NCBI GenBank assembly: GCA_900290305.1
Contig: OMOG01000778.1
Coordinates: 1-45,336 of the forward strand
Source of the DNA: Candidatus Sulfopaludibacter sp. SbA4
GTDB taxonomy: Bacteria > Acidobacteriota > Terriglobia > Bryobacterales > Bryobacteraceae
Direction of reading: 5' to 3'
Length of the DNA: 45,336 nucleotides
Shown here: piece after piece, positions 1-45,336 of the stretch
How positions within the stretch are numbered: position 1 is the first letter of the stretch
Layout of the letters: each line of letters opens with the position of its first letter
Made by a program: the position numbers and the translations under genes
Notes under the pieces: model-generated
What the model was told of the DNA's origin: nothing
What the model saw: only the letters and a program-made list of their open reading frames with translations
Databases searched by the model: none

Positions 1-253
1 CGCCCTTCTTCGTCACCGTGTAAAACTTGGCCATGCGGCCCTGTTCGGTTTCCCGCCACTGGGACTGCAGGTAGCCGCGCTCCTCCAGGCGGTACAGCGC
101 GGGGTAGAGCGACCCCTGCTGGACGTGCAGGGCCTCGCGCGAGACTTGCCGGATGCGTTGTGCGATGGCATAGCCGTGGATGGGGCCGAGGCCCGCGATT
201 TTCAGGATCAGCAGGTCGAGCGTCCCCTGGAGCAGATCGGACTTCGAGGGCAT
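1..253 (-). CDS. PadR-family transcriptional regulator (3' end beyond window)
   Basis: Reading the minus strand from 253 to the window edge gives 84 codons starting MPSKSDLLQGTLDLLIL, continuing with HGYAIAQRIRQVS and QQGSLYPALYRLEERG, the standard PadR winged-helix: helix 1, recognition helix, then the wing (AKFYTVTKKG). PadR proteins are about 110 residues, so roughly 25 C-terminal residues lie off the window. In this genome type such regulators normally sit directly upstream of an ADOP permease; here the partner would be off the left edge. The promoter at 278-306 carries a palindrome over the -10, which suggests autorepression. Same family as the genes at 9517-9855 and 19568-19903. The family call is firm; the ligand and targets are unknown. 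Confidence 0.92.
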   Translation of the reverse strand, partial: MPSKSDLLQGTLDLLILKIAGLGPIHGYAIAQRIRQVSREALHVQQGSLYPALYRLEERGYLQSQWRETEQGRMAKFYTVTKKG

Positions 254-274
254 ATAATATTTTAAGACCTCAAA

Positions 275-288
275 TACTGTATACACTA
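275..288. promoter_or_regulatory. Palindrome over the PadR -10 (candidate PadR operator)
   Basis: TACTGTATACACTA is a 14-bp near-perfect palindrome (12 of 14 positions symmetric) that contains the -10 TATACA. PadR proteins are dimers that commonly repress their own promoters through short palindromes, so this is the likely operator; binding is inference. Confidence 0.5.
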
Positions 289-306
289 GAATATGTAGGT
301 TGTCAA
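278..306 (-). promoter_or_regulatory. Sigma70-like promoter of the PadR gene
   Basis: On the minus strand TTGACA (plus 301-306) is followed after exactly 17 bases by TATACA (plus 278-283), 24 bases before the PadR ATG. This is one of the best -35/-10 pairs in the window. Confidence 0.7.
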
Positions 307-319
307 GGGGTTGACGTGG

Positions 320-347
320 CGCAGACGGTCGTTTTTCGTCGTCTGCG
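320..347 (+). promoter_or_regulatory. Leader hairpin 1 upstream of the ROK gene
   Basis: CGCAGACG (320-327) pairs perfectly with CGTCTGCG (340-347) across a 12-base loop. It lies 66 bases before the ROK start codon. No T-tract follows, so it is not a simple terminator; its role is unknown. Confidence 0.4.
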
Positions 348-361
348 CTTGTTCGGCAGCA

Positions 362-389
362 GGCAGGCCACAAAAGACGATGGCCTGCC
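362..389 (+). promoter_or_regulatory. Leader hairpin 2 upstream of the ROK gene
   Basis: GGCAGGCCA (362-370) pairs perfectly with TGGCCTGCC (381-389) across a 10-base loop, 15 bases before the Shine-Dalgarno GGAGG at 404-408. It resembles the dispersed GGCAGG hairpins seen elsewhere in the window and may be a member of that family rather than a dedicated regulator. Confidence 0.4.
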
Positions 390-413
390 CCACCGGATAC
401 TATGGAGGTTTAC

Positions 414-1832
414 ATGTCTCCCAAGTTCCGTCCCGTACTGGACCCCGAATTCGTTCCGGCATCGCTGTGGAACCGGGGTTATCGCGCCGCAGTCGAGCGA
501 AGCGGCGGCCAAAATCTGGCGATCGCGCTCGAACGGGGCGATGGCTCGGTGTCGGTGTTCCGCACGGCGGTTCTGCCGCACGAAGGAGCCAACGTCGACA
601 TCAACCATCGCTACGTCGAGCGGCTGTTGAAGTTCCTCCTATGGCAGAAGGGCGGGTACCGCGTCACCATCGCGGGCGATTCCCGCATCGCCGGCTATTT
701 GCGAACAGTCTGCGCGCCCGGGGGTGCGCGCGCATTCGACCATCAGTTCATGGGCGAGCGCGTGTATGGCCGGCCCATGGCGATCGACGCTTGCCCGTTC
801 GACGCCGCGCCCGTCGAAAAAGAAACGGCGGCGCCGCTCGGCCGGCACCTGGACGGCTACCGCATCGGGTTCGACCTGGGAGCCAGCGATCGCAAGTGCG
901 CTGCCGTCGCCGAAGGCCGCGTGGTCTTCAGCGAGGAGGTGGCATGGAATCCCAGCGTGCAGGCGGACCCGCAATACCACTTCGACGGCGTCCACGATTC
1001 GCTCGGTCGCGCGGCCGCGCACCTGCCGCGAGTCGACGCCATCGGGGGCAGCGCGGCGGGTGTCTACGTGGCCAACGAGGTGCGCGTGGGCTCGCTGTAC
1101 CGCTCGGTGCCGCAGGCCATTTTCGACAGCCGCGTGCGGCGCCTGTTCTTCGACCTGCAGGCTGCGTGGGGCGGCATTCCGTTCGACGTGGTGAACGATG
1201 GCGAAGTGACGGCGCTGGCCGGGTCGATGGCGCTCAACGACAACGCCGTGCTGGGAATCGCCATGGGCAGCAGCCTGGCTGCAGGGTTCGTGACACCGCA
1301 AGGCACCATTACCACGTGGCTGAATGAGCTGGCCTTTGTGCCGGTGGATTATCGCGAGAATGCGCCGGTGGACGAGTGGTCGGGCGATGGCGGGGTCGGC
1401 GCGCAGTATTTTTCGCAGCAGGCGGTCGCGCGTTTGCTGGCTCCGGCCGGCATCGACTTGCCGAAGGAAATGCCGCTGCCGGTGAAACTGGAGCAGGTAC
1501 AACAACTGATGACCGCGGGCGACGAACGCGCGCGCCGGATTTACGAAACGATCGGCGTCTACTTCGGCTACAACATCGCCCATTACGCGGATTTCTACGA
1601 GTTCCGCAACCTGCTGGTGCTGGGGCGCGTGATGACGGGCGAGGGCGGAGACCTGATCCTGGCGATGGCGGACCGCGTCCTCAAAGCGGAGTTCCCCGAT
1701 GTGGCGGAGCGCATCCGTTTCCACATCCCCGGCGAGCAGGAAAAGCGGCACGGGCAGGCCATCGCGGCGGCCAGCCTGCCGGCCATTCGAGACATCATTC
1801 GAGAGGGGGAGAAGCCTCGTGCAATTTCATAA
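414..1832 (+). CDS. ROK-family sugar kinase / ROK-like protein
   Basis: 472-residue protein. Around residues 150-160 it has GFDLGAS, the ROK/actin-like ATPase phosphate-1 loop; later come VVNDGEVTALAG and LGIAMGSSLAAG, which match the sugar-binding and phosphate-2 parts of ROK kinases. The first 145 residues are an extra N-terminal region not typical of ~300-residue ROK kinases, so this is a long form. The start at 414 is chosen because GGAGG at 404-408 is spaced 5 bases from it; the ATG at 402 overlaps that site. Its end overlaps the next gene (PIG-L deacetylase) by 14 bases, so the two are probably cotranslated. With a deacetylase as partner an N-acetylated amino sugar is a reasonable substrate, but this is inference; the typical ROK zinc-binding Cys cluster is not visible. 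Confidence 0.75.
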   Translation: MSPKFRPVLDPEFVPASLWNRGYRAAVERSGGQNLAIALERGDGSVSVFRTAVLPHEGANVDINHRYVERLLKFLLWQKGGYRVTIAGDSRIAGYLRTVCAPGGARAFDHQFMGERVYGRPMAIDACPFDAAPVEKETAAPLGRHLDGYRIGFDLGASDRKCAAVAEGRVVFSEEVAWNPSVQADPQYHFDGVHDSLGRAAAHLPRVDAIGGSAAGVYVANEVRVGSLYRSVPQAIFDSRVRRLFFDLQAAWGGIPFDVVNDGEVTALAGSMALNDNAVLGIAMGSSLAAGFVTPQGTITTWLNELAFVPVDYRENAPVDEWSGDGGVGAQYFSQQAVARLLAPAGIDLPKEMPLPVKLEQVQQLMTAGDERARRIYETIGVYFGYNIAHYADFYEFRNLLVLGRVMTGEGGDLILAMADRVLKAEFPDVAERIRFHIPGEQEKRHGQAIAAASLPAIRDIIREGEKPRAIS

Positions 1833-2676
1833 TTCCAACGCAGACTTGTTTGTGCCCGATGGCGCGGCCCCGGAGACGGCGCTCGCGCGGACGACCCACC
1901 TGTCGATTTCGGCCCACCAGGACGATATCGAGATCATGGCCTACCACGGCATTGCCGAGTGTTTCGGGCAGCGGGACAAGTGGTTCACGGGAGTGGTAGT
2001 CACCAATGGCGCGGGCAGTCCGCGATCGGGAATTTACGGCGGCTACAGCGACGAGGAGATGCAGAAGGTGCGGCTCATCGAGCAGCGCAAAGCGGCCTAT
2101 GTGGGCGACTACGCGTGCCAGATTCAGCTCGGGTTCTCAAGCGCCGCGGTGAAGGATCCGAATGGGACCGCGGTGGTGGAGGACCTGGCGCAGATTCTGC
2201 GCGCCACCCGGCCGGAGTATGTCTACCTGCACAACCTGGCGGACAAGCACGATACGCACGTGGCCGTGGCTACGCGCTCGATCGCCGCGCTGCGAGCCGT
2301 GCGCGCGGAGACCATGCCGAAGAAAGTCTACGGCTGCGAAGTGTGGCGCGACCTGGACTGGCTGCCCGACGACGGCAAGCAGATCCTGCCGGTCTCGGCG
2401 CGCTCCAATATCGCGGCGGCGCTGGTGGGTGTATTCGACTCGCAGGTGACCGGCGGCAAGCGCTACGACCTGGCGACTGCCGGACGGCGGCTCGCCAACG
2501 CCACGTACTTCGCCTCGCACGGCACCGACGAAGAGAGCGCCGTGACCTTCGCCATGGATCTGACCCCGCTGGTGGAGGATCCGGGTTTGTCACTGACTGA
2601 CTACGTGCTCGGATTCGTGGACCGGTTTCGCGCGGATGTGGAAAGGCGGATGCGGGCGGCGGGCGGAAGTAAATAG
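1819..2676 (+). CDS. PIG-L family deacetylase (LmbE-like)
   Basis: 285-residue protein of the PIG-L/LmbE metal-dependent deacetylases, which remove acetyl groups from GlcNAc-type substrates. The N-terminal zinc motif is visible as LSISAHQDDIE (His33, Asp35-Asp36), and the third ligand is probably in the HNLADKHDTH stretch in mid-protein. The GTG at 1819 is preferred: a purine-rich GAGAGGGGGAG lies 8 bases upstream and it precedes the zinc motif by the usual distance; an upstream ATG at 1699 would bury 40 residues in the ROK gene. It overlaps the ROK gene by 14 bases, forming a two-gene operon for probable amino-sugar or N-acetylated glycoside processing. There is no signal peptide, so it acts in the cytoplasm. 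Confidence 0.85.
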   Translation: MQFHNSNADLFVPDGAAPETALARTTHLSISAHQDDIEIMAYHGIAECFGQRDKWFTGVVVTNGAGSPRSGIYGGYSDEEMQKVRLIEQRKAAYVGDYACQIQLGFSSAAVKDPNGTAVVEDLAQILRATRPEYVYLHNLADKHDTHVAVATRSIAALRAVRAETMPKKVYGCEVWRDLDWLPDDGKQILPVSARSNIAAALVGVFDSQVTGGKRYDLATAGRRLANATYFASHGTDEESAVTFAMDLTPLVEDPGLSLTDYVLGFVDRFRADVERRMRAAGGSK

Positions 2677-2833
2677 GGGCAGCGCCGGCCGGTAAGCCGG
2701 GCTGGCGGGCCCTGGCTACTAGCTGTCGCGAGCAGGAATCGCCACGGAATAATACCAAGCGAACGCCGTCCAGGGGCCGTGTGACCCTGGCTTCGGGAAA
2801 TAGTGGGGCCAGGCCGGGACCTGCCCCACAGCG
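2677..2833. other. Intergenic GC-rich spacer with nested inverted repeats
   Basis: Between convergent PIG-L and gap genes. It holds GCCGG-rich symmetric tracts (2687-2712) and the GTGGGG hairpin at 2803-2829. No ORF of interest was seen. Confidence 0.5.
2803..2829 (-). terminator. Hairpin just after gap (terminator-like, GTGGGGCAGG family)
   Basis: GTGGGGCCAGG (2803-2813) pairs with CCTGCCCCAC (2820-2829) with one bulged base. It begins 4 bases beyond the gap stop codon on the minus strand. The T-tract is weak, so termination is uncertain; the sequence belongs to the dispersed family described in the findings. Confidence 0.45.
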
Positions 2834-4410
<1,577 letters not shown>

Positions 4411-4413
4411 TGG

Positions 4414-5034
4414 CTAGCGCCTTTCGCGCAGAACCGTGGCCGACAACGCCTCGCCACGAATGGCTACCGGCTGGAATCCGAGAGGGGAGTCCGCAGCCGC
4501 GCCGAGGAGCGTCTGGACTTCGGGGAGGGAGCGATTCAGCCGAATTGCAGTTACGGGAAACATCGGAGACTTGGGGTTTGGTACTTTGCTAGTCAAAACA
4601 ATCCTTCTTTCGATTGAGTCGCGAAGCACCGCGGCTCGAGCGCCGGCATCCGCCCATGCCGGACGCACCGCCGGGAGCACCGAATCGCGGAACCACTTGA
4701 GCGCCACGAAATCATACCCCGGCCTCGATTCGGCGCGATCCAAAGTGCGAATCAACTCGGCGACGGAATCGTTGACCTCCGGCGTACTCGGCCGTACAGG
4801 ATCGGAAGCTGGAGGGCTCGCCGGCTCGTGAGCGGCTTCGAAATTGACTCGAATCTCTCCGGAACCGGCGGACCAATTCTCCACGGAGGTGTCATGCCGC
4901 TTCTTACGGCCGGTCTTCTTGTCGTGGATTGAAACGTGGGGACGAAAGCCGGCGAACTGGGAGAGATTACGAAGAGATGCGGAAAGGTTCCGCTCGATTT
5001 CAGCCTCTAGTTCCTTGATAGTGATCTCGCTCAT
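4414..5034 (-). CDS. Unrecognised 206-aa protein, candidate antitoxin partner of the PIN toxin
   Basis: Not recognised. It starts MSEITIKELEAEIERNLSA, a likely helical segment, followed by a basic patch (DKKTGRKKRHD, about residues 38-48), a Pro/Ser-rich linker (about 69-87), a helical middle region and a C-terminal end PVAIRGEALSATVLRERR. No helix-turn-helix, ribbon-helix-helix or AbrB fold is obvious. It precedes the PIN gene by 3 bases on the same strand and follows a strong promoter with an overlapping palindrome, the arrangement expected of an autoregulating antitoxin. At 206 residues it is more than twice the usual antitoxin length. AGGAG lies 10 bases before the ATG. The antitoxin role is inference from position only. 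Confidence 0.6.
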   Translation of the reverse strand: MSEITIKELEAEIERNLSASLRNLSQFAGFRPHVSIHDKKTGRKKRHDTSVENWSAGSGEIRVNFEAAHEPASPPASDPVRPSTPEVNDSVAELIRTLDRAESRPGYDFVALKWFRDSVLPAVRPAWADAGARAAVLRDSIERRIVLTSKVPNPKSPMFPVTAIRLNRSLPEVQTLLGAAADSPLGFQPVAIRGEALSATVLRERR

Positions 5035-5086
5035 TTAATATAGACTCCTAAACTTTAATATAAGAAGACGCGGAGCGCCTCCATCG

Positions 5087-5105
5087 ATATTTATATTATA
5101 AATAT
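5087..5105. promoter_or_regulatory. 19-bp perfect AT-only palindrome (candidate operator)
   Basis: ATATTTATATTATAAATAT: two 9-base arms around one central T. It covers the -10 of the toxin-module promoter and lies 53 bases before the ATG of the 206-aa gene, in a sharply AT-rich island within GC-rich DNA. Confidence 0.65.
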
Positions 5106-5118
5106 TGGTGGTTGTCAA
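5090..5118 (-). promoter_or_regulatory. Promoter of the PIN module
   Basis: On the minus strand TTGACA (plus 5113-5118), a 17-base spacer, then TATAAA (plus 5090-5095). The -10 is inside the palindrome at 5087-5105, so a bound repressor would block RNA polymerase. The -35 sits at the very end of the amidohydrolase region. Confidence 0.65.
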
Positions 5119-5125
5119 GTCCCAG

Positions 5126-6805
5126 TCACTTTTGCAAACCCTTGGTTCGCTCGAACGCCACCTTGCCTCCGACGATGGTGTACGCCACGTCGGTCGACAT
5201 GATCTGGTCTTCCGGAATGGTCATGATGTCGCGCGAAAGCACCGTGATGTCGGCCAGCTTTCCGGCTTCGAGCGAGCCTTTGACGCTCTCCTCGAAGGCG
5301 GCGTAGGCGTTGTTCCAGGTGTAGGAGCGCAGCGCTTCCTCGCGGCTCATGCGCTGATCGCCGAAGAACACCGAGCCATCCTTCAGCTTGCGGCTCACCG
5401 ACGCATAGAACGACGCCAGGGGGCTGACATCCTCGACGGGCGCATCAGTGCCGTTCCCCACGATGGCGCCCGACTTCATGAGCTTCTGCCAGACGTAGGC
5501 GCCTTCTTCGGCGCGCTTCGCTCCCAGGCGCAGCAGCACGTACGGCGCGTCGGACGTGCAGTGGACTCCCTGCATGGCGGCGATCACGCCGAGCTTGCCG
5601 AAGCGCGGAATGTCGGCCGCGTTCAGGTGCTGGGCATGCTCGATGCGCCAGCGCAGGTTCCGCTTTTCGGGATGCTCGCGGAACACCTGCTCGTAGATAT
5701 CGAGCACCTCGCGGTTAGCGCGGTCGCCGATGGCGTGCACGCAGAGCTGGTAGCCGTGCTGGATGGCCAGCTCCGCGGTCTTGCGGATGTCGGCGGGGTC
5801 CTCGGTGTTGAGGCCGGCGCTGTCGGGCTTGTCGTCATAGGGCGCCAGCAGCCAGGCGCCGCGCGAGCCGAGCGCGCCATCGATCTGGCGTTTGATGGCG
5901 CGGATGGTGAGGTGGTTGTCGTCCGCGCCTAGGGTGCGGTAGCGGTCGAGCGCGGGCTCCAGAAGCTGATTGGAGGTTCGCAACATCACCCACATGCGAA
6001 TGCGGAGTTGCTTTTGATCGGCCATGCTGCGGAAGACGTCCACCGTGGGCAGGGGCGAGCCCGCGTCTTCGAAGGTGGTGATGCCTTTGGAGAGCGCTTC
6101 GTCGGTGGCCAGGTTGATGACCTTGCGGAGGTCCTGGTGGGCGGCTTGCCATTTGCCGTAGACGCCGCTGGCGAGGCCCGAGGCCCGCTCGCGCAACAGG
6201 CCGGTGGGATTGCCGGCCTGGTCCTTGAGGATTTCGCCGCCCGAGGGATTGGGCGTGTCGCGCGTGATGCCAGCGAGCTGCATCGCCTTCCCGTTGACGA
6301 ACGACGCGTGGCCGCTGGCGTGGGTCAGGAGGACGGGGTTGTCGGGCGAGACTTTGTCGAGCGAGTCGTGGAGCGGAAAGCCTTCGACGTTGGGGTCGGG
6401 GGCATGGTCCCACTTGGATTGGTGCCAGCCTCGGCCCACGATCCACTCGCCGGGCTTGGCCTCTTTCGCGGCGCGCGCCACTTGGGCCACGATGTCGTCC
6501 CAGGTGCGGGCTTCCCGCAGGTCGAGGCCCAGGCGGAATTCGCCGACTCCCGTGAAGTGGCCGTGGCCCTCGATGAAGCCGGGGATGGCGAGCATGCCGT
6601 GGAGGTCGATGACCTTGGTCTGGGGGCCGATCCACTGCTGGGCATCGCGGTCGCTGCCGAGGGCCGCTACCTTGTCACCGCGCACGGCGATGGCCTGGGC
6701 GGTGGGCGCGGGCGCGTTCATGGTGACGATTTTTCCATTGCGGAGGACGAGGTCGGCGGGCTGGGCGAGGGCGAGGGCGGAGTAGAGGAAAAGAAAAATG
6801 CGCAT
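5126..6805 (-). CDS. Secreted amidohydrolase, YtcJ-like (Amidohydro_3)
   Basis: 559 residues from the ATG at 6805. The N-terminus MRIFLFLYSALALAQ is a short signal peptide, which is why this start is preferred over the GTG at 6826. Metal-dependent hydrolase features follow: DLVLRNGKIVTMN (strand region common to the family), GFIEGHGHFTG with the His-x-His metal pair at about residue 81, VHAIGDRANRE, RIEHAQHL, and the C-terminal GTDAPVEDVSPLASFY with the catalytic Asp. YtcJ/Amidohydro_3 enzymes hydrolyse amide or carbamate bonds; the substrate is unknown. It is the last gene of the minus-strand run that includes the ADOP permease 57 bases upstream. The stop is at 5126, next to the toxin-module promoter. 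Confidence 0.85.
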   Translation of the reverse strand: MRIFLFLYSALALAQPADLVLRNGKIVTMNAPAPTAQAIAVRGDKVAALGSDRDAQQWIGPQTKVIDLHGMLAIPGFIEGHGHFTGVGEFRLGLDLREARTWDDIVAQVARAAKEAKPGEWIVGRGWHQSKWDHAPDPNVEGFPLHDSLDKVSPDNPVLLTHASGHASFVNGKAMQLAGITRDTPNPSGGEILKDQAGNPTGLLRERASGLASGVYGKWQAAHQDLRKVINLATDEALSKGITTFEDAGSPLPTVDVFRSMADQKQLRIRMWVMLRTSNQLLEPALDRYRTLGADDNHLTIRAIKRQIDGALGSRGAWLLAPYDDKPDSAGLNTEDPADIRKTAELAIQHGYQLCVHAIGDRANREVLDIYEQVFREHPEKRNLRWRIEHAQHLNAADIPRFGKLGVIAAMQGVHCTSDAPYVLLRLGAKRAEEGAYVWQKLMKSGAIVGNGTDAPVEDVSPLASFYASVSRKLKDGSVFFGDQRMSREEALRSYTWNNAYAAFEESVKGSLEAGKLADITVLSRDIMTIPEDQIMSTDVAYTIVGGKVAFERTKGLQK

Positions 6806-6862
6806 GGGTTCAGGATACTCCCGCACGCTGTGCGACAGCCGCGGCGGCTGCGCTGTGGCTCT

Positions 6863-9511
6863 TCAATTCGATCGCAATGCGAGCATCGGATCGATCCGGG
6901 ACGCCCGGCGAGCGGGAACATACCCAGCCACGGCCGCAACCGCAATCAGCAGCGCGCCCATCCCCATAAAAGTGACCGGATCGCCGGACGTCACGCCAAA
7001 CAAAAAGCTTCCGAGGGCACTTGCCAGAAGCCGCGAAACGGTCATTCCCAGCGCCAGCCCCAGTGCAGCGAGTCCCAGGGTATGCAGGAGAATGCGGCCC
7101 TGCAGATCGGTCGCCGACGCCCCCAGCGCCATGCGAATCCCGATCTCCTGCACGCGCTGATTCACCGAATACGAAATCACTCCGTAAATCCCCAGCGAGG
7201 CGAGCACCAGGGCGAAGGCCGCAAATCCCGCCAGCAGCACTACCAGAAACCGCCTTGGCGAGACAGCCTTATCCACCAGTTCCTGCAGGGTTCGAAACTC
7301 GCGGGCCGGCAGATTCGGATCGACCGGCCGGAGCGCCGCGCGCACCGCGGCGGCCAGCCCATCCGGCGGGAGCGCCGTCCGCACCACCAGTTCCACGGCC
7401 GAATAGTCCCCGGTCTGCCGCAGCGGCAGATACATTTCGGAGCCGCCCGGCTCCTCCGGGGCATGATGCCGGACGTCGCCGACCACGCCCACTACGCGCC
7501 GTCCTCCGTCCTGCGTCAGCACCTGTCCCACGGCGTCCTGGCCCGGCCAAAGGGTGCGCGCCATGGTTTCGTTGATTACCACCACCGATTCGCTGGTTGC
7601 CCGATCCCTCTCCGTGAATCCCCGCCCGGTCCGCAACGGGATTCCCGCGGCCTCGAAGTATCCATCGCTTACCACGCGAATAAACGCCTCCGGATGCCGA
7701 TCCTTTGCATAAACCTGTCCTTTCGCGGAGGCCTGCCAGGACCGGTCCCCGCCCAGCGGCAGCACGTCGGTCAGGCCGGCCGCCGCAATCCCAGGGATGG
7801 AGCGCGTACGCCGCAGCACCTCGTCGATATAGGCGTTCTGCTGCGCGGCGCTGGAAAACCGGGAACTCGGATCGATGCGCAGCGCGGCCGCCCTCTCCGG
7901 GTGAAACCCGAGATTGACATCGAGCACGCGCAGAAAGCTCCTGATCAGCAGTCCCGCACCCACCAGGAGGATGCACGCGAACGCGATCTCGGAAACCACC
8001 AGCCCGCTGCGAATCCACGAATGCCTTCTGCTGCCGCTCGACCCGCGGCCGTTATCTTTGAGCGCGTCCTGCACGGCGAACGCCGGCACCTGTATGGCCG
8101 GCAACAAGCCAAACAGCACGCCGGTAAAAACCGCTGCCAGCAGCGTGAAGCCCAGCGCGCCGGTATCGATCCGCACGTTCCTGAGCAGGGGAATGCTGAA
8201 CGCATCCAGGTGCGCCAACGCGCGCGTGCCCGCCACCGCGAGGATCAGCCCCAGCGCGGCGCCGCAGCAGGAGAGCGCCACGCTTTCCGTCAGCATCTGG
8301 CGCAGCAGCCGCTGACGCCCCGCTCCCAACGCCGCCCGCACCGCCATTTCTTTTTGGCGGGTCCCCATGCGAGCCAGTTGCAGGTTCGAAAGGTTGGCGC
8401 ACACAATCAGCATCACCACTCCGACCGCGCACGCCAGCACCAGCAGGGCCGGACGCACCCGTCCGCTGACGTGCTGTTCCAGGGGGCTCAGCCTCGGCCT
8501 GACCGGGTTCCGTTCCGGATGCTGGCTCTCGATCTCTTTTGCCAGCAGCCGGAATTCCGCCTGCGCGCGCGGCACGGTGACGCCGGGCTTGAGCCGTCCG
8601 ATCACCGCCATGGTATTTCCGCGCCGATTGGTCTGCTCGGTCAGCGGCCAGGGTATGAAGAGATCGATGGAAGTGGCGGGCGCAAAGACACTGGCGAAAT
8701 CGAAGGAGGCGGGCAGCACCCCGGCCACCGTGACCGGCGCGCCGTTGAGGGTCAGCTTGGTTCCGACCACGCCCGGGTCGGAGGCAAAACGCCTCTGCCA
8801 GAAGCCGTGACTCAGCAGCGCGGCCGGTGGAGCGCCGAATCTCCCTTGACATTCCTGGGAGGTGAACGATCTCCCCAGGGCCGGCTGCACGCCCAGCAAC
8901 GCGAAGAAATTCTGGGTAACGGGAACGCTGGTCAGGCGCTCCGGCTCGCCGGATCCAGTCAGTTTGCTGTCGCCCACTCCATAAAACCCGGCCCAGCCCG
9001 CCAGATCGGAGAATGACTGGTTGCGCTCCCGCAGATCCAGAAAATGTCCCACCTGGGTGCTATACTCCTCGCCGCCCTGGCCGCCGTTCGAAATCCATAC
9101 GAGACGCCCCGGATCGCGGAACGGCAGGGGACGCAGCAGCAGGGCGTTGACCACGCTGAAAATGGTGGAGCCGGCGCCGATGCCGAGCCCGGCGATGAGG
9201 ATCACAAACGCGGCGAATCCGGCGTCGCGCCGCATCCCGCGAAACGAATACCGCAGATCCTGCGCCGCGTCGCTGATCCATCGAGCGATCCAGGTAGACC
9301 GCGCTTCTTCCGATTGCCGTGTCATATTGCCAAACTTTCTGTGCGCCGCCGCACGTGCTTCCCGCTCGGACATACCGCGCCCTTCGAGATCCTGGGCCAC
9401 GGCCTCGATATGGAACTGCATCTCCTCCCAGAGCAATCGCTGCCGCTCGCTCGAGTGCGTCCAATACCGCAGGCGGCGGCGAAGGCGTTTCCAACTGGAA
9501 CCGGCTCCCAT
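6863..9511 (-). CDS. ADOP-type ABC transporter permease (MacB/FtsX duplicated)
   Basis: 882 residues. Residues 1-90 form the cytoplasmic prefix found in acidobacterial permeases (WEEMQFHIEAVAQDLEGRGM, then the AHRKFGN motif). A first transmembrane helix (AGFAAFVILIAGLGIGAGS) opens a MacB periplasmic core domain, then three FtsX-type helices, and the whole unit is repeated (second unit begins about residue 500, SGLVVSEIAFACILLVGAG; last helices end before PARRASRIDPM). No ATPase subunit is encoded nearby, hence orphan permease. It begins 5 bases after the PadR stop and lacks its own Shine-Dalgarno, so it is probably translated by coupling and controlled by that PadR. The substrate is unknown; export of a hydrophobic compound or an adaptor role is only a guess. 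Confidence 0.88.
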   Translation of the reverse strand: MGAGSSWKRLRRRLRYWTHSSERQRLLWEEMQFHIEAVAQDLEGRGMSEREARAAAHRKFGNMTRQSEEARSTWIARWISDAAQDLRYSFRGMRRDAGFAAFVILIAGLGIGAGSTIFSVVNALLLRPLPFRDPGRLVWISNGGQGGEEYSTQVGHFLDLRERNQSFSDLAGWAGFYGVGDSKLTGSGEPERLTSVPVTQNFFALLGVQPALGRSFTSQECQGRFGAPPAALLSHGFWQRRFASDPGVVGTKLTLNGAPVTVAGVLPASFDFASVFAPATSIDLFIPWPLTEQTNRRGNTMAVIGRLKPGVTVPRAQAEFRLLAKEIESQHPERNPVRPRLSPLEQHVSGRVRPALLVLACAVGVVMLIVCANLSNLQLARMGTRQKEMAVRAALGAGRQRLLRQMLTESVALSCCGAALGLILAVAGTRALAHLDAFSIPLLRNVRIDTGALGFTLLAAVFTGVLFGLLPAIQVPAFAVQDALKDNGRGSSGSRRHSWIRSGLVVSEIAFACILLVGAGLLIRSFLRVLDVNLGFHPERAAALRIDPSSRFSSAAQQNAYIDEVLRRTRSIPGIAAAGLTDVLPLGGDRSWQASAKGQVYAKDRHPEAFIRVVSDGYFEAAGIPLRTGRGFTERDRATSESVVVINETMARTLWPGQDAVGQVLTQDGGRRVVGVVGDVRHHAPEEPGGSEMYLPLRQTGDYSAVELVVRTALPPDGLAAAVRAALRPVDPNLPAREFRTLQELVDKAVSPRRFLVVLLAGFAAFALVLASLGIYGVISYSVNQRVQEIGIRMALGASATDLQGRILLHTLGLAALGLALGMTVSRLLASALGSFLFGVTSGDPVTFMGMGALLIAVAAVAGYVPARRASRIDPMLALRSN

Positions 9512-9516
9512 TTGGC

Positions 9517-9855
9517 TTAAGCAAACCCCATGATCCGGGCGACCGCTCCGGTCACCTGACGGTAACGGGCGGCCTCCGCGTTCAGATGTTTACGGCCGTC
9601 AGGGGTGAGCCGATAAAAGCGAGCCCGGCGATTATTGGCCGACAGGCCCCACTCGCCTTCGATCCAGCCGTTCAGCTCGAGGCGCTGGAGCGCGGGGTAA
9701 AGAGAACCCTCTTCGACGCGCAGCAGATCGTCCGACAACTGCTGAATCAGTTGAGCGATGGCATACCCGTGCAGGTGGCCCCGTGTGAGGGTTTTGAGAA
9801 CCAGCATGTCGAGCGTACCGGGCAAGAGATCGGTTTTGGGTTTCTCTGTTCCCAT
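9517..9855 (-). CDS. PadR-family transcriptional regulator
   Basis: 112-residue PadR protein: MGTEKPKTDLLPGTLDMLVL, HGYAIAQLIQQLSDD, EEGSLYPALQRLELNG and RRARFYRLTPDG mark the winged helix, and the C-terminal helix is short. The reading frame is open far upstream (to 10248), but the PadR N-terminus fixes the start at 9855. A TATAAT (minus strand, plus 9866-9871) lies only 10 bases before the ATG, implying a very short leader. It is followed after 5 bases by the ADOP permease, a pairing repeated at 19568-19903. Confidence 0.93.
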   Translation of the reverse strand: MGTEKPKTDLLPGTLDMLVLKTLTRGHLHGYAIAQLIQQLSDDLLRVEEGSLYPALQRLELNGWIEGEWGLSANNRRARFYRLTPDGRKHLNAEAARYRQVTGAVARIMGFA

Positions 9856-9917
9856 AGACGGTCTGATTATAGGACGCAGGAATTGCCGGGCGGTTAGGAA
9901 GAATGATCCGGCCGGCG

Positions 9918-12362
9918 TTACCGGAGCGCGGTCATGGGATCCAGGCGGGCGGCGCGCCTCGCCGGCAGGAAGCCCGCGACCAACGCCACCGCAATCAGCA
10001 GGAGCGCCACGGCCGCGAGCAGTCCGTAGTCGTTGGGGCCGAAGCCGAAGAGCATGGCGCGCATGGCGCGTGTGATGGCGATGGCGCCGGCGCCGCCGAG
10101 CAGGGTACTCGCGGCCACCAGCAGCGCGACCTCCTTCATCAACCCTCCGGTCACCTGCGCGCGGCCGGCGCCCAGGGCGAGGCGGATTCCGATCTCGCGG
10201 GTGCGAAGCTCCACCGCGTAGGAGATCACTCCGTAGACTCCACAACACGTCAGCGCCAGCGCCAGGGCGCCGAACGCAATCGCGAGCGATGCCATCAGCC
10301 GCTCCTGGGTCAACTGGGCATCGATGCTGTCCGCCAGGGGGCGAACACTGGCGACCACCATGTCGGGATCGAGCGCGTGCAGGGCCGCTCGCAGATTTCC
10401 GGCGGCGTGCGCGGGATCGCCGGTGGTGCGCAGAATCACCGCCGTGATGGGGGCCGCCGTGATGGGGGCCGGGGACTGCTCCATCGGCAGGTAAACGATG
10501 AAGCCGAAGGGGTCACCGGGACTGGCAAACCGAACGTCGTGGGCCACTCCCACGACGCGCCACGAACTCTGCGCATCGAAGGCATTGGCCAGCGTCACAA
10601 GGCGCCCCAGGGGGTTGGCGCCGCCGAACATCTTGCGCGCGGCGGTCTCGCCCAGGACCGCGACTTTGGGCGCGACGGCGCGATCCTCGGCGGCGATCGC
10701 CCGTCCGGCCACGATGGGGATGCCCATGGTTTCGAAGTAGTCCGCGGAAACGTGGACGATGCGGTTGTTGTCGCTCTTCTGCGCGGGACGTTCGGCGGAC
10801 GCGAGCGGGCCGGTGTGCTGGTCGCCGCCCATCGGGCCGAAGCCGGAGAAGGCCGCGGAGCGAACCCCGGGCAGGCTGTGGATGCGGTCGTACAGCGGCT
10901 GGCGCAGGGCGGCGTAGCGCGCCATCATGGTGGGGCTGAATTCCCAGGGGAGTTGCGCCATCAGCACGCGGTCGCGTTGAAAGCCGAAATCCTGGTGCCG
11001 CAGGTTCCACAGCGAGCGGGCCAGCAGGGCGGCGCCCGAAAGCAGCATCAGGGCAAGCGAAACCTGGGCCACCACCAGCACCTTGCCGAGCGCGTGGCCA
11101 TGAGCGCCCGAGGTCTGGCTGCGCCGGCCGCCTTCGAGCGCGGAGCGCAGGTCTACGCGGGTGGCCGCGAGGGCCGGCGCGATTCCGAACAGGCAGGTGG
11201 CGGCGATGGCGACAGCCGCGGTGAAGGCGAGCACGCGCCAATCGAGATCCACCGGGACGTGCCAGCTCTGGCCCTCCGCGGCCAATGCGGCCAGCGCGCG
11301 CGAGCCCCAGCGCGCCAGGGCGAGAGCCGCCGCCGATCCGAGCGCCGCAAGCAGAAGACTCTCGGTGAGCAGTTGGCGCACGACGCGTGGGCGTCCCGCG
11401 CCGAGCGCCTGGCGCACGCCGATTTCGTGGGTGCGGGCGGTGGTGCGGCCCAGCAGCAGGTTGGCGAGATTGCAGCAGGCGATCAGCAGCACCATGCCTG
11501 CCACCGCCATCAGGACGAGCAGCGGACTCTGGAAGCGGGACTGCAACAGCGCGATGCCGCGGCTGGCGGGTTCGAGCTCCAGGCGATATTCGGCGGCGCC
11601 GGCCGGGCGCTCGTCGAGCGAACGGTAGAGCGCCGCGAGGGCGGCCTGCGCCTGGCGCGTCGACACAGCGGGCCGGAGGCGCGCCATCACGGTCAACCAC
11701 GTGGCTTTGGGCCCGTTGAGCCAGTCCGTGGCCATGGCCAGCGGCGCGACGCTCATGGGCAGCCACACGTCGGGGGCGTTGCCCTGGGTCTCGCCGAAGA
11801 AGCCGGGAGGAGCCACGCCGGCGATAGTCACGACGGCCTTGTTGATGGTGAGCGGCTGGCCGAGAGCGGCGGGGCTGCGCGCGAATTCGCGGTCCCAGAA
11901 GGCATCGCTGATGATGGCCACGGGGGGCGCGGAGGCGCGGTCGTCGGAGTCGGACAGGGTGCGGCCGAAGCGCGCGGGGACGCCCAGCAACTGGAAGTAG
12001 TTGCCGCTGACCAGCACCGCGTTCACGGTGCGGGCGGGGCCGCGGCCGCGCAGGACGGCGGCATGGAGCGGATAGTCGCTTACGGCCAGCATGCCCTCGG
12101 CTACCTGTTGGCGCGCGGCCATTTCGCGGTACAAAGGATAGCTGAGGTTGAGCGGCCTGCCGTTCTCCAGCACCTGGACTTTGACGAGGCGTTGCGGGTC
12201 GCGGACGGGGAGCGAGCGGAAGGCGACGGCATCCAGCACCGTGTAGATAGCGGCGTTGGCGCCGATGCCGAGCGCCAGGGTGAGGATCGCGGCGAGGGCG
12301 AAGGCGGGGCTGTGGCGAAGTTGGCGGAGGGCGTAGGCGAGATCTTGCAACATCAAAAACAT
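9918..12362 (-). CDS. ADOP-type ABC transporter permease without prefix domain
   Basis: 814 residues. It starts directly at the first permease unit (DLAYALRQLRHSPAF, then the first helix ALAAILTLALGIGANAA) and so lacks the ~80-residue cytoplasmic prefix of its neighbour at 6863-9511. It has two MacB-type core domains and two sets of FtsX helices (about residues 20-45, 280-400, 420-450 and 690-805), ending PARRAARLDPMTALR. An alternative ATG at 12353 removes three residues. It is close in sequence to the broken ADOP pieces at 17601-18893 and 19080-19571. It runs toward the PadR gene 62 bases downstream and is divergent from the kinase, separated by only about 35 bases. The substrate is unknown. 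Confidence 0.87.
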   Translation of the reverse strand: MFLMLQDLAYALRQLRHSPAFALAAILTLALGIGANAAIYTVLDAVAFRSLPVRDPQRLVKVQVLENGRPLNLSYPLYREMAARQQVAEGMLAVSDYPLHAAVLRGRGPARTVNAVLVSGNYFQLLGVPARFGRTLSDSDDRASAPPVAIISDAFWDREFARSPAALGQPLTINKAVVTIAGVAPPGFFGETQGNAPDVWLPMSVAPLAMATDWLNGPKATWLTVMARLRPAVSTRQAQAALAALYRSLDERPAGAAEYRLELEPASRGIALLQSRFQSPLLVLMAVAGMVLLIACCNLANLLLGRTTARTHEIGVRQALGAGRPRVVRQLLTESLLLAALGSAAALALARWGSRALAALAAEGQSWHVPVDLDWRVLAFTAAVAIAATCLFGIAPALAATRVDLRSALEGGRRSQTSGAHGHALGKVLVVAQVSLALMLLSGAALLARSLWNLRHQDFGFQRDRVLMAQLPWEFSPTMMARYAALRQPLYDRIHSLPGVRSAAFSGFGPMGGDQHTGPLASAERPAQKSDNNRIVHVSADYFETMGIPIVAGRAIAAEDRAVAPKVAVLGETAARKMFGGANPLGRLVTLANAFDAQSSWRVVGVAHDVRFASPGDPFGFIVYLPMEQSPAPITAAPITAVILRTTGDPAHAAGNLRAALHALDPDMVVASVRPLADSIDAQLTQERLMASLAIAFGALALALTCCGVYGVISYAVELRTREIGIRLALGAGRAQVTGGLMKEVALLVAASTLLGGAGAIAITRAMRAMLFGFGPNDYGLLAAVALLLIAVALVAGFLPARRAARLDPMTALR

Positions 12363-12366
12363 TGTC

Positions 12367-12379
12367 GCGCGGTCCGCGC
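12367..12379. promoter_or_regulatory. 13-bp perfect palindrome between divergent genes
   Basis: GCGCGG-T-CCGCGC sits in the 35-base gap between the ADOP permease and the kinase, immediately before a TAGAAT -10-like hexamer (12380-12385). It may be a shared operator; with six G/C bases per arm chance is possible. Confidence 0.35.
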
Positions 12380-12397
12380 TAGAATGTGGACAATCGA

Positions 12398-15025
12398 ATG
12401 AACCTCACTCTCGGGACTTTTCTCGGCCCGTATGAGATCCTTGCGCCCATCGGCGCGGGTGGCATGGGAGAGGTCTACAAGGCGCGGGATACGCGGCTCA
12501 ACCGCACGGTGGCCATCAAGGTGCTGTCGGCCCATGTCGACAACCCGAAGGCACGTGAGCGATTCGACCGCGAGGCCCACACTGTATCGAGCTTGAATCA
12601 TCCGAACATCTGCGCTCTCTACGATATCGGCAACCAGGAAGGTGTCATGTACCTGGTGATGGAATATCTGGAAGGCGAGACCCTGGCGGACCGTCTGGCA
12701 CAGGGCCCTTTGGCGGTCGAGAAGGTCTTCGAATACGGCATGCAGATCGCCGACGCTCTCGACCAGGCGCACCGCCAGGGCGTGATCCACCGCGATCTGA
12801 AACCGGGCAATGTCATCATCACGAAGTCGGGAGCGAAGCTGCTGGACTTCGGGCTGGCCACCACGGTGCGCCGTCCCGATGTGTCGGACACCTCCCAGGT
12901 GCCGGCGCACACCACGACCATCGTCGGAACCTGCCAGTACATGGCGCCCGAATTGTTCGAGGGTAAAGAAGCGGACGCGCGCAGCGATATTTTCGCTTTC
13001 GGCGCGATGCTCTACGAGATGGCCACGGGCCGCCGGGCGTTCCAGGGCAAGACTCACGCCGGCATTATCGCCAGCATTCTGGAACAGGAGCCGCCGCCCA
13101 TCTCGAGCGTGCAGCTCATCATGCCCCCGGCCCTCACGCACCTGGTGCAGACCTGTCTCGCCAAGGACCCTGACGAGCGCCGCCAGACGGTCCACGACGT
13201 CCTCCTGGAGCTGAAATGGATGGCGCAGGGCTCGCAGACCGAGGTGGTGGTTCCGAACCTCACACGCCGTGCCAGCCGCACTCGCCGCGTGGGGATCGCG
13301 GCCGGCGGGCTGGTGGCCGTCACGCTGGCGTTGGGCTGGCTGTACTACCGCCGCCCGGCGGAAGAGCCGCGCATGGTCAAGATGTCCGTGCTGGCGCCCG
13401 AGAAGGCCACGTTCGTCGCGGGCAGTCTTCCCGCAATTTCATCCGATGGCCGCAAGCTGGCCTTCAGTGCCCGCACGGAAGGGCGCAATCAACTGTGGGT
13501 GCGGGACCTCGATTCGCTGGTGGCCCGCGCGCTTCCGGGAACGGAGGACGCGTCCGACCCCTTCTGGTCACCCGACGGCCGGGCAATCGCATTCTTCGCG
13601 GTGGGAAAGCTCAAGAAGGTCGAACTTGCGGGCGGCCCGCCGGTGCTGCTGTGTGACGCCCTGCAGGGCCGCGGCGGCACGTGGGGTCCGAACGGGATCG
13701 TCTTTGCACCCAACACCAGCGGGCCGCTCTACCGAATCTCGCCGGATGGCGGAAGCGCCGCGCCCGTGACCCGGCTCGACCAGTCGCGGGAAGAGATCTC
13801 TCATCGGTGGCCCTGGTGGCTGCCCGATGGCCGTCACTTCCTCTATACCGGCCGCAGCACCGACCCCGGCAAGAACGCGATCTACGTGGCCGATACTGAA
13901 TCGAGCGAGCAGCGGCGGATTCTCACCGTCAGTTCCAATGCCGCGTACGCGCCTCCCGGTTTCCTGCTGTTTGTGCGGGAGCGAACCCTGCTGGCCCAGT
14001 CGTTCGACGCCCGCCGCATGCAGCTCAGCGGCGAGCCGTTTCCGGTGGCCGAGCCGGTGGACCTGATCACGGGCAACGTGCAGGGCAGTTTTTCCGTGTC
14101 GCAGAACGGCACAGTGGCTTACTATTCGGGCGGCGCAGGCCTGAATTCGCAGATCACGTGGTTCGACCGAAGCGGAAATCCGGTGGGCAATATCGGCCCG
14201 CCCGGCAGTTACATTACGACCGCGATCTCACCGGATGGCAAGACCCTGGCGGCCGACCGGCTCGATCCGCAAACCGGAACCTACGACCTTTGGCTGTACG
14301 ACCTGGCACGCAGTACGGGTTCCCGGTTCACGACCGATCCGAGACACGACGACCATCCGGTGTGGTCCCCGGATGGAACCCGCATCGTTTTCAGCAGCGA
14401 CCGCAAAGGGCACTATGACCTGTATCAGAAGTCTGTCAACAGCGGCGAAAAGGACGAGGTGCTGTTCGAATCGCCGTTTCCCAAGTTTGCCAGCGACTGG
14501 TCCAGAGACGGGCGTTTCATTGTGTACTACCAACAGGATCCCCAAACGAAGCTGGATATCTGGCTGTTGCCGGCTTCCGGGAACCCGGGCAGCCAGAAAG
14601 CGGTTCCCTGGCTGCAGACTCAGTTCAACGAGAGTTGGGCCAAGGTGTCTCCCGACGGCCGATGGATGGCGTATACCTGCGACGAGACCGGCGCCTCGGA
14701 GGTCTACGTGCAGTCGTTTCCCACTCCCGGAGGCAAATGGAAAGTCTCCGTGGATGGCGGCAGCCGTCCGGTCTGGAGCCGCGACGGCAAAGAGCTGTTT
14801 TACATCGGTACGGAGCGCAAGCTGATGGTGGCTTCGGTGAAAGCCGGCTCCCGGTTTGCGACGCTTACACCGAGGCCGCTCTTTGCCACGCGTCTGGGCT
14901 CCGCCAGGCTTTTCGACGTCAGCCCGGACGGCCAACGCTTTCTGCTGATCAATCCGGTAGAGGAGTCGGCCACGCCGCCGATGACCGTGGTGGTCAACTG
15001 GAATGCGGGAATCCATCGGCCCTGA
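12398..15025 (+). CDS. Eukaryotic-like Ser/Thr protein kinase with PD40/TolB propeller
   Basis: 875 residues from the ATG at 12398 (GTG 12386 is possible). Kinase domain about 12-275: glycine loop GAGGMGEVYKA, Lys41 (VAIKVLS), Glu59, HRDLKPGN with catalytic Asp133, DFG at 150-152, APE at 183-185. All catalytic residues are present. One membrane helix (about 298-317, GIAAGGLVAVTLALGWLYY) anchors it. The outer part (330-875) is a WD40/PD40 propeller with repeated SPDG units such as WSPDGRAIAF, WSPDGTRIVFSSD and WSRDGKELFY, resembling TolB and probably a sensor or binding platform outside the membrane. TAGAAT 12 bases before the ATG suggests a short leader. It is not linked to a phosphatase gene here. 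Confidence 0.93.
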   Translation: MNLTLGTFLGPYEILAPIGAGGMGEVYKARDTRLNRTVAIKVLSAHVDNPKARERFDREAHTVSSLNHPNICALYDIGNQEGVMYLVMEYLEGETLADRLAQGPLAVEKVFEYGMQIADALDQAHRQGVIHRDLKPGNVIITKSGAKLLDFGLATTVRRPDVSDTSQVPAHTTTIVGTCQYMAPELFEGKEADARSDIFAFGAMLYEMATGRRAFQGKTHAGIIASILEQEPPPISSVQLIMPPALTHLVQTCLAKDPDERRQTVHDVLLELKWMAQGSQTEVVVPNLTRRASRTRRVGIAAGGLVAVTLALGWLYYRRPAEEPRMVKMSVLAPEKATFVAGSLPAISSDGRKLAFSARTEGRNQLWVRDLDSLVARALPGTEDASDPFWSPDGRAIAFFAVGKLKKVELAGGPPVLLCDALQGRGGTWGPNGIVFAPNTSGPLYRISPDGGSAAPVTRLDQSREEISHRWPWWLPDGRHFLYTGRSTDPGKNAIYVADTESSEQRRILTVSSNAAYAPPGFLLFVRERTLLAQSFDARRMQLSGEPFPVAEPVDLITGNVQGSFSVSQNGTVAYYSGGAGLNSQITWFDRSGNPVGNIGPPGSYITTAISPDGKTLAADRLDPQTGTYDLWLYDLARSTGSRFTTDPRHDDHPVWSPDGTRIVFSSDRKGHYDLYQKSVNSGEKDEVLFESPFPKFASDWSRDGRFIVYYQQDPQTKLDIWLLPASGNPGSQKAVPWLQTQFNESWAKVSPDGRWMAYTCDETGASEVYVQSFPTPGGKWKVSVDGGSRPVWSRDGKELFYIGTERKLMVASVKAGSRFATLTPRPLFATRLGSARLFDVSPDGQRFLLINPVEESATPPMTVVVNWNAGIHRP

Positions 15026-15120
15026 CGGGGCCTGCTCCTGCTGCTCTACCCCGTAAGTCATGATGTAAGGGACATTGGCCATCTGTGGTGTAGGCTCAAG
15101 GTAGACAACGCCGGAACTTC
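15026..15120. other. Intergenic spacer after the kinase
   Basis: Contains a weak stem ACGGGG/CCCCGT (15025-15054) with an 18-base loop and no T-tract. Nothing else recognised. Confidence 0.3.
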
Positions 15121-15148
15121 TTGACTCTGTGCGCTTATAGCGTATAAT
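15121..15148 (+). promoter_or_regulatory. Promoter of the HigB/HigA-like pair
   Basis: TTGACT (15121-15126), a 16-base spacer, TATAAT (15143-15148). An inverted repeat TTATA-GCG-TATAA (15135-15147) overlaps the -10 and could be the antitoxin operator. Confidence 0.7.
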
Positions 15149-15158
15149 CGAGTCTTAG

Positions 15159-15515
15159 ATGGATGCCGTCCCGATGACCGTACTGGAGACGCCGTTCTTC
15201 CTCCGAAAGGCTTCGGCTCTGCTCACTGAAGAGGAACGGGCGGAACTGGTTGTCTTTCTCGGCATGAATCCCGAGGCTGGCCCGGTGGTGCCCGAGGCCG
15301 GCGGCGTCCGCAAGGTGCGCTGGTCCGCCCAAGGAAGAGGCAAGCGCGGCGGCGTGCGCGTGATTTACTATTTCCACAGCGAGACTTTCCCGCTGTTCCT
15401 TTTGACCGTGTATGCGAAAAACCAACAGGCGAACTTGACCAAGGCGGAACGACAAGAATTCAAGAAGCTCGTTCCGCTTCTGGTCAGGACCTATGCGAAG
15501 GGCAGGAAGAAATGA
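15159..15515 (+). CDS. RelE/HigB-like toxin (type II toxin-antitoxin)
   Basis: 118 residues (114 if the ATG at 15174 is used, which would leave a longer leader). It shows the RelE/HigB-type mRNA-interferase fold: TPFFLRKASALLTEEERAEL (N-terminal helices), then KVRWSAQGRGKRGGVRVIYY, where the basic residues and aromatic pair match the conserved core, followed by FPLFLLTVYAKNQQANLT. Such toxins cut mRNA on ribosomes. Toxin-first order with the stop overlapping the antitoxin start (ATGA at 15512-15515) is characteristic of HigBA-type pairs. The family call is by pattern only. Confidence 0.85.
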   Translation: MDAVPMTVLETPFFLRKASALLTEEERAELVVFLGMNPEAGPVVPEAGGVRKVRWSAQGRGKRGGVRVIYYFHSETFPLFLLTVYAKNQQANLTKAERQEFKKLVPLLVRTYAKGRKK

Positions 15516-15850
15516 AAAAGGCAATTACATCGAAGGCCCGGGCCGGCGCTAAGCGCAGCGTCGGCCAGGAGGTCATCACCAGCTTGAAAGAAGCGATCGC
15601 CTGGGCCGGCGGTGCAAATGTCCCGGTCAGGGTGACCACCGTTCAGGTCCCAAGGATTGACGTGCGCGCTGTGCGACAGAAGCTAGGCCTGAGCCAATCG
15701 GAATTTGCTGCGAGATTTGGCTTCCAGGCGGCGACGCTGAAGAACTGGGAACAGGGCCGAACTCGACCGGATGGTCCGGCGCGTGTGCTGCTAGCCGTGA
15801 TCGCCAGTCATCCCGAGGCTGTTGAAGACGCCTTGCGCAAGGCCAGTTAA
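15512..15850 (+). CDS. XRE-family antitoxin (HigA-like)
   Basis: 112 residues with a C-terminal helix-turn-helix: IDVRAVRQKLGLSQSEFAAR, then FQAATLKNWEQGRTRPDGPA, the Cro/XRE pattern. The N-terminal 50 residues (LKEAIAWAGG and a PVRVTTVQVP segment) probably contact the toxin. It overlaps the toxin stop by 4 bases, so the two are translationally coupled. The DNA-binding domain makes autoregulation at 15135-15147 likely. It ends 20 bases before the convergent TOTE-like helicase gene. Confidence 0.88.
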   Translation: MKKAITSKARAGAKRSVGQEVITSLKEAIAWAGGANVPVRVTTVQVPRIDVRAVRQKLGLSQSEFAARFGFQAATLKNWEQGRTRPDGPARVLLAVIASHPEAVEDALRKAS

Positions 15851-15870
15851 GAGTACCGGAAGCAATCTCA

Positions 15871-17604
15871 TCAAAAGTCATCGAAACGGGCGGAAGCCAC
15901 GGCCGATTCCTTTTGCAAATCGTAGCCGATGGCCACGTAGCCCTTCAGCCGCTTCTCAAACATGCGGGCGAGCATTGGAACTTGCGTGTCGGCGTAATCG
16001 TACACCTGGACGATTCGCTTTCCATCGTGCATCCGATGCAGCCGCCCGACGTATTGTTGCAGGGTTCCTCGCCACGATATGGGAGTGGTGAGAAACAAGG
16101 TGTCTAGCCTGGAATCGTCAAAGCCCTCGCCGATGTAGCTCCCGGTCGCCAGGATGACGCGGGGAACTGCCTCTGGAATGGACGCCGGTCTTTCAGCCAT
16201 CGCCTGACGTTGCTTTTTGCCCATTCCTCCTTTCATTACGAGAACGTGTTCTATGCCAGATAGCTCCAGCGCCAATCGCTCCAAGTGCTCCTTGCGATGA
16301 GTGAGCACCAATGGCGTCCTGCCCCTCGTAACAGCATCAAGGACATCGGCGACAATCTGCCGGTTCCGGTCCGTGTCGGCTATGAGCGCCGCGATTACAT
16401 CATGGATCGTGTAATCGTCTCCGCTGGCAGCCATCCGGAAATTGGTGTGGCGCGGCAGCACGAGATGTTGGAAGGGTGACCGGGCGGTCGCTTCGCGAGC
16501 GCTCATGCTGAACCGGATAGGCCCGCACTGCATGAAAACGATCGGGTGATGGCCATCCTTCCTCGTGGGCGTCGCGGTCAGGCCGGTAACGTACTTCGCT
16601 TTGACCTGTCGCATGACCTGTTCGAAGCTGAAAGCCGAAATGTGATGGCATTCGTCAATGATGACGTGGCCGTATTCGGCGACGAAGTCCTTGACTTCGC
16701 CCTTGCGATGGAGGCTCTGGAGCAGCGCCACATCGATGAAACCGGTGCGGGCGACCTTCCCGCCGGCAATCTGTCCGATCGACTTAGCGGGAAGATCCAA
16801 AAACATGGCCAGCCGCTCGCGCCACTGGTCCAGCAATTGCTGCCGGTGTAGCAGAACCAGCGTGCTGACCTTCCGCTCGGCAATCAATTTTGACGCCACA
16901 ACGGTCTTGCCGAACGCGGTCGGCGCACAGAGCACACCATCGTCATGTTTCAAGACTTGGCGAACGGCGCCAACTTGCTCGTCACGAAGACTGCCATGGA
17001 ATTTCACGTCGATTGACGTTCCGCTATGACGCTCGTCCCGAATCGAGATCTGGACGCCATGCTCCTTCAAAAGGTCGGTGACCTCCTGGAGACAGCCGCG
17101 CGGCAGACCAATGTGCTGGGCAAACTCCTCGCCGCAGAAAATGATCCGAGGCTTGTCCCAGGTCGGCAGCCGCATCGCTTGCGTCTTATAAAAGTCCGGG
17201 TTCTGAAAGGCGGCAAGTCGAATAATGCGGTCAAGCATCGGTTCGGGCAGGCCAGCCTTGGGAACGAAGACCATATTGCCCCGCACAATCTCGACGGCGC
17301 CTGGAAAAGGCCCCTCAATCCGCTTGGCGCGGCTTTTCTTCGACGGCGGAAGCGCCCACGGTTCATCCCCGTCTCCCTCCGGGTCTGCCATCCTCACCCC
17401 TATCACCTGACCGCGCCGGGTGGCGTCTTGGACCACCCACTCAGCTTGATCGGTGCCTACCCGCTGGACCGACGCCAGCAATTTCCACTGATCTGGGTAG
17501 GCGCAGAGACTGTCATCGACGAAGACACTGTTGCCGTCTTGCCGAGGGATCCACTGTAGCGGTAGCGCGATGAGATTACCGAATCCACCCTTCTGTTCCG
17601 CTGT
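15871..17604 (-). pseudogene. TOTE conflict-system-like helicase, 5'-truncated (primase half missing)
   Basis: An open frame runs from 17604 (next to a TAA at 17605-17607) to the stop at 15871, about 577 codons; a TTG at 17481 is the first start-like codon with a long ORF, 536 residues. The helicase part has Walker A APTAFGKT (186-193 from that TTG), Walker B DECH (276-279), TAT (302-304) and the QYVGRLHR motif VI, i.e. an SF2 DEAD/DEAH helicase. The stretch upstream of 17481 reads GGFGNLIALPLQ, then GNSVFVDDSLCAYPDQW, which I recognise as the end of the archaeo-eukaryotic primase domain in TOTE conflict proteins. The primase itself is missing: the frame stops at the junction with an ADOP fragment. 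A helicase-only product might still be made, but promoter and start are lost. It belongs to the same accessory patch as the toxin-antitoxin pair. Confidence 0.75.
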
Positions 17605-18893
17605 TTACCGTGGCGGTCACTGTGGCGGCTGCCTGCCTGTTCGGCCTGGCGCCGGCGCTCGCGGCAACCCGCCTCGACCTGCACTCCGCTTTGCAGTCGC
17701 ACCGCACGCTTGGCAACGGCCGGCGGCACGCTGCGGGCCGGCTGTTCGTCGTGGCACAGGTGTCCATCTCCTTACTGCTGGTGGCCAGCGCCGCGCTGCT
17801 GGTGCGCTCGTTCTGGAACTTGCAGCACCAGGATTTCGGCTACCGGCAAGAAGGCCTGCTGATGGTCCAAATGCTCACGGATTTCGAGACCTTGCGGGCG
17901 GCCAGGGAGATCGCCGTGCAGCCGGTGTACGAGCGGATGAACGCCATCCCAGGAGTCCGTTCGGCGGCGTTGGCGGGCCTCGGACCGTTTTCCGGAATTT
18001 CCAGCACTGCCGGGATCGCGCTCCCCGACCGGCCGCCCGCGCCGGACGAGGAAGCGCGGCTCGTGAGTGTGTCCCCGCGTTTTTTCGAGACCATGGGCAT
18101 TCCGATGGTTGCGGGACGGCCGATCACCGAGGAGGATCGCGCCGGGACCGCCAAGGTCGCGGTGATCAGCGAGACCGCGGCCCGCGCGTTGTTTGGCGCT
18201 GCCAATCCGGTTGACCGCTATTTCGCCGCCGGCGCGAAGTTCGATGCGAATAAGGCGATTCGGATCGTCGGCGTGGCGCACGACATACGGTTCGCCCGTC
18301 CGCGCGATCCGTTCGAGATGGTGGTGTATCAGTCTCTGGCGCAATCCCCGATGCCGCTGACCTCGGTGGTGATGCGCACCGCGGGCGATCCGGCGTTGTT
18401 CGCGGGAGTGGCGCGGCAGGCGGTGAGCGAGTCGGTCCCCAGGCTGAAGATCGCGTCCGTCCGGCCGCTGGGTGAACTGGTGGGATCGCAGTTGGGCCAG
18501 GAGCGCATGATGGCGCTGCTCTCCGGCGCGTTCGGACTGCTGGCGCTGGTGCTGGCCAGCGTGGGCCTGTACGGTGTGATTGCCTACGGGGTGGAGCGCC
18601 GGACGCAGGAGATCGGAATCCGGCTGGCTCTGGGCGCGAGCCGCGCACAGGTTTCGGGACTGCTGCTGCGCGAGGTCGCGATGGTGCTCGGTGTGGGACT
18701 CCCGCTGGGCGCCGCGGCCACCCTGGCGCTGGGTCAATGGGTCAGGTCGATGCTGTTCGGGTTGACGCCCCACGATCCGGCGATGCTGGTCTCCGCCGCG
18801 GCGCTGCTGGCCGTGGTGGGGCTGGCCGCGGGATATCTGCCCGCACGCCGCGCCTCGCGCTTCGAGCCTACAACGGCCTTGCGACAAGAGTAA
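17601..18893 (+). pseudogene. C-terminal half of an ADOP permease
   Basis: About 430 codons on the plus strand, without a proper start. From LFTVAVTVAAACLFGLAPAL onward it aligns by eye with residues about 379-814 of the permease at 9918-12362 (TAAVAIAATCLFGIAPAL): second MacB core (VSPRFFETMGIPMVAGRPI), three FtsX helices and the end PARRASRFEPTTALRQE. The first half is absent; upstream is the broken TOTE-like gene in opposite orientation. The frame is still open, so the damage may be recent. A GTG at 17610 is a start only by chance. Confidence 0.85.
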
Positions 18894-19079
18894 GGGCCTT
18901 TAAACTAAGGAAATTAATTGCGCCAACCGCTCCCCAACGGGGTGCACGCATAGTGCCCGAAATTTGCTGCCGGCCGAGCGTTTCAAGGGACTTGGTGATG
19001 GTCTCGATACACGGTCTTGTTGATGCCTTCTTCGCCGGGGTTGATGCCTTTCTCGTCGATCTCTTTGTAGACAAGGCGT
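18894..19079. other. Unassigned filler between two ADOP fragments
   Basis: About 185 bp with lower GC at the left (AAACTAAGGAAATTAATTG). On the minus strand it extends the broken ADOP frame with basic, repetitive, non-permease residues. The only internal structure seen is GGCATCAAC repeated 27 bases apart (minus strand). It is not recognised; it may be a rearrangement insert or the scar of a lost mobile element. Confidence 0.4.
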
Positions 19080-19571
19080 GCCCTCCACCACGTTCTGGCG
19101 CCTGGCCATTTCCTGAAGCAGCGGGTAGCTGAAGGTCATGGGCTTGCCGTTGTGGTAGCCCTGGACGAGCACCAGGCACTCCGGGTCGCGGACCGGGAGC
19201 GAGCGCAGCACCACGGCGTCCAGCACGCGGAAGATCGCGGTGTTGGCGCCGATGCCGAGGGCCAGCGTCAGGACCGCAGCGGCGGCGAACCCGGGGCTCG
19301 CGCGCAACTGCCGCAGGGCATAGCGCAGGTCCCTGGCGAAGGTCTCGATCCAGGGCAGGGTACGCTGTTCGCGCCAAGCCTCCGCGATCTGCGAGACTCC
19401 GCCGAACTGCCGCCGCGCTTCGATGCGTGCCTCTGCGGGCGGCATGCCGCGGCGTTCGTACTCCGCGGCCAGCAGGTCGAGATGGCTCGCGATTTCGTCG
19501 TCTATGCGGGGCTCGGTGCGGCGGGCGAAGAGTCCCCGCAGGCGCTCCATCAGCATGCGCAAATTCGTCAT
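19080..19571 (-). pseudogene. N-terminal part of an ADOP permease, truncated
   Basis: Begins with the standard ADOP prefix (MTNLRMLMERLRGLFARR, IASHLDLLAAEYERRGM, ARRQFGG), then the first permease unit RDLRYALRQLRASPGF, helix AAAVLTLALGIGANTA, and SYPLLQEMARRQNVVEG. Similarity to the permease at 9918-12362 (…REMAARQQVAEG, residue 90) ends exactly here, at about 19080, and the frame continues in unrelated sequence to 18900. Its start overlaps the PadR stop (ATGA), so it is the remaining head of a PadR-ADOP operon. The matching tail is not contiguous: the piece at 17601-18893 is on the other strand and about 290 residues are missing between the two. Confidence 0.85.
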
Positions 19572-19903
19572 GATTCACCCTCCAGCAGCCGGTTCACCAT
19601 GGCCACCGTGCGCGACCAATTTTTGGCCTCCGCCGTCAACTGCTTGCGGCCTGCGCGCGTGATCGAATAAAACCGCGCCCGGCGATTGTTCTCGCTCGTG
19701 CCCCACTCGCTTTGGATCCAGCCTCGCTGCTCCAGCCGCAGCAGCGCTGGATAGATGGTGCCCTGGTTCAACTCCAGCGAGCCTTCGGCTACCTGCTCGA
19801 TGCGGCGCGCGATGCCGTACCCGTGGAGGGCGCTCATGGCGTCGAGCGTCTTCAGGACCATCAGGTCCAACGTGCCGTAGGGTACTTCACTCCTGTTGCC
19901 CAT
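19568..19903 (-). CDS. PadR-family transcriptional regulator
   Basis: 111-residue PadR: MGNRSEVPYGTLDLMVLKTL, HGYGIARRIEQVAEG, NQGTIYPALLRLEQRG, RRARFYSITRAG and the C-terminal helix. The start at 19903 is set by the conserved PadR N-terminus. The stop overlaps the ADOP start by 4 bases. The promoter and two related inverted repeats lie directly upstream, one overlapping the start codon, suggesting autorepression. Because its ADOP target is truncated, this regulator may now control only itself or the divergent GH20 gene. Confidence 0.93.
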   Translation of the reverse strand: MGNRSEVPYGTLDLMVLKTLDAMSALHGYGIARRIEQVAEGSLELNQGTIYPALLRLEQRGWIQSEWGTSENNRRARFYSITRAGRKQLTAEAKNWSRTVAMVNRLLEGES

Positions 19904-19908
19904 CAACA
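19894..19908. promoter_or_regulatory. Inverted repeat over the PadR start codon
   Basis: TGTTG-CCCAT-CAACA, sharing its arms with the larger repeat at 19926-19942. Candidate second PadR binding site. Confidence 0.45.
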
Positions 19909-19910
19909 AG

Positions 19911-19939
19911 AGTATCGGGCATCTTCTGTTGAAAGTCAA
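19911..19939 (-). promoter_or_regulatory. Promoter of the PadR gene
   Basis: Minus strand TTGACT (plus 19934-19939), 17-base spacer, GATACT (plus 19911-19916; 4 of 6 match to consensus). The leader would be only a few bases long. Confidence 0.5.
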
Positions 19940-19942
19940 CAG
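19926..19942. promoter_or_regulatory. Perfect inverted repeat over the PadR -35 (candidate operator)
   Basis: CTGTTGA-AAG-TCAACAG, two perfect 7-base arms, covering the -35 of the PadR promoter and lying upstream of the divergent GH20 gene. A further perfect repeat GTTGGC-AG-GCCAAC is at 19948-19961. Confidence 0.6.
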
Positions 19943-19980
19943 GAAAGGTTGGCAGGCCAACTCGCTATACACTGGAGGGG

Positions 19981-22014
19981 ATGGTTCGTACCATGCTCGT
20001 CCTGACGCTCGCCGGCGGCTGCTATACCGCGGTGGCTGCGACTCCCCCGATGATGCCGATGCCCGCCAAAGTGGAAACCGCGCGTGGCCGCCTGGCCATC
20101 GACGGCGGCTTCAATGGCGCAGCCACGGGATACTCCGATGCCCGCCTGCAATCCGCACTGAAGCGTCTGACGGCGCGCGTGGCGCGGCAAACCGGAATCC
20201 CCATCGGACTGAGCACGGCCGCGAACAGTCCCACCCTCCGTGTGGAATGCGCCGCCGCCGGCCCCGCCTGGCCGACCCTCGGCGAGGACGAGACCTACAC
20301 GCTGGATATCTCTCCGGACGGCGCCCGCTTGCAGGCGGCCACGGTGGCCGGAGCGCTCCACGGCATCGAGACTTTCGCGCAATTGATCGCGCCCGGCGCC
20401 GAGGGATTTTCCGCGCCCGCCATCCACATCGAGGACCGGCCGCGGTTCCCCTGGCGCGGCTTGATGATCGACGCTTCACGCCACTGGATGCCCGTCGAAG
20501 TGATCGAGCGGAACCTGGATGCCATGGCGGCCGTGAAGCTCAACGTCTTTCACTGGCACCTCTCCGACGACCAGGGCTTTCGCGTGGAGAGCAAGCTTTA
20601 TCCACGCTTGCAGGAACTGGGGTCGGACGGCTACTACTACACGCAGGACCAGATCCGCCACGTGGTGGCCTACGCGCGCGACCGCGGCATCCGCGTGATC
20701 CCCGAGTTCGACATTCCGGGCCACACGCAGAGCTGGTTCCCCGGCTATCCCGAACTGGCCAGCGCGCCGGGACCGTACACCGTCGGCCGCACCTGGGGCG
20801 TCTACGACCCCGTTATGGACCCCTCCAACGAGCAGACCTACCAGTTTCTGGAGACCTTCATCGGCGAGATGGCGCAGCTCTTTCCCGATCCGTATTTCCA
20901 CATCGGCGGCGACGAGGTCAACGGGCGCCAGTGGAATTCGTCCGACAAGATCAAAGCGTTCGCGAAGGAGCATCACCTGGAAGGCGCGCACGACCTCCAG
21001 GTCTATTTCAACCGGCGCATTTCGAAGGTGCTCCAGAATGATGGCAAAATCATGGTCGGCTGGGATGAGATTCTGCACCCCGACCTTCCCACCGAGACCG
21101 TGATTCAATCCTGGCGCGGAGCGAAGTCTCTGGCCGATGCCGCCAGCAAAGGCCACCGCGGCATCCTGTCGTCGGGCTATTATCTCGACCATCTCAGCCC
21201 CGCATCGCTGCACTATGCCAACGACCCGCTGGGCGGCCCCGCGGCCTCGCTCACACCTGAGCAGGCGGCCAACATCCTGGGCGGCGAGGCGTGCATGTGG
21301 GCCGAATTCGTGAACGCCGAAACCGTGGATTCGCGCATCTGGCCGCGCATGGCCGTGATTGCGGAACGCTTGTGGTCGCCCAAGGACGTGACTGGCGTCA
21401 ACTCGATGTACTCGCGCATGGAGGCGGTGAGCCGCATGCTGGAATGGACCGGCGTGCAACACCGCGCCGGTTACGGGCCGATGCTCGACCGCATGGCCGG
21501 CAGCCAGCCCGTGGAGCCGCTGCGCATCCTGGCGGACGCTTCCGAGGCCCTGGGGCTCGGCCCCCGCTCGCGCGCCCGCACTCCGAAATACACCAGCCTC
21601 GTCCCGCTCAATCGCTTTGTGGACGCGGTGCGGCCGGAGAGCGAGAGCGTCCGCGCGCTGGAGATGGCCGCGGGAAAAGCCATCGCCAACCCCACCGGCG
21701 CGGCGGCCGAGCGGAAGCTCCTCGGCGAGAGCTTCAGCCGGTGGGCGGCCAACGACGAGCGCTTCCAGCCGATGGCGGAGAGCGACGTCCTTCTGGGCGA
21801 GCTGAAACCGCTGTCGAAGGATCTCGCGGCACTCGGTTCCATGGGGCTTCGCATACTGGATTACCTGGCGGCGGTGAAGCCCGCCCCCGCGGACTGGATC
21901 GCCGCGCAGGACCAGGAGCTGACCCGCATGGCACGGCCGAACGCGGAGGTCAAGCTGGCGGCCACGCGCCCCGTGAAGTTGCTGCTGGACGAGCTGGCGC
22001 GCAAATCGAAATGA
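19981..22014 (+). CDS. Beta-N-acetylhexosaminidase, GH20, secreted
   Basis: 677 residues. The N-terminus MLVLTLAGGCYTAVAA is a signal peptide; with the Cys at 14 a lipoprotein is possible but the lipobox is imperfect. Residues 25-150 are the GH20 non-catalytic domain; the (beta/alpha)8 catalytic domain starts at GLMIDASRHWMP. The catalytic Asp311-Glu312 pair is in HIGGDEV, and FHWHLSDDQGF and GWDEIL are further family markers. It releases terminal GlcNAc/GalNAc from chitin or glycoconjugates by substrate-assisted catalysis. GGAGGGG lies directly before the ATG at 19981, very close; the ATG at 19993 is an alternative. It overlaps psuG by 4 bases. The C-terminal ~150 residues are helical and not part of the core enzyme. 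Confidence 0.95.
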   Translation: MVRTMLVLTLAGGCYTAVAATPPMMPMPAKVETARGRLAIDGGFNGAATGYSDARLQSALKRLTARVARQTGIPIGLSTAANSPTLRVECAAAGPAWPTLGEDETYTLDISPDGARLQAATVAGALHGIETFAQLIAPGAEGFSAPAIHIEDRPRFPWRGLMIDASRHWMPVEVIERNLDAMAAVKLNVFHWHLSDDQGFRVESKLYPRLQELGSDGYYYTQDQIRHVVAYARDRGIRVIPEFDIPGHTQSWFPGYPELASAPGPYTVGRTWGVYDPVMDPSNEQTYQFLETFIGEMAQLFPDPYFHIGGDEVNGRQWNSSDKIKAFAKEHHLEGAHDLQVYFNRRISKVLQNDGKIMVGWDEILHPDLPTETVIQSWRGAKSLADAASKGHRGILSSGYYLDHLSPASLHYANDPLGGPAASLTPEQAANILGGEACMWAEFVNAETVDSRIWPRMAVIAERLWSPKDVTGVNSMYSRMEAVSRMLEWTGVQHRAGYGPMLDRMAGSQPVEPLRILADASEALGLGPRSRARTPKYTSLVPLNRFVDAVRPESESVRALEMAAGKAIANPTGAAAERKLLGESFSRWAANDERFQPMAESDVLLGELKPLSKDLAALGSMGLRILDYLAAVKPAPADWIAAQDQELTRMARPNAEVKLAATRPVKLLLDELARKSK

Positions 22015-22943
22015 CCACTGTGGTGGTGCACGACAAACTCCGCATCGCACCCGAAGTGCAATCCGCGCTGGCGGACCATGCGCCCGTGGTGGCACTCGAA
22101 ACCACCATCGTCACGCACGGCATGCCCTATCCGGAAAACGTCGCCACCGCGCGATCGCTCGAGGAGGGGGTCCGGCGCGGCGGCGCCACGCCCGCCACCT
22201 TCGCGGTGATCGGCGGCATCATCCGCGCCGGCGTGACGAGCGAAGAACTGGAGTGGCTGGGATCGGCCAAGGACGTCCTGAAGCTGAGCCGCAACGATCT
22301 GGCCTATGCGATCGCGTCGCGCGAGCACGGCTCCACCACGGTCGCCGCCACCATGATCTGCGCGCACCTGGCGGGCATCCGCGTTTTCGCGACCGGTGGT
22401 ATCGGCGGCGTGCACCGCGGCGCGGAGGCCAGCTTCGACATCTCCGCCGACCTGGAGGAACTGGCCTCCACCCCCGTGGCGGTGGTCTGTGCCGGCGCCA
22501 AAGCGCTTCTGGACCTTCCCAAGACGCTGGAATACCTGGAGACGCGCGGCGTACCGGTGATCGGATACCGCACCGGCGAATTCCCCGCGTTCTGGAGCCG
22601 CTCGAGCGGCCTGCCCGTGCCCATTCGCCTGGAGAGCGCCGCGGAGATCGCGGACCTGCTGCGCGTGAAATGGGACCTGGGACTGCGCGGCGGCGCGGTG
22701 ATCGCGAATCCCGTGGAAGCTGCCGACGAAATTCCGCCGACCGAAATAGCGGACCTCATCGCGGCGGCCGTCGAGGAAGCGGAGCGCAAGGGAGTGGCCG
22801 GCAAGGCCGTGACCCCGTACATCCTGGCGCGCCTGGTGGAGACCACCCACGGGCGCAGCCTGCGGACCAACATGGCGCTGGCGAAATCGAACGCGCGCCT
22901 GGCCGCGGAGATCGCGGTGGCATTGCGTGGGGCTGCGTTATGA
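22011..22943 (+). CDS. psuG: Pseudouridine-5'-phosphate glycosidase
   Basis: 310 residues, standard for PsuG/IndA, which splits pseudouridine 5'-phosphate into uracil and ribose 5-phosphate. Catalytic positions can be read: Glu30 in VALETTIVTHGMPYPEN, Lys91 in the KDVLKLSRND loop, and the Schiff-base lysine Lys164 in VVCAGAKALLDLP. GGVHRGAEASFDISADL and the C-terminal HGRSLRTNMAL are also conserved. It starts inside the stop of the GH20 gene (ATGA). No pseudouridine kinase (psuK) is adjacent, so any ΨMP must come from elsewhere. The product is cytoplasmic while GH20 is exported, so the pairing is unexpected. Confidence 0.96.
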   Translation: MTTVVVHDKLRIAPEVQSALADHAPVVALETTIVTHGMPYPENVATARSLEEGVRRGGATPATFAVIGGIIRAGVTSEELEWLGSAKDVLKLSRNDLAYAIASREHGSTTVAATMICAHLAGIRVFATGGIGGVHRGAEASFDISADLEELASTPVAVVCAGAKALLDLPKTLEYLETRGVPVIGYRTGEFPAFWSRSSGLPVPIRLESAAEIADLLRVKWDLGLRGGAVIANPVEAADEIPPTEIADLIAAAVEEAERKGVAGKAVTPYILARLVETTHGRSLRTNMALAKSNARLAAEIAVALRGAAL

Positions 22944-23132
22944 AAATGCTGCTGCCAATACTTGTGGGGCAGCAATCTTGCCTGCAGCCCAGAGCAGCAG
23001 AGCCACAACCAAAGGCCGACCAGGGGGTCGGCCGCGGACCGGGGGGTCCGCCCAGGGGTCCGCCCCACCAGATCGTCGCTGGCTGCGAAGACTTGGGAGC
23101 GCTGTAATATTTTGTAACACAATAATAGTAGC
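22944..23132. repeat. GC-rich hairpin cluster between convergent genes
   Basis: After psuG: a decayed GTGGGGCAG repeat copy (22964-22985), then two back-to-back perfect hairpins, GGCCGACC-AGGG-GGTCGGCC (23014-23033) and GCGGACC-GGGG-GGTCCGC (23034-23051). It ends with an AT-rich stretch before the LytTR stop. It may act as a two-way terminator. Confidence 0.6.
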
Positions 23133-23912
23133 TCACAGGCCCGGAATCCGCAGCCGCAACAGCTTCGCCTGCCTGGCGCTCACGGTGATCTCGGCCGCAT
23201 CGGGCATCGCCAGCACGAAACTGCTCTTGAAGAACGGACGGATTTCTTTCACCCGCCGCAGATTCACCAGAGTGGAACGGCGCGCGCGGAAGAACCCTTG
23301 CACCAGCGCAGACTCCAACTCCGCGAGCTGATAGTTGACGACGTAGGATTCGCCAGCCGTCTTCGCCCGGACCAGGCCGCCTTCCGCGCTGAAGTACAGG
23401 ATCTCATCCGGATTCAGCAAAACGAAGCGGTCGCGCTTGCACCCCACAATCTGCTCCAGCGCCGGTGCGCGCGTGCGTGCCACCTCGGCCACCAGGCGCT
23501 CCTCTTCACTGCGCAGCCGCTCGAACGCGCAGAGCTTGGCCGCGCGCTCCAGCACCATGGCCAGTTGCTCCTTTTCGACCGGCTTGAGAAGGTACGCCAG
23601 GGCGTTCGCCTCAAACGCCTCCAGCGCATGCCGGTCGAAGCCGGTGACAAAAACGATCAGCGGGTGCGGCATCTCGGGCGGAATCGAGCGGATTACCTGG
23701 AATCCATCCAGCCCCGGCATCTGAATATCCAGAAACACCAGATCGGGGCGCAGCTTCTCGATGCTCTCGAGCGCCTGCAGACCGTCGGACGCCTCGCCCA
23801 CCACGCTGACTTCCGGGTGCTTCGACAGCATGCGCGTCAGCCGCGACCGCGCGGCGGCCTCATCGTCCACAATCAGGCCGGTCATCTCGCTGGGTGCAGC
23901 GGAGTGGTTCAC
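23133..23912 (-). CDS. LytTR-family response regulator
   Basis: 259 residues. Receiver domain (about 12-130): LIVDDEAAARSRL, phospho-acceptor Asp62 in DLVFLDIQMPGLDG, and LLKPVEKEQ with the conserved Lys. The C-terminal LytTR DNA-binding domain (about 165-255) includes DRFVLLNPDEILYFSAEGG, NYQLAELESAL and FRARRSTLVNLRRVKEIR. The GTG at 23912 is chosen: it overlaps the kinase stop by 4 bases (GTGTGA) and has GAGG 5 bases upstream; the ATG at 23885 would give a more usual short N-terminus. It is cotranslated with the LytS-like kinase and should bind direct repeats at target promoters; none were identified here. Confidence 0.92.
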   Translation of the reverse strand: MNHSAAPSEMTGLIVDDEAAARSRLTRMLSKHPEVSVVGEASDGLQALESIEKLRPDLVFLDIQMPGLDGFQVIRSIPPEMPHPLIVFVTGFDRHALEAFEANALAYLLKPVEKEQLAMVLERAAKLCAFERLRSEEERLVAEVARTRAPALEQIVGCKRDRFVLLNPDEILYFSAEGGLVRAKTAGESYVVNYQLAELESALVQGFFRARRSTLVNLRRVKEIRPFFKSSFVLAMPDAAEITVSARQAKLLRLRIPGL

Positions 23913-25906
23913 ACGACGGCCTCGCTCCGTGCAACGGAGTCGTGCCGCGGAATGAGAATGGTCACGCGGCCTCCCAGCGACTCCGCCAGTTGCACGTCCA
24001 GGCTGGCCCGGCCGCTGTAGAGCGTTCGCAGCCGGTCGGCGATGATCCTCAATCCGAGGCCGTTGCCCGCCGGGGGAGCCGCCGGGACATCCGCCGGAGT
24101 AGCGGCCTTCACCCCCACACCGTCGTCCTCCACCGCCAGCCGGACAAATTCGCCGTGGAGCGCCGCCGTAATGCTGATGTGTCCCTGGCCGACCTTGGGC
24201 GCGAGGCCGTGCTTGATCGCATTCTCCACGATGGGCTGCAGGATGAGCGACGGAATCGGCGCCTGCGAGACCGTCGGATCCATATCCATGCTGACCCGCA
24301 GCCGCGGGCCGAAGCGCACCTGCTCGATGCCCAGGTAGGTCCGCAGGAACTCCATCTCTTCCGCCACGCGCGAAAACTGCTGGTCGCTGTGCATCAGAAC
24401 GTGGCGGAAAACCTTCGCCAGCAGCACCGTCATGGCCTCCGCTTTGTCCGGATCGGTCACAATCAGGTCCGCAATGGTGTTCAGGGAATTGAACAGGAAA
24501 TGCGGGTTGATCTGCGCCCGCAGCGCCTTCAACTCGGCCTGCGCCGCCAGTTCGCGCAGCGTGGCTTCCCTGCTCTGCCGCTCCATCTTCTCGATTTCGT
24601 GCGCCAGCGCCTCCAGGCGGCTCCCAATCTGCCCCGCGGCAGTTTCCAGGAACTCGATCTCGCTGTTCAACAGGTTGCGATGGAAGCGGCCGGGCGCCAC
24701 GGCCATTACGTGCGTCACCTCGCCGTGCACCCGTATGGGCACGAGCAAATCCACATCCAGGCCGGGCAGGATCCGCCGTCCGGGATCGTTGCAGCACAGC
24801 TCCCAGGAGCGGCCGGCGTTGGCCATGGCGTGCGCTTCAATGCCCGGTATCTCGCCCGGCCGCAGCACGCGTGCCGCGCTGATATCCAGCGCTTCACAGA
24901 CGATGCTCTCGGCGGACGTGAACAGTTCGGCGCCGGCGTCAATCCGCGCCATCCGCTCCCAGAGACGCCGCAGCGTAGAGCGAAAATCGGGCTGCCGCAG
25001 AATCCAGGCGTCCACCAGATCCCCGATCAGCCGGGCCAGAACGTAGAACACCAGCAACAGCGATGCGATGAGGCCGCCCGCCAGCGCGGCCCGCGAAACT
25101 TCGGGAAACGCTCCCAGCCGCAGCGCCAATCCGGGCAACGTCCCGGACAGGAAGAACCACGTCCACACGCCGATCGAAACCGCCGCCACCACGCGCAGGC
25201 TGTGCTTGATCAGCAGATCGGAAGAGCGGAAGTTGGCGAAGAAAAACATGGCGCCCAGCACCGCCAGAAACGGAGACTGTTCGCGGGCGATCGCCAACAC
25301 GCTTTCCAGCTCCGGTGAGACCCGCGCATTCTCGAGCAGCAGGATGGAGATCGTCGATCCCCATGCGCCCACCAGCGTCAGCGCCAGGTAGACGCGGTCG
25401 GAGGTGGCTCCGAGGCGCCCCCTGAGCAACAGAAACGCCCCCAACGTCATCAGGAAGGAAGCGTTCCAGGCCACGGCATGGTGGCTGAAGCGCATCACCA
25501 GCGGGCTCCGCAGGAACGGGCAGGCGAACAACAAGGCCGCGATCCAGGCAGCGTTGAACGTCGCCGCCGCCACCAGCCACCGGCCCACGCGGGTGTGCCA
25601 GCCTCCCGCGGCCGGATGCGACCAAAGCTGCAGAAAGCTGATCGGAAACATCGCTCCGCCGGTTAGTTCCACCGCCTGCACCAGCACGACCGAGAGAGCA
25701 CGCATCGAGAAGCCGGCGAAAACCAGCAAGTTCGCGATTAACCCGAAGACATTCCAGAGCAACGCGCAGAAGGCCAGCAGAGGGGTGCCCGGGCTGCGGT
25801 ATGCCGTCCTGCGGATCAACAGCACCAGCAGCACGGACAGCACGGTACCGGTGCCGAACCCGAGCAGCTCGGCAATCAGCAGGTAGCCGGGCATCGATTC
25901 TTGCAT
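23909..25906 (-). CDS. LytS-type sensor histidine kinase with 7TM and GAF-like regions
   Basis: 665 residues. Seven or eight hydrophobic helices fill residues 8-295, followed by a GAF-like region (about 325-430) and the His_kinase (LytS/YehU) module: phospho-acceptor His469 in INPHFLFNSLNTI, N box PIVENAIKHG, G box GNGLGLRIIADRL. The dimerisation helix is a coiled coil (MERQSREATLRELAAQAELK). A strong Shine-Dalgarno (GGGAGGGGGG) lies just before the ATG at 25906. It forms a cotranslated pair with the LytTR regulator. The ligand is unknown; in known pairs of this kind the multi-TM part senses nutrients such as pyruvate or peptides. Confidence 0.93.
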   Translation of the reverse strand: MQESMPGYLLIAELLGFGTGTVLSVLLVLLIRRTAYRSPGTPLLAFCALLWNVFGLIANLLVFAGFSMRALSVVLVQAVELTGGAMFPISFLQLWSHPAAGGWHTRVGRWLVAAATFNAAWIAALLFACPFLRSPLVMRFSHHAVAWNASFLMTLGAFLLLRGRLGATSDRVYLALTLVGAWGSTISILLLENARVSPELESVLAIAREQSPFLAVLGAMFFFANFRSSDLLIKHSLRVVAAVSIGVWTWFFLSGTLPGLALRLGAFPEVSRAALAGGLIASLLLVFYVLARLIGDLVDAWILRQPDFRSTLRRLWERMARIDAGAELFTSAESIVCEALDISAARVLRPGEIPGIEAHAMANAGRSWELCCNDPGRRILPGLDVDLLVPIRVHGEVTHVMAVAPGRFHRNLLNSEIEFLETAAGQIGSRLEALAHEIEKMERQSREATLRELAAQAELKALRAQINPHFLFNSLNTIADLIVTDPDKAEAMTVLLAKVFRHVLMHSDQQFSRVAEEMEFLRTYLGIEQVRFGPRLRVSMDMDPTVSQAPIPSLILQPIVENAIKHGLAPKVGQGHISITAALHGEFVRLAVEDDGVGVKAATPADVPAAPPAGNGLGLRIIADRLRTLYSGRASLDVQLAESLGGRVTILIPRHDSVARSEAVV

Positions 25907-26144
25907 GTACCCCCCTCCCTTACCGTGCTTATCTTAATCTCTTATGCCACGTCATCTCTTTATGTCACTCCCTGGGCCTCCGCGGCAAGTTTCCCGGATG
26001 ACCGTGGATTTTGCCGCCCGAACGTGGAGCGCCGGGTTTGAGCGCACCGCCCGGCCTTCGATGGCGAACTACGCTCAGCAGCCACTTTCCACGCTCGCGC
26101 GATTCTACTGGAGCGAACTTTCGCCCACCCCTTACGCTGGTCGC
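25907..26144. other. Divergent intergenic region (kinase / TPR gene)
   Basis: 238 bp. AT-rich stretch at 25920-25965. The open frame beginning at 25944 runs into the TPR gene but has no signal of its own. No clear promoter pair recognised. Confidence 0.35.
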
Positions 26145-26744
26145 ATGAACTGGGTAACTGCAGGGATTCTACTAGTGAGCGTCCTGTCGGCCCATGGCGC
26201 CCCTCGGGACAAGACGAAAACAACCGCTTCCGGCGGCAACGAGAGCGAGATCGCATTGGCGCGCGAAGCTCTGCGCCAAGCAACCGCTGCGCTGGGCGAA
26301 GATCATCCGGTAACCGCCATCATGCTTCGCAACCTGGCGCTGGCCATGCAGGAGGGAGGCTACCCCAACTACGCGGGACACTACGCCCAGCAGTCGCTCG
26401 AGACCCTGGAGCGGCATTTCGGCGCGCGCGACGTGAGCCTAGTGCCGGTTCTGAACGTGCTCACGGAAGCGGCCGTCTCGCAGGCACGGTATGCCGAGGC
26501 GCGCGAATTCGCCATGCGCGCGGTAGCCATCGGCCCCGCCGCCGATGCGCACTACGGCACGGCCCTGCACAACCTGGCGGCGGTGTTCCAGGCGGAGGGC
26601 AAATTCCAGGAAGCGGCCGCATTCTATCGCCAGGCGCTCGCCGTCCGCGAAAAGGTCCTGCCCGCCGGCCACCCCTACATAGGGATTACGCGCGCAGCCT
26701 TGGAGCGGGTTCAGCGCTCGGCCAAAGTGATCGCGCACCGCTAG
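26145..26744 (+). CDS. Secreted TPR-repeat protein
   Basis: 199 residues from the ATG at 26145, whose product begins MNWVTAGILLVSVLSAHG, a signal peptide; a longer frame from 25944 would bury it. The rest is tetratricopeptide repeats of the kinesin-light-chain type: ALREATAALGEDHP-like (here ALRQATAALGEDHP), LRNLALAMQEGG, YGTALHNLAAVFQAEGKFQEA and YRQALAVREKVLPAGHP. Such repeats bind other proteins. The partner is unknown; it stands alone with a hairpin after its stop. Confidence 0.8.
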   Translation: MNWVTAGILLVSVLSAHGAPRDKTKTTASGGNESEIALAREALRQATAALGEDHPVTAIMLRNLALAMQEGGYPNYAGHYAQQSLETLERHFGARDVSLVPVLNVLTEAAVSQARYAEAREFAMRAVAIGPAADAHYGTALHNLAAVFQAEGKFQEAAAFYRQALAVREKVLPAGHPYIGITRAALERVQRSAKVIAHR

Positions 26745-26746
26745 GG

Positions 26747-26766
26747 GACAGGCCTCCTGGCCTGTC
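26747..26766 (+). terminator. Hairpin after the TPR gene (terminator-like)
   Basis: GACAGGCC-TCCT-GGCCTGTC, a perfect 8-bp stem 2 bases after the stop codon, followed by TGTTGT. Same GGCAGG/GACAGG style as the dispersed hairpin family. The U-tract is short. Confidence 0.5.
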
Positions 26767-26930
26767 TGTTGTCTGCCGTGCCGTTGCGGGCGGCATGGCT
26801 GAGATGCACCGCAAGCGGTGGATTTGGGCCGGAGGCTTCCCTTTCGCTACGATATAAGTTCCTTATCTTCAGATACTTGGGATTGGCTCATAACTTGCCC
26901 ATAACAGATCTGGAAGTATTGGAGGTTCTT

Positions 26931-27491
26931 ATGAATCGGACAGTGCAGACAGTATCGATGAAATCCGCGATGCCGGTGCTTGCTCTTGGCGCGGTCCTGA
27001 TGTTGCTCGGCCCTACCACCGCATTGGCCCAGCGCGGCGGCGGGGGACACGGCGGCGCCTCTGGACACAGTTTTTCCGGCCGTTCGTTCTCAGGCGGCAG
27101 TGGACGCAGCTATTCTGCCCCGTCCTATTCCGGCCGCAGTTATTCGGGCGGCGCGCGCAGTTACTCTGCCCCGGCCTATGCGGGCCGCAGTTACTCCGGC
27201 GGTGCGCGCAGTTACTCCGGCGGTGCGCGCAGTTATGCCGCACCTTACGCCGGCCGCAGTTACTACGGCGGCGGCAACTACCGTGGGGCAGGCGGTTACT
27301 ACCCCGGCCGCTTCTACGCAGGTCAAGGGTATTACTACGGTGGACGCTTCTGGGCTCGTCCCTACTTTGGCGTCGGGATCGGCATCCCGTTCGGCTACGG
27401 CTACTCTACGGGTTACGGCTGCGGCTATTATGACGGATACGGTTACTGGCAGCCGGCTCCCTGCTATCCGAGCGTCTACTCCGGTTATTGA
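26931..27491 (+). CDS. Secreted Gly/Ser/Tyr-rich repeat protein
   Basis: 186 residues. The ATG at 26931 has GGAGG 5 bases upstream. The signal peptide (about 1-34, ending TTALAQ) is followed by low-complexity sequence built from near-repeats of GRSYSGGARSYSAP (about 45-120) and then a Tyr/Gly-rich tail (YYGGRFW, GYGYSTGYGCGYYDGYGYW). The mature protein is composed mostly of Gly, Ser, Tyr, Arg and Ala, with almost no acidic residues; two Cys lie close to the end. It resembles adhesive, matrix or cuticle-like proteins in composition only. A good intrinsic terminator follows. The function is not known. Confidence 0.85.
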   Translation: MNRTVQTVSMKSAMPVLALGAVLMLLGPTTALAQRGGGGHGGASGHSFSGRSFSGGSGRSYSAPSYSGRSYSGGARSYSAPAYAGRSYSGGARSYSGGARSYAAPYAGRSYYGGGNYRGAGGYYPGRFYAGQGYYYGGRFWARPYFGVGIGIPFGYGYSTGYGCGYYDGYGYWQPAPCYPSVYSGY

Positions 27492-27525
27492 TCTCACCTC
27501 TGCCCGACGGCTCGGCAAGTCCGCG

Positions 27526-27565
27526 AACGCGCGAGCGGCGAAAGCTGCCCGCGCGTTTCCCTTTT
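27526..27565 (+). terminator. Intrinsic terminator of the Gly/Tyr-rich gene
   Basis: AACGCGCG (27526-27533) pairs perfectly with CGCGCGTT (27550-27557), with an inner AGC/GCT extension around a GAAA tetraloop; the tract TTTCCCTTTT follows. Located 35 bases after the stop. Best terminator in the window. Confidence 0.75.
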
Positions 27566-27587
27566 CCCCCAGCCGCCCATCTGGTGC

Positions 27588-29672
27588 TCAGCCGCCGAAC
27601 GCCAGCCTCACTGCGTTGGACGTTTTTCCGCCGCTGGTCACCACCACGTCGACCGCGCCGCGGCCGCGCAACGCCGGCGGGATCGAGATGTTCACCTGGT
27701 CGAGCCCCGGATACGTGCTTTGCGACCCGGCAAAAATCACCGGGACGGTCACCCCGCCCACCGTGCACGTGGTGGATGACGCAGCACCGCGAATCCCCGT
27801 GCCGTACAGGCTGACGTACACGGTGGATTGATCGTCGATGGCGATGGGGACAGGGCTGCACGTTCCGCTGCTGCAATCGAAAACAGGCACCGCGGTTTGC
27901 GCGGTCTGCCCGTTTTGCACCCGGACCGCCAACGCCGCCGCGGTGTTGGTCGCGCCCAAGGAGAATAGTCCGGGCGCCGCGGCACTCACCGTCACCGCGC
28001 CGCTCACCGCCCCGATATTCACCGTCGCCGTGCCGGCTGCCACCTCGCCGGGGACCAGAAAGCTCACCTGTGACGGGCCGGCGTAGCTGAGCGCCAAGGG
28101 CTGCGTCGTTCCGCCGGCATCCGTGAGGGTCGCGGTGACGCCGGCCAGCCCCTGCACCGGAACCGGCGCCAGGCCGCTCACCACCATACCGAGCGCCTGT
28201 CCATACACCGAGGCCAGGCTGTTCCGCGCGATTTCCGGCTGACCGCCGGCCGAATTCGCCACCACCAGGCTGCCGTTGCCGAAATTGACCAGCAGCGCAC
28301 TCGCCGCGCGAACCGTGGTGCTGTATGTGCCGTGGGTCAAAGGAGTGGTTTCAAGCTGTGCCGGCAGCCAACTGCCATCTGCCCCGACCGATGCCCCGCC
28401 CAGTGTAATGCCGGTGGTCGAATCGGCCGCCGGTGCGGCCAGGCGCATGCCCAACGCCGCACTGTAGGCGCTGCCGGGTGTAATCGTGACAGCAGCGTCC
28501 TGCGCCGTGTCCTTGTCGATCACCATCAGCCGCAGCGTACCGTCGGTATCCAGTGCGCCGTACGCCGTCAGGTTCACGCCGTTCGCCGACACGTCGAGCG
28601 GCACCGTGCGGCCGCGCGCAGCGGCGCGAAACATCAGCAGTGTATAGTACAGCGGCCGCGCGGTCACCTGCGAGCCGGACACGGCGATGGGGGTGTAGTT
28701 GCCCGATCCCCCTCCGTGGAAGTTCACCCCCGCGGAAGCGCGGCCGGCCAGCGTGAACATATAGTCGCCGCCCCACAGTGCGGAGGCGAAGACATCGCTC
28801 ACCCCCTTCTCGCCGCCGTTGTAACAGGAGTTGGTCTCGGACATGCGCCATGGGAGCTTCTGGCTTTGCGCGATCTGCTGCAGCTCGGAGCCGTCGGTGT
28901 CTTCGGTGTTGCGCGCGGCGCTCCCCAGGATATGCGGAATCGACGCCACGTTGGAGGCGTTCGGATTCACCGAAGAGGGCGCCAGCGGGTAGAGATGCTG
29001 CGTGAGCAGCGCGATCCGCGATCCGAGCTGCTGCGCGAAGGTGCTGGTCCAGGTGGTGATCGAGCCTGCCGCTGCCGATCCGGTCAGCACCGCGGCCGGA
29101 GTCCGCGCCTGGATTGCGTTGGCGTAAGTGGTCCACTCCGCGATGTAGTCGCTGACCGTATAGGTGGACGGCCGCAGGCCGTTGCTGTGATAGAGGTCCG
29201 GTTCGTTGCCGATTTCCAGGCCGGAGAGGACGTCGCCGGCGGTCTGGTATACATAGGCGGCTTCGTCGGCGTCAGTGGCGGGATCTCCACCGCCGAGGTT
29301 CACCGAGAAGAGCACTCGCCATCCCACCGCGCGCGCAAAGGCGAAGGCGCGGTCGACATCGCTCGAGGTAATGATGCTCGACGAAGTGGACGGCGTGCGC
29401 TGCCCGCGCATCCAGCCCGTGAGTTTGTCCACCGAATTCCCGCCAAAACGGACCAGCCCGGGTCCAATCTGCGCCACCATGCGTTGGAACACGGCGTTCT
29501 CGGCGAGAAATCCGGTGGCGGACGTGAGCGAACCGGATTCGAAGCTGAGCCCGATGAAGTCGCCGGGGATGGCCAGGCCAGGCGTTTCCGGATGCGCCAC
29601 GATGGCGACAGCCGTTTGGGCCCAGCAGGCAGGCGCGGCGACGAACGCACAAATCCAGGCGATACGTCCCAT
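27588..29672 (-). CDS. Secreted GH79-like glycoside hydrolase with Solibacter C-terminal domain
   Basis: 694 residues. The signal peptide MGRIAWICAFVAAPACWAQ is clear. The catalytic region resembles GH79 (beta-glucuronidase/heparanase-type, TIM barrel): LVRFGGNSVDKL, the acid/base Glu157 in GLEIGNEPDLY and the probable nucleophile Glu279 in WRMSETNSCYNGG. A beta-sandwich follows to about 460. The last ~215 residues (RNSLASVYGQALG, SYAGPSQVSFLVPGEVAAGTATV, YVSLYGTGIRG, PGLDQVNISIPPALRGRG) match the TIGR03437 Solibacter C-terminal domain, probably an Ig-like export or surface unit. Likely substrates are glucuronic-acid-containing polysaccharides; this is inference from the family. Confidence 0.85.
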   Translation of the reverse strand: MGRIAWICAFVAAPACWAQTAVAIVAHPETPGLAIPGDFIGLSFESGSLTSATGFLAENAVFQRMVAQIGPGLVRFGGNSVDKLTGWMRGQRTPSTSSSIITSSDVDRAFAFARAVGWRVLFSVNLGGGDPATDADEAAYVYQTAGDVLSGLEIGNEPDLYHSNGLRPSTYTVSDYIAEWTTYANAIQARTPAAVLTGSAAAGSITTWTSTFAQQLGSRIALLTQHLYPLAPSSVNPNASNVASIPHILGSAARNTEDTDGSELQQIAQSQKLPWRMSETNSCYNGGEKGVSDVFASALWGGDYMFTLAGRASAGVNFHGGGSGNYTPIAVSGSQVTARPLYYTLLMFRAAARGRTVPLDVSANGVNLTAYGALDTDGTLRLMVIDKDTAQDAAVTITPGSAYSAALGMRLAAPAADSTTGITLGGASVGADGSWLPAQLETTPLTHGTYSTTVRAASALLVNFGNGSLVVANSAGGQPEIARNSLASVYGQALGMVVSGLAPVPVQGLAGVTATLTDAGGTTQPLALSYAGPSQVSFLVPGEVAAGTATVNIGAVSGAVTVSAAAPGLFSLGATNTAAALAVRVQNGQTAQTAVPVFDCSSGTCSPVPIAIDDQSTVYVSLYGTGIRGAASSTTCTVGGVTVPVIFAGSQSTYPGLDQVNISIPPALRGRGAVDVVVTSGGKTSNAVRLAFGG

Positions 29673-29719
29673 ATATTCAGGTTAATCCACCGCCTGCAAC
29701 GTCTATGACCGCTCCCTCG

Positions 29720-29752
29720 CTCGCCAAGGGCGAGTCGCTCGCCAAGGGCGAG
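29720..29752. repeat. Tandem pair of perfect hairpins
   Basis: The unit CTCGCC-AAG-GGCGAG occurs at 29720-29734 and again at 29738-29752, separated by TCG, so the period is 18 bases. Each copy is a 6-bp perfect stem. Between divergent promoter regions. Confidence 0.7.
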
Positions 29753-29824
29753 TTACGGTCGCGCCTCTGCAGACGCCTTTCCGCGACTCAGCCGCTCACC
29801 GGCGCCTGTGCGACAATCTGAACC

Positions 29825-30001
29825 ATGTGCGGAGCATCCGGCGGCGGGAGGGTGCATCTGGCGATCGCGGCCGTCGTGGTGGCTGCCGGCATCCTGACCG
29901 GGCGAGCGTACCCGCAGCCGGCTTTCCGAAATCGGCAGAATTCTCCGCACCACAGTGGTTTTCTCAGCGCTCTCCGCTGCCTCGGCGCTCTCAGGTCTTG
30001 A
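29825..30001 (+). CDS. Small ORF with signal/membrane-like segment, possibly a broken gene start
   Basis: 58 codons: MCGASGGGRVHLAIAAVVVA followed by AGILTGRAYPQPAF, then unrelated residues. It begins after a GACAAT -10-like hexamer. It looks like the signal-peptide start of an exported protein that runs into the interspersed repeat at 29955. It may be a truncated gene or a chance ORF. Confidence 0.2.
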   Translation: MCGASGGGRVHLAIAAVVVAAGILTGRAYPQPAFRNRQNSPHHSGFLSALRCLGALRS

Positions 30002-30070
30002 CTCTCTCTTTGTTTTCTCCGCGCTTGTCTCCGTTCCTCCGCGACTCCGCGGTGAGTTCTGTTTTTCTAT
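29955..30070. repeat. Interspersed intergenic repeat (CACCGCGGAG…GCGGAGAAAA type)
   Basis: On the minus strand: CACCGCGGAGTCGCGGAGG, then short near-repeats of the GCGGAGA type with A-rich ends. This resembles a dispersed non-coding repeat class common in many environmental bacteria (the ACCGCAGAGGACGCAGAG type). It ends 8 bases before the cytochrome stop codon. Recognised by memory of the pattern only. Confidence 0.5.
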
Positions 30071-30077
30071 TGCCCCA

Positions 30078-32315
30078 TCACCGCCCCAGCCTTTGCAGCA
30101 ACTGCTGCGCCGACGCCTTCGCCTCCGGATCCTTCCCCTGCGCCGCAATTCTCAGATGCTCCTCGGCGCCGGCGTAGTCGTGCGCCCGCCCCAGAACCAC
30201 TCCCAACTCGAACTGCGCGCGCCACAAATCGGGCTGCAGCCGCACGGCCGTCTCCAATTCCCGCTTCGCACCGTCCAGGTCGCCCCTGGTTGCCAGCAGG
30301 GCGCCCCACAACTGGTGCGCGCCCGCCATGCCCGCATCCGCCTCCACCGCCGCCTGCACCTGCTTTTCGGCATCGCCGGTTTCATTGATCGAGGCCAGCA
30401 GCCGCACATAATTCAGCCGTGCCTCGGCGAAATCCGGCTTCAACCAGAGACTCTGCCCGAAGTGATAACGCGCCTCGGCAATCTCGTTCCGCGTTGCCAG
30501 CACGCTCGCCAGGTTCGCCTGCATCTTCGCGTTGCCCGGCTGAATCCGCACCGCCTCGCGGAACTCTTTCTCCGCCGCCGCACCGTCGCCGTCTGCCAGC
30601 AGCAGCATCCCCAGGGAGTCGTGCCACTGCGGCAATTCCGGATCGAGCGCGATTCCCTTCCCCAACGCCGCCTTCGCCGCCGCGCTCCGGTTTTCCCGCC
30701 ACAAGACCTGCCCCAGCATTCCCCATGCCCCGGCATCCTCCGCCGCCAGCGCGATCGCGCGCCGCAAGGTCGCCTCCGCTTTCGCCAGTTGCCCCGATTC
30801 CATCTGCGCGCTGCCCAGCTTTCGCAGGATGATGGCCGAGCCCGGCGCGTGCCGCGCGGCTTCTTCAAAGTAGGGCATGGCCTTGGCGAGTTGGCCCGCA
30901 GCGCTTAACCCCTCCGCCAGGTCCGCATAATACTCGGCGCGCTGCGGACGATACTTTTCCATCAGGCTCTCGAGAAGCGGCAATCCGTTCTTCAGATTGC
31001 TCCACTCCAGGACCTGCGCCAGCGCCAGGTAAAGCGACGCCTCCTCTTCCGTCGGCCCGGGTTTCGCCGGATAGTACGGAACCACTTCGCCGCGATATGC
31101 CGCCACCATCGATTCGCGCACCTCCGGCTTATCCGCCAGCAGGTCCTCCGCCGGCTGACGGCGCCGGATGAGGTGGTCCGTCATCACTACATGAACCGCA
31201 TCGTCGGTCCTCCGCTTCGGCATGTGGCAGCTCACACAATTCGCGCCGCCCGTGTGCCCTGCCAGGGGCGCTGCCATCCGTTCGAATGCCGCCCCATGGC
31301 AATCGCGGCAAATGGCGTTGTAGCGAACCGTGGCCGCTTCTCCGCGCGGGATGTTGTGCGGATCGTGGCAGGTGGTGCATCTGAGCTTCCCTTGGCTCTC
31401 CAGGAAACACCGCGATTGGCGCATCCGGTAGGCCCCGTACGCAATCTCGAACCGGTCGCCCATTCCTCCCGCACGGTCGAAGGTCAGCCGGAAATCTCCC
31501 AGCGGCTGTCCCGCAAGGTAGGAAAAAGGTCCGCGGTCCAGCCGCCGGATCGCATGCGGCAGAGCGTCGGTGGTGGTCTCGAGATGGCACTGCATACAGA
31601 CCTCAAGTTCCCGGTCGGGGCTCAAACGCTTCGGATTCACGATGGCCGCGCGAATCTCCTCGGGCTTCCCTGCCCTGGCGACCGTCTCGATGTGCCGCTC
31701 GCCCGGCCCGTGGCATCTCTGGCAATCGATCCCCTCGGGTATGGGCGGCAGGAACTCCGCGCCGGCGCCGGTTTCTTCGTGGCCCCGCGGAATCTTCGGG
31801 TAGGCGTTGTGGCAGAACATGCACTCGTAGGTCACCACGCGCGTCGACCCCGGAAAATCCGGCCGGTCGAATCCCGGCGACATCGCCCAGTAACCGCCTT
31901 TCTCCGCATACCACCCGAGCGGCAGTTGCTGCAGCGTATTCCGGTTAGTCAGGTGAAGATAGGCTCGCACGTGATTGCCCGAGCCCATGACGAAGTCCAC
32001 CTGCTTCTCGTCGACGTTAATCTCCCTGCCGTCGAACCCCTTCTGCCAGCGGCGCTGATAATACCTGCCGCCCCGCTCGATCATCGCGAAGTAACAGTCG
32101 GAAGCCTCGTGATAGAACGTCTTCCCCGGAGTGAAATCCTCTATGGCGTTGGCGGGCAGCAGCCGGTAGAACGACCGCCCCATGCCGGTCCTCCGGAAAC
32201 TCTTCGCCATGTCCGTGTGACATGGTTCGCACCGTGCCGGATCCACGTACTGGCTGCTGGCCTGCGTCACGAGACCGGCGGCGATCCCCAGCGCGGCCAA
32301 TGCTGCCCTCCACAT
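30078..32315 (-). CDS. Seven-haem cytochrome c with C-terminal TPR domain, secreted
   Basis: 745 residues from the ATG at 32315; the N-terminus MWRAALAALGIAAGLVTQASS is a signal peptide. Seven c-type haem motifs are seen: CEPCH, CMFCH, CQRCH, CMQCH, CTTCH, CRDCH and CVSCH, spread over the first ~400 residues, with extra His residues that could be distal ligands. The remaining part (about 440-745) is a series of TPRs (EYYADLAEGLSAAGQLAKAM, AGAWGMLGQVLWRENRSAAA, KMQANLASVLATRNEIAEAR). It is probably a periplasmic electron-transfer protein that docks via its TPRs. It needs the cytochrome c maturation system, not present here. Start moved from 32372, since that longer frame places sequence before the signal peptide and inside a dispersed repeat. 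Confidence 0.92.
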   Translation of the reverse strand: MWRAALAALGIAAGLVTQASSQYVDPARCEPCHTDMAKSFRRTGMGRSFYRLLPANAIEDFTPGKTFYHEASDCYFAMIERGGRYYQRRWQKGFDGREINVDEKQVDFVMGSGNHVRAYLHLTNRNTLQQLPLGWYAEKGGYWAMSPGFDRPDFPGSTRVVTYECMFCHNAYPKIPRGHEETGAGAEFLPPIPEGIDCQRCHGPGERHIETVARAGKPEEIRAAIVNPKRLSPDRELEVCMQCHLETTTDALPHAIRRLDRGPFSYLAGQPLGDFRLTFDRAGGMGDRFEIAYGAYRMRQSRCFLESQGKLRCTTCHDPHNIPRGEAATVRYNAICRDCHGAAFERMAAPLAGHTGGANCVSCHMPKRRTDDAVHVVMTDHLIRRRQPAEDLLADKPEVRESMVAAYRGEVVPYYPAKPGPTEEEASLYLALAQVLEWSNLKNGLPLLESLMEKYRPQRAEYYADLAEGLSAAGQLAKAMPYFEEAARHAPGSAIILRKLGSAQMESGQLAKAEATLRRAIALAAEDAGAWGMLGQVLWRENRSAAAKAALGKGIALDPELPQWHDSLGMLLLADGDGAAAEKEFREAVRIQPGNAKMQANLASVLATRNEIAEARYHFGQSLWLKPDFAEARLNYVRLLASINETGDAEKQVQAAVEADAGMAGAHQLWGALLATRGDLDGAKRELETAVRLQPDLWRAQFELGVVLGRAHDYAGAEEHLRIAAQGKDPEAKASAQQLLQRLGR

Positions 32316-32335
32316 GTATGGATTCTCGCACGGCT

Positions 32336-32378
32336 TGTGGGGCAGGCTGGCAGCCTGCTGGCCGACTGGCAATCGGCC
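32336..32378. repeat. Dispersed GTGGGGCAGGCT hairpin pair
   Basis: GTGGGGCAGGCT-GGC-AGCCTGC (stem GCAGGCT/AGCCTGC, perfect) followed by GGCCGA-7N-TCGGCC. In the divergent region between the cytochrome and the BNR-repeat gene. Same family as 35529-35549. Confidence 0.7.
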
Positions 32379-32505
32379 CCCGCTTCGAGCACCAAAGTTT
32401 CTGCCGCCAGAGACGCTCCGAAAGGATCGTCCCCCGCTCGTTCGACGCTTCTTCTGCCCTGAAAAATACGCCGGCGTAGGATCATCGCCGTGCTACCGTA
32501 TCTGC

Positions 32506-35505
32506 ATGCCGGTCCATGATGAATTCGGACACAAGAAACGTCACGGAGCCTTTCTCCGCGATCGCAGCGATTCCGCTGGACAACCCCGCTCCGATCTCTG
32601 GAGACAGGGGCTTCTCGACTACAATGAGCTGGATGTCGACCCCAGCGTGAAGTGGACTTCCATCGGACCCGGGCCGCTCAATATCGAATCGCAGGTGATG
32701 TGGAGCAATCCCCCTGACGCGCCCACCCCTGACCGGGCCTTTCAAGGCAAGGGTCCCGATTCCGGCGAAGTTACCGACATCGCGCTTGACCCGAGCGGTG
32801 CCACCGATCAGATCCTCTACATCGCGACCAACGACGGGGGAATCTGGAAAACCAGTGATGCAGGCGCGACCTGGCTCCCGACCATGGATCCGATGCCGTC
32901 GCTGTCCGTGGGCGCGGTCGCCGTCGACGACGCCAACCCGCAGATCGTCTATGCCGGCAGCGGAAACCCATTCGACGGAGGCCTTGCGTTCACCAAAGGC
33001 GTCGGCATCTTCCGCTCGAGCGATGGCGGTGTCACCTGGAGTGTTGTCGACGGCGGAGTGTTGGACACGATATTCGCCGGGATGCTGATTAATCGAATCG
33101 TCGTGCCGGCGCCGGATTTGTTGCTGGTTGCCACCGATCGCGGTCTTTACCGGTCCGTGGACGGCGGGCAGAATTTCGGTGCGAACGGGCCGACATTCGA
33201 CGATCGTAATCCCGTAGTGCCCGGATTCATCACCTGCCTGTTACCCGATTCGGCCAATCCGGCAAACGCGTTTTACGCGGGCGTTCAGGGTGTTGGGGTG
33301 CTGAAGTCGGTGGATGCGGGAGTCAGCTTCCGCAACCTGTTCGATAACCCCGGCGCCCCCACCTCGCAACCTTTCGGAAATCTGGAGATCGCGCAATCGG
33401 AATCCGATCCGTCCAGGCTTCTGGTCAGTCTGCAATATACGCCGCCGGGTGGCGACGCCGTCTATCGCGGCCTGTTTCAGTCCAGGGACGGCGGGGCGAA
33501 TTGGGATGCCAACCCGCTTTCCACCATCCCTCCGGCGGCCGATGATGGCTTCAATCAAACCGATTACGACCTGACTCTGGGCATCGATCCGCAGAATGAC
33601 GCGCTGGTCTATGCGGGATTTCAGCAGCTCTGGAGATCCGCCGACGGAGGCGCGACGTTTGACCCCACGGCCTGTACCTGGGAACAGGTGCATTGGGACA
33701 ATCACGCGTTGGCCTTCAGTCCCGCCGGGCATCGGACCGCGGCGCCGACTCCTGTTTACGTGGGAACCGACGGCGGCATCTCGAAGAGCACCGACGGAGG
33801 CGTCACCTGGACAGCCATCAACGGAGCCATTGCTTCCAATCTGTTTCTGGGCATCGGAATTGGTCGCGGGGCCGGAAATGTCTATACTTACGGGGGTTGC
33901 CAGGACACCGGAACCAGTGTGCATGGTCCGGCGGATGCCGGCACTACCGTCTGGCGCCTGGGAATCGATGGCGATGGCTACTCGGTCGCGGTCGACCCTT
34001 CCGATTCCCGCATTGTCTACGGGTTCGACGACAGCTCGTTCATTAAGTCTGTCGATGCGGGTGTTACTTTCCGCTCCAGCGGCGGCGCGCAGTACCGATC
34101 GGTTCCGATTGGCAACGGTCTGCCATCGTTCGACGACCCGCCCGCGCGCGCCATCGCGCTGGAACAAAACGGCACGGACCCGGCGGCGCGGATTGTGTAT
34201 GTCGCATTCAATCAGTATCTGTATAAGAGTTCGGATGCGGGAGAGACGTTCGGAAAGAGCATATTCAGGACGGACAAGGACACGGACACAGTGATCACTG
34301 CCCTCGCCACCACCACCGCGGACGCCGGCCAAATATGGGTCGGCACTGCCTACGGCAGCGTTTATTTTTCGCCGGATGGCGGCGCGAGCTGGCGCCAGGA
34401 GCAACAGCCGGGTGCAGGCGCGGTAACCAGTATCGCCATCGATCCGAAGAACGCATCGCGCGTCGCAATTACCTGCAGCGGCCAGTCCGGAATCGATGCG
34501 ACATACCGGACCCAACGAGTATTCCTGTCATCGGACAAAGGCCAGTCCTGGGACGATGTGAGTGGCACTGACGGGAAGGGTCCGGTGGGCAATCTTCCCG
34601 ATCTTCCGGTGCATTCGGTGGTATTCGACTCGAGCGCGCAGCCGTCGGCCATCATCGTCGCTGGCGATGCGGGTGTGATGCGCTCGGTTGACGCCACGGT
34701 CACCGGCGGCATGGCTACGGCAACGTGGAAGATCTACGGTGCGGGACTGCCGAACGTCTCCTGCATGTCGCTGGCGATCGATAATACCGTAAACCCGCCG
34801 GTTCTCCGCGTGGGTACTTATGGACGGGGTTGCTTCGAAGTGACCCGGCCCCAAGGTCCGGCCCTGAGCGTCGAATCGGGTCCTGGCTTTGGTTTTGTGC
34901 CGCAGGGTGCAAGTAACAGGATTCCTTTTTACGTCTATAACTCCGGCGATGCGCCGCTCACGCTGACCGGAATCGCGAGATCCTCAGGCTCGGCCGATTT
35001 CGCCCTCGACCAGCCGGGCGCCTTCCCCGCGACCATCGCACCCGGCGGCACCCAGACTTTCCTCATGGCCTTCACGCCCACCGGTGTGGGAGATCTCACT
35101 GCCGAGTTCGATATAGCCAGTAACGACGCTCATTCTCCCTATCGTCTGGTAGTGTCGGGCAGAGGGGTGGCGCCTGGTGCGCCGCGCCTTGCGACCAATC
35201 CGAGCAGAGCGGCCCTTTTCGGCCCGGTCGTGAAGAACGATCGACGGGCACTTCTGCTGCAGATGTTCAACACCGGTTCGTCGGATCTTCACGTCTCCGC
35301 TATCAACGTCTTCGGCAGTTCCGACTTTAGCGCCGCTGCGCTACCGGCGTTTCCTCTCACGGTTGCTCCGGGAACGGAGGCCCACATCACGTTGCAGTAT
35401 CAGCCGTCCGGAATCGGAGAGGGTCAGGCGACGGTCGAGATCGTCAGCGACGACCCGCGTGTGTCCTGCAGAATTCAGATGCAAGGAGCCGGCATCGCAC
35501 CGTAG
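32506..35505 (+). CDS. BNR/VPS10-like propeller protein with C-terminal ASH-type Ig domains
   Basis: 999 residues from the ATG at 32506 (MPVHDEFGHKKRHG). The frame is open to 32314 but that part lies in a repeat. No signal peptide is visible, so how it would be exported is unclear. From about residue 45 to 790 it has multiple BNR-type repeats: TNDGGIWKTSDAGATW, RSSDGGVTWSV, RSVDGGQNFGANG, KSTDGGVTWTAI and SPDGGASW, forming large beta propellers as in sortilin/VPS10-like or glycoside-binding proteins. The last ~215 residues are two Ig-like repeats of the ASPM-SPD2-Hydin sort (PFYVYNSGDAPLTLTGIA and LLQMFNTGSSDLHVSAINV). Divergent from the cytochrome gene. Function unknown; an adhesion or binding role is plausible. 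Confidence 0.85.
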   Translation: MPVHDEFGHKKRHGAFLRDRSDSAGQPRSDLWRQGLLDYNELDVDPSVKWTSIGPGPLNIESQVMWSNPPDAPTPDRAFQGKGPDSGEVTDIALDPSGATDQILYIATNDGGIWKTSDAGATWLPTMDPMPSLSVGAVAVDDANPQIVYAGSGNPFDGGLAFTKGVGIFRSSDGGVTWSVVDGGVLDTIFAGMLINRIVVPAPDLLLVATDRGLYRSVDGGQNFGANGPTFDDRNPVVPGFITCLLPDSANPANAFYAGVQGVGVLKSVDAGVSFRNLFDNPGAPTSQPFGNLEIAQSESDPSRLLVSLQYTPPGGDAVYRGLFQSRDGGANWDANPLSTIPPAADDGFNQTDYDLTLGIDPQNDALVYAGFQQLWRSADGGATFDPTACTWEQVHWDNHALAFSPAGHRTAAPTPVYVGTDGGISKSTDGGVTWTAINGAIASNLFLGIGIGRGAGNVYTYGGCQDTGTSVHGPADAGTTVWRLGIDGDGYSVAVDPSDSRIVYGFDDSSFIKSVDAGVTFRSSGGAQYRSVPIGNGLPSFDDPPARAIALEQNGTDPAARIVYVAFNQYLYKSSDAGETFGKSIFRTDKDTDTVITALATTTADAGQIWVGTAYGSVYFSPDGGASWRQEQQPGAGAVTSIAIDPKNASRVAITCSGQSGIDATYRTQRVFLSSDKGQSWDDVSGTDGKGPVGNLPDLPVHSVVFDSSAQPSAIIVAGDAGVMRSVDATVTGGMATATWKIYGAGLPNVSCMSLAIDNTVNPPVLRVGTYGRGCFEVTRPQGPALSVESGPGFGFVPQGASNRIPFYVYNSGDAPLTLTGIARSSGSADFALDQPGAFPATIAPGGTQTFLMAFTPTGVGDLTAEFDIASNDAHSPYRLVVSGRGVAPGAPRLATNPSRAALFGPVVKNDRRALLLQMFNTGSSDLHVSAINVFGSSDFSAAALPAFPLTVAPGTEAHITLQYQPSGIGEGQATVEIVSDDPRVSCRIQMQGAGIAP

Positions 35506-35528
35506 GACGGATTTTCGCGCCCGGAACG

Positions 35529-35575
35529 TGGGGCAGGCTTTCAGCCTGCAGCCGGCTTTTAGCCGGCTTTTGGCG
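35529..35575 (+). repeat. GTGGGGCAGGCT hairpin with tandem AGCCGGCTTTT, terminator-like
   Basis: GCAGGCT-TTC-AGCCTGC (35533-35549), then AGCCGGCTTTT twice in tandem; the second repeat makes a GCCGGC/GCCGGC stem followed by TTTT. It lies 24 bases after the BNR gene stop and could stop its transcription. Confidence 0.65.
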
Positions 35576-35673
35576 TGCTGGCGACAATCTCAAGACAGAA
35601 AACAATGTCACTGTATTTTGCGAGCCCGGCTCTGATCGGAGCCGCGACCGTGAGAAGCTGTGAAAAAACCTGT

Positions 35674-35764
35674 TTGGGCCACGAATGCACACGGATTAAC
35701 ACGAATAAGTGCCTTGTTTTCATCCGTGTTCATTCGTTTTCATCCGTGTTCATCCGTGGCCCAA
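35674..35764. repeat. Foldback interspersed repeat
   Basis: The left arm TTGGGCCACGAATGCACACG (35674-) pairs with the right arm ending CATCCGTGGCCCAA (35764), with few mismatches over about 30 bases; internal repeats of CATCCGTGTT occur. It resembles a widespread intergenic CGTGTTCATCCGTGG repeat class in bacterial genomes. No transposase seen. Confidence 0.65.
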
Positions 35765-35930
35765 TATTTCTTCACGAGTTCCGCGGAAGCTTCCTGAAAA
35801 CCAGATAAAAAGACTCCAAATATCTGCTGCTTGGTTGTATAATCGATGGCAGCCAGGAAGGCATAACCGCGGTGAGCGGCGTCCCTACCGCAAGTAAACA
35901 AGCGAGATGAGCAAGAGGAAGGAGTCGGCA

Positions 35931-38900
35931 ATGCGGGCTCTCATGTATACGCTATCGGCCATTCTCGTGGTGTTCACACTGTCGGGAATCGTGTGGGCAC
36001 AGACAGCCAGCACTGGCACAGTGCTCGGGCTGGTTACCGATCCCACGGGCGCCGTCGTGCCCGGGGCAACCGTCGAGCTGGAAGACGCCGCAACCAAAGC
36101 GGTGCGTTCGGCGACGACGAATGCGGCGGGGCGTTACGTGTTTGTCGCCCTGCCGCCGGGAACTTACTCGATCCGTGCGGCGGCGCGCGGATTTCAGCAG
36201 GCGGCCGTACCGTCGGTAGTGGTCGAAGTTACTCAGTCGTATACGATCAACCTGGCATTGTCGATTGGTGAGTCGCGTCAGACCATCGAAGTTACCGGCA
36301 CGCCAGGGGCGGAATTGCAAACCCTCGATTCGACGGTCGGTTCCACCATCGGCGGCGACACCCTGATGTCGCTTCCCTCCTTGCAGCGCAACGTGGCGAG
36401 CCTCCTCACCCTGTAGGCCACGTCAATGCCGCAACAAGGCGGCAACCAGAGCAGCTATTACGGCGGCCAGGTGGCGGGCGCGAAGAGCGACCAGAACTCG
36501 ATTGTGCTCGACGGCGGCAACGTCACCAGCTCCGTTTCCGGGAACTCGGATTACTACACCAATTACACCGGCGGGCAGGAAGCCCCGATCCCCACCACCA
36601 TCGAGAGCATCCAGGAATTCCGTGTGTCGACAACCAATCCCACCGCCAGCTTCACCGGATCTTCCGGAAGCGAGACGGTGCTGGTCACCAGGCGCGGCAC
36701 CAGCCAGTTCCACGGCTCGGGCTACGAGTACCTTCAGAATTCCGACCTGAATGCCAACCGGTGGGATCTGAATCGCATCCCGCAGGCGCGGCCGGAAAGC
36801 CGCGATAACCGTTTCGGAGGCACGCTGGGCGGCTACATTCCAGGCCTGCCGGAGAAGGCCAAGACGTTCTTCTTCGTCAATTACGAAGGCCGGCGCGAGT
36901 TGAATACCGCCACCGTCAACCGAATCGTGCCAACCGATACCATGAAGCAAGGCATACTGCGCTTCCGCGATGCCGCGGGCAACATTATCTCCTACAACCT
37001 CGCAACCTCCGCACAGTGCGGCCCCAGTGGCAACTCCCTTTGCGACCCCCGCCAAATCGGGCTGAACCCGCTGATCAACCAGATGTGGAGCAAGTACGAG
37101 CCGGAAGGAAATACGGGATTGCCCGTGTCGAGCAACTTCGGCGTGATTCGGATGGACCACTCCTTCGGAGCCAATTGGCAATTCTCCGCCAGCTATCGCC
37201 ACTACGTCGAGACGGCGGCCGTGGGCAACCGCCAGGTGGATATCGGCGGTCTGTTGCCCGGAGATTCCAAGGGTCAGATTGCGTCGACTTCCAGCATTCC
37301 GCGACAGCCGCGGTATTTCGTGGCGGGACTCACGGGTGTGGTCCTGCCGAATCTCACCAGCGAAACCAGCGTCAGTTACCTGCGCGATTGGTGGTACTGG
37401 AAGACCGCCGGTTCCTTCCCGCAGGTCCCCGGGACCGTCGGATCCTTGATGGTCGGCGGTGACAGCGATAATGAGCTTCAACCAGTCACGTATCGCACCG
37501 GCACCGCGCGCCAGCGGGCCTGGGACAGCCAAAGCCCCGGTGTCCGGGAGAATCTATCCTGGCAAAAAGGCAACCATCTGTTCCGCTTTGGCGCCACCTA
37601 CGATCACACCAGCGTCGATTTCTGGCGGGATGACGGGCAGGGTTCCTTGACCGTGCCGGAATACAACATCAGCGTCACATCCGGGCTCAATATTCCGAGC
37701 GCTTACCGTCCGCCCACGTGCGCCGGAGCGCTCACTGCCAATTGCCTGCCTTCCAACCAGACCAGCAACTGGAACAGTGAATACGCTGAGACGCTAGGCT
37801 TGGTGGATCAGGCGGTCCTGCTGGGGACGCGCGGGAGCAATCTGTCCGCCAACCCCCCGGGCACCGTCCTCTCGACCAACGTGAATTGGAGTATTTACAG
37901 TTTTTACGCGACCGATTCCTGGCACATCCTGCCCACGCTGACCCTCAACTACGGCCTGAACTGGGGCGTCGACGTGCCGGCCCAGGAAGCCACCGGTAAG
38001 CAGATCATCGCCGTGCTGGCGTCCACCGGCCAGGTCCTGGATCCAGTCGCTTACCTGCAACAGCGGCAACAGGCGGCGCTCAATGGCCAGGTCTATAATC
38101 CCGTGATCGGAATGGATCCCATCGGTTCCCTCCATCGCGAGTATCCTTACAACATCGTCTATAAGGACGTTGCCCCCCGCATTGCTGTCGCCTGGAACCC
38201 GAAAATCGACGGCGGTGTATGGGGATGGCTCTTCGGCAACGGCAAGACCGTTTTTCGCGGCGGTTATGCGCGTTTGTACGATCGTTTGAATGGCGTGCAG
38301 AAAGTGATCAATCCGCTGCAAGCCCTGGGCTTCGGGCAGACGCTGACGTGCCTCGGCCCATCCACTTCGGGCCAGTGCCTGGGGTCCTCCGGCGTCAATC
38401 CGGCCACTGCGTTTCGCGCCGGAATCGATGGCGCCTCCATCCCCATCCCGCCGTTGTCGGCAACCGCTTCGGTCCCGTTGATTCCGGGTAACAGCAGCTT
38501 AGCTGCCGCCAATCAGCCCTTTTCGTCGGAAACCTATAATATCAGTCCCACGTACCAGCCCTCGCCCAATAACTCCTGGAACTTCACGATCCAGCGCGAA
38601 ATGCGCGGCAACTCGGTTCTGGAGATCGGGTACATACGCCGCACTGCCTCTCAGCTCTACGCGCCGGTCGATTTGAACCAGCCGCCTTTCTTCATGACGG
38701 ACGGCGGACAGACGTTTGCGCAGGCCTTCGACGCCGTCGCGGCGCAACTTCGCGCGGGCAGCGCTGTCACTGCGCAGCCGTTCTTTGAATCGGTGGTGGC
38801 CGGCAGCTCGGTTGTGCAAGGCCCCCAACACGAGTTGCACCGCCGGCGTCGTTTCCTCCTACAGCTCCAGCTTCCTTACGCAGCAGGTTCGCACTCTCTG

Positions 38901-39780
38901 GAATGCCATCCAACCTTCCTTCGCCGTGGGTCCCGCAACCGCCGCGGCCACCCAGATGACCACCTTCTTCTTCTACACCAACCGCGGCTGGTCCAACTAC
39001 AACGCGGGCTTCCTCACTTATCGCACTCGCAATTGGAAGGGCCTGTCGCTGGATACCAATTTCACCTGGGCGCATTCGCTCGACGCCTCCGGTTTGAACC
39101 AGGACCAGGACACCGCCGGAACCAATGCCTTCAACCTGCGCTATGACTATGGCACTTCGATTTTCGACCGGAAGTACGTGTTCAACCTGCTCGGCTCGTA
39201 CCAACTGCCTTTTGGTCATAGCGGGAACAAGGTCCTCAACCAAATCGCAGGTGGCTGGTCCATATCGCCGATCTTCAGCGCTTATAGCGGACTGCCGCTC
39301 AAAGTCACGGACGGCTCGGGCCAGGAGTTCGGGCAAGGGACCAGCAGCAGCGCGGGCGCGATTCCGTTGGTGAAGGTCACTCCGGGTAATAGCGTGCATT
39401 ACGGCGTGGCCGGCAATAGCGTGACCCAGGTCGGCACATCCGCTAACCCGGGCGCGGGCGGCACCGGTCTGAATATCTTCGCGGATCCCAACGCTATTTA
39501 CAGCTCCTTCCGTCCCATCCAGGTCAGCGTGGACACCACCAGCCAGGCCGGCATATTACGTGGCATGGCGCACTGGAACCTGGACCTGAGTGCCGCGCGT
39601 AAGTTCAAGTTCACGGAACGCGTCTCGACCACGTTCACCGCACAGTTCTTCAACATCTTCAACCACGTGATGTTTGTCGATCCTTCGGTGAGCTTGCAAT
39701 CTCCGACTACCTTCGGGGTGATCGGCAGCCAGTTGAACGCGCCGCGAATCATTGAATTGGGTCTGCACCTCGACTTTTGA
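35931..39780 (+). pseudogene. TonB-dependent receptor (Oar-like), interrupted
   Basis: About 1280 codons in all if repaired. The ATG at 35931 has GAGGAAGGAG 7 bases upstream. Signal peptide MRALMYTLSAILVVFTLSG, then a carboxypeptidase-regulatory-like domain (VLGLVTDPTGAVVPGATVEL … GRYVFVALPPGTYSIRA), the plug (SIVLDGGNVTSS, IESIQEFRVSTTNPTASF) and a long barrel ending ELGLHLDF with an aromatic last residue. Two lesions: an in-frame TAG at 36414-36416 after SLLTL, where related proteins have Gln (CAG to TAG), and a frame change at the C5 run 38822-38826, where removal of one C restores QGPNTSCTAGVVSSY. Such receptors take up or bind oligosaccharides or peptides at the outer membrane. As written, no full receptor is made unless both are sequencing errors. 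Confidence 0.88.
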
Positions 39781-40236
39781 GTTCAGATCTTCGGTAAGCA
39801 CTCCATTTTCAACGACATACACTAAGCCGCCCAAAAACTGCGCATCCCCGATTTTCCGGGTCACCGCCCTTCGGACTTTCTTTCAAAATCGCAGCCCCCA
39901 ACGAATCAATCACTTGGTAAATATGCGCCCGCCTCGGCCCCCAATCCGCTCAAACCGGTCTGCTGGAATTAAATAGGGAGGAAGAATTGCGCTGCGTTCA
40001 ATCCGTCTACCAACGCCGTGTCCAACGCCAACGCCGTCGGCCTTCCCACCGCGCCACCTTGCCGGCCCGTGTGATGGCCTTCTCAGAGCGGTTCCAGTTC
40101 TAAACGCAGCGATGTTATTGGTTGCGCGAACACCGCGTGCTTACGCGCGCGGCCCCGAACAGAGCCGGGCCCAGGGGGCACCCCATCAGGGAGCGGATGC
40201 GCAATTACTTGTGACGCTCTGTTGTAGAATACCCTG
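39781..40236. other. 456-bp region with receptor-tail relic, no intact gene
   Basis: After the receptor stop. The left 200 bp show several short minus-strand open stretches with stops, none recognised. The right part contains the relic at 39984-40103. TAGAAT at 40225-40230 lies 6 bases before the next ATG. Confidence 0.5.
39984..40103 (+). pseudogene. Probable C-terminal relic of a second TonB receptor
   Basis: The end reads ARVMAFSERFQF then TAA at 40101-40103, the usual barrel-terminal strand with a final Phe in Oar-like receptors. Just upstream, in another frame, is AAFNPSTNAVSNANAVGLPT, a loop-like sequence typical of these proteins, so a frameshift lies at about 40050. Only about 40 codons remain. 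Confidence 0.45.
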
Positions 40237-41856
40237 ATGCCGGATACGGTAGCGATTCTCGGAGGCGGTGTCGCGGGGCTCAGCGCCGCGCACGAACTGA
40301 TCGAGCGCGGTTTTCACGTGGACGTTTACGAGCGCAAGGCCGTAATGGGCGGCAAGGCGCGCAGCATTCCGGTCGCCGGCTCGGGAACCGGCGGCCGCCG
40401 CGATCTCCCCGGCGAGCACGGGTTCCGCTTTTTCCCCGGTTTCTACAAGCATGTCATCGACACTATGCGCCGCATCCCCGACGCGGCCGGCGGCAATGCC
40501 TTCGACAACCTTACCGTCGCCACCCGCATTCTGCTGGGGCGCTCGGGGAAGGCGGAAATCACCTGGGTGGCGCGCTCGCTCGAAAACCTGGAAGATCTGC
40601 GCGTCTTCCTCGGCGAATTGTTCACCCCCCTCGGCGTCCCGCCCGCCGAAATCGCTTTCTTCGTCAGCCGCCTGCTGGTGCTGGCCACCAGTTGCCCGGA
40701 ACGGCGCCTGGCCGAATACGAAAACCTGAAATGGTGGGACTTCATCTCCGCCCAACAGATGTCCTCCCTGTACCAGACCTATTTGGGTCAAGGGCTCACC
40801 CGTTCGTTGGTCGCCATGCGCGCGCAAGAGGGCAGCACCCGCACGGTGGGCTACATCCTCCTGCAACTCCTCTACGATCTGATCTGTCCCGACCAGGTCT
40901 TCGATCGCCTCCTCAACGGTCCCACCAATGACGTCTGGCTGAGCCCGTGGGTGGATTACCTCGAGCGCCAGGGCGTCGTCTTCCACGCCGCTGTCCAGGT
41001 GACCGGCTTTGAATTGGAAAGCGGGCGCGTCCGCTCCGTGCAGGCGATCGAAAACGGCAACCCCGTCGAGATTGCGGCCGACTACTACATTGCGGCCATG
41101 CCGGTTGAAGTGATGAGCGCGCTGCTCACACCCACCCTGAAAGCCGCGGCGCCATCGCTCGCCAATCTCGACCGCCTCCAGACGCGCTGGATGAACGGCA
41201 TTCAATTCTACTTGCGGAGAGACGTCCCGTTAGTCCATGGCCACACCATCTATCTCGATTCGCCGTGGGCTCTCACGTCCGTCTCCCAGCGCCAGTTCTG
41301 GACCGGCGTGGATCTGTCGGCCTTCGGCGACGGCCAGGTAGCGGGCATTCTCTCGGTCGATATCTCCGAGTGGGAAGCACCCGGCGTGCTCTATGCCAGG
41401 CCCGCCATGGAGTGCACTGCAAAGGAGATCCAGGAAGAGGTCTGGGCGCAGTTGAAGCAGCACCTCAACGTAGACGGCGGCATGCAACTCGATGATGCCG
41501 ATCTGCTGACCTGGTTCCTCGACCCGGATGTCCAGTTTCCCAACCCCACGATGGCCACCAACCTGGAGCCGCTGTTGATCAACACGGCCGGCTCCCTGCA
41601 ATACCGTCCCGAAGCCCAGGTCGAAATCCCGAACCTGTTCCTCGCCTCGGACTACGTCCGTACATACACCGACCTCGCTACCATGGAAGGCGCCAACGAA
41701 GCGGCCCGCCGGGCTGTCAATTGCCTCCTGCTCGCAGCCGGTTCCACGGCGCAGCCCGCGCAGATCTGGCCCCTCACCGAACCCGAATTCCTCAAGCCTC
41801 TTCAAGAGATCGATCGCATCCGGTTCGGCCTGGGCCAGCCCCACCATCTGCTGTGA
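40237..41856 (+). CDS. FAD-dependent oxidoreductase, phytoene desaturase/amine oxidase-like
   Basis: 539 residues. The N-terminal FAD-binding Rossmann motif is GGGVAGLSAAHELIERGFHV followed by DVYERK, then GGKARS, the pattern of NAD(P)-binding-8/amine-oxidase proteins such as phytoene desaturases and hydroxysqualene dehydroxylase. A motif EHGFRFFPGFYKHV follows at about 60-73. The C-terminus has the second FAD contact (IPNLFLASDYVRTYTDLATMEGANEAARRA). It probably acts on a hydrophobic polyene or terpenoid in the membrane. TAGAAT ends 6 bases before the ATG, which predicts a leaderless transcript. No carotenoid or hopanoid genes are adjacent, so the substrate is not set. Confidence 0.85.
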   Translation: MPDTVAILGGGVAGLSAAHELIERGFHVDVYERKAVMGGKARSIPVAGSGTGGRRDLPGEHGFRFFPGFYKHVIDTMRRIPDAAGGNAFDNLTVATRILLGRSGKAEITWVARSLENLEDLRVFLGELFTPLGVPPAEIAFFVSRLLVLATSCPERRLAEYENLKWWDFISAQQMSSLYQTYLGQGLTRSLVAMRAQEGSTRTVGYILLQLLYDLICPDQVFDRLLNGPTNDVWLSPWVDYLERQGVVFHAAVQVTGFELESGRVRSVQAIENGNPVEIAADYYIAAMPVEVMSALLTPTLKAAAPSLANLDRLQTRWMNGIQFYLRRDVPLVHGHTIYLDSPWALTSVSQRQFWTGVDLSAFGDGQVAGILSVDISEWEAPGVLYARPAMECTAKEIQEEVWAQLKQHLNVDGGMQLDDADLLTWFLDPDVQFPNPTMATNLEPLLINTAGSLQYRPEAQVEIPNLFLASDYVRTYTDLATMEGANEAARRAVNCLLLAAGSTAQPAQIWPLTEPEFLKPLQEIDRIRFGLGQPHHLL

Positions 41857-41882
41857 GCTGCGGTACAATCTAGCCCGCAGCG

Positions 41883-42154
41883 ATGACACCGGAACGCTGG
41901 CACCGAGTAACTGAGATCTTCCATTCCGCCCTGGAAGATACCTCTACCTGGCCGGCAGCGGCCAGCCGCCGGTGAAGATTACGCGCCTGGAACTGGCCAG
42001 CGGAAAGCGCCAGGTCTGGCGGACAATCAAGCCGGAGGACACGGTGGGGGTCACGAATATCTCGCCCATCTGCATTACGCCGGATGGAAGGATGTACGCC
42101 TATTCGTATTACCGCGTGCTTTCCGATCTGTACGTCGTGGACGGATGGAAGTGA
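41883..42154 (+). pseudogene. Internally deleted Ser/Thr kinase-propeller gene (first and last codons only)
   Basis: The left 57 bases encode MTPERWHRVTEIFHSALED, the standard opening of long acidobacterial STK proteins. From about 41942 another frame gives LYLAGSGQPPVKITRLELAS to the end ITPDGRMYAYSYYRVLSDLY-VVDGWK, the standard closing of the PD40 propeller in those proteins. The kinase domain and nearly the whole propeller (several hundred codons) are missing, and the two ends are out of frame. A TACAAT -10-like hexamer at 41864-41869 is still present. It is a deletion relic and not a functional gene. Confidence 0.7.
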
Positions 42155-42162
42155 CGTGCGCC

Positions 42163-42612
42163 CTATTTTTTCGCGGGTGTGATATCGGTCACCGGAAGAT
42201 CCCAGTGACCCAGCAAGATCTCGAACCGCCGCTGTTCCTCGCGTTTGTACGTCTCCTGGTTCGGCCAGAGCTGCTTGATCAAGCGCTCTTCGTCGGGGTT
42301 GGCTGAGGTCGCGACTGTCGAATTCTTGAACCGAATCGTAACGCGGTAGTCCCAGCGCCCATCTTCGGTCGTGTGGTTCGCAGGCTGCTCGATTTTCACC
42401 GAAAGCATGCGGCCGCTTTCCACGTTCTTCAGCAGCAGCGGGTAGTGGTTCCTCAGGAAGAGGTCCAGGAATTCCTGCTGGTGCCCCCATTGCACCTTGT
42501 AGTAATACTCCATGGAGTAGGGCTTGTCCGCTGCCTGCTGTGGCGGGGCGCCCTGGGCCAGCAGTGGCCTCGCACAAACGGAAACCAATAGCGTCAACAG
42601 TATGTTTCTCAT
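42163..42612 (-). CDS. Small secreted protein of unknown function
   Basis: 149 residues from the ATG at 42612 (GGAGG 4 bases upstream; the frame goes on to 42627). The signal peptide MRNILLTLLVSVCARPLLAQ is clear. The mature part (about 129 residues) is rich in aromatic and charged residues: YSMEYYYKVQWGHQQEFLDL, NHYPLLLKNVESGRMLSVKI, WDYRVTIRFKN. The alternating pattern suggests an alpha/beta fold, perhaps a ferredoxin-like barrel. Not recognised as a known family. It stands between the kinase relic and the YfhO gene, both separated by short gaps. Confidence 0.75.
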   Translation of the reverse strand: MRNILLTLLVSVCARPLLAQGAPPQQAADKPYSMEYYYKVQWGHQQEFLDLFLRNHYPLLLKNVESGRMLSVKIEQPANHTTEDGRWDYRVTIRFKNSTVATSANPDEERLIKQLWPNQETYKREEQRRFEILLGHWDLPVTDITPAKK

Positions 42613-42641
42613 CGATCCTCCAAGCATGCGTGAATTGGATT

Positions 42642-44783
42642 CTAGCAGCCTTTGGAGCGCAATCGTGAATCTACCCGAACGAGAACAAGAAGACCGGCCA
42701 CAGCAAGAATGCTCACCGCTGCGCCGAGTTGCACGCTCACAGGCCGGAACTCGAATTTGACACGATGCTCACCTGCGGTGAGACGGATCGCCTGGAACGC
42801 ACCGCCCCATCGCTCAATCTCGACCCGATGCCCGTCAACAGCCGCCCGCCAGCCGGGGAAGAACTGCTCTACCACGACAAACCGGCCACCTCGGTCGGAT
42901 CGCAGCAGGAATTCCCGCCGTTCCGGAGTCCAGGCGATTGGCTCGACTGAACCACTACGGTCGTCTTCCCAGCGATAGGGCGGCCGGGCGTGCAAGTACT
43001 CGTAGACGTGGCAGAAGATGTTTTTTTTGCGGCCGATCAGCCTGAAGTTCGGGTTGGCGGCCAACACCGGGTCATGCTCAACCCCGTTTCTTACGAGGAC
43101 ATACCGCACGCCGAAGGTCTGGAGCATGGAGTCGTTTTGTACGTCCGTGTAGAACACGCGATTGGTCTGAAACGGAACCCAATGCTGAATCGCTTGCTTG
43201 TACTGCGCGGGAAGAAAAGGGTCAAATCCTTCCGGCGTTGCGAACCCAAACAAGCGATACTCACTCGGATGCAGCCCAGCTAAATCATCGGTTACCACAC
43301 GGTAATGCCGGTTCTCCAGCATGGCACGATAACCGGCGTCGTCTATACCGCCTATGCCATACAGAGGCTGTTGCTTATCGACATCGCCTTGAACAGCATT
43401 AAACCAACGGCCAGAACCAAAGACCATGTAATCCGTTCCCACGGCGAACAACACCAGGGCGACCATGAGACTGCTGCGTCGTCCGATGGTCTGACGGGAG
43501 CACCAGAGGCAGAGCGCAAGGAGAACAAGGGCAATGCCTGTCTGCAACGTTGCCCGTGCGCCGGTTGCAAACAACCCGCCACGATGCCAAATCCAGACTT
43601 TACCAAGAGACCACACTGCGAGGGCTATAGCAGAACAAAGCAGCGCCCAATCCGGCATTACGCCATTTCCGCGGCTCTCAAAGAAATCGTTCAAGCCGAT
43701 AGCCGTGATCAGAGCCGCCATGGCAGCAACGGCGGAATAAAAGTTAAAGGGCATCATGGTATAGTCGAGTGCCGGAACCCGTTCGACGGCATCGACCAGG
43801 GCTTTTGGCGGGTTAGCAAGCAGGAGAGCAACGGCCAACCCCAACACAGGCTGGACGTAGGCACCACCTTTGTGACGCCAAACGGCCCATGCGATCGCGA
43901 AGAGCGCCGGAAGTCCCACGTATAGATACATGCCACCGGGTTCAAAATCCGTGGCATGGCCGGGATTGAAATCAAACCAATTCGGCACGAAGAAGGAACG
44001 CAACAAGGCGCCCAATCCGTAATCCTCGTGTCCATACTTCGGTTCGAGCACCATCATGGATCTCGCTTCCATCGAAGGAAGGAGTTGGACGATGAACAAT
44101 GGCACCGATGCGAGGAGCGCAACCGAGACGCCGGTTGCCGCCCGAATGTGGCGACGACTCCCGAGAGCGTAGACGACGAAGATCACACAGTTGACGATCC
44201 AAGCTGCGGGATAGCCTGCAAGAAAGGATAAAGCCGATGCAGCGGCGACCTTCCACAAAGGGCGCCAATCTCGCCGTTCCACTGACTCGTCAACTCCCCA
44301 GAATCCCAGCGGCATCCAGGTCATCGCTCCGAGAACGCCGGGGTGCGCTGTTTGCCACAGCATGTCGCCCGTGAAGGCGAATGCTGCTGCGCCCAAAATG
44401 CCGGCCAGCTTTCCGCCTCTCCCTCGCAACCACATGTAGCACAGCAGGAATGCGAACCATACGTGCAGGAATGTGAATATTTCATACGCCTTGAACGGAA
44501 TTCTTGGCAGCCTCCAAACTGCGGCGTACATCAACCACGTAGGTGGATACAGAAACGCCGCATTCACATTGCCTATGAACGTGATCCCACAATAGATGGA
44601 TGAATCCCACAGTGGGAATCGCCCTTCCTTAAGCGATTGGAAGGCGTACCTCTGGAGGGGATAGTGATAACCGGAGATGTCAGACCACAGGTGGACCCGC
44701 TTGAAAGGCGGCAGGTATTCGCAGAAGAAGGCATAGGTTGCGATCAGCGCCAGGGCGCCGACGAGCAGCCGTTCATTACGCAT
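42642..44783 (-). CDS. YfhO-like multi-spanning membrane protein
   Basis: 713 residues with about 12 hydrophobic helices, first LLVGALALIATYAFF. Features of the YfhO/GT-C group: an early loop with SDISGYHYPLQRYAFQSLKEG and FPLWDSSIYCGITFIGNVNAAFLYPP (acidic residue in the first external loop), and a C-terminal soluble domain (about 480-690) ending in a last helix. These proteins are linked to glycosylation of cell-wall polymers. GC content looks lower than in neighbours. Its ATG lies inside the previous gene (8-base overlap), so they are coupled. The gene has no nonsense lesion; the T8 run at 43021-43028 is in frame. Confidence 0.8.
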   Translation of the reverse strand: MRNERLLVGALALIATYAFFCEYLPPFKRVHLWSDISGYHYPLQRYAFQSLKEGRFPLWDSSIYCGITFIGNVNAAFLYPPTWLMYAAVWRLPRIPFKAYEIFTFLHVWFAFLLCYMWLRGRGGKLAGILGAAAFAFTGDMLWQTAHPGVLGAMTWMPLGFWGVDESVERRDWRPLWKVAAASALSFLAGYPAAWIVNCVIFVVYALGSRRHIRAATGVSVALLASVPLFIVQLLPSMEARSMMVLEPKYGHEDYGLGALLRSFFVPNWFDFNPGHATDFEPGGMYLYVGLPALFAIAWAVWRHKGGAYVQPVLGLAVALLLANPPKALVDAVERVPALDYTMMPFNFYSAVAAMAALITAIGLNDFFESRGNGVMPDWALLCSAIALAVWSLGKVWIWHRGGLFATGARATLQTGIALVLLALCLWCSRQTIGRRSSLMVALVLFAVGTDYMVFGSGRWFNAVQGDVDKQQPLYGIGGIDDAGYRAMLENRHYRVVTDDLAGLHPSEYRLFGFATPEGFDPFLPAQYKQAIQHWVPFQTNRVFYTDVQNDSMLQTFGVRYVLVRNGVEHDPVLAANPNFRLIGRKKNIFCHVYEYLHARPPYRWEDDRSGSVEPIAWTPERREFLLRSDRGGRFVVVEQFFPGWRAAVDGHRVEIERWGGAFQAIRLTAGEHRVKFEFRPVSVQLGAAVSILAVAGLLVLVRVDSRLRSKGC

Positions 44784-45336
44784 CAGGCGCCAGCAAGGGC
44801 ACGTTCAGCTCGCCCTGAATGAATCCGCAGAGAGCGTCGCCGTCCCACCCGCCCATCCAGAAACTGAGGTTCCAGAGCTTTTTCTCATCGGCGCCGAGCG
44901 CGTTCGCCAGGACCGGGCCATTGATGTCGATGTTCCACCCGTCCGCCAGCAGCGCCAACTGGCGCGCGCGGCGGTCGAGCGGCACCGCGCCCGGAGGGGC
45001 CGTGAGATCCCACCACTCTTTGAGAATGTCGAGCTGGGCGATGCGCGTCGTCAGACCCTGGTATTCCCCCGGCTGGCGTTGCCGGTCGATGGTGTCGCGC
45101 AGTTCGATCAGATGGCGCTGCCGCTCACGCCGGTTGGCCAGCAGAGCGGCATCGTCCGGACTCGGCAAGCCGGTTGCCAGCGCGACCTTCCACGAACCGT
45201 CCATGAAGCCGCCTTGCAGTTGGCGGCGCTCTATCTGCGCCTTGGTTGCGTCCACGATGGGAAGGTTCGGCTTGTCAGGATCGCCGGAGAGATAATCGAC
45301 GCGCTCGAGCAGCGGCGAGCCGGTGCCGGCCTGCTC
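44776..45336 (-). CDS. Unknown protein, partial (5' end beyond window)
   Basis: 187 codons are visible, open to the right edge. Part of it reads SGDPDKPNLPIVDATKAQIERR, GLTTRIAQLDILKEWWDLTA, WNIDINGPVLANALGADEKKLWNLSFWMG and ends ELNVPLLAPDA. Mostly helical, polar, no membrane helix in the seen part. Not recognised. Its stop overlaps the YfhO-like gene start by 8 bases, so the two form an operon; the partner suggests a role in the envelope, which is only an inference. Confidence 0.7.
   Translation of the reverse strand, partial: EQAGTGSPLLERVDYLSGDPDKPNLPIVDATKAQIERRQLQGGFMDGSWKVALATGLPSPDDAALLANRRERQRHLIELRDTIDRQRQPGEYQGLTTRIAQLDILKEWWDLTAPPGAVPLDRRARQLALLADGWNIDINGPVLANALGADEKKLWNLSFWMGGWDGDALCGFIQGELNVPLLAPDA

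Follow-up and report, generated by a model that had tools for sequence, protein, structure and literature searches.

A truncated AEP primase-SF2 helicase gene abuts a broken ADOP permease gene in Candidatus Sulfopaludibacter sp. SbA4

Results

A primase-helicase remnant between a toxin-antitoxin pair and a broken permease gene

The window analysed here is a stretch of 45,336 nucleotides from Candidatus Sulfopaludibacter sp. SbA4. A minus-strand helicase frame lies at 15871-17604, and the features around it are as follows.

9918..12362, minus strand: neighbouring ADOP gene, an unbroken 814-codon frame and the closest scored paralogue of both ADOP fragments
15159..15515, plus strand: RelE-like toxin gene (PF06296, E 4.3e-9)
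15512..15850, plus strand: HTH antitoxin gene of NadS/MqsA type (PF15731, PF01381), convergent with the helicase and 20 bp from it
15871..17592, minus strand: what remains of a fused AEP primase-SF2 helicase gene, with about 50 residues of the AEP end, a linker and a complete XPB-like core (PF22548, ResIII, DEAD, alignment, model, Foldseek)
17593..17604, minus strand: open frame beyond the last homologous codon, whose TAEQ aligns with none of 31 relatives (frame and alignment)
17593..17600, no strand: junction, 8 bases belonging to neither side (primase homology ends at 17592, ADOP similarity runs from 17601)
17601..18893, plus strand: C-terminal part of an ADOP gene, profile positions 371-803 (TIGR03434, E 3.8e-125)
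18894..19079, no strand: piece of about 185 bp between the ADOP parts, GC 54%, with no convincing relative
19080..19571, minus strand: N-terminal part of an ADOP gene, a prefix domain and the first ~90 ADOP residues (TIGR03434, perm_prefix_1)
19568..19972, minus strand: PadR regulator gene, upstream of the broken ADOP gene (PF03551, E 5e-20)

The frame begins within a primase domain

The frame is open for 577 codons, with a stop codon immediately 5' of it at 17605-17607. A sequence-only reading of this DNA had recognised the end of a TOTE-type primase domain in frame ahead of the helicase, and a Pfam profile search of the translation bore this out; residues 4-54 match positions 177-227 of PF22548 (AEP-TOTE; E 1.2e-14; 54.9 bits against a cut-off of 27), which is only 51 of the 230 profile positions, and ResIII and DEAD helicase matches follow at residues ~205-348. 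When the translation was aligned with 31 relatives, chosen out of 109, GGFGNLIALPLQ stood in register with them and SYDRFFPNQDTMPKGGFGNLIALPLQ recurred in most with minor changes; homology in the window copy begins at K5 (base 17592), with divergence directly ahead of KGGFGN. PADLOC assigned the window copy to a PrimPol model (profile positions 188-275 of 276) and to helicase or restriction models.

The primase, said to be normally fused ahead, is indeed gone. Of the 109 relatives, which come from two collections with a few loci counted in both, 106 begin to align at query residue 4-6, and 99 have at least 140 further in-frame amino acids upstream (median 255). Five of the ten exceptions are contig ends (L005, L033, L044, L054, L087), and in the others (L006/L034, L024, L068, L083) the primase part is interrupted or lies in a different frame. 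The closest full-length relative, L114, is a full AEP-helicase of 827 amino acids, 69% identical to the window copy; 54 near-invariant columns ahead of the break (L114 residue 248; 27 rows) are all absent from the window copy. Within these lost columns lie D163, D165, H199 and D237 of L114, which we take to be the AEP catalytic motif residues; the window copy thus lacks the predicted catalytic motif of the PF22548 family, which precedes the break. A profile search of the source genome, which is 84% complete, returned the window copy as its single PF22548 match, and the missing primase half was ruled out elsewhere for the sequence present. The window copy is a truncated primase-helicase gene. 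Its first in-frame start codon is TTG 17481, so that residues 1-41 are possibly untranslated.

The helicase core is intact and XPB-like

The window copy contains TAFGKT, DECHH, TATPT, EGFDDSR and QYVGRLHR, which we presume to be the conserved SF2 helicase motifs, and both motifs and fold are those of an SF2 XPB-like helicase. XPB II ranked first in a PDB sequence search with the window protein; with Foldseek, XPB and TFIIH entries led (XPB II, E 1.8e-21) with modest TM-scores, and RadD matched too. The XPB chains share only 15-20% identity with the window protein and gave TM-scores by query of 0.30-0.58 (50 matches listed), and the N-terminal domains of XPB and RadD differ from those of the window family. 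An AlphaFold model (49-row alignment) had a mean pLDDT of 82; when averaged over blocks of ten residues, 6 of the 47 blocks spanning residues 91-560 fell under 80, and the nine blocks over residues 1-90 ranged from 31 to 76.

One of 125 near-invariant helicase columns is changed in the window copy, which equals the median of 116 sequences. Copies that are broken elsewhere (L151, L159, L161, L115, L083, L068) look alike, with 0 to 4 changed columns in the same comparison, so the test has little power. The absence of relaxation would also be seen in a helicase-only protein under selection or soon after a break, and the break in the window gene may be recent.

The frame is cut where an ADOP gene is cut

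The ADOP profile TIGR03434 recognises two pieces on opposite strands, positions 2-115 and 371-803 of 803; neither fragment gives the full 803-position match in one gene. The plus strand from 17601 onwards resembles, from the start of DNA similarity, an ADOP-like stretch on contig C447 of the same genome. With primase homology running to 17592 and ADOP similarity from 17601, the helicase frame is cut where the permease is cut, as had been proposed.

Among the own-genome candidates scored, the ADOP gene at 9918-12362 gave the top score with both pieces, at 52-53% amino-acid identity for the C-terminal part and 69% over 85 amino acids for the N-terminal part. This shared paralogue suggests that one gene was split and half of it inverted; in the simplest reading, the two pieces are one gene behind PadR, with its C-terminal half inverted and ~860 bp of its middle gone. 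A search of 150 genomes with one frame of the piece between them gave, beyond its own genome, only chance-level matches (E 0.2 or worse), and several frames compared with the comparison loci, the AEP N-terminal part and the toxin-antitoxin partners yielded nothing convincing. This piece is low in GC and contains an imperfect tandem repeat of 19-21 bp at 19019-19058.

The claim that one event joined the two genes is plausible and stays unproven, as an inversion and at least one deletion are needed. Comparison with related genomes gave the uninterrupted gene, as expected, and the accompanying search for a syntenic unbroken locus, carried out via the GH20 gene, gave none; an AEP-helicase was found at 0 of 11 candidate loci and an ADOP piece nearby at 4 of 11, several of the candidate contigs ending within a few kb. 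The inversion is for this reason a reconstruction. In L116, which is 75% identical to the window copy, the contig (G086:C74) ends at base 27657, seven codons past the window break point; this may be chance or a repeat-flanked spot.

Broken copies are frequent in the family

Matches at E 0.001 were obtained in 94 of 200 genomes of the same bacterial family, many of them to distant helicases only. We classed 64 family loci: 33 are full one-frame genes, 2 are full with an in-frame stop, 11 have split frames or an internal deletion, 5 lack the N-terminal part, 4 are otherwise truncated and 9 are cut by contig ends only. When the last are excluded, 22 of 55 loci are broken, at many different points, some of which may conceal sequencing errors. 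Since the census covers the 64 retrieved loci and at least 17 further pieces (identity 43% or more, mostly short) lie outside it, broken copies are undercounted.

The five loci without the N-terminal part are helicase-side remnants that start at residues 305-559 in the numbering of three reference proteins, each at a different point; the window copy starts at about residue 248 of L114. Near these five no primase piece turned up, and one of them, L194, keeps an AbiEii gene upstream. A conserved helicase-only module was rejected on these grounds, and the suggestion that the window holds a minimal helicase module is not supported; none of the five starts at the window's point. A conserved helicase-only gene with its own start near 17481, which would have spoken against a truncation, was not found among the 64 family loci.

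AbiE genes lie upstream of many intact relatives

When 47 same-strand ORFs upstream of family loci were searched against Pfam, 17 were AbiEii and 12 AbiEi_4. The ORFs had been picked by a length and GC3 rule suited to high-GC genomes, and 47 of 50 from family loci and 60 of 63 from loci elsewhere were scanned, those omitted being three further upstream and three of the near-duplicates L063 and L071. An AbiEii profile was then applied, made from 17 sequences of which 14 came out of family loci later counted; it detected a same-strand AbiEii gene no more than 2.6 kb upstream at 23 of 40 family loci, the figure for loci elsewhere being 6 of 61. In these 40 loci the start of the primase is retained and the upstream sequence exceeds 900 bp, and some of their primase-helicases are incomplete further on; for full one-frame genes with over 900 bp upstream, the count was 17 of 29. 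The entire scan yielded 41 ORF matches in 32 loci (905 kb), and none at the 11 GH20 control loci. Of the 23 AbiEii genes, those at L150, L156, L164, L179 and L186 are broken or partial, and the L151 gene, matched only weakly at E 1.5e-9, is possibly something other than AbiEii. AbiEii mostly ends at or just within the primase frame, and AbiEi often precedes it. An AbiEi-AbiEii pair directly ahead of an AEP-SF2 helicase was observed at L123:6127-7616, L124:5904-7387, L113:10716-12202 and others.

The association appears to be lasting. AbiE types, defined as clusters of AbiEii proteins, were placed on an IQ-TREE tree of 54 helicases and needed 5 changes over 37 labelled rows, compared with 15-22 when the labels were shuffled 30 times; types 2 and 3 changed once each and type 1 twice, and AbiEii was absent from 15 of the 37 rows. 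Another helicase clade (L165:10148-11188, L167:46-522) has a HATPase_c_4 (RecG C-terminal-like) plus HTH protein upstream and no AbiE, and some other clades have housekeeping-like or unnamed ORFs in that position.

The window copy groups with L116, L115, L114 and L163 (support 96/86), and AbiE was seen in none of them, L116 stopping at its contig edge. At L114:143-993, a pair encoding an AF2212-like antitoxin and a PIN toxin ends 19 bp before the primase-helicase gene; at L115 a DDE transposase adjoins the broken primase, and at L163 the upstream ORF of 160 amino acids has no Pfam match. In the window itself, no AbiE homologue was detected at E below 0.5 or by profile, and the DNA upstream of the helicase frame is ADOP, so that the AbiEii gene found upstream on the same strand in other members has no counterpart there.

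The RelE/HTH pair and base composition

The RelE-like and HTH genes downstream overlap by 4 bp and have profile matches over the cut-off, as expected of a type II toxin-antitoxin pair; the HTH protein scored 57.5 bits with NF041265 (NadS), slightly under that model's cut-off of 60. The pair and the helicase have a GC3 of 0.67-0.73; the kinase gene reaches 0.80, and GH20 and the ADOP genes 0.84-0.90. The low values suggest that both the pair and the helicase may be acquired, and the primase-helicase gene was probably acquired horizontally; low GC is not unique to it, as 15 of 219 helicase-sized windows are equal or lower.

Discussion

A relic of a fused primase-helicase

We consider it very probable that the window copy is what a rearrangement left of a gene for a fused AEP primase and SF2 helicase, namely its 3' part, and that it is now a relic. 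The present order would follow from an inversion, one of whose breakpoints lay in the primase region and the other in the ADOP gene, together with deletion of the ADOP middle and of the primase 5' part and whatever preceded it. With the primase and its own 5' end missing, the gene would have lost its original job. An internal start could nevertheless give a helicase of at most 536 residues.

Such a product might be kept and used as a stand-alone XPB-like protein, started for instance at ATG 17391 or TTG 17481. The frame is free of stops over 536-577 codons, the helicase motifs are retained, a single one of the 125 conserved columns has changed, the core is modelled with high confidence, and a GGTGA/GAGG-like stretch, judged by eye, stands ahead of ATG 17391. 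Yet no such helicase-only gene is conserved at any of the 64 family loci, those without an N-terminal part beginning elsewhere; moreover, there is no ATG ahead of residue 72, residues 1-90 are poorly modelled, and the original upstream sequence has been lost, which together leave a functional helicase-only protein rather doubtful. Another alternative is a false join of two unrelated pieces. The assembly is fragmented and probably metagenome-derived (790 contigs, 4% contaminated, besides its incompleteness), and the other primase half was not found in it. Against this, a 301-base query across the junction was compared with the genome, and among the 40 of 91 candidates that were scored the matches other than the query itself were three stretches on the ADOP side (43-86 bases, 79-84%), none of which reaches the helicase side; no shared repeat would thus account for a misjoin. 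The ADOP genes flanking the junction are mutual highest-scoring matches among the candidates scored, and 14800-19500 contains no N. We regard a misjoin as unlikely and give it very little weight.

The helicase and the adjacent toxin-antitoxin pair might alternatively belong to one defence unit, in which RelE/HTH would have replaced an AbiE pair. The two share a similarly low GC3 and are separated by 20 bp, and at L113 an HTH protein 75% identical to that of the window is encoded downstream of a full AEP-helicase. The window pair is convergent with the helicase, however, and not upstream of it, and the L113 HTH gene shares the strand of its helicase and comes without RelE. Among 173 AEP-helicase locus entries, which contain duplicates and short flanks, a close HTH homologue was found at one place only (L011/L113), with a weak match at L099, and a RelE of the window type at none. 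The source genome has two more RelE-HTH pairs, at L127 (C498) and L129 (C9), with 37% and 48% identity for RelE and 70% and 66% for HTH. Being nearly absent beside AEP-helicases and having further pairs elsewhere in its own genome, RelE/HTH is best read as a coincidental neighbour, and a single system of this kind is highly improbable. The preferred reading remains that of a rearranged relic.

A possible defence operon in intact members

The window copy belongs to a known domain family and is in itself an ordinary relic of little consequence, its gene being frequently broken in this bacterial family. Its value is as a pointer, since in the same family AbiE-type toxin-antitoxin genes and an AEP primase-SF2 helicase show a lasting pairing. 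In intact relatives, foreign DNA is the most likely target of the protein; the helicase would open or travel along DNA, the primase would prime synthesis on it, and the two would often be coupled to an upstream toxin-antitoxin pair. We tentatively propose that the intact members may form an unrecognised defence operon, a possibility to which we lend real but less than even credence. The operon would join a fused primase-helicase, which would sense or process the DNA of an invader, to a toxin-antitoxin pair (AbiEi-AbiEii of several lineages, VapBC-like, possibly others). The killing arm would be the toxin, the partner would be exchangeable, and the window would hold what was left after joint loss of the upstream part and the primase.

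AbiE as known is a two-gene system. The type IV AbiE toxin-antitoxin resembles the operons described here in the AbiEii genes upstream of many family loci and differs from the window, which has no AbiE gene. AbiE is described as acting on an unknown cellular target (PMC12988326); if the operon is a defence system, it would offer AbiE a candidate partner. No paper linking AbiE to a primase-helicase was found by title or start of abstract, in a searched literature that most subscription journals lie outside.

Relation to TOTE and other primase-helicases

The sequence-only reading had named the gene a TOTE conflict-system gene, and of this only the domain family stands; what the two have in common, by Pfam name, is the primase domain family. 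TOTE is spelled out as TPR, OB, TBP, Effector (PMC12458937). TBP (PF00352) was detected in 0 of 34 genomes with the helicase family and in 4 of 14 controls, a search that a very divergent TBP could escape. TPR, OB or TBP families were likewise absent from the 20 families represented in the 47 upstream ORFs of family loci; at the loci elsewhere, where 60 ORFs were scanned, the listing covered 25 of 82 families. Fused AEP-SF2 helicases with PF22548 share frame order and helicase core with the window copy, the nearest relatives at 74-75% identity, and differ from it in that the window keeps only the final part of the primase domain. As far as the description of Thermus ICETh2 goes, a primase-polymerase is encoded there with a putative helicase (PMC7693054); the likeness is one of description, the two being placed alongside each other and not described as fused (PMC7693054).

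Other toxin genes are present in the source genome. It has eight AbiEii matches, none within the window. PIN matches lie on C14 and C788 and, within the window, at 3967-4407; no match of either kind was tied to the broken primase-helicase gene. The window PIN-domain gene (3955-4410, minus strand) is 36% identical to the PIN protein of L114 and lies behind an ORF at 4414-5034 (minus strand) with no Pfam match; 3955-5034 is perhaps another toxin-antitoxin pair.
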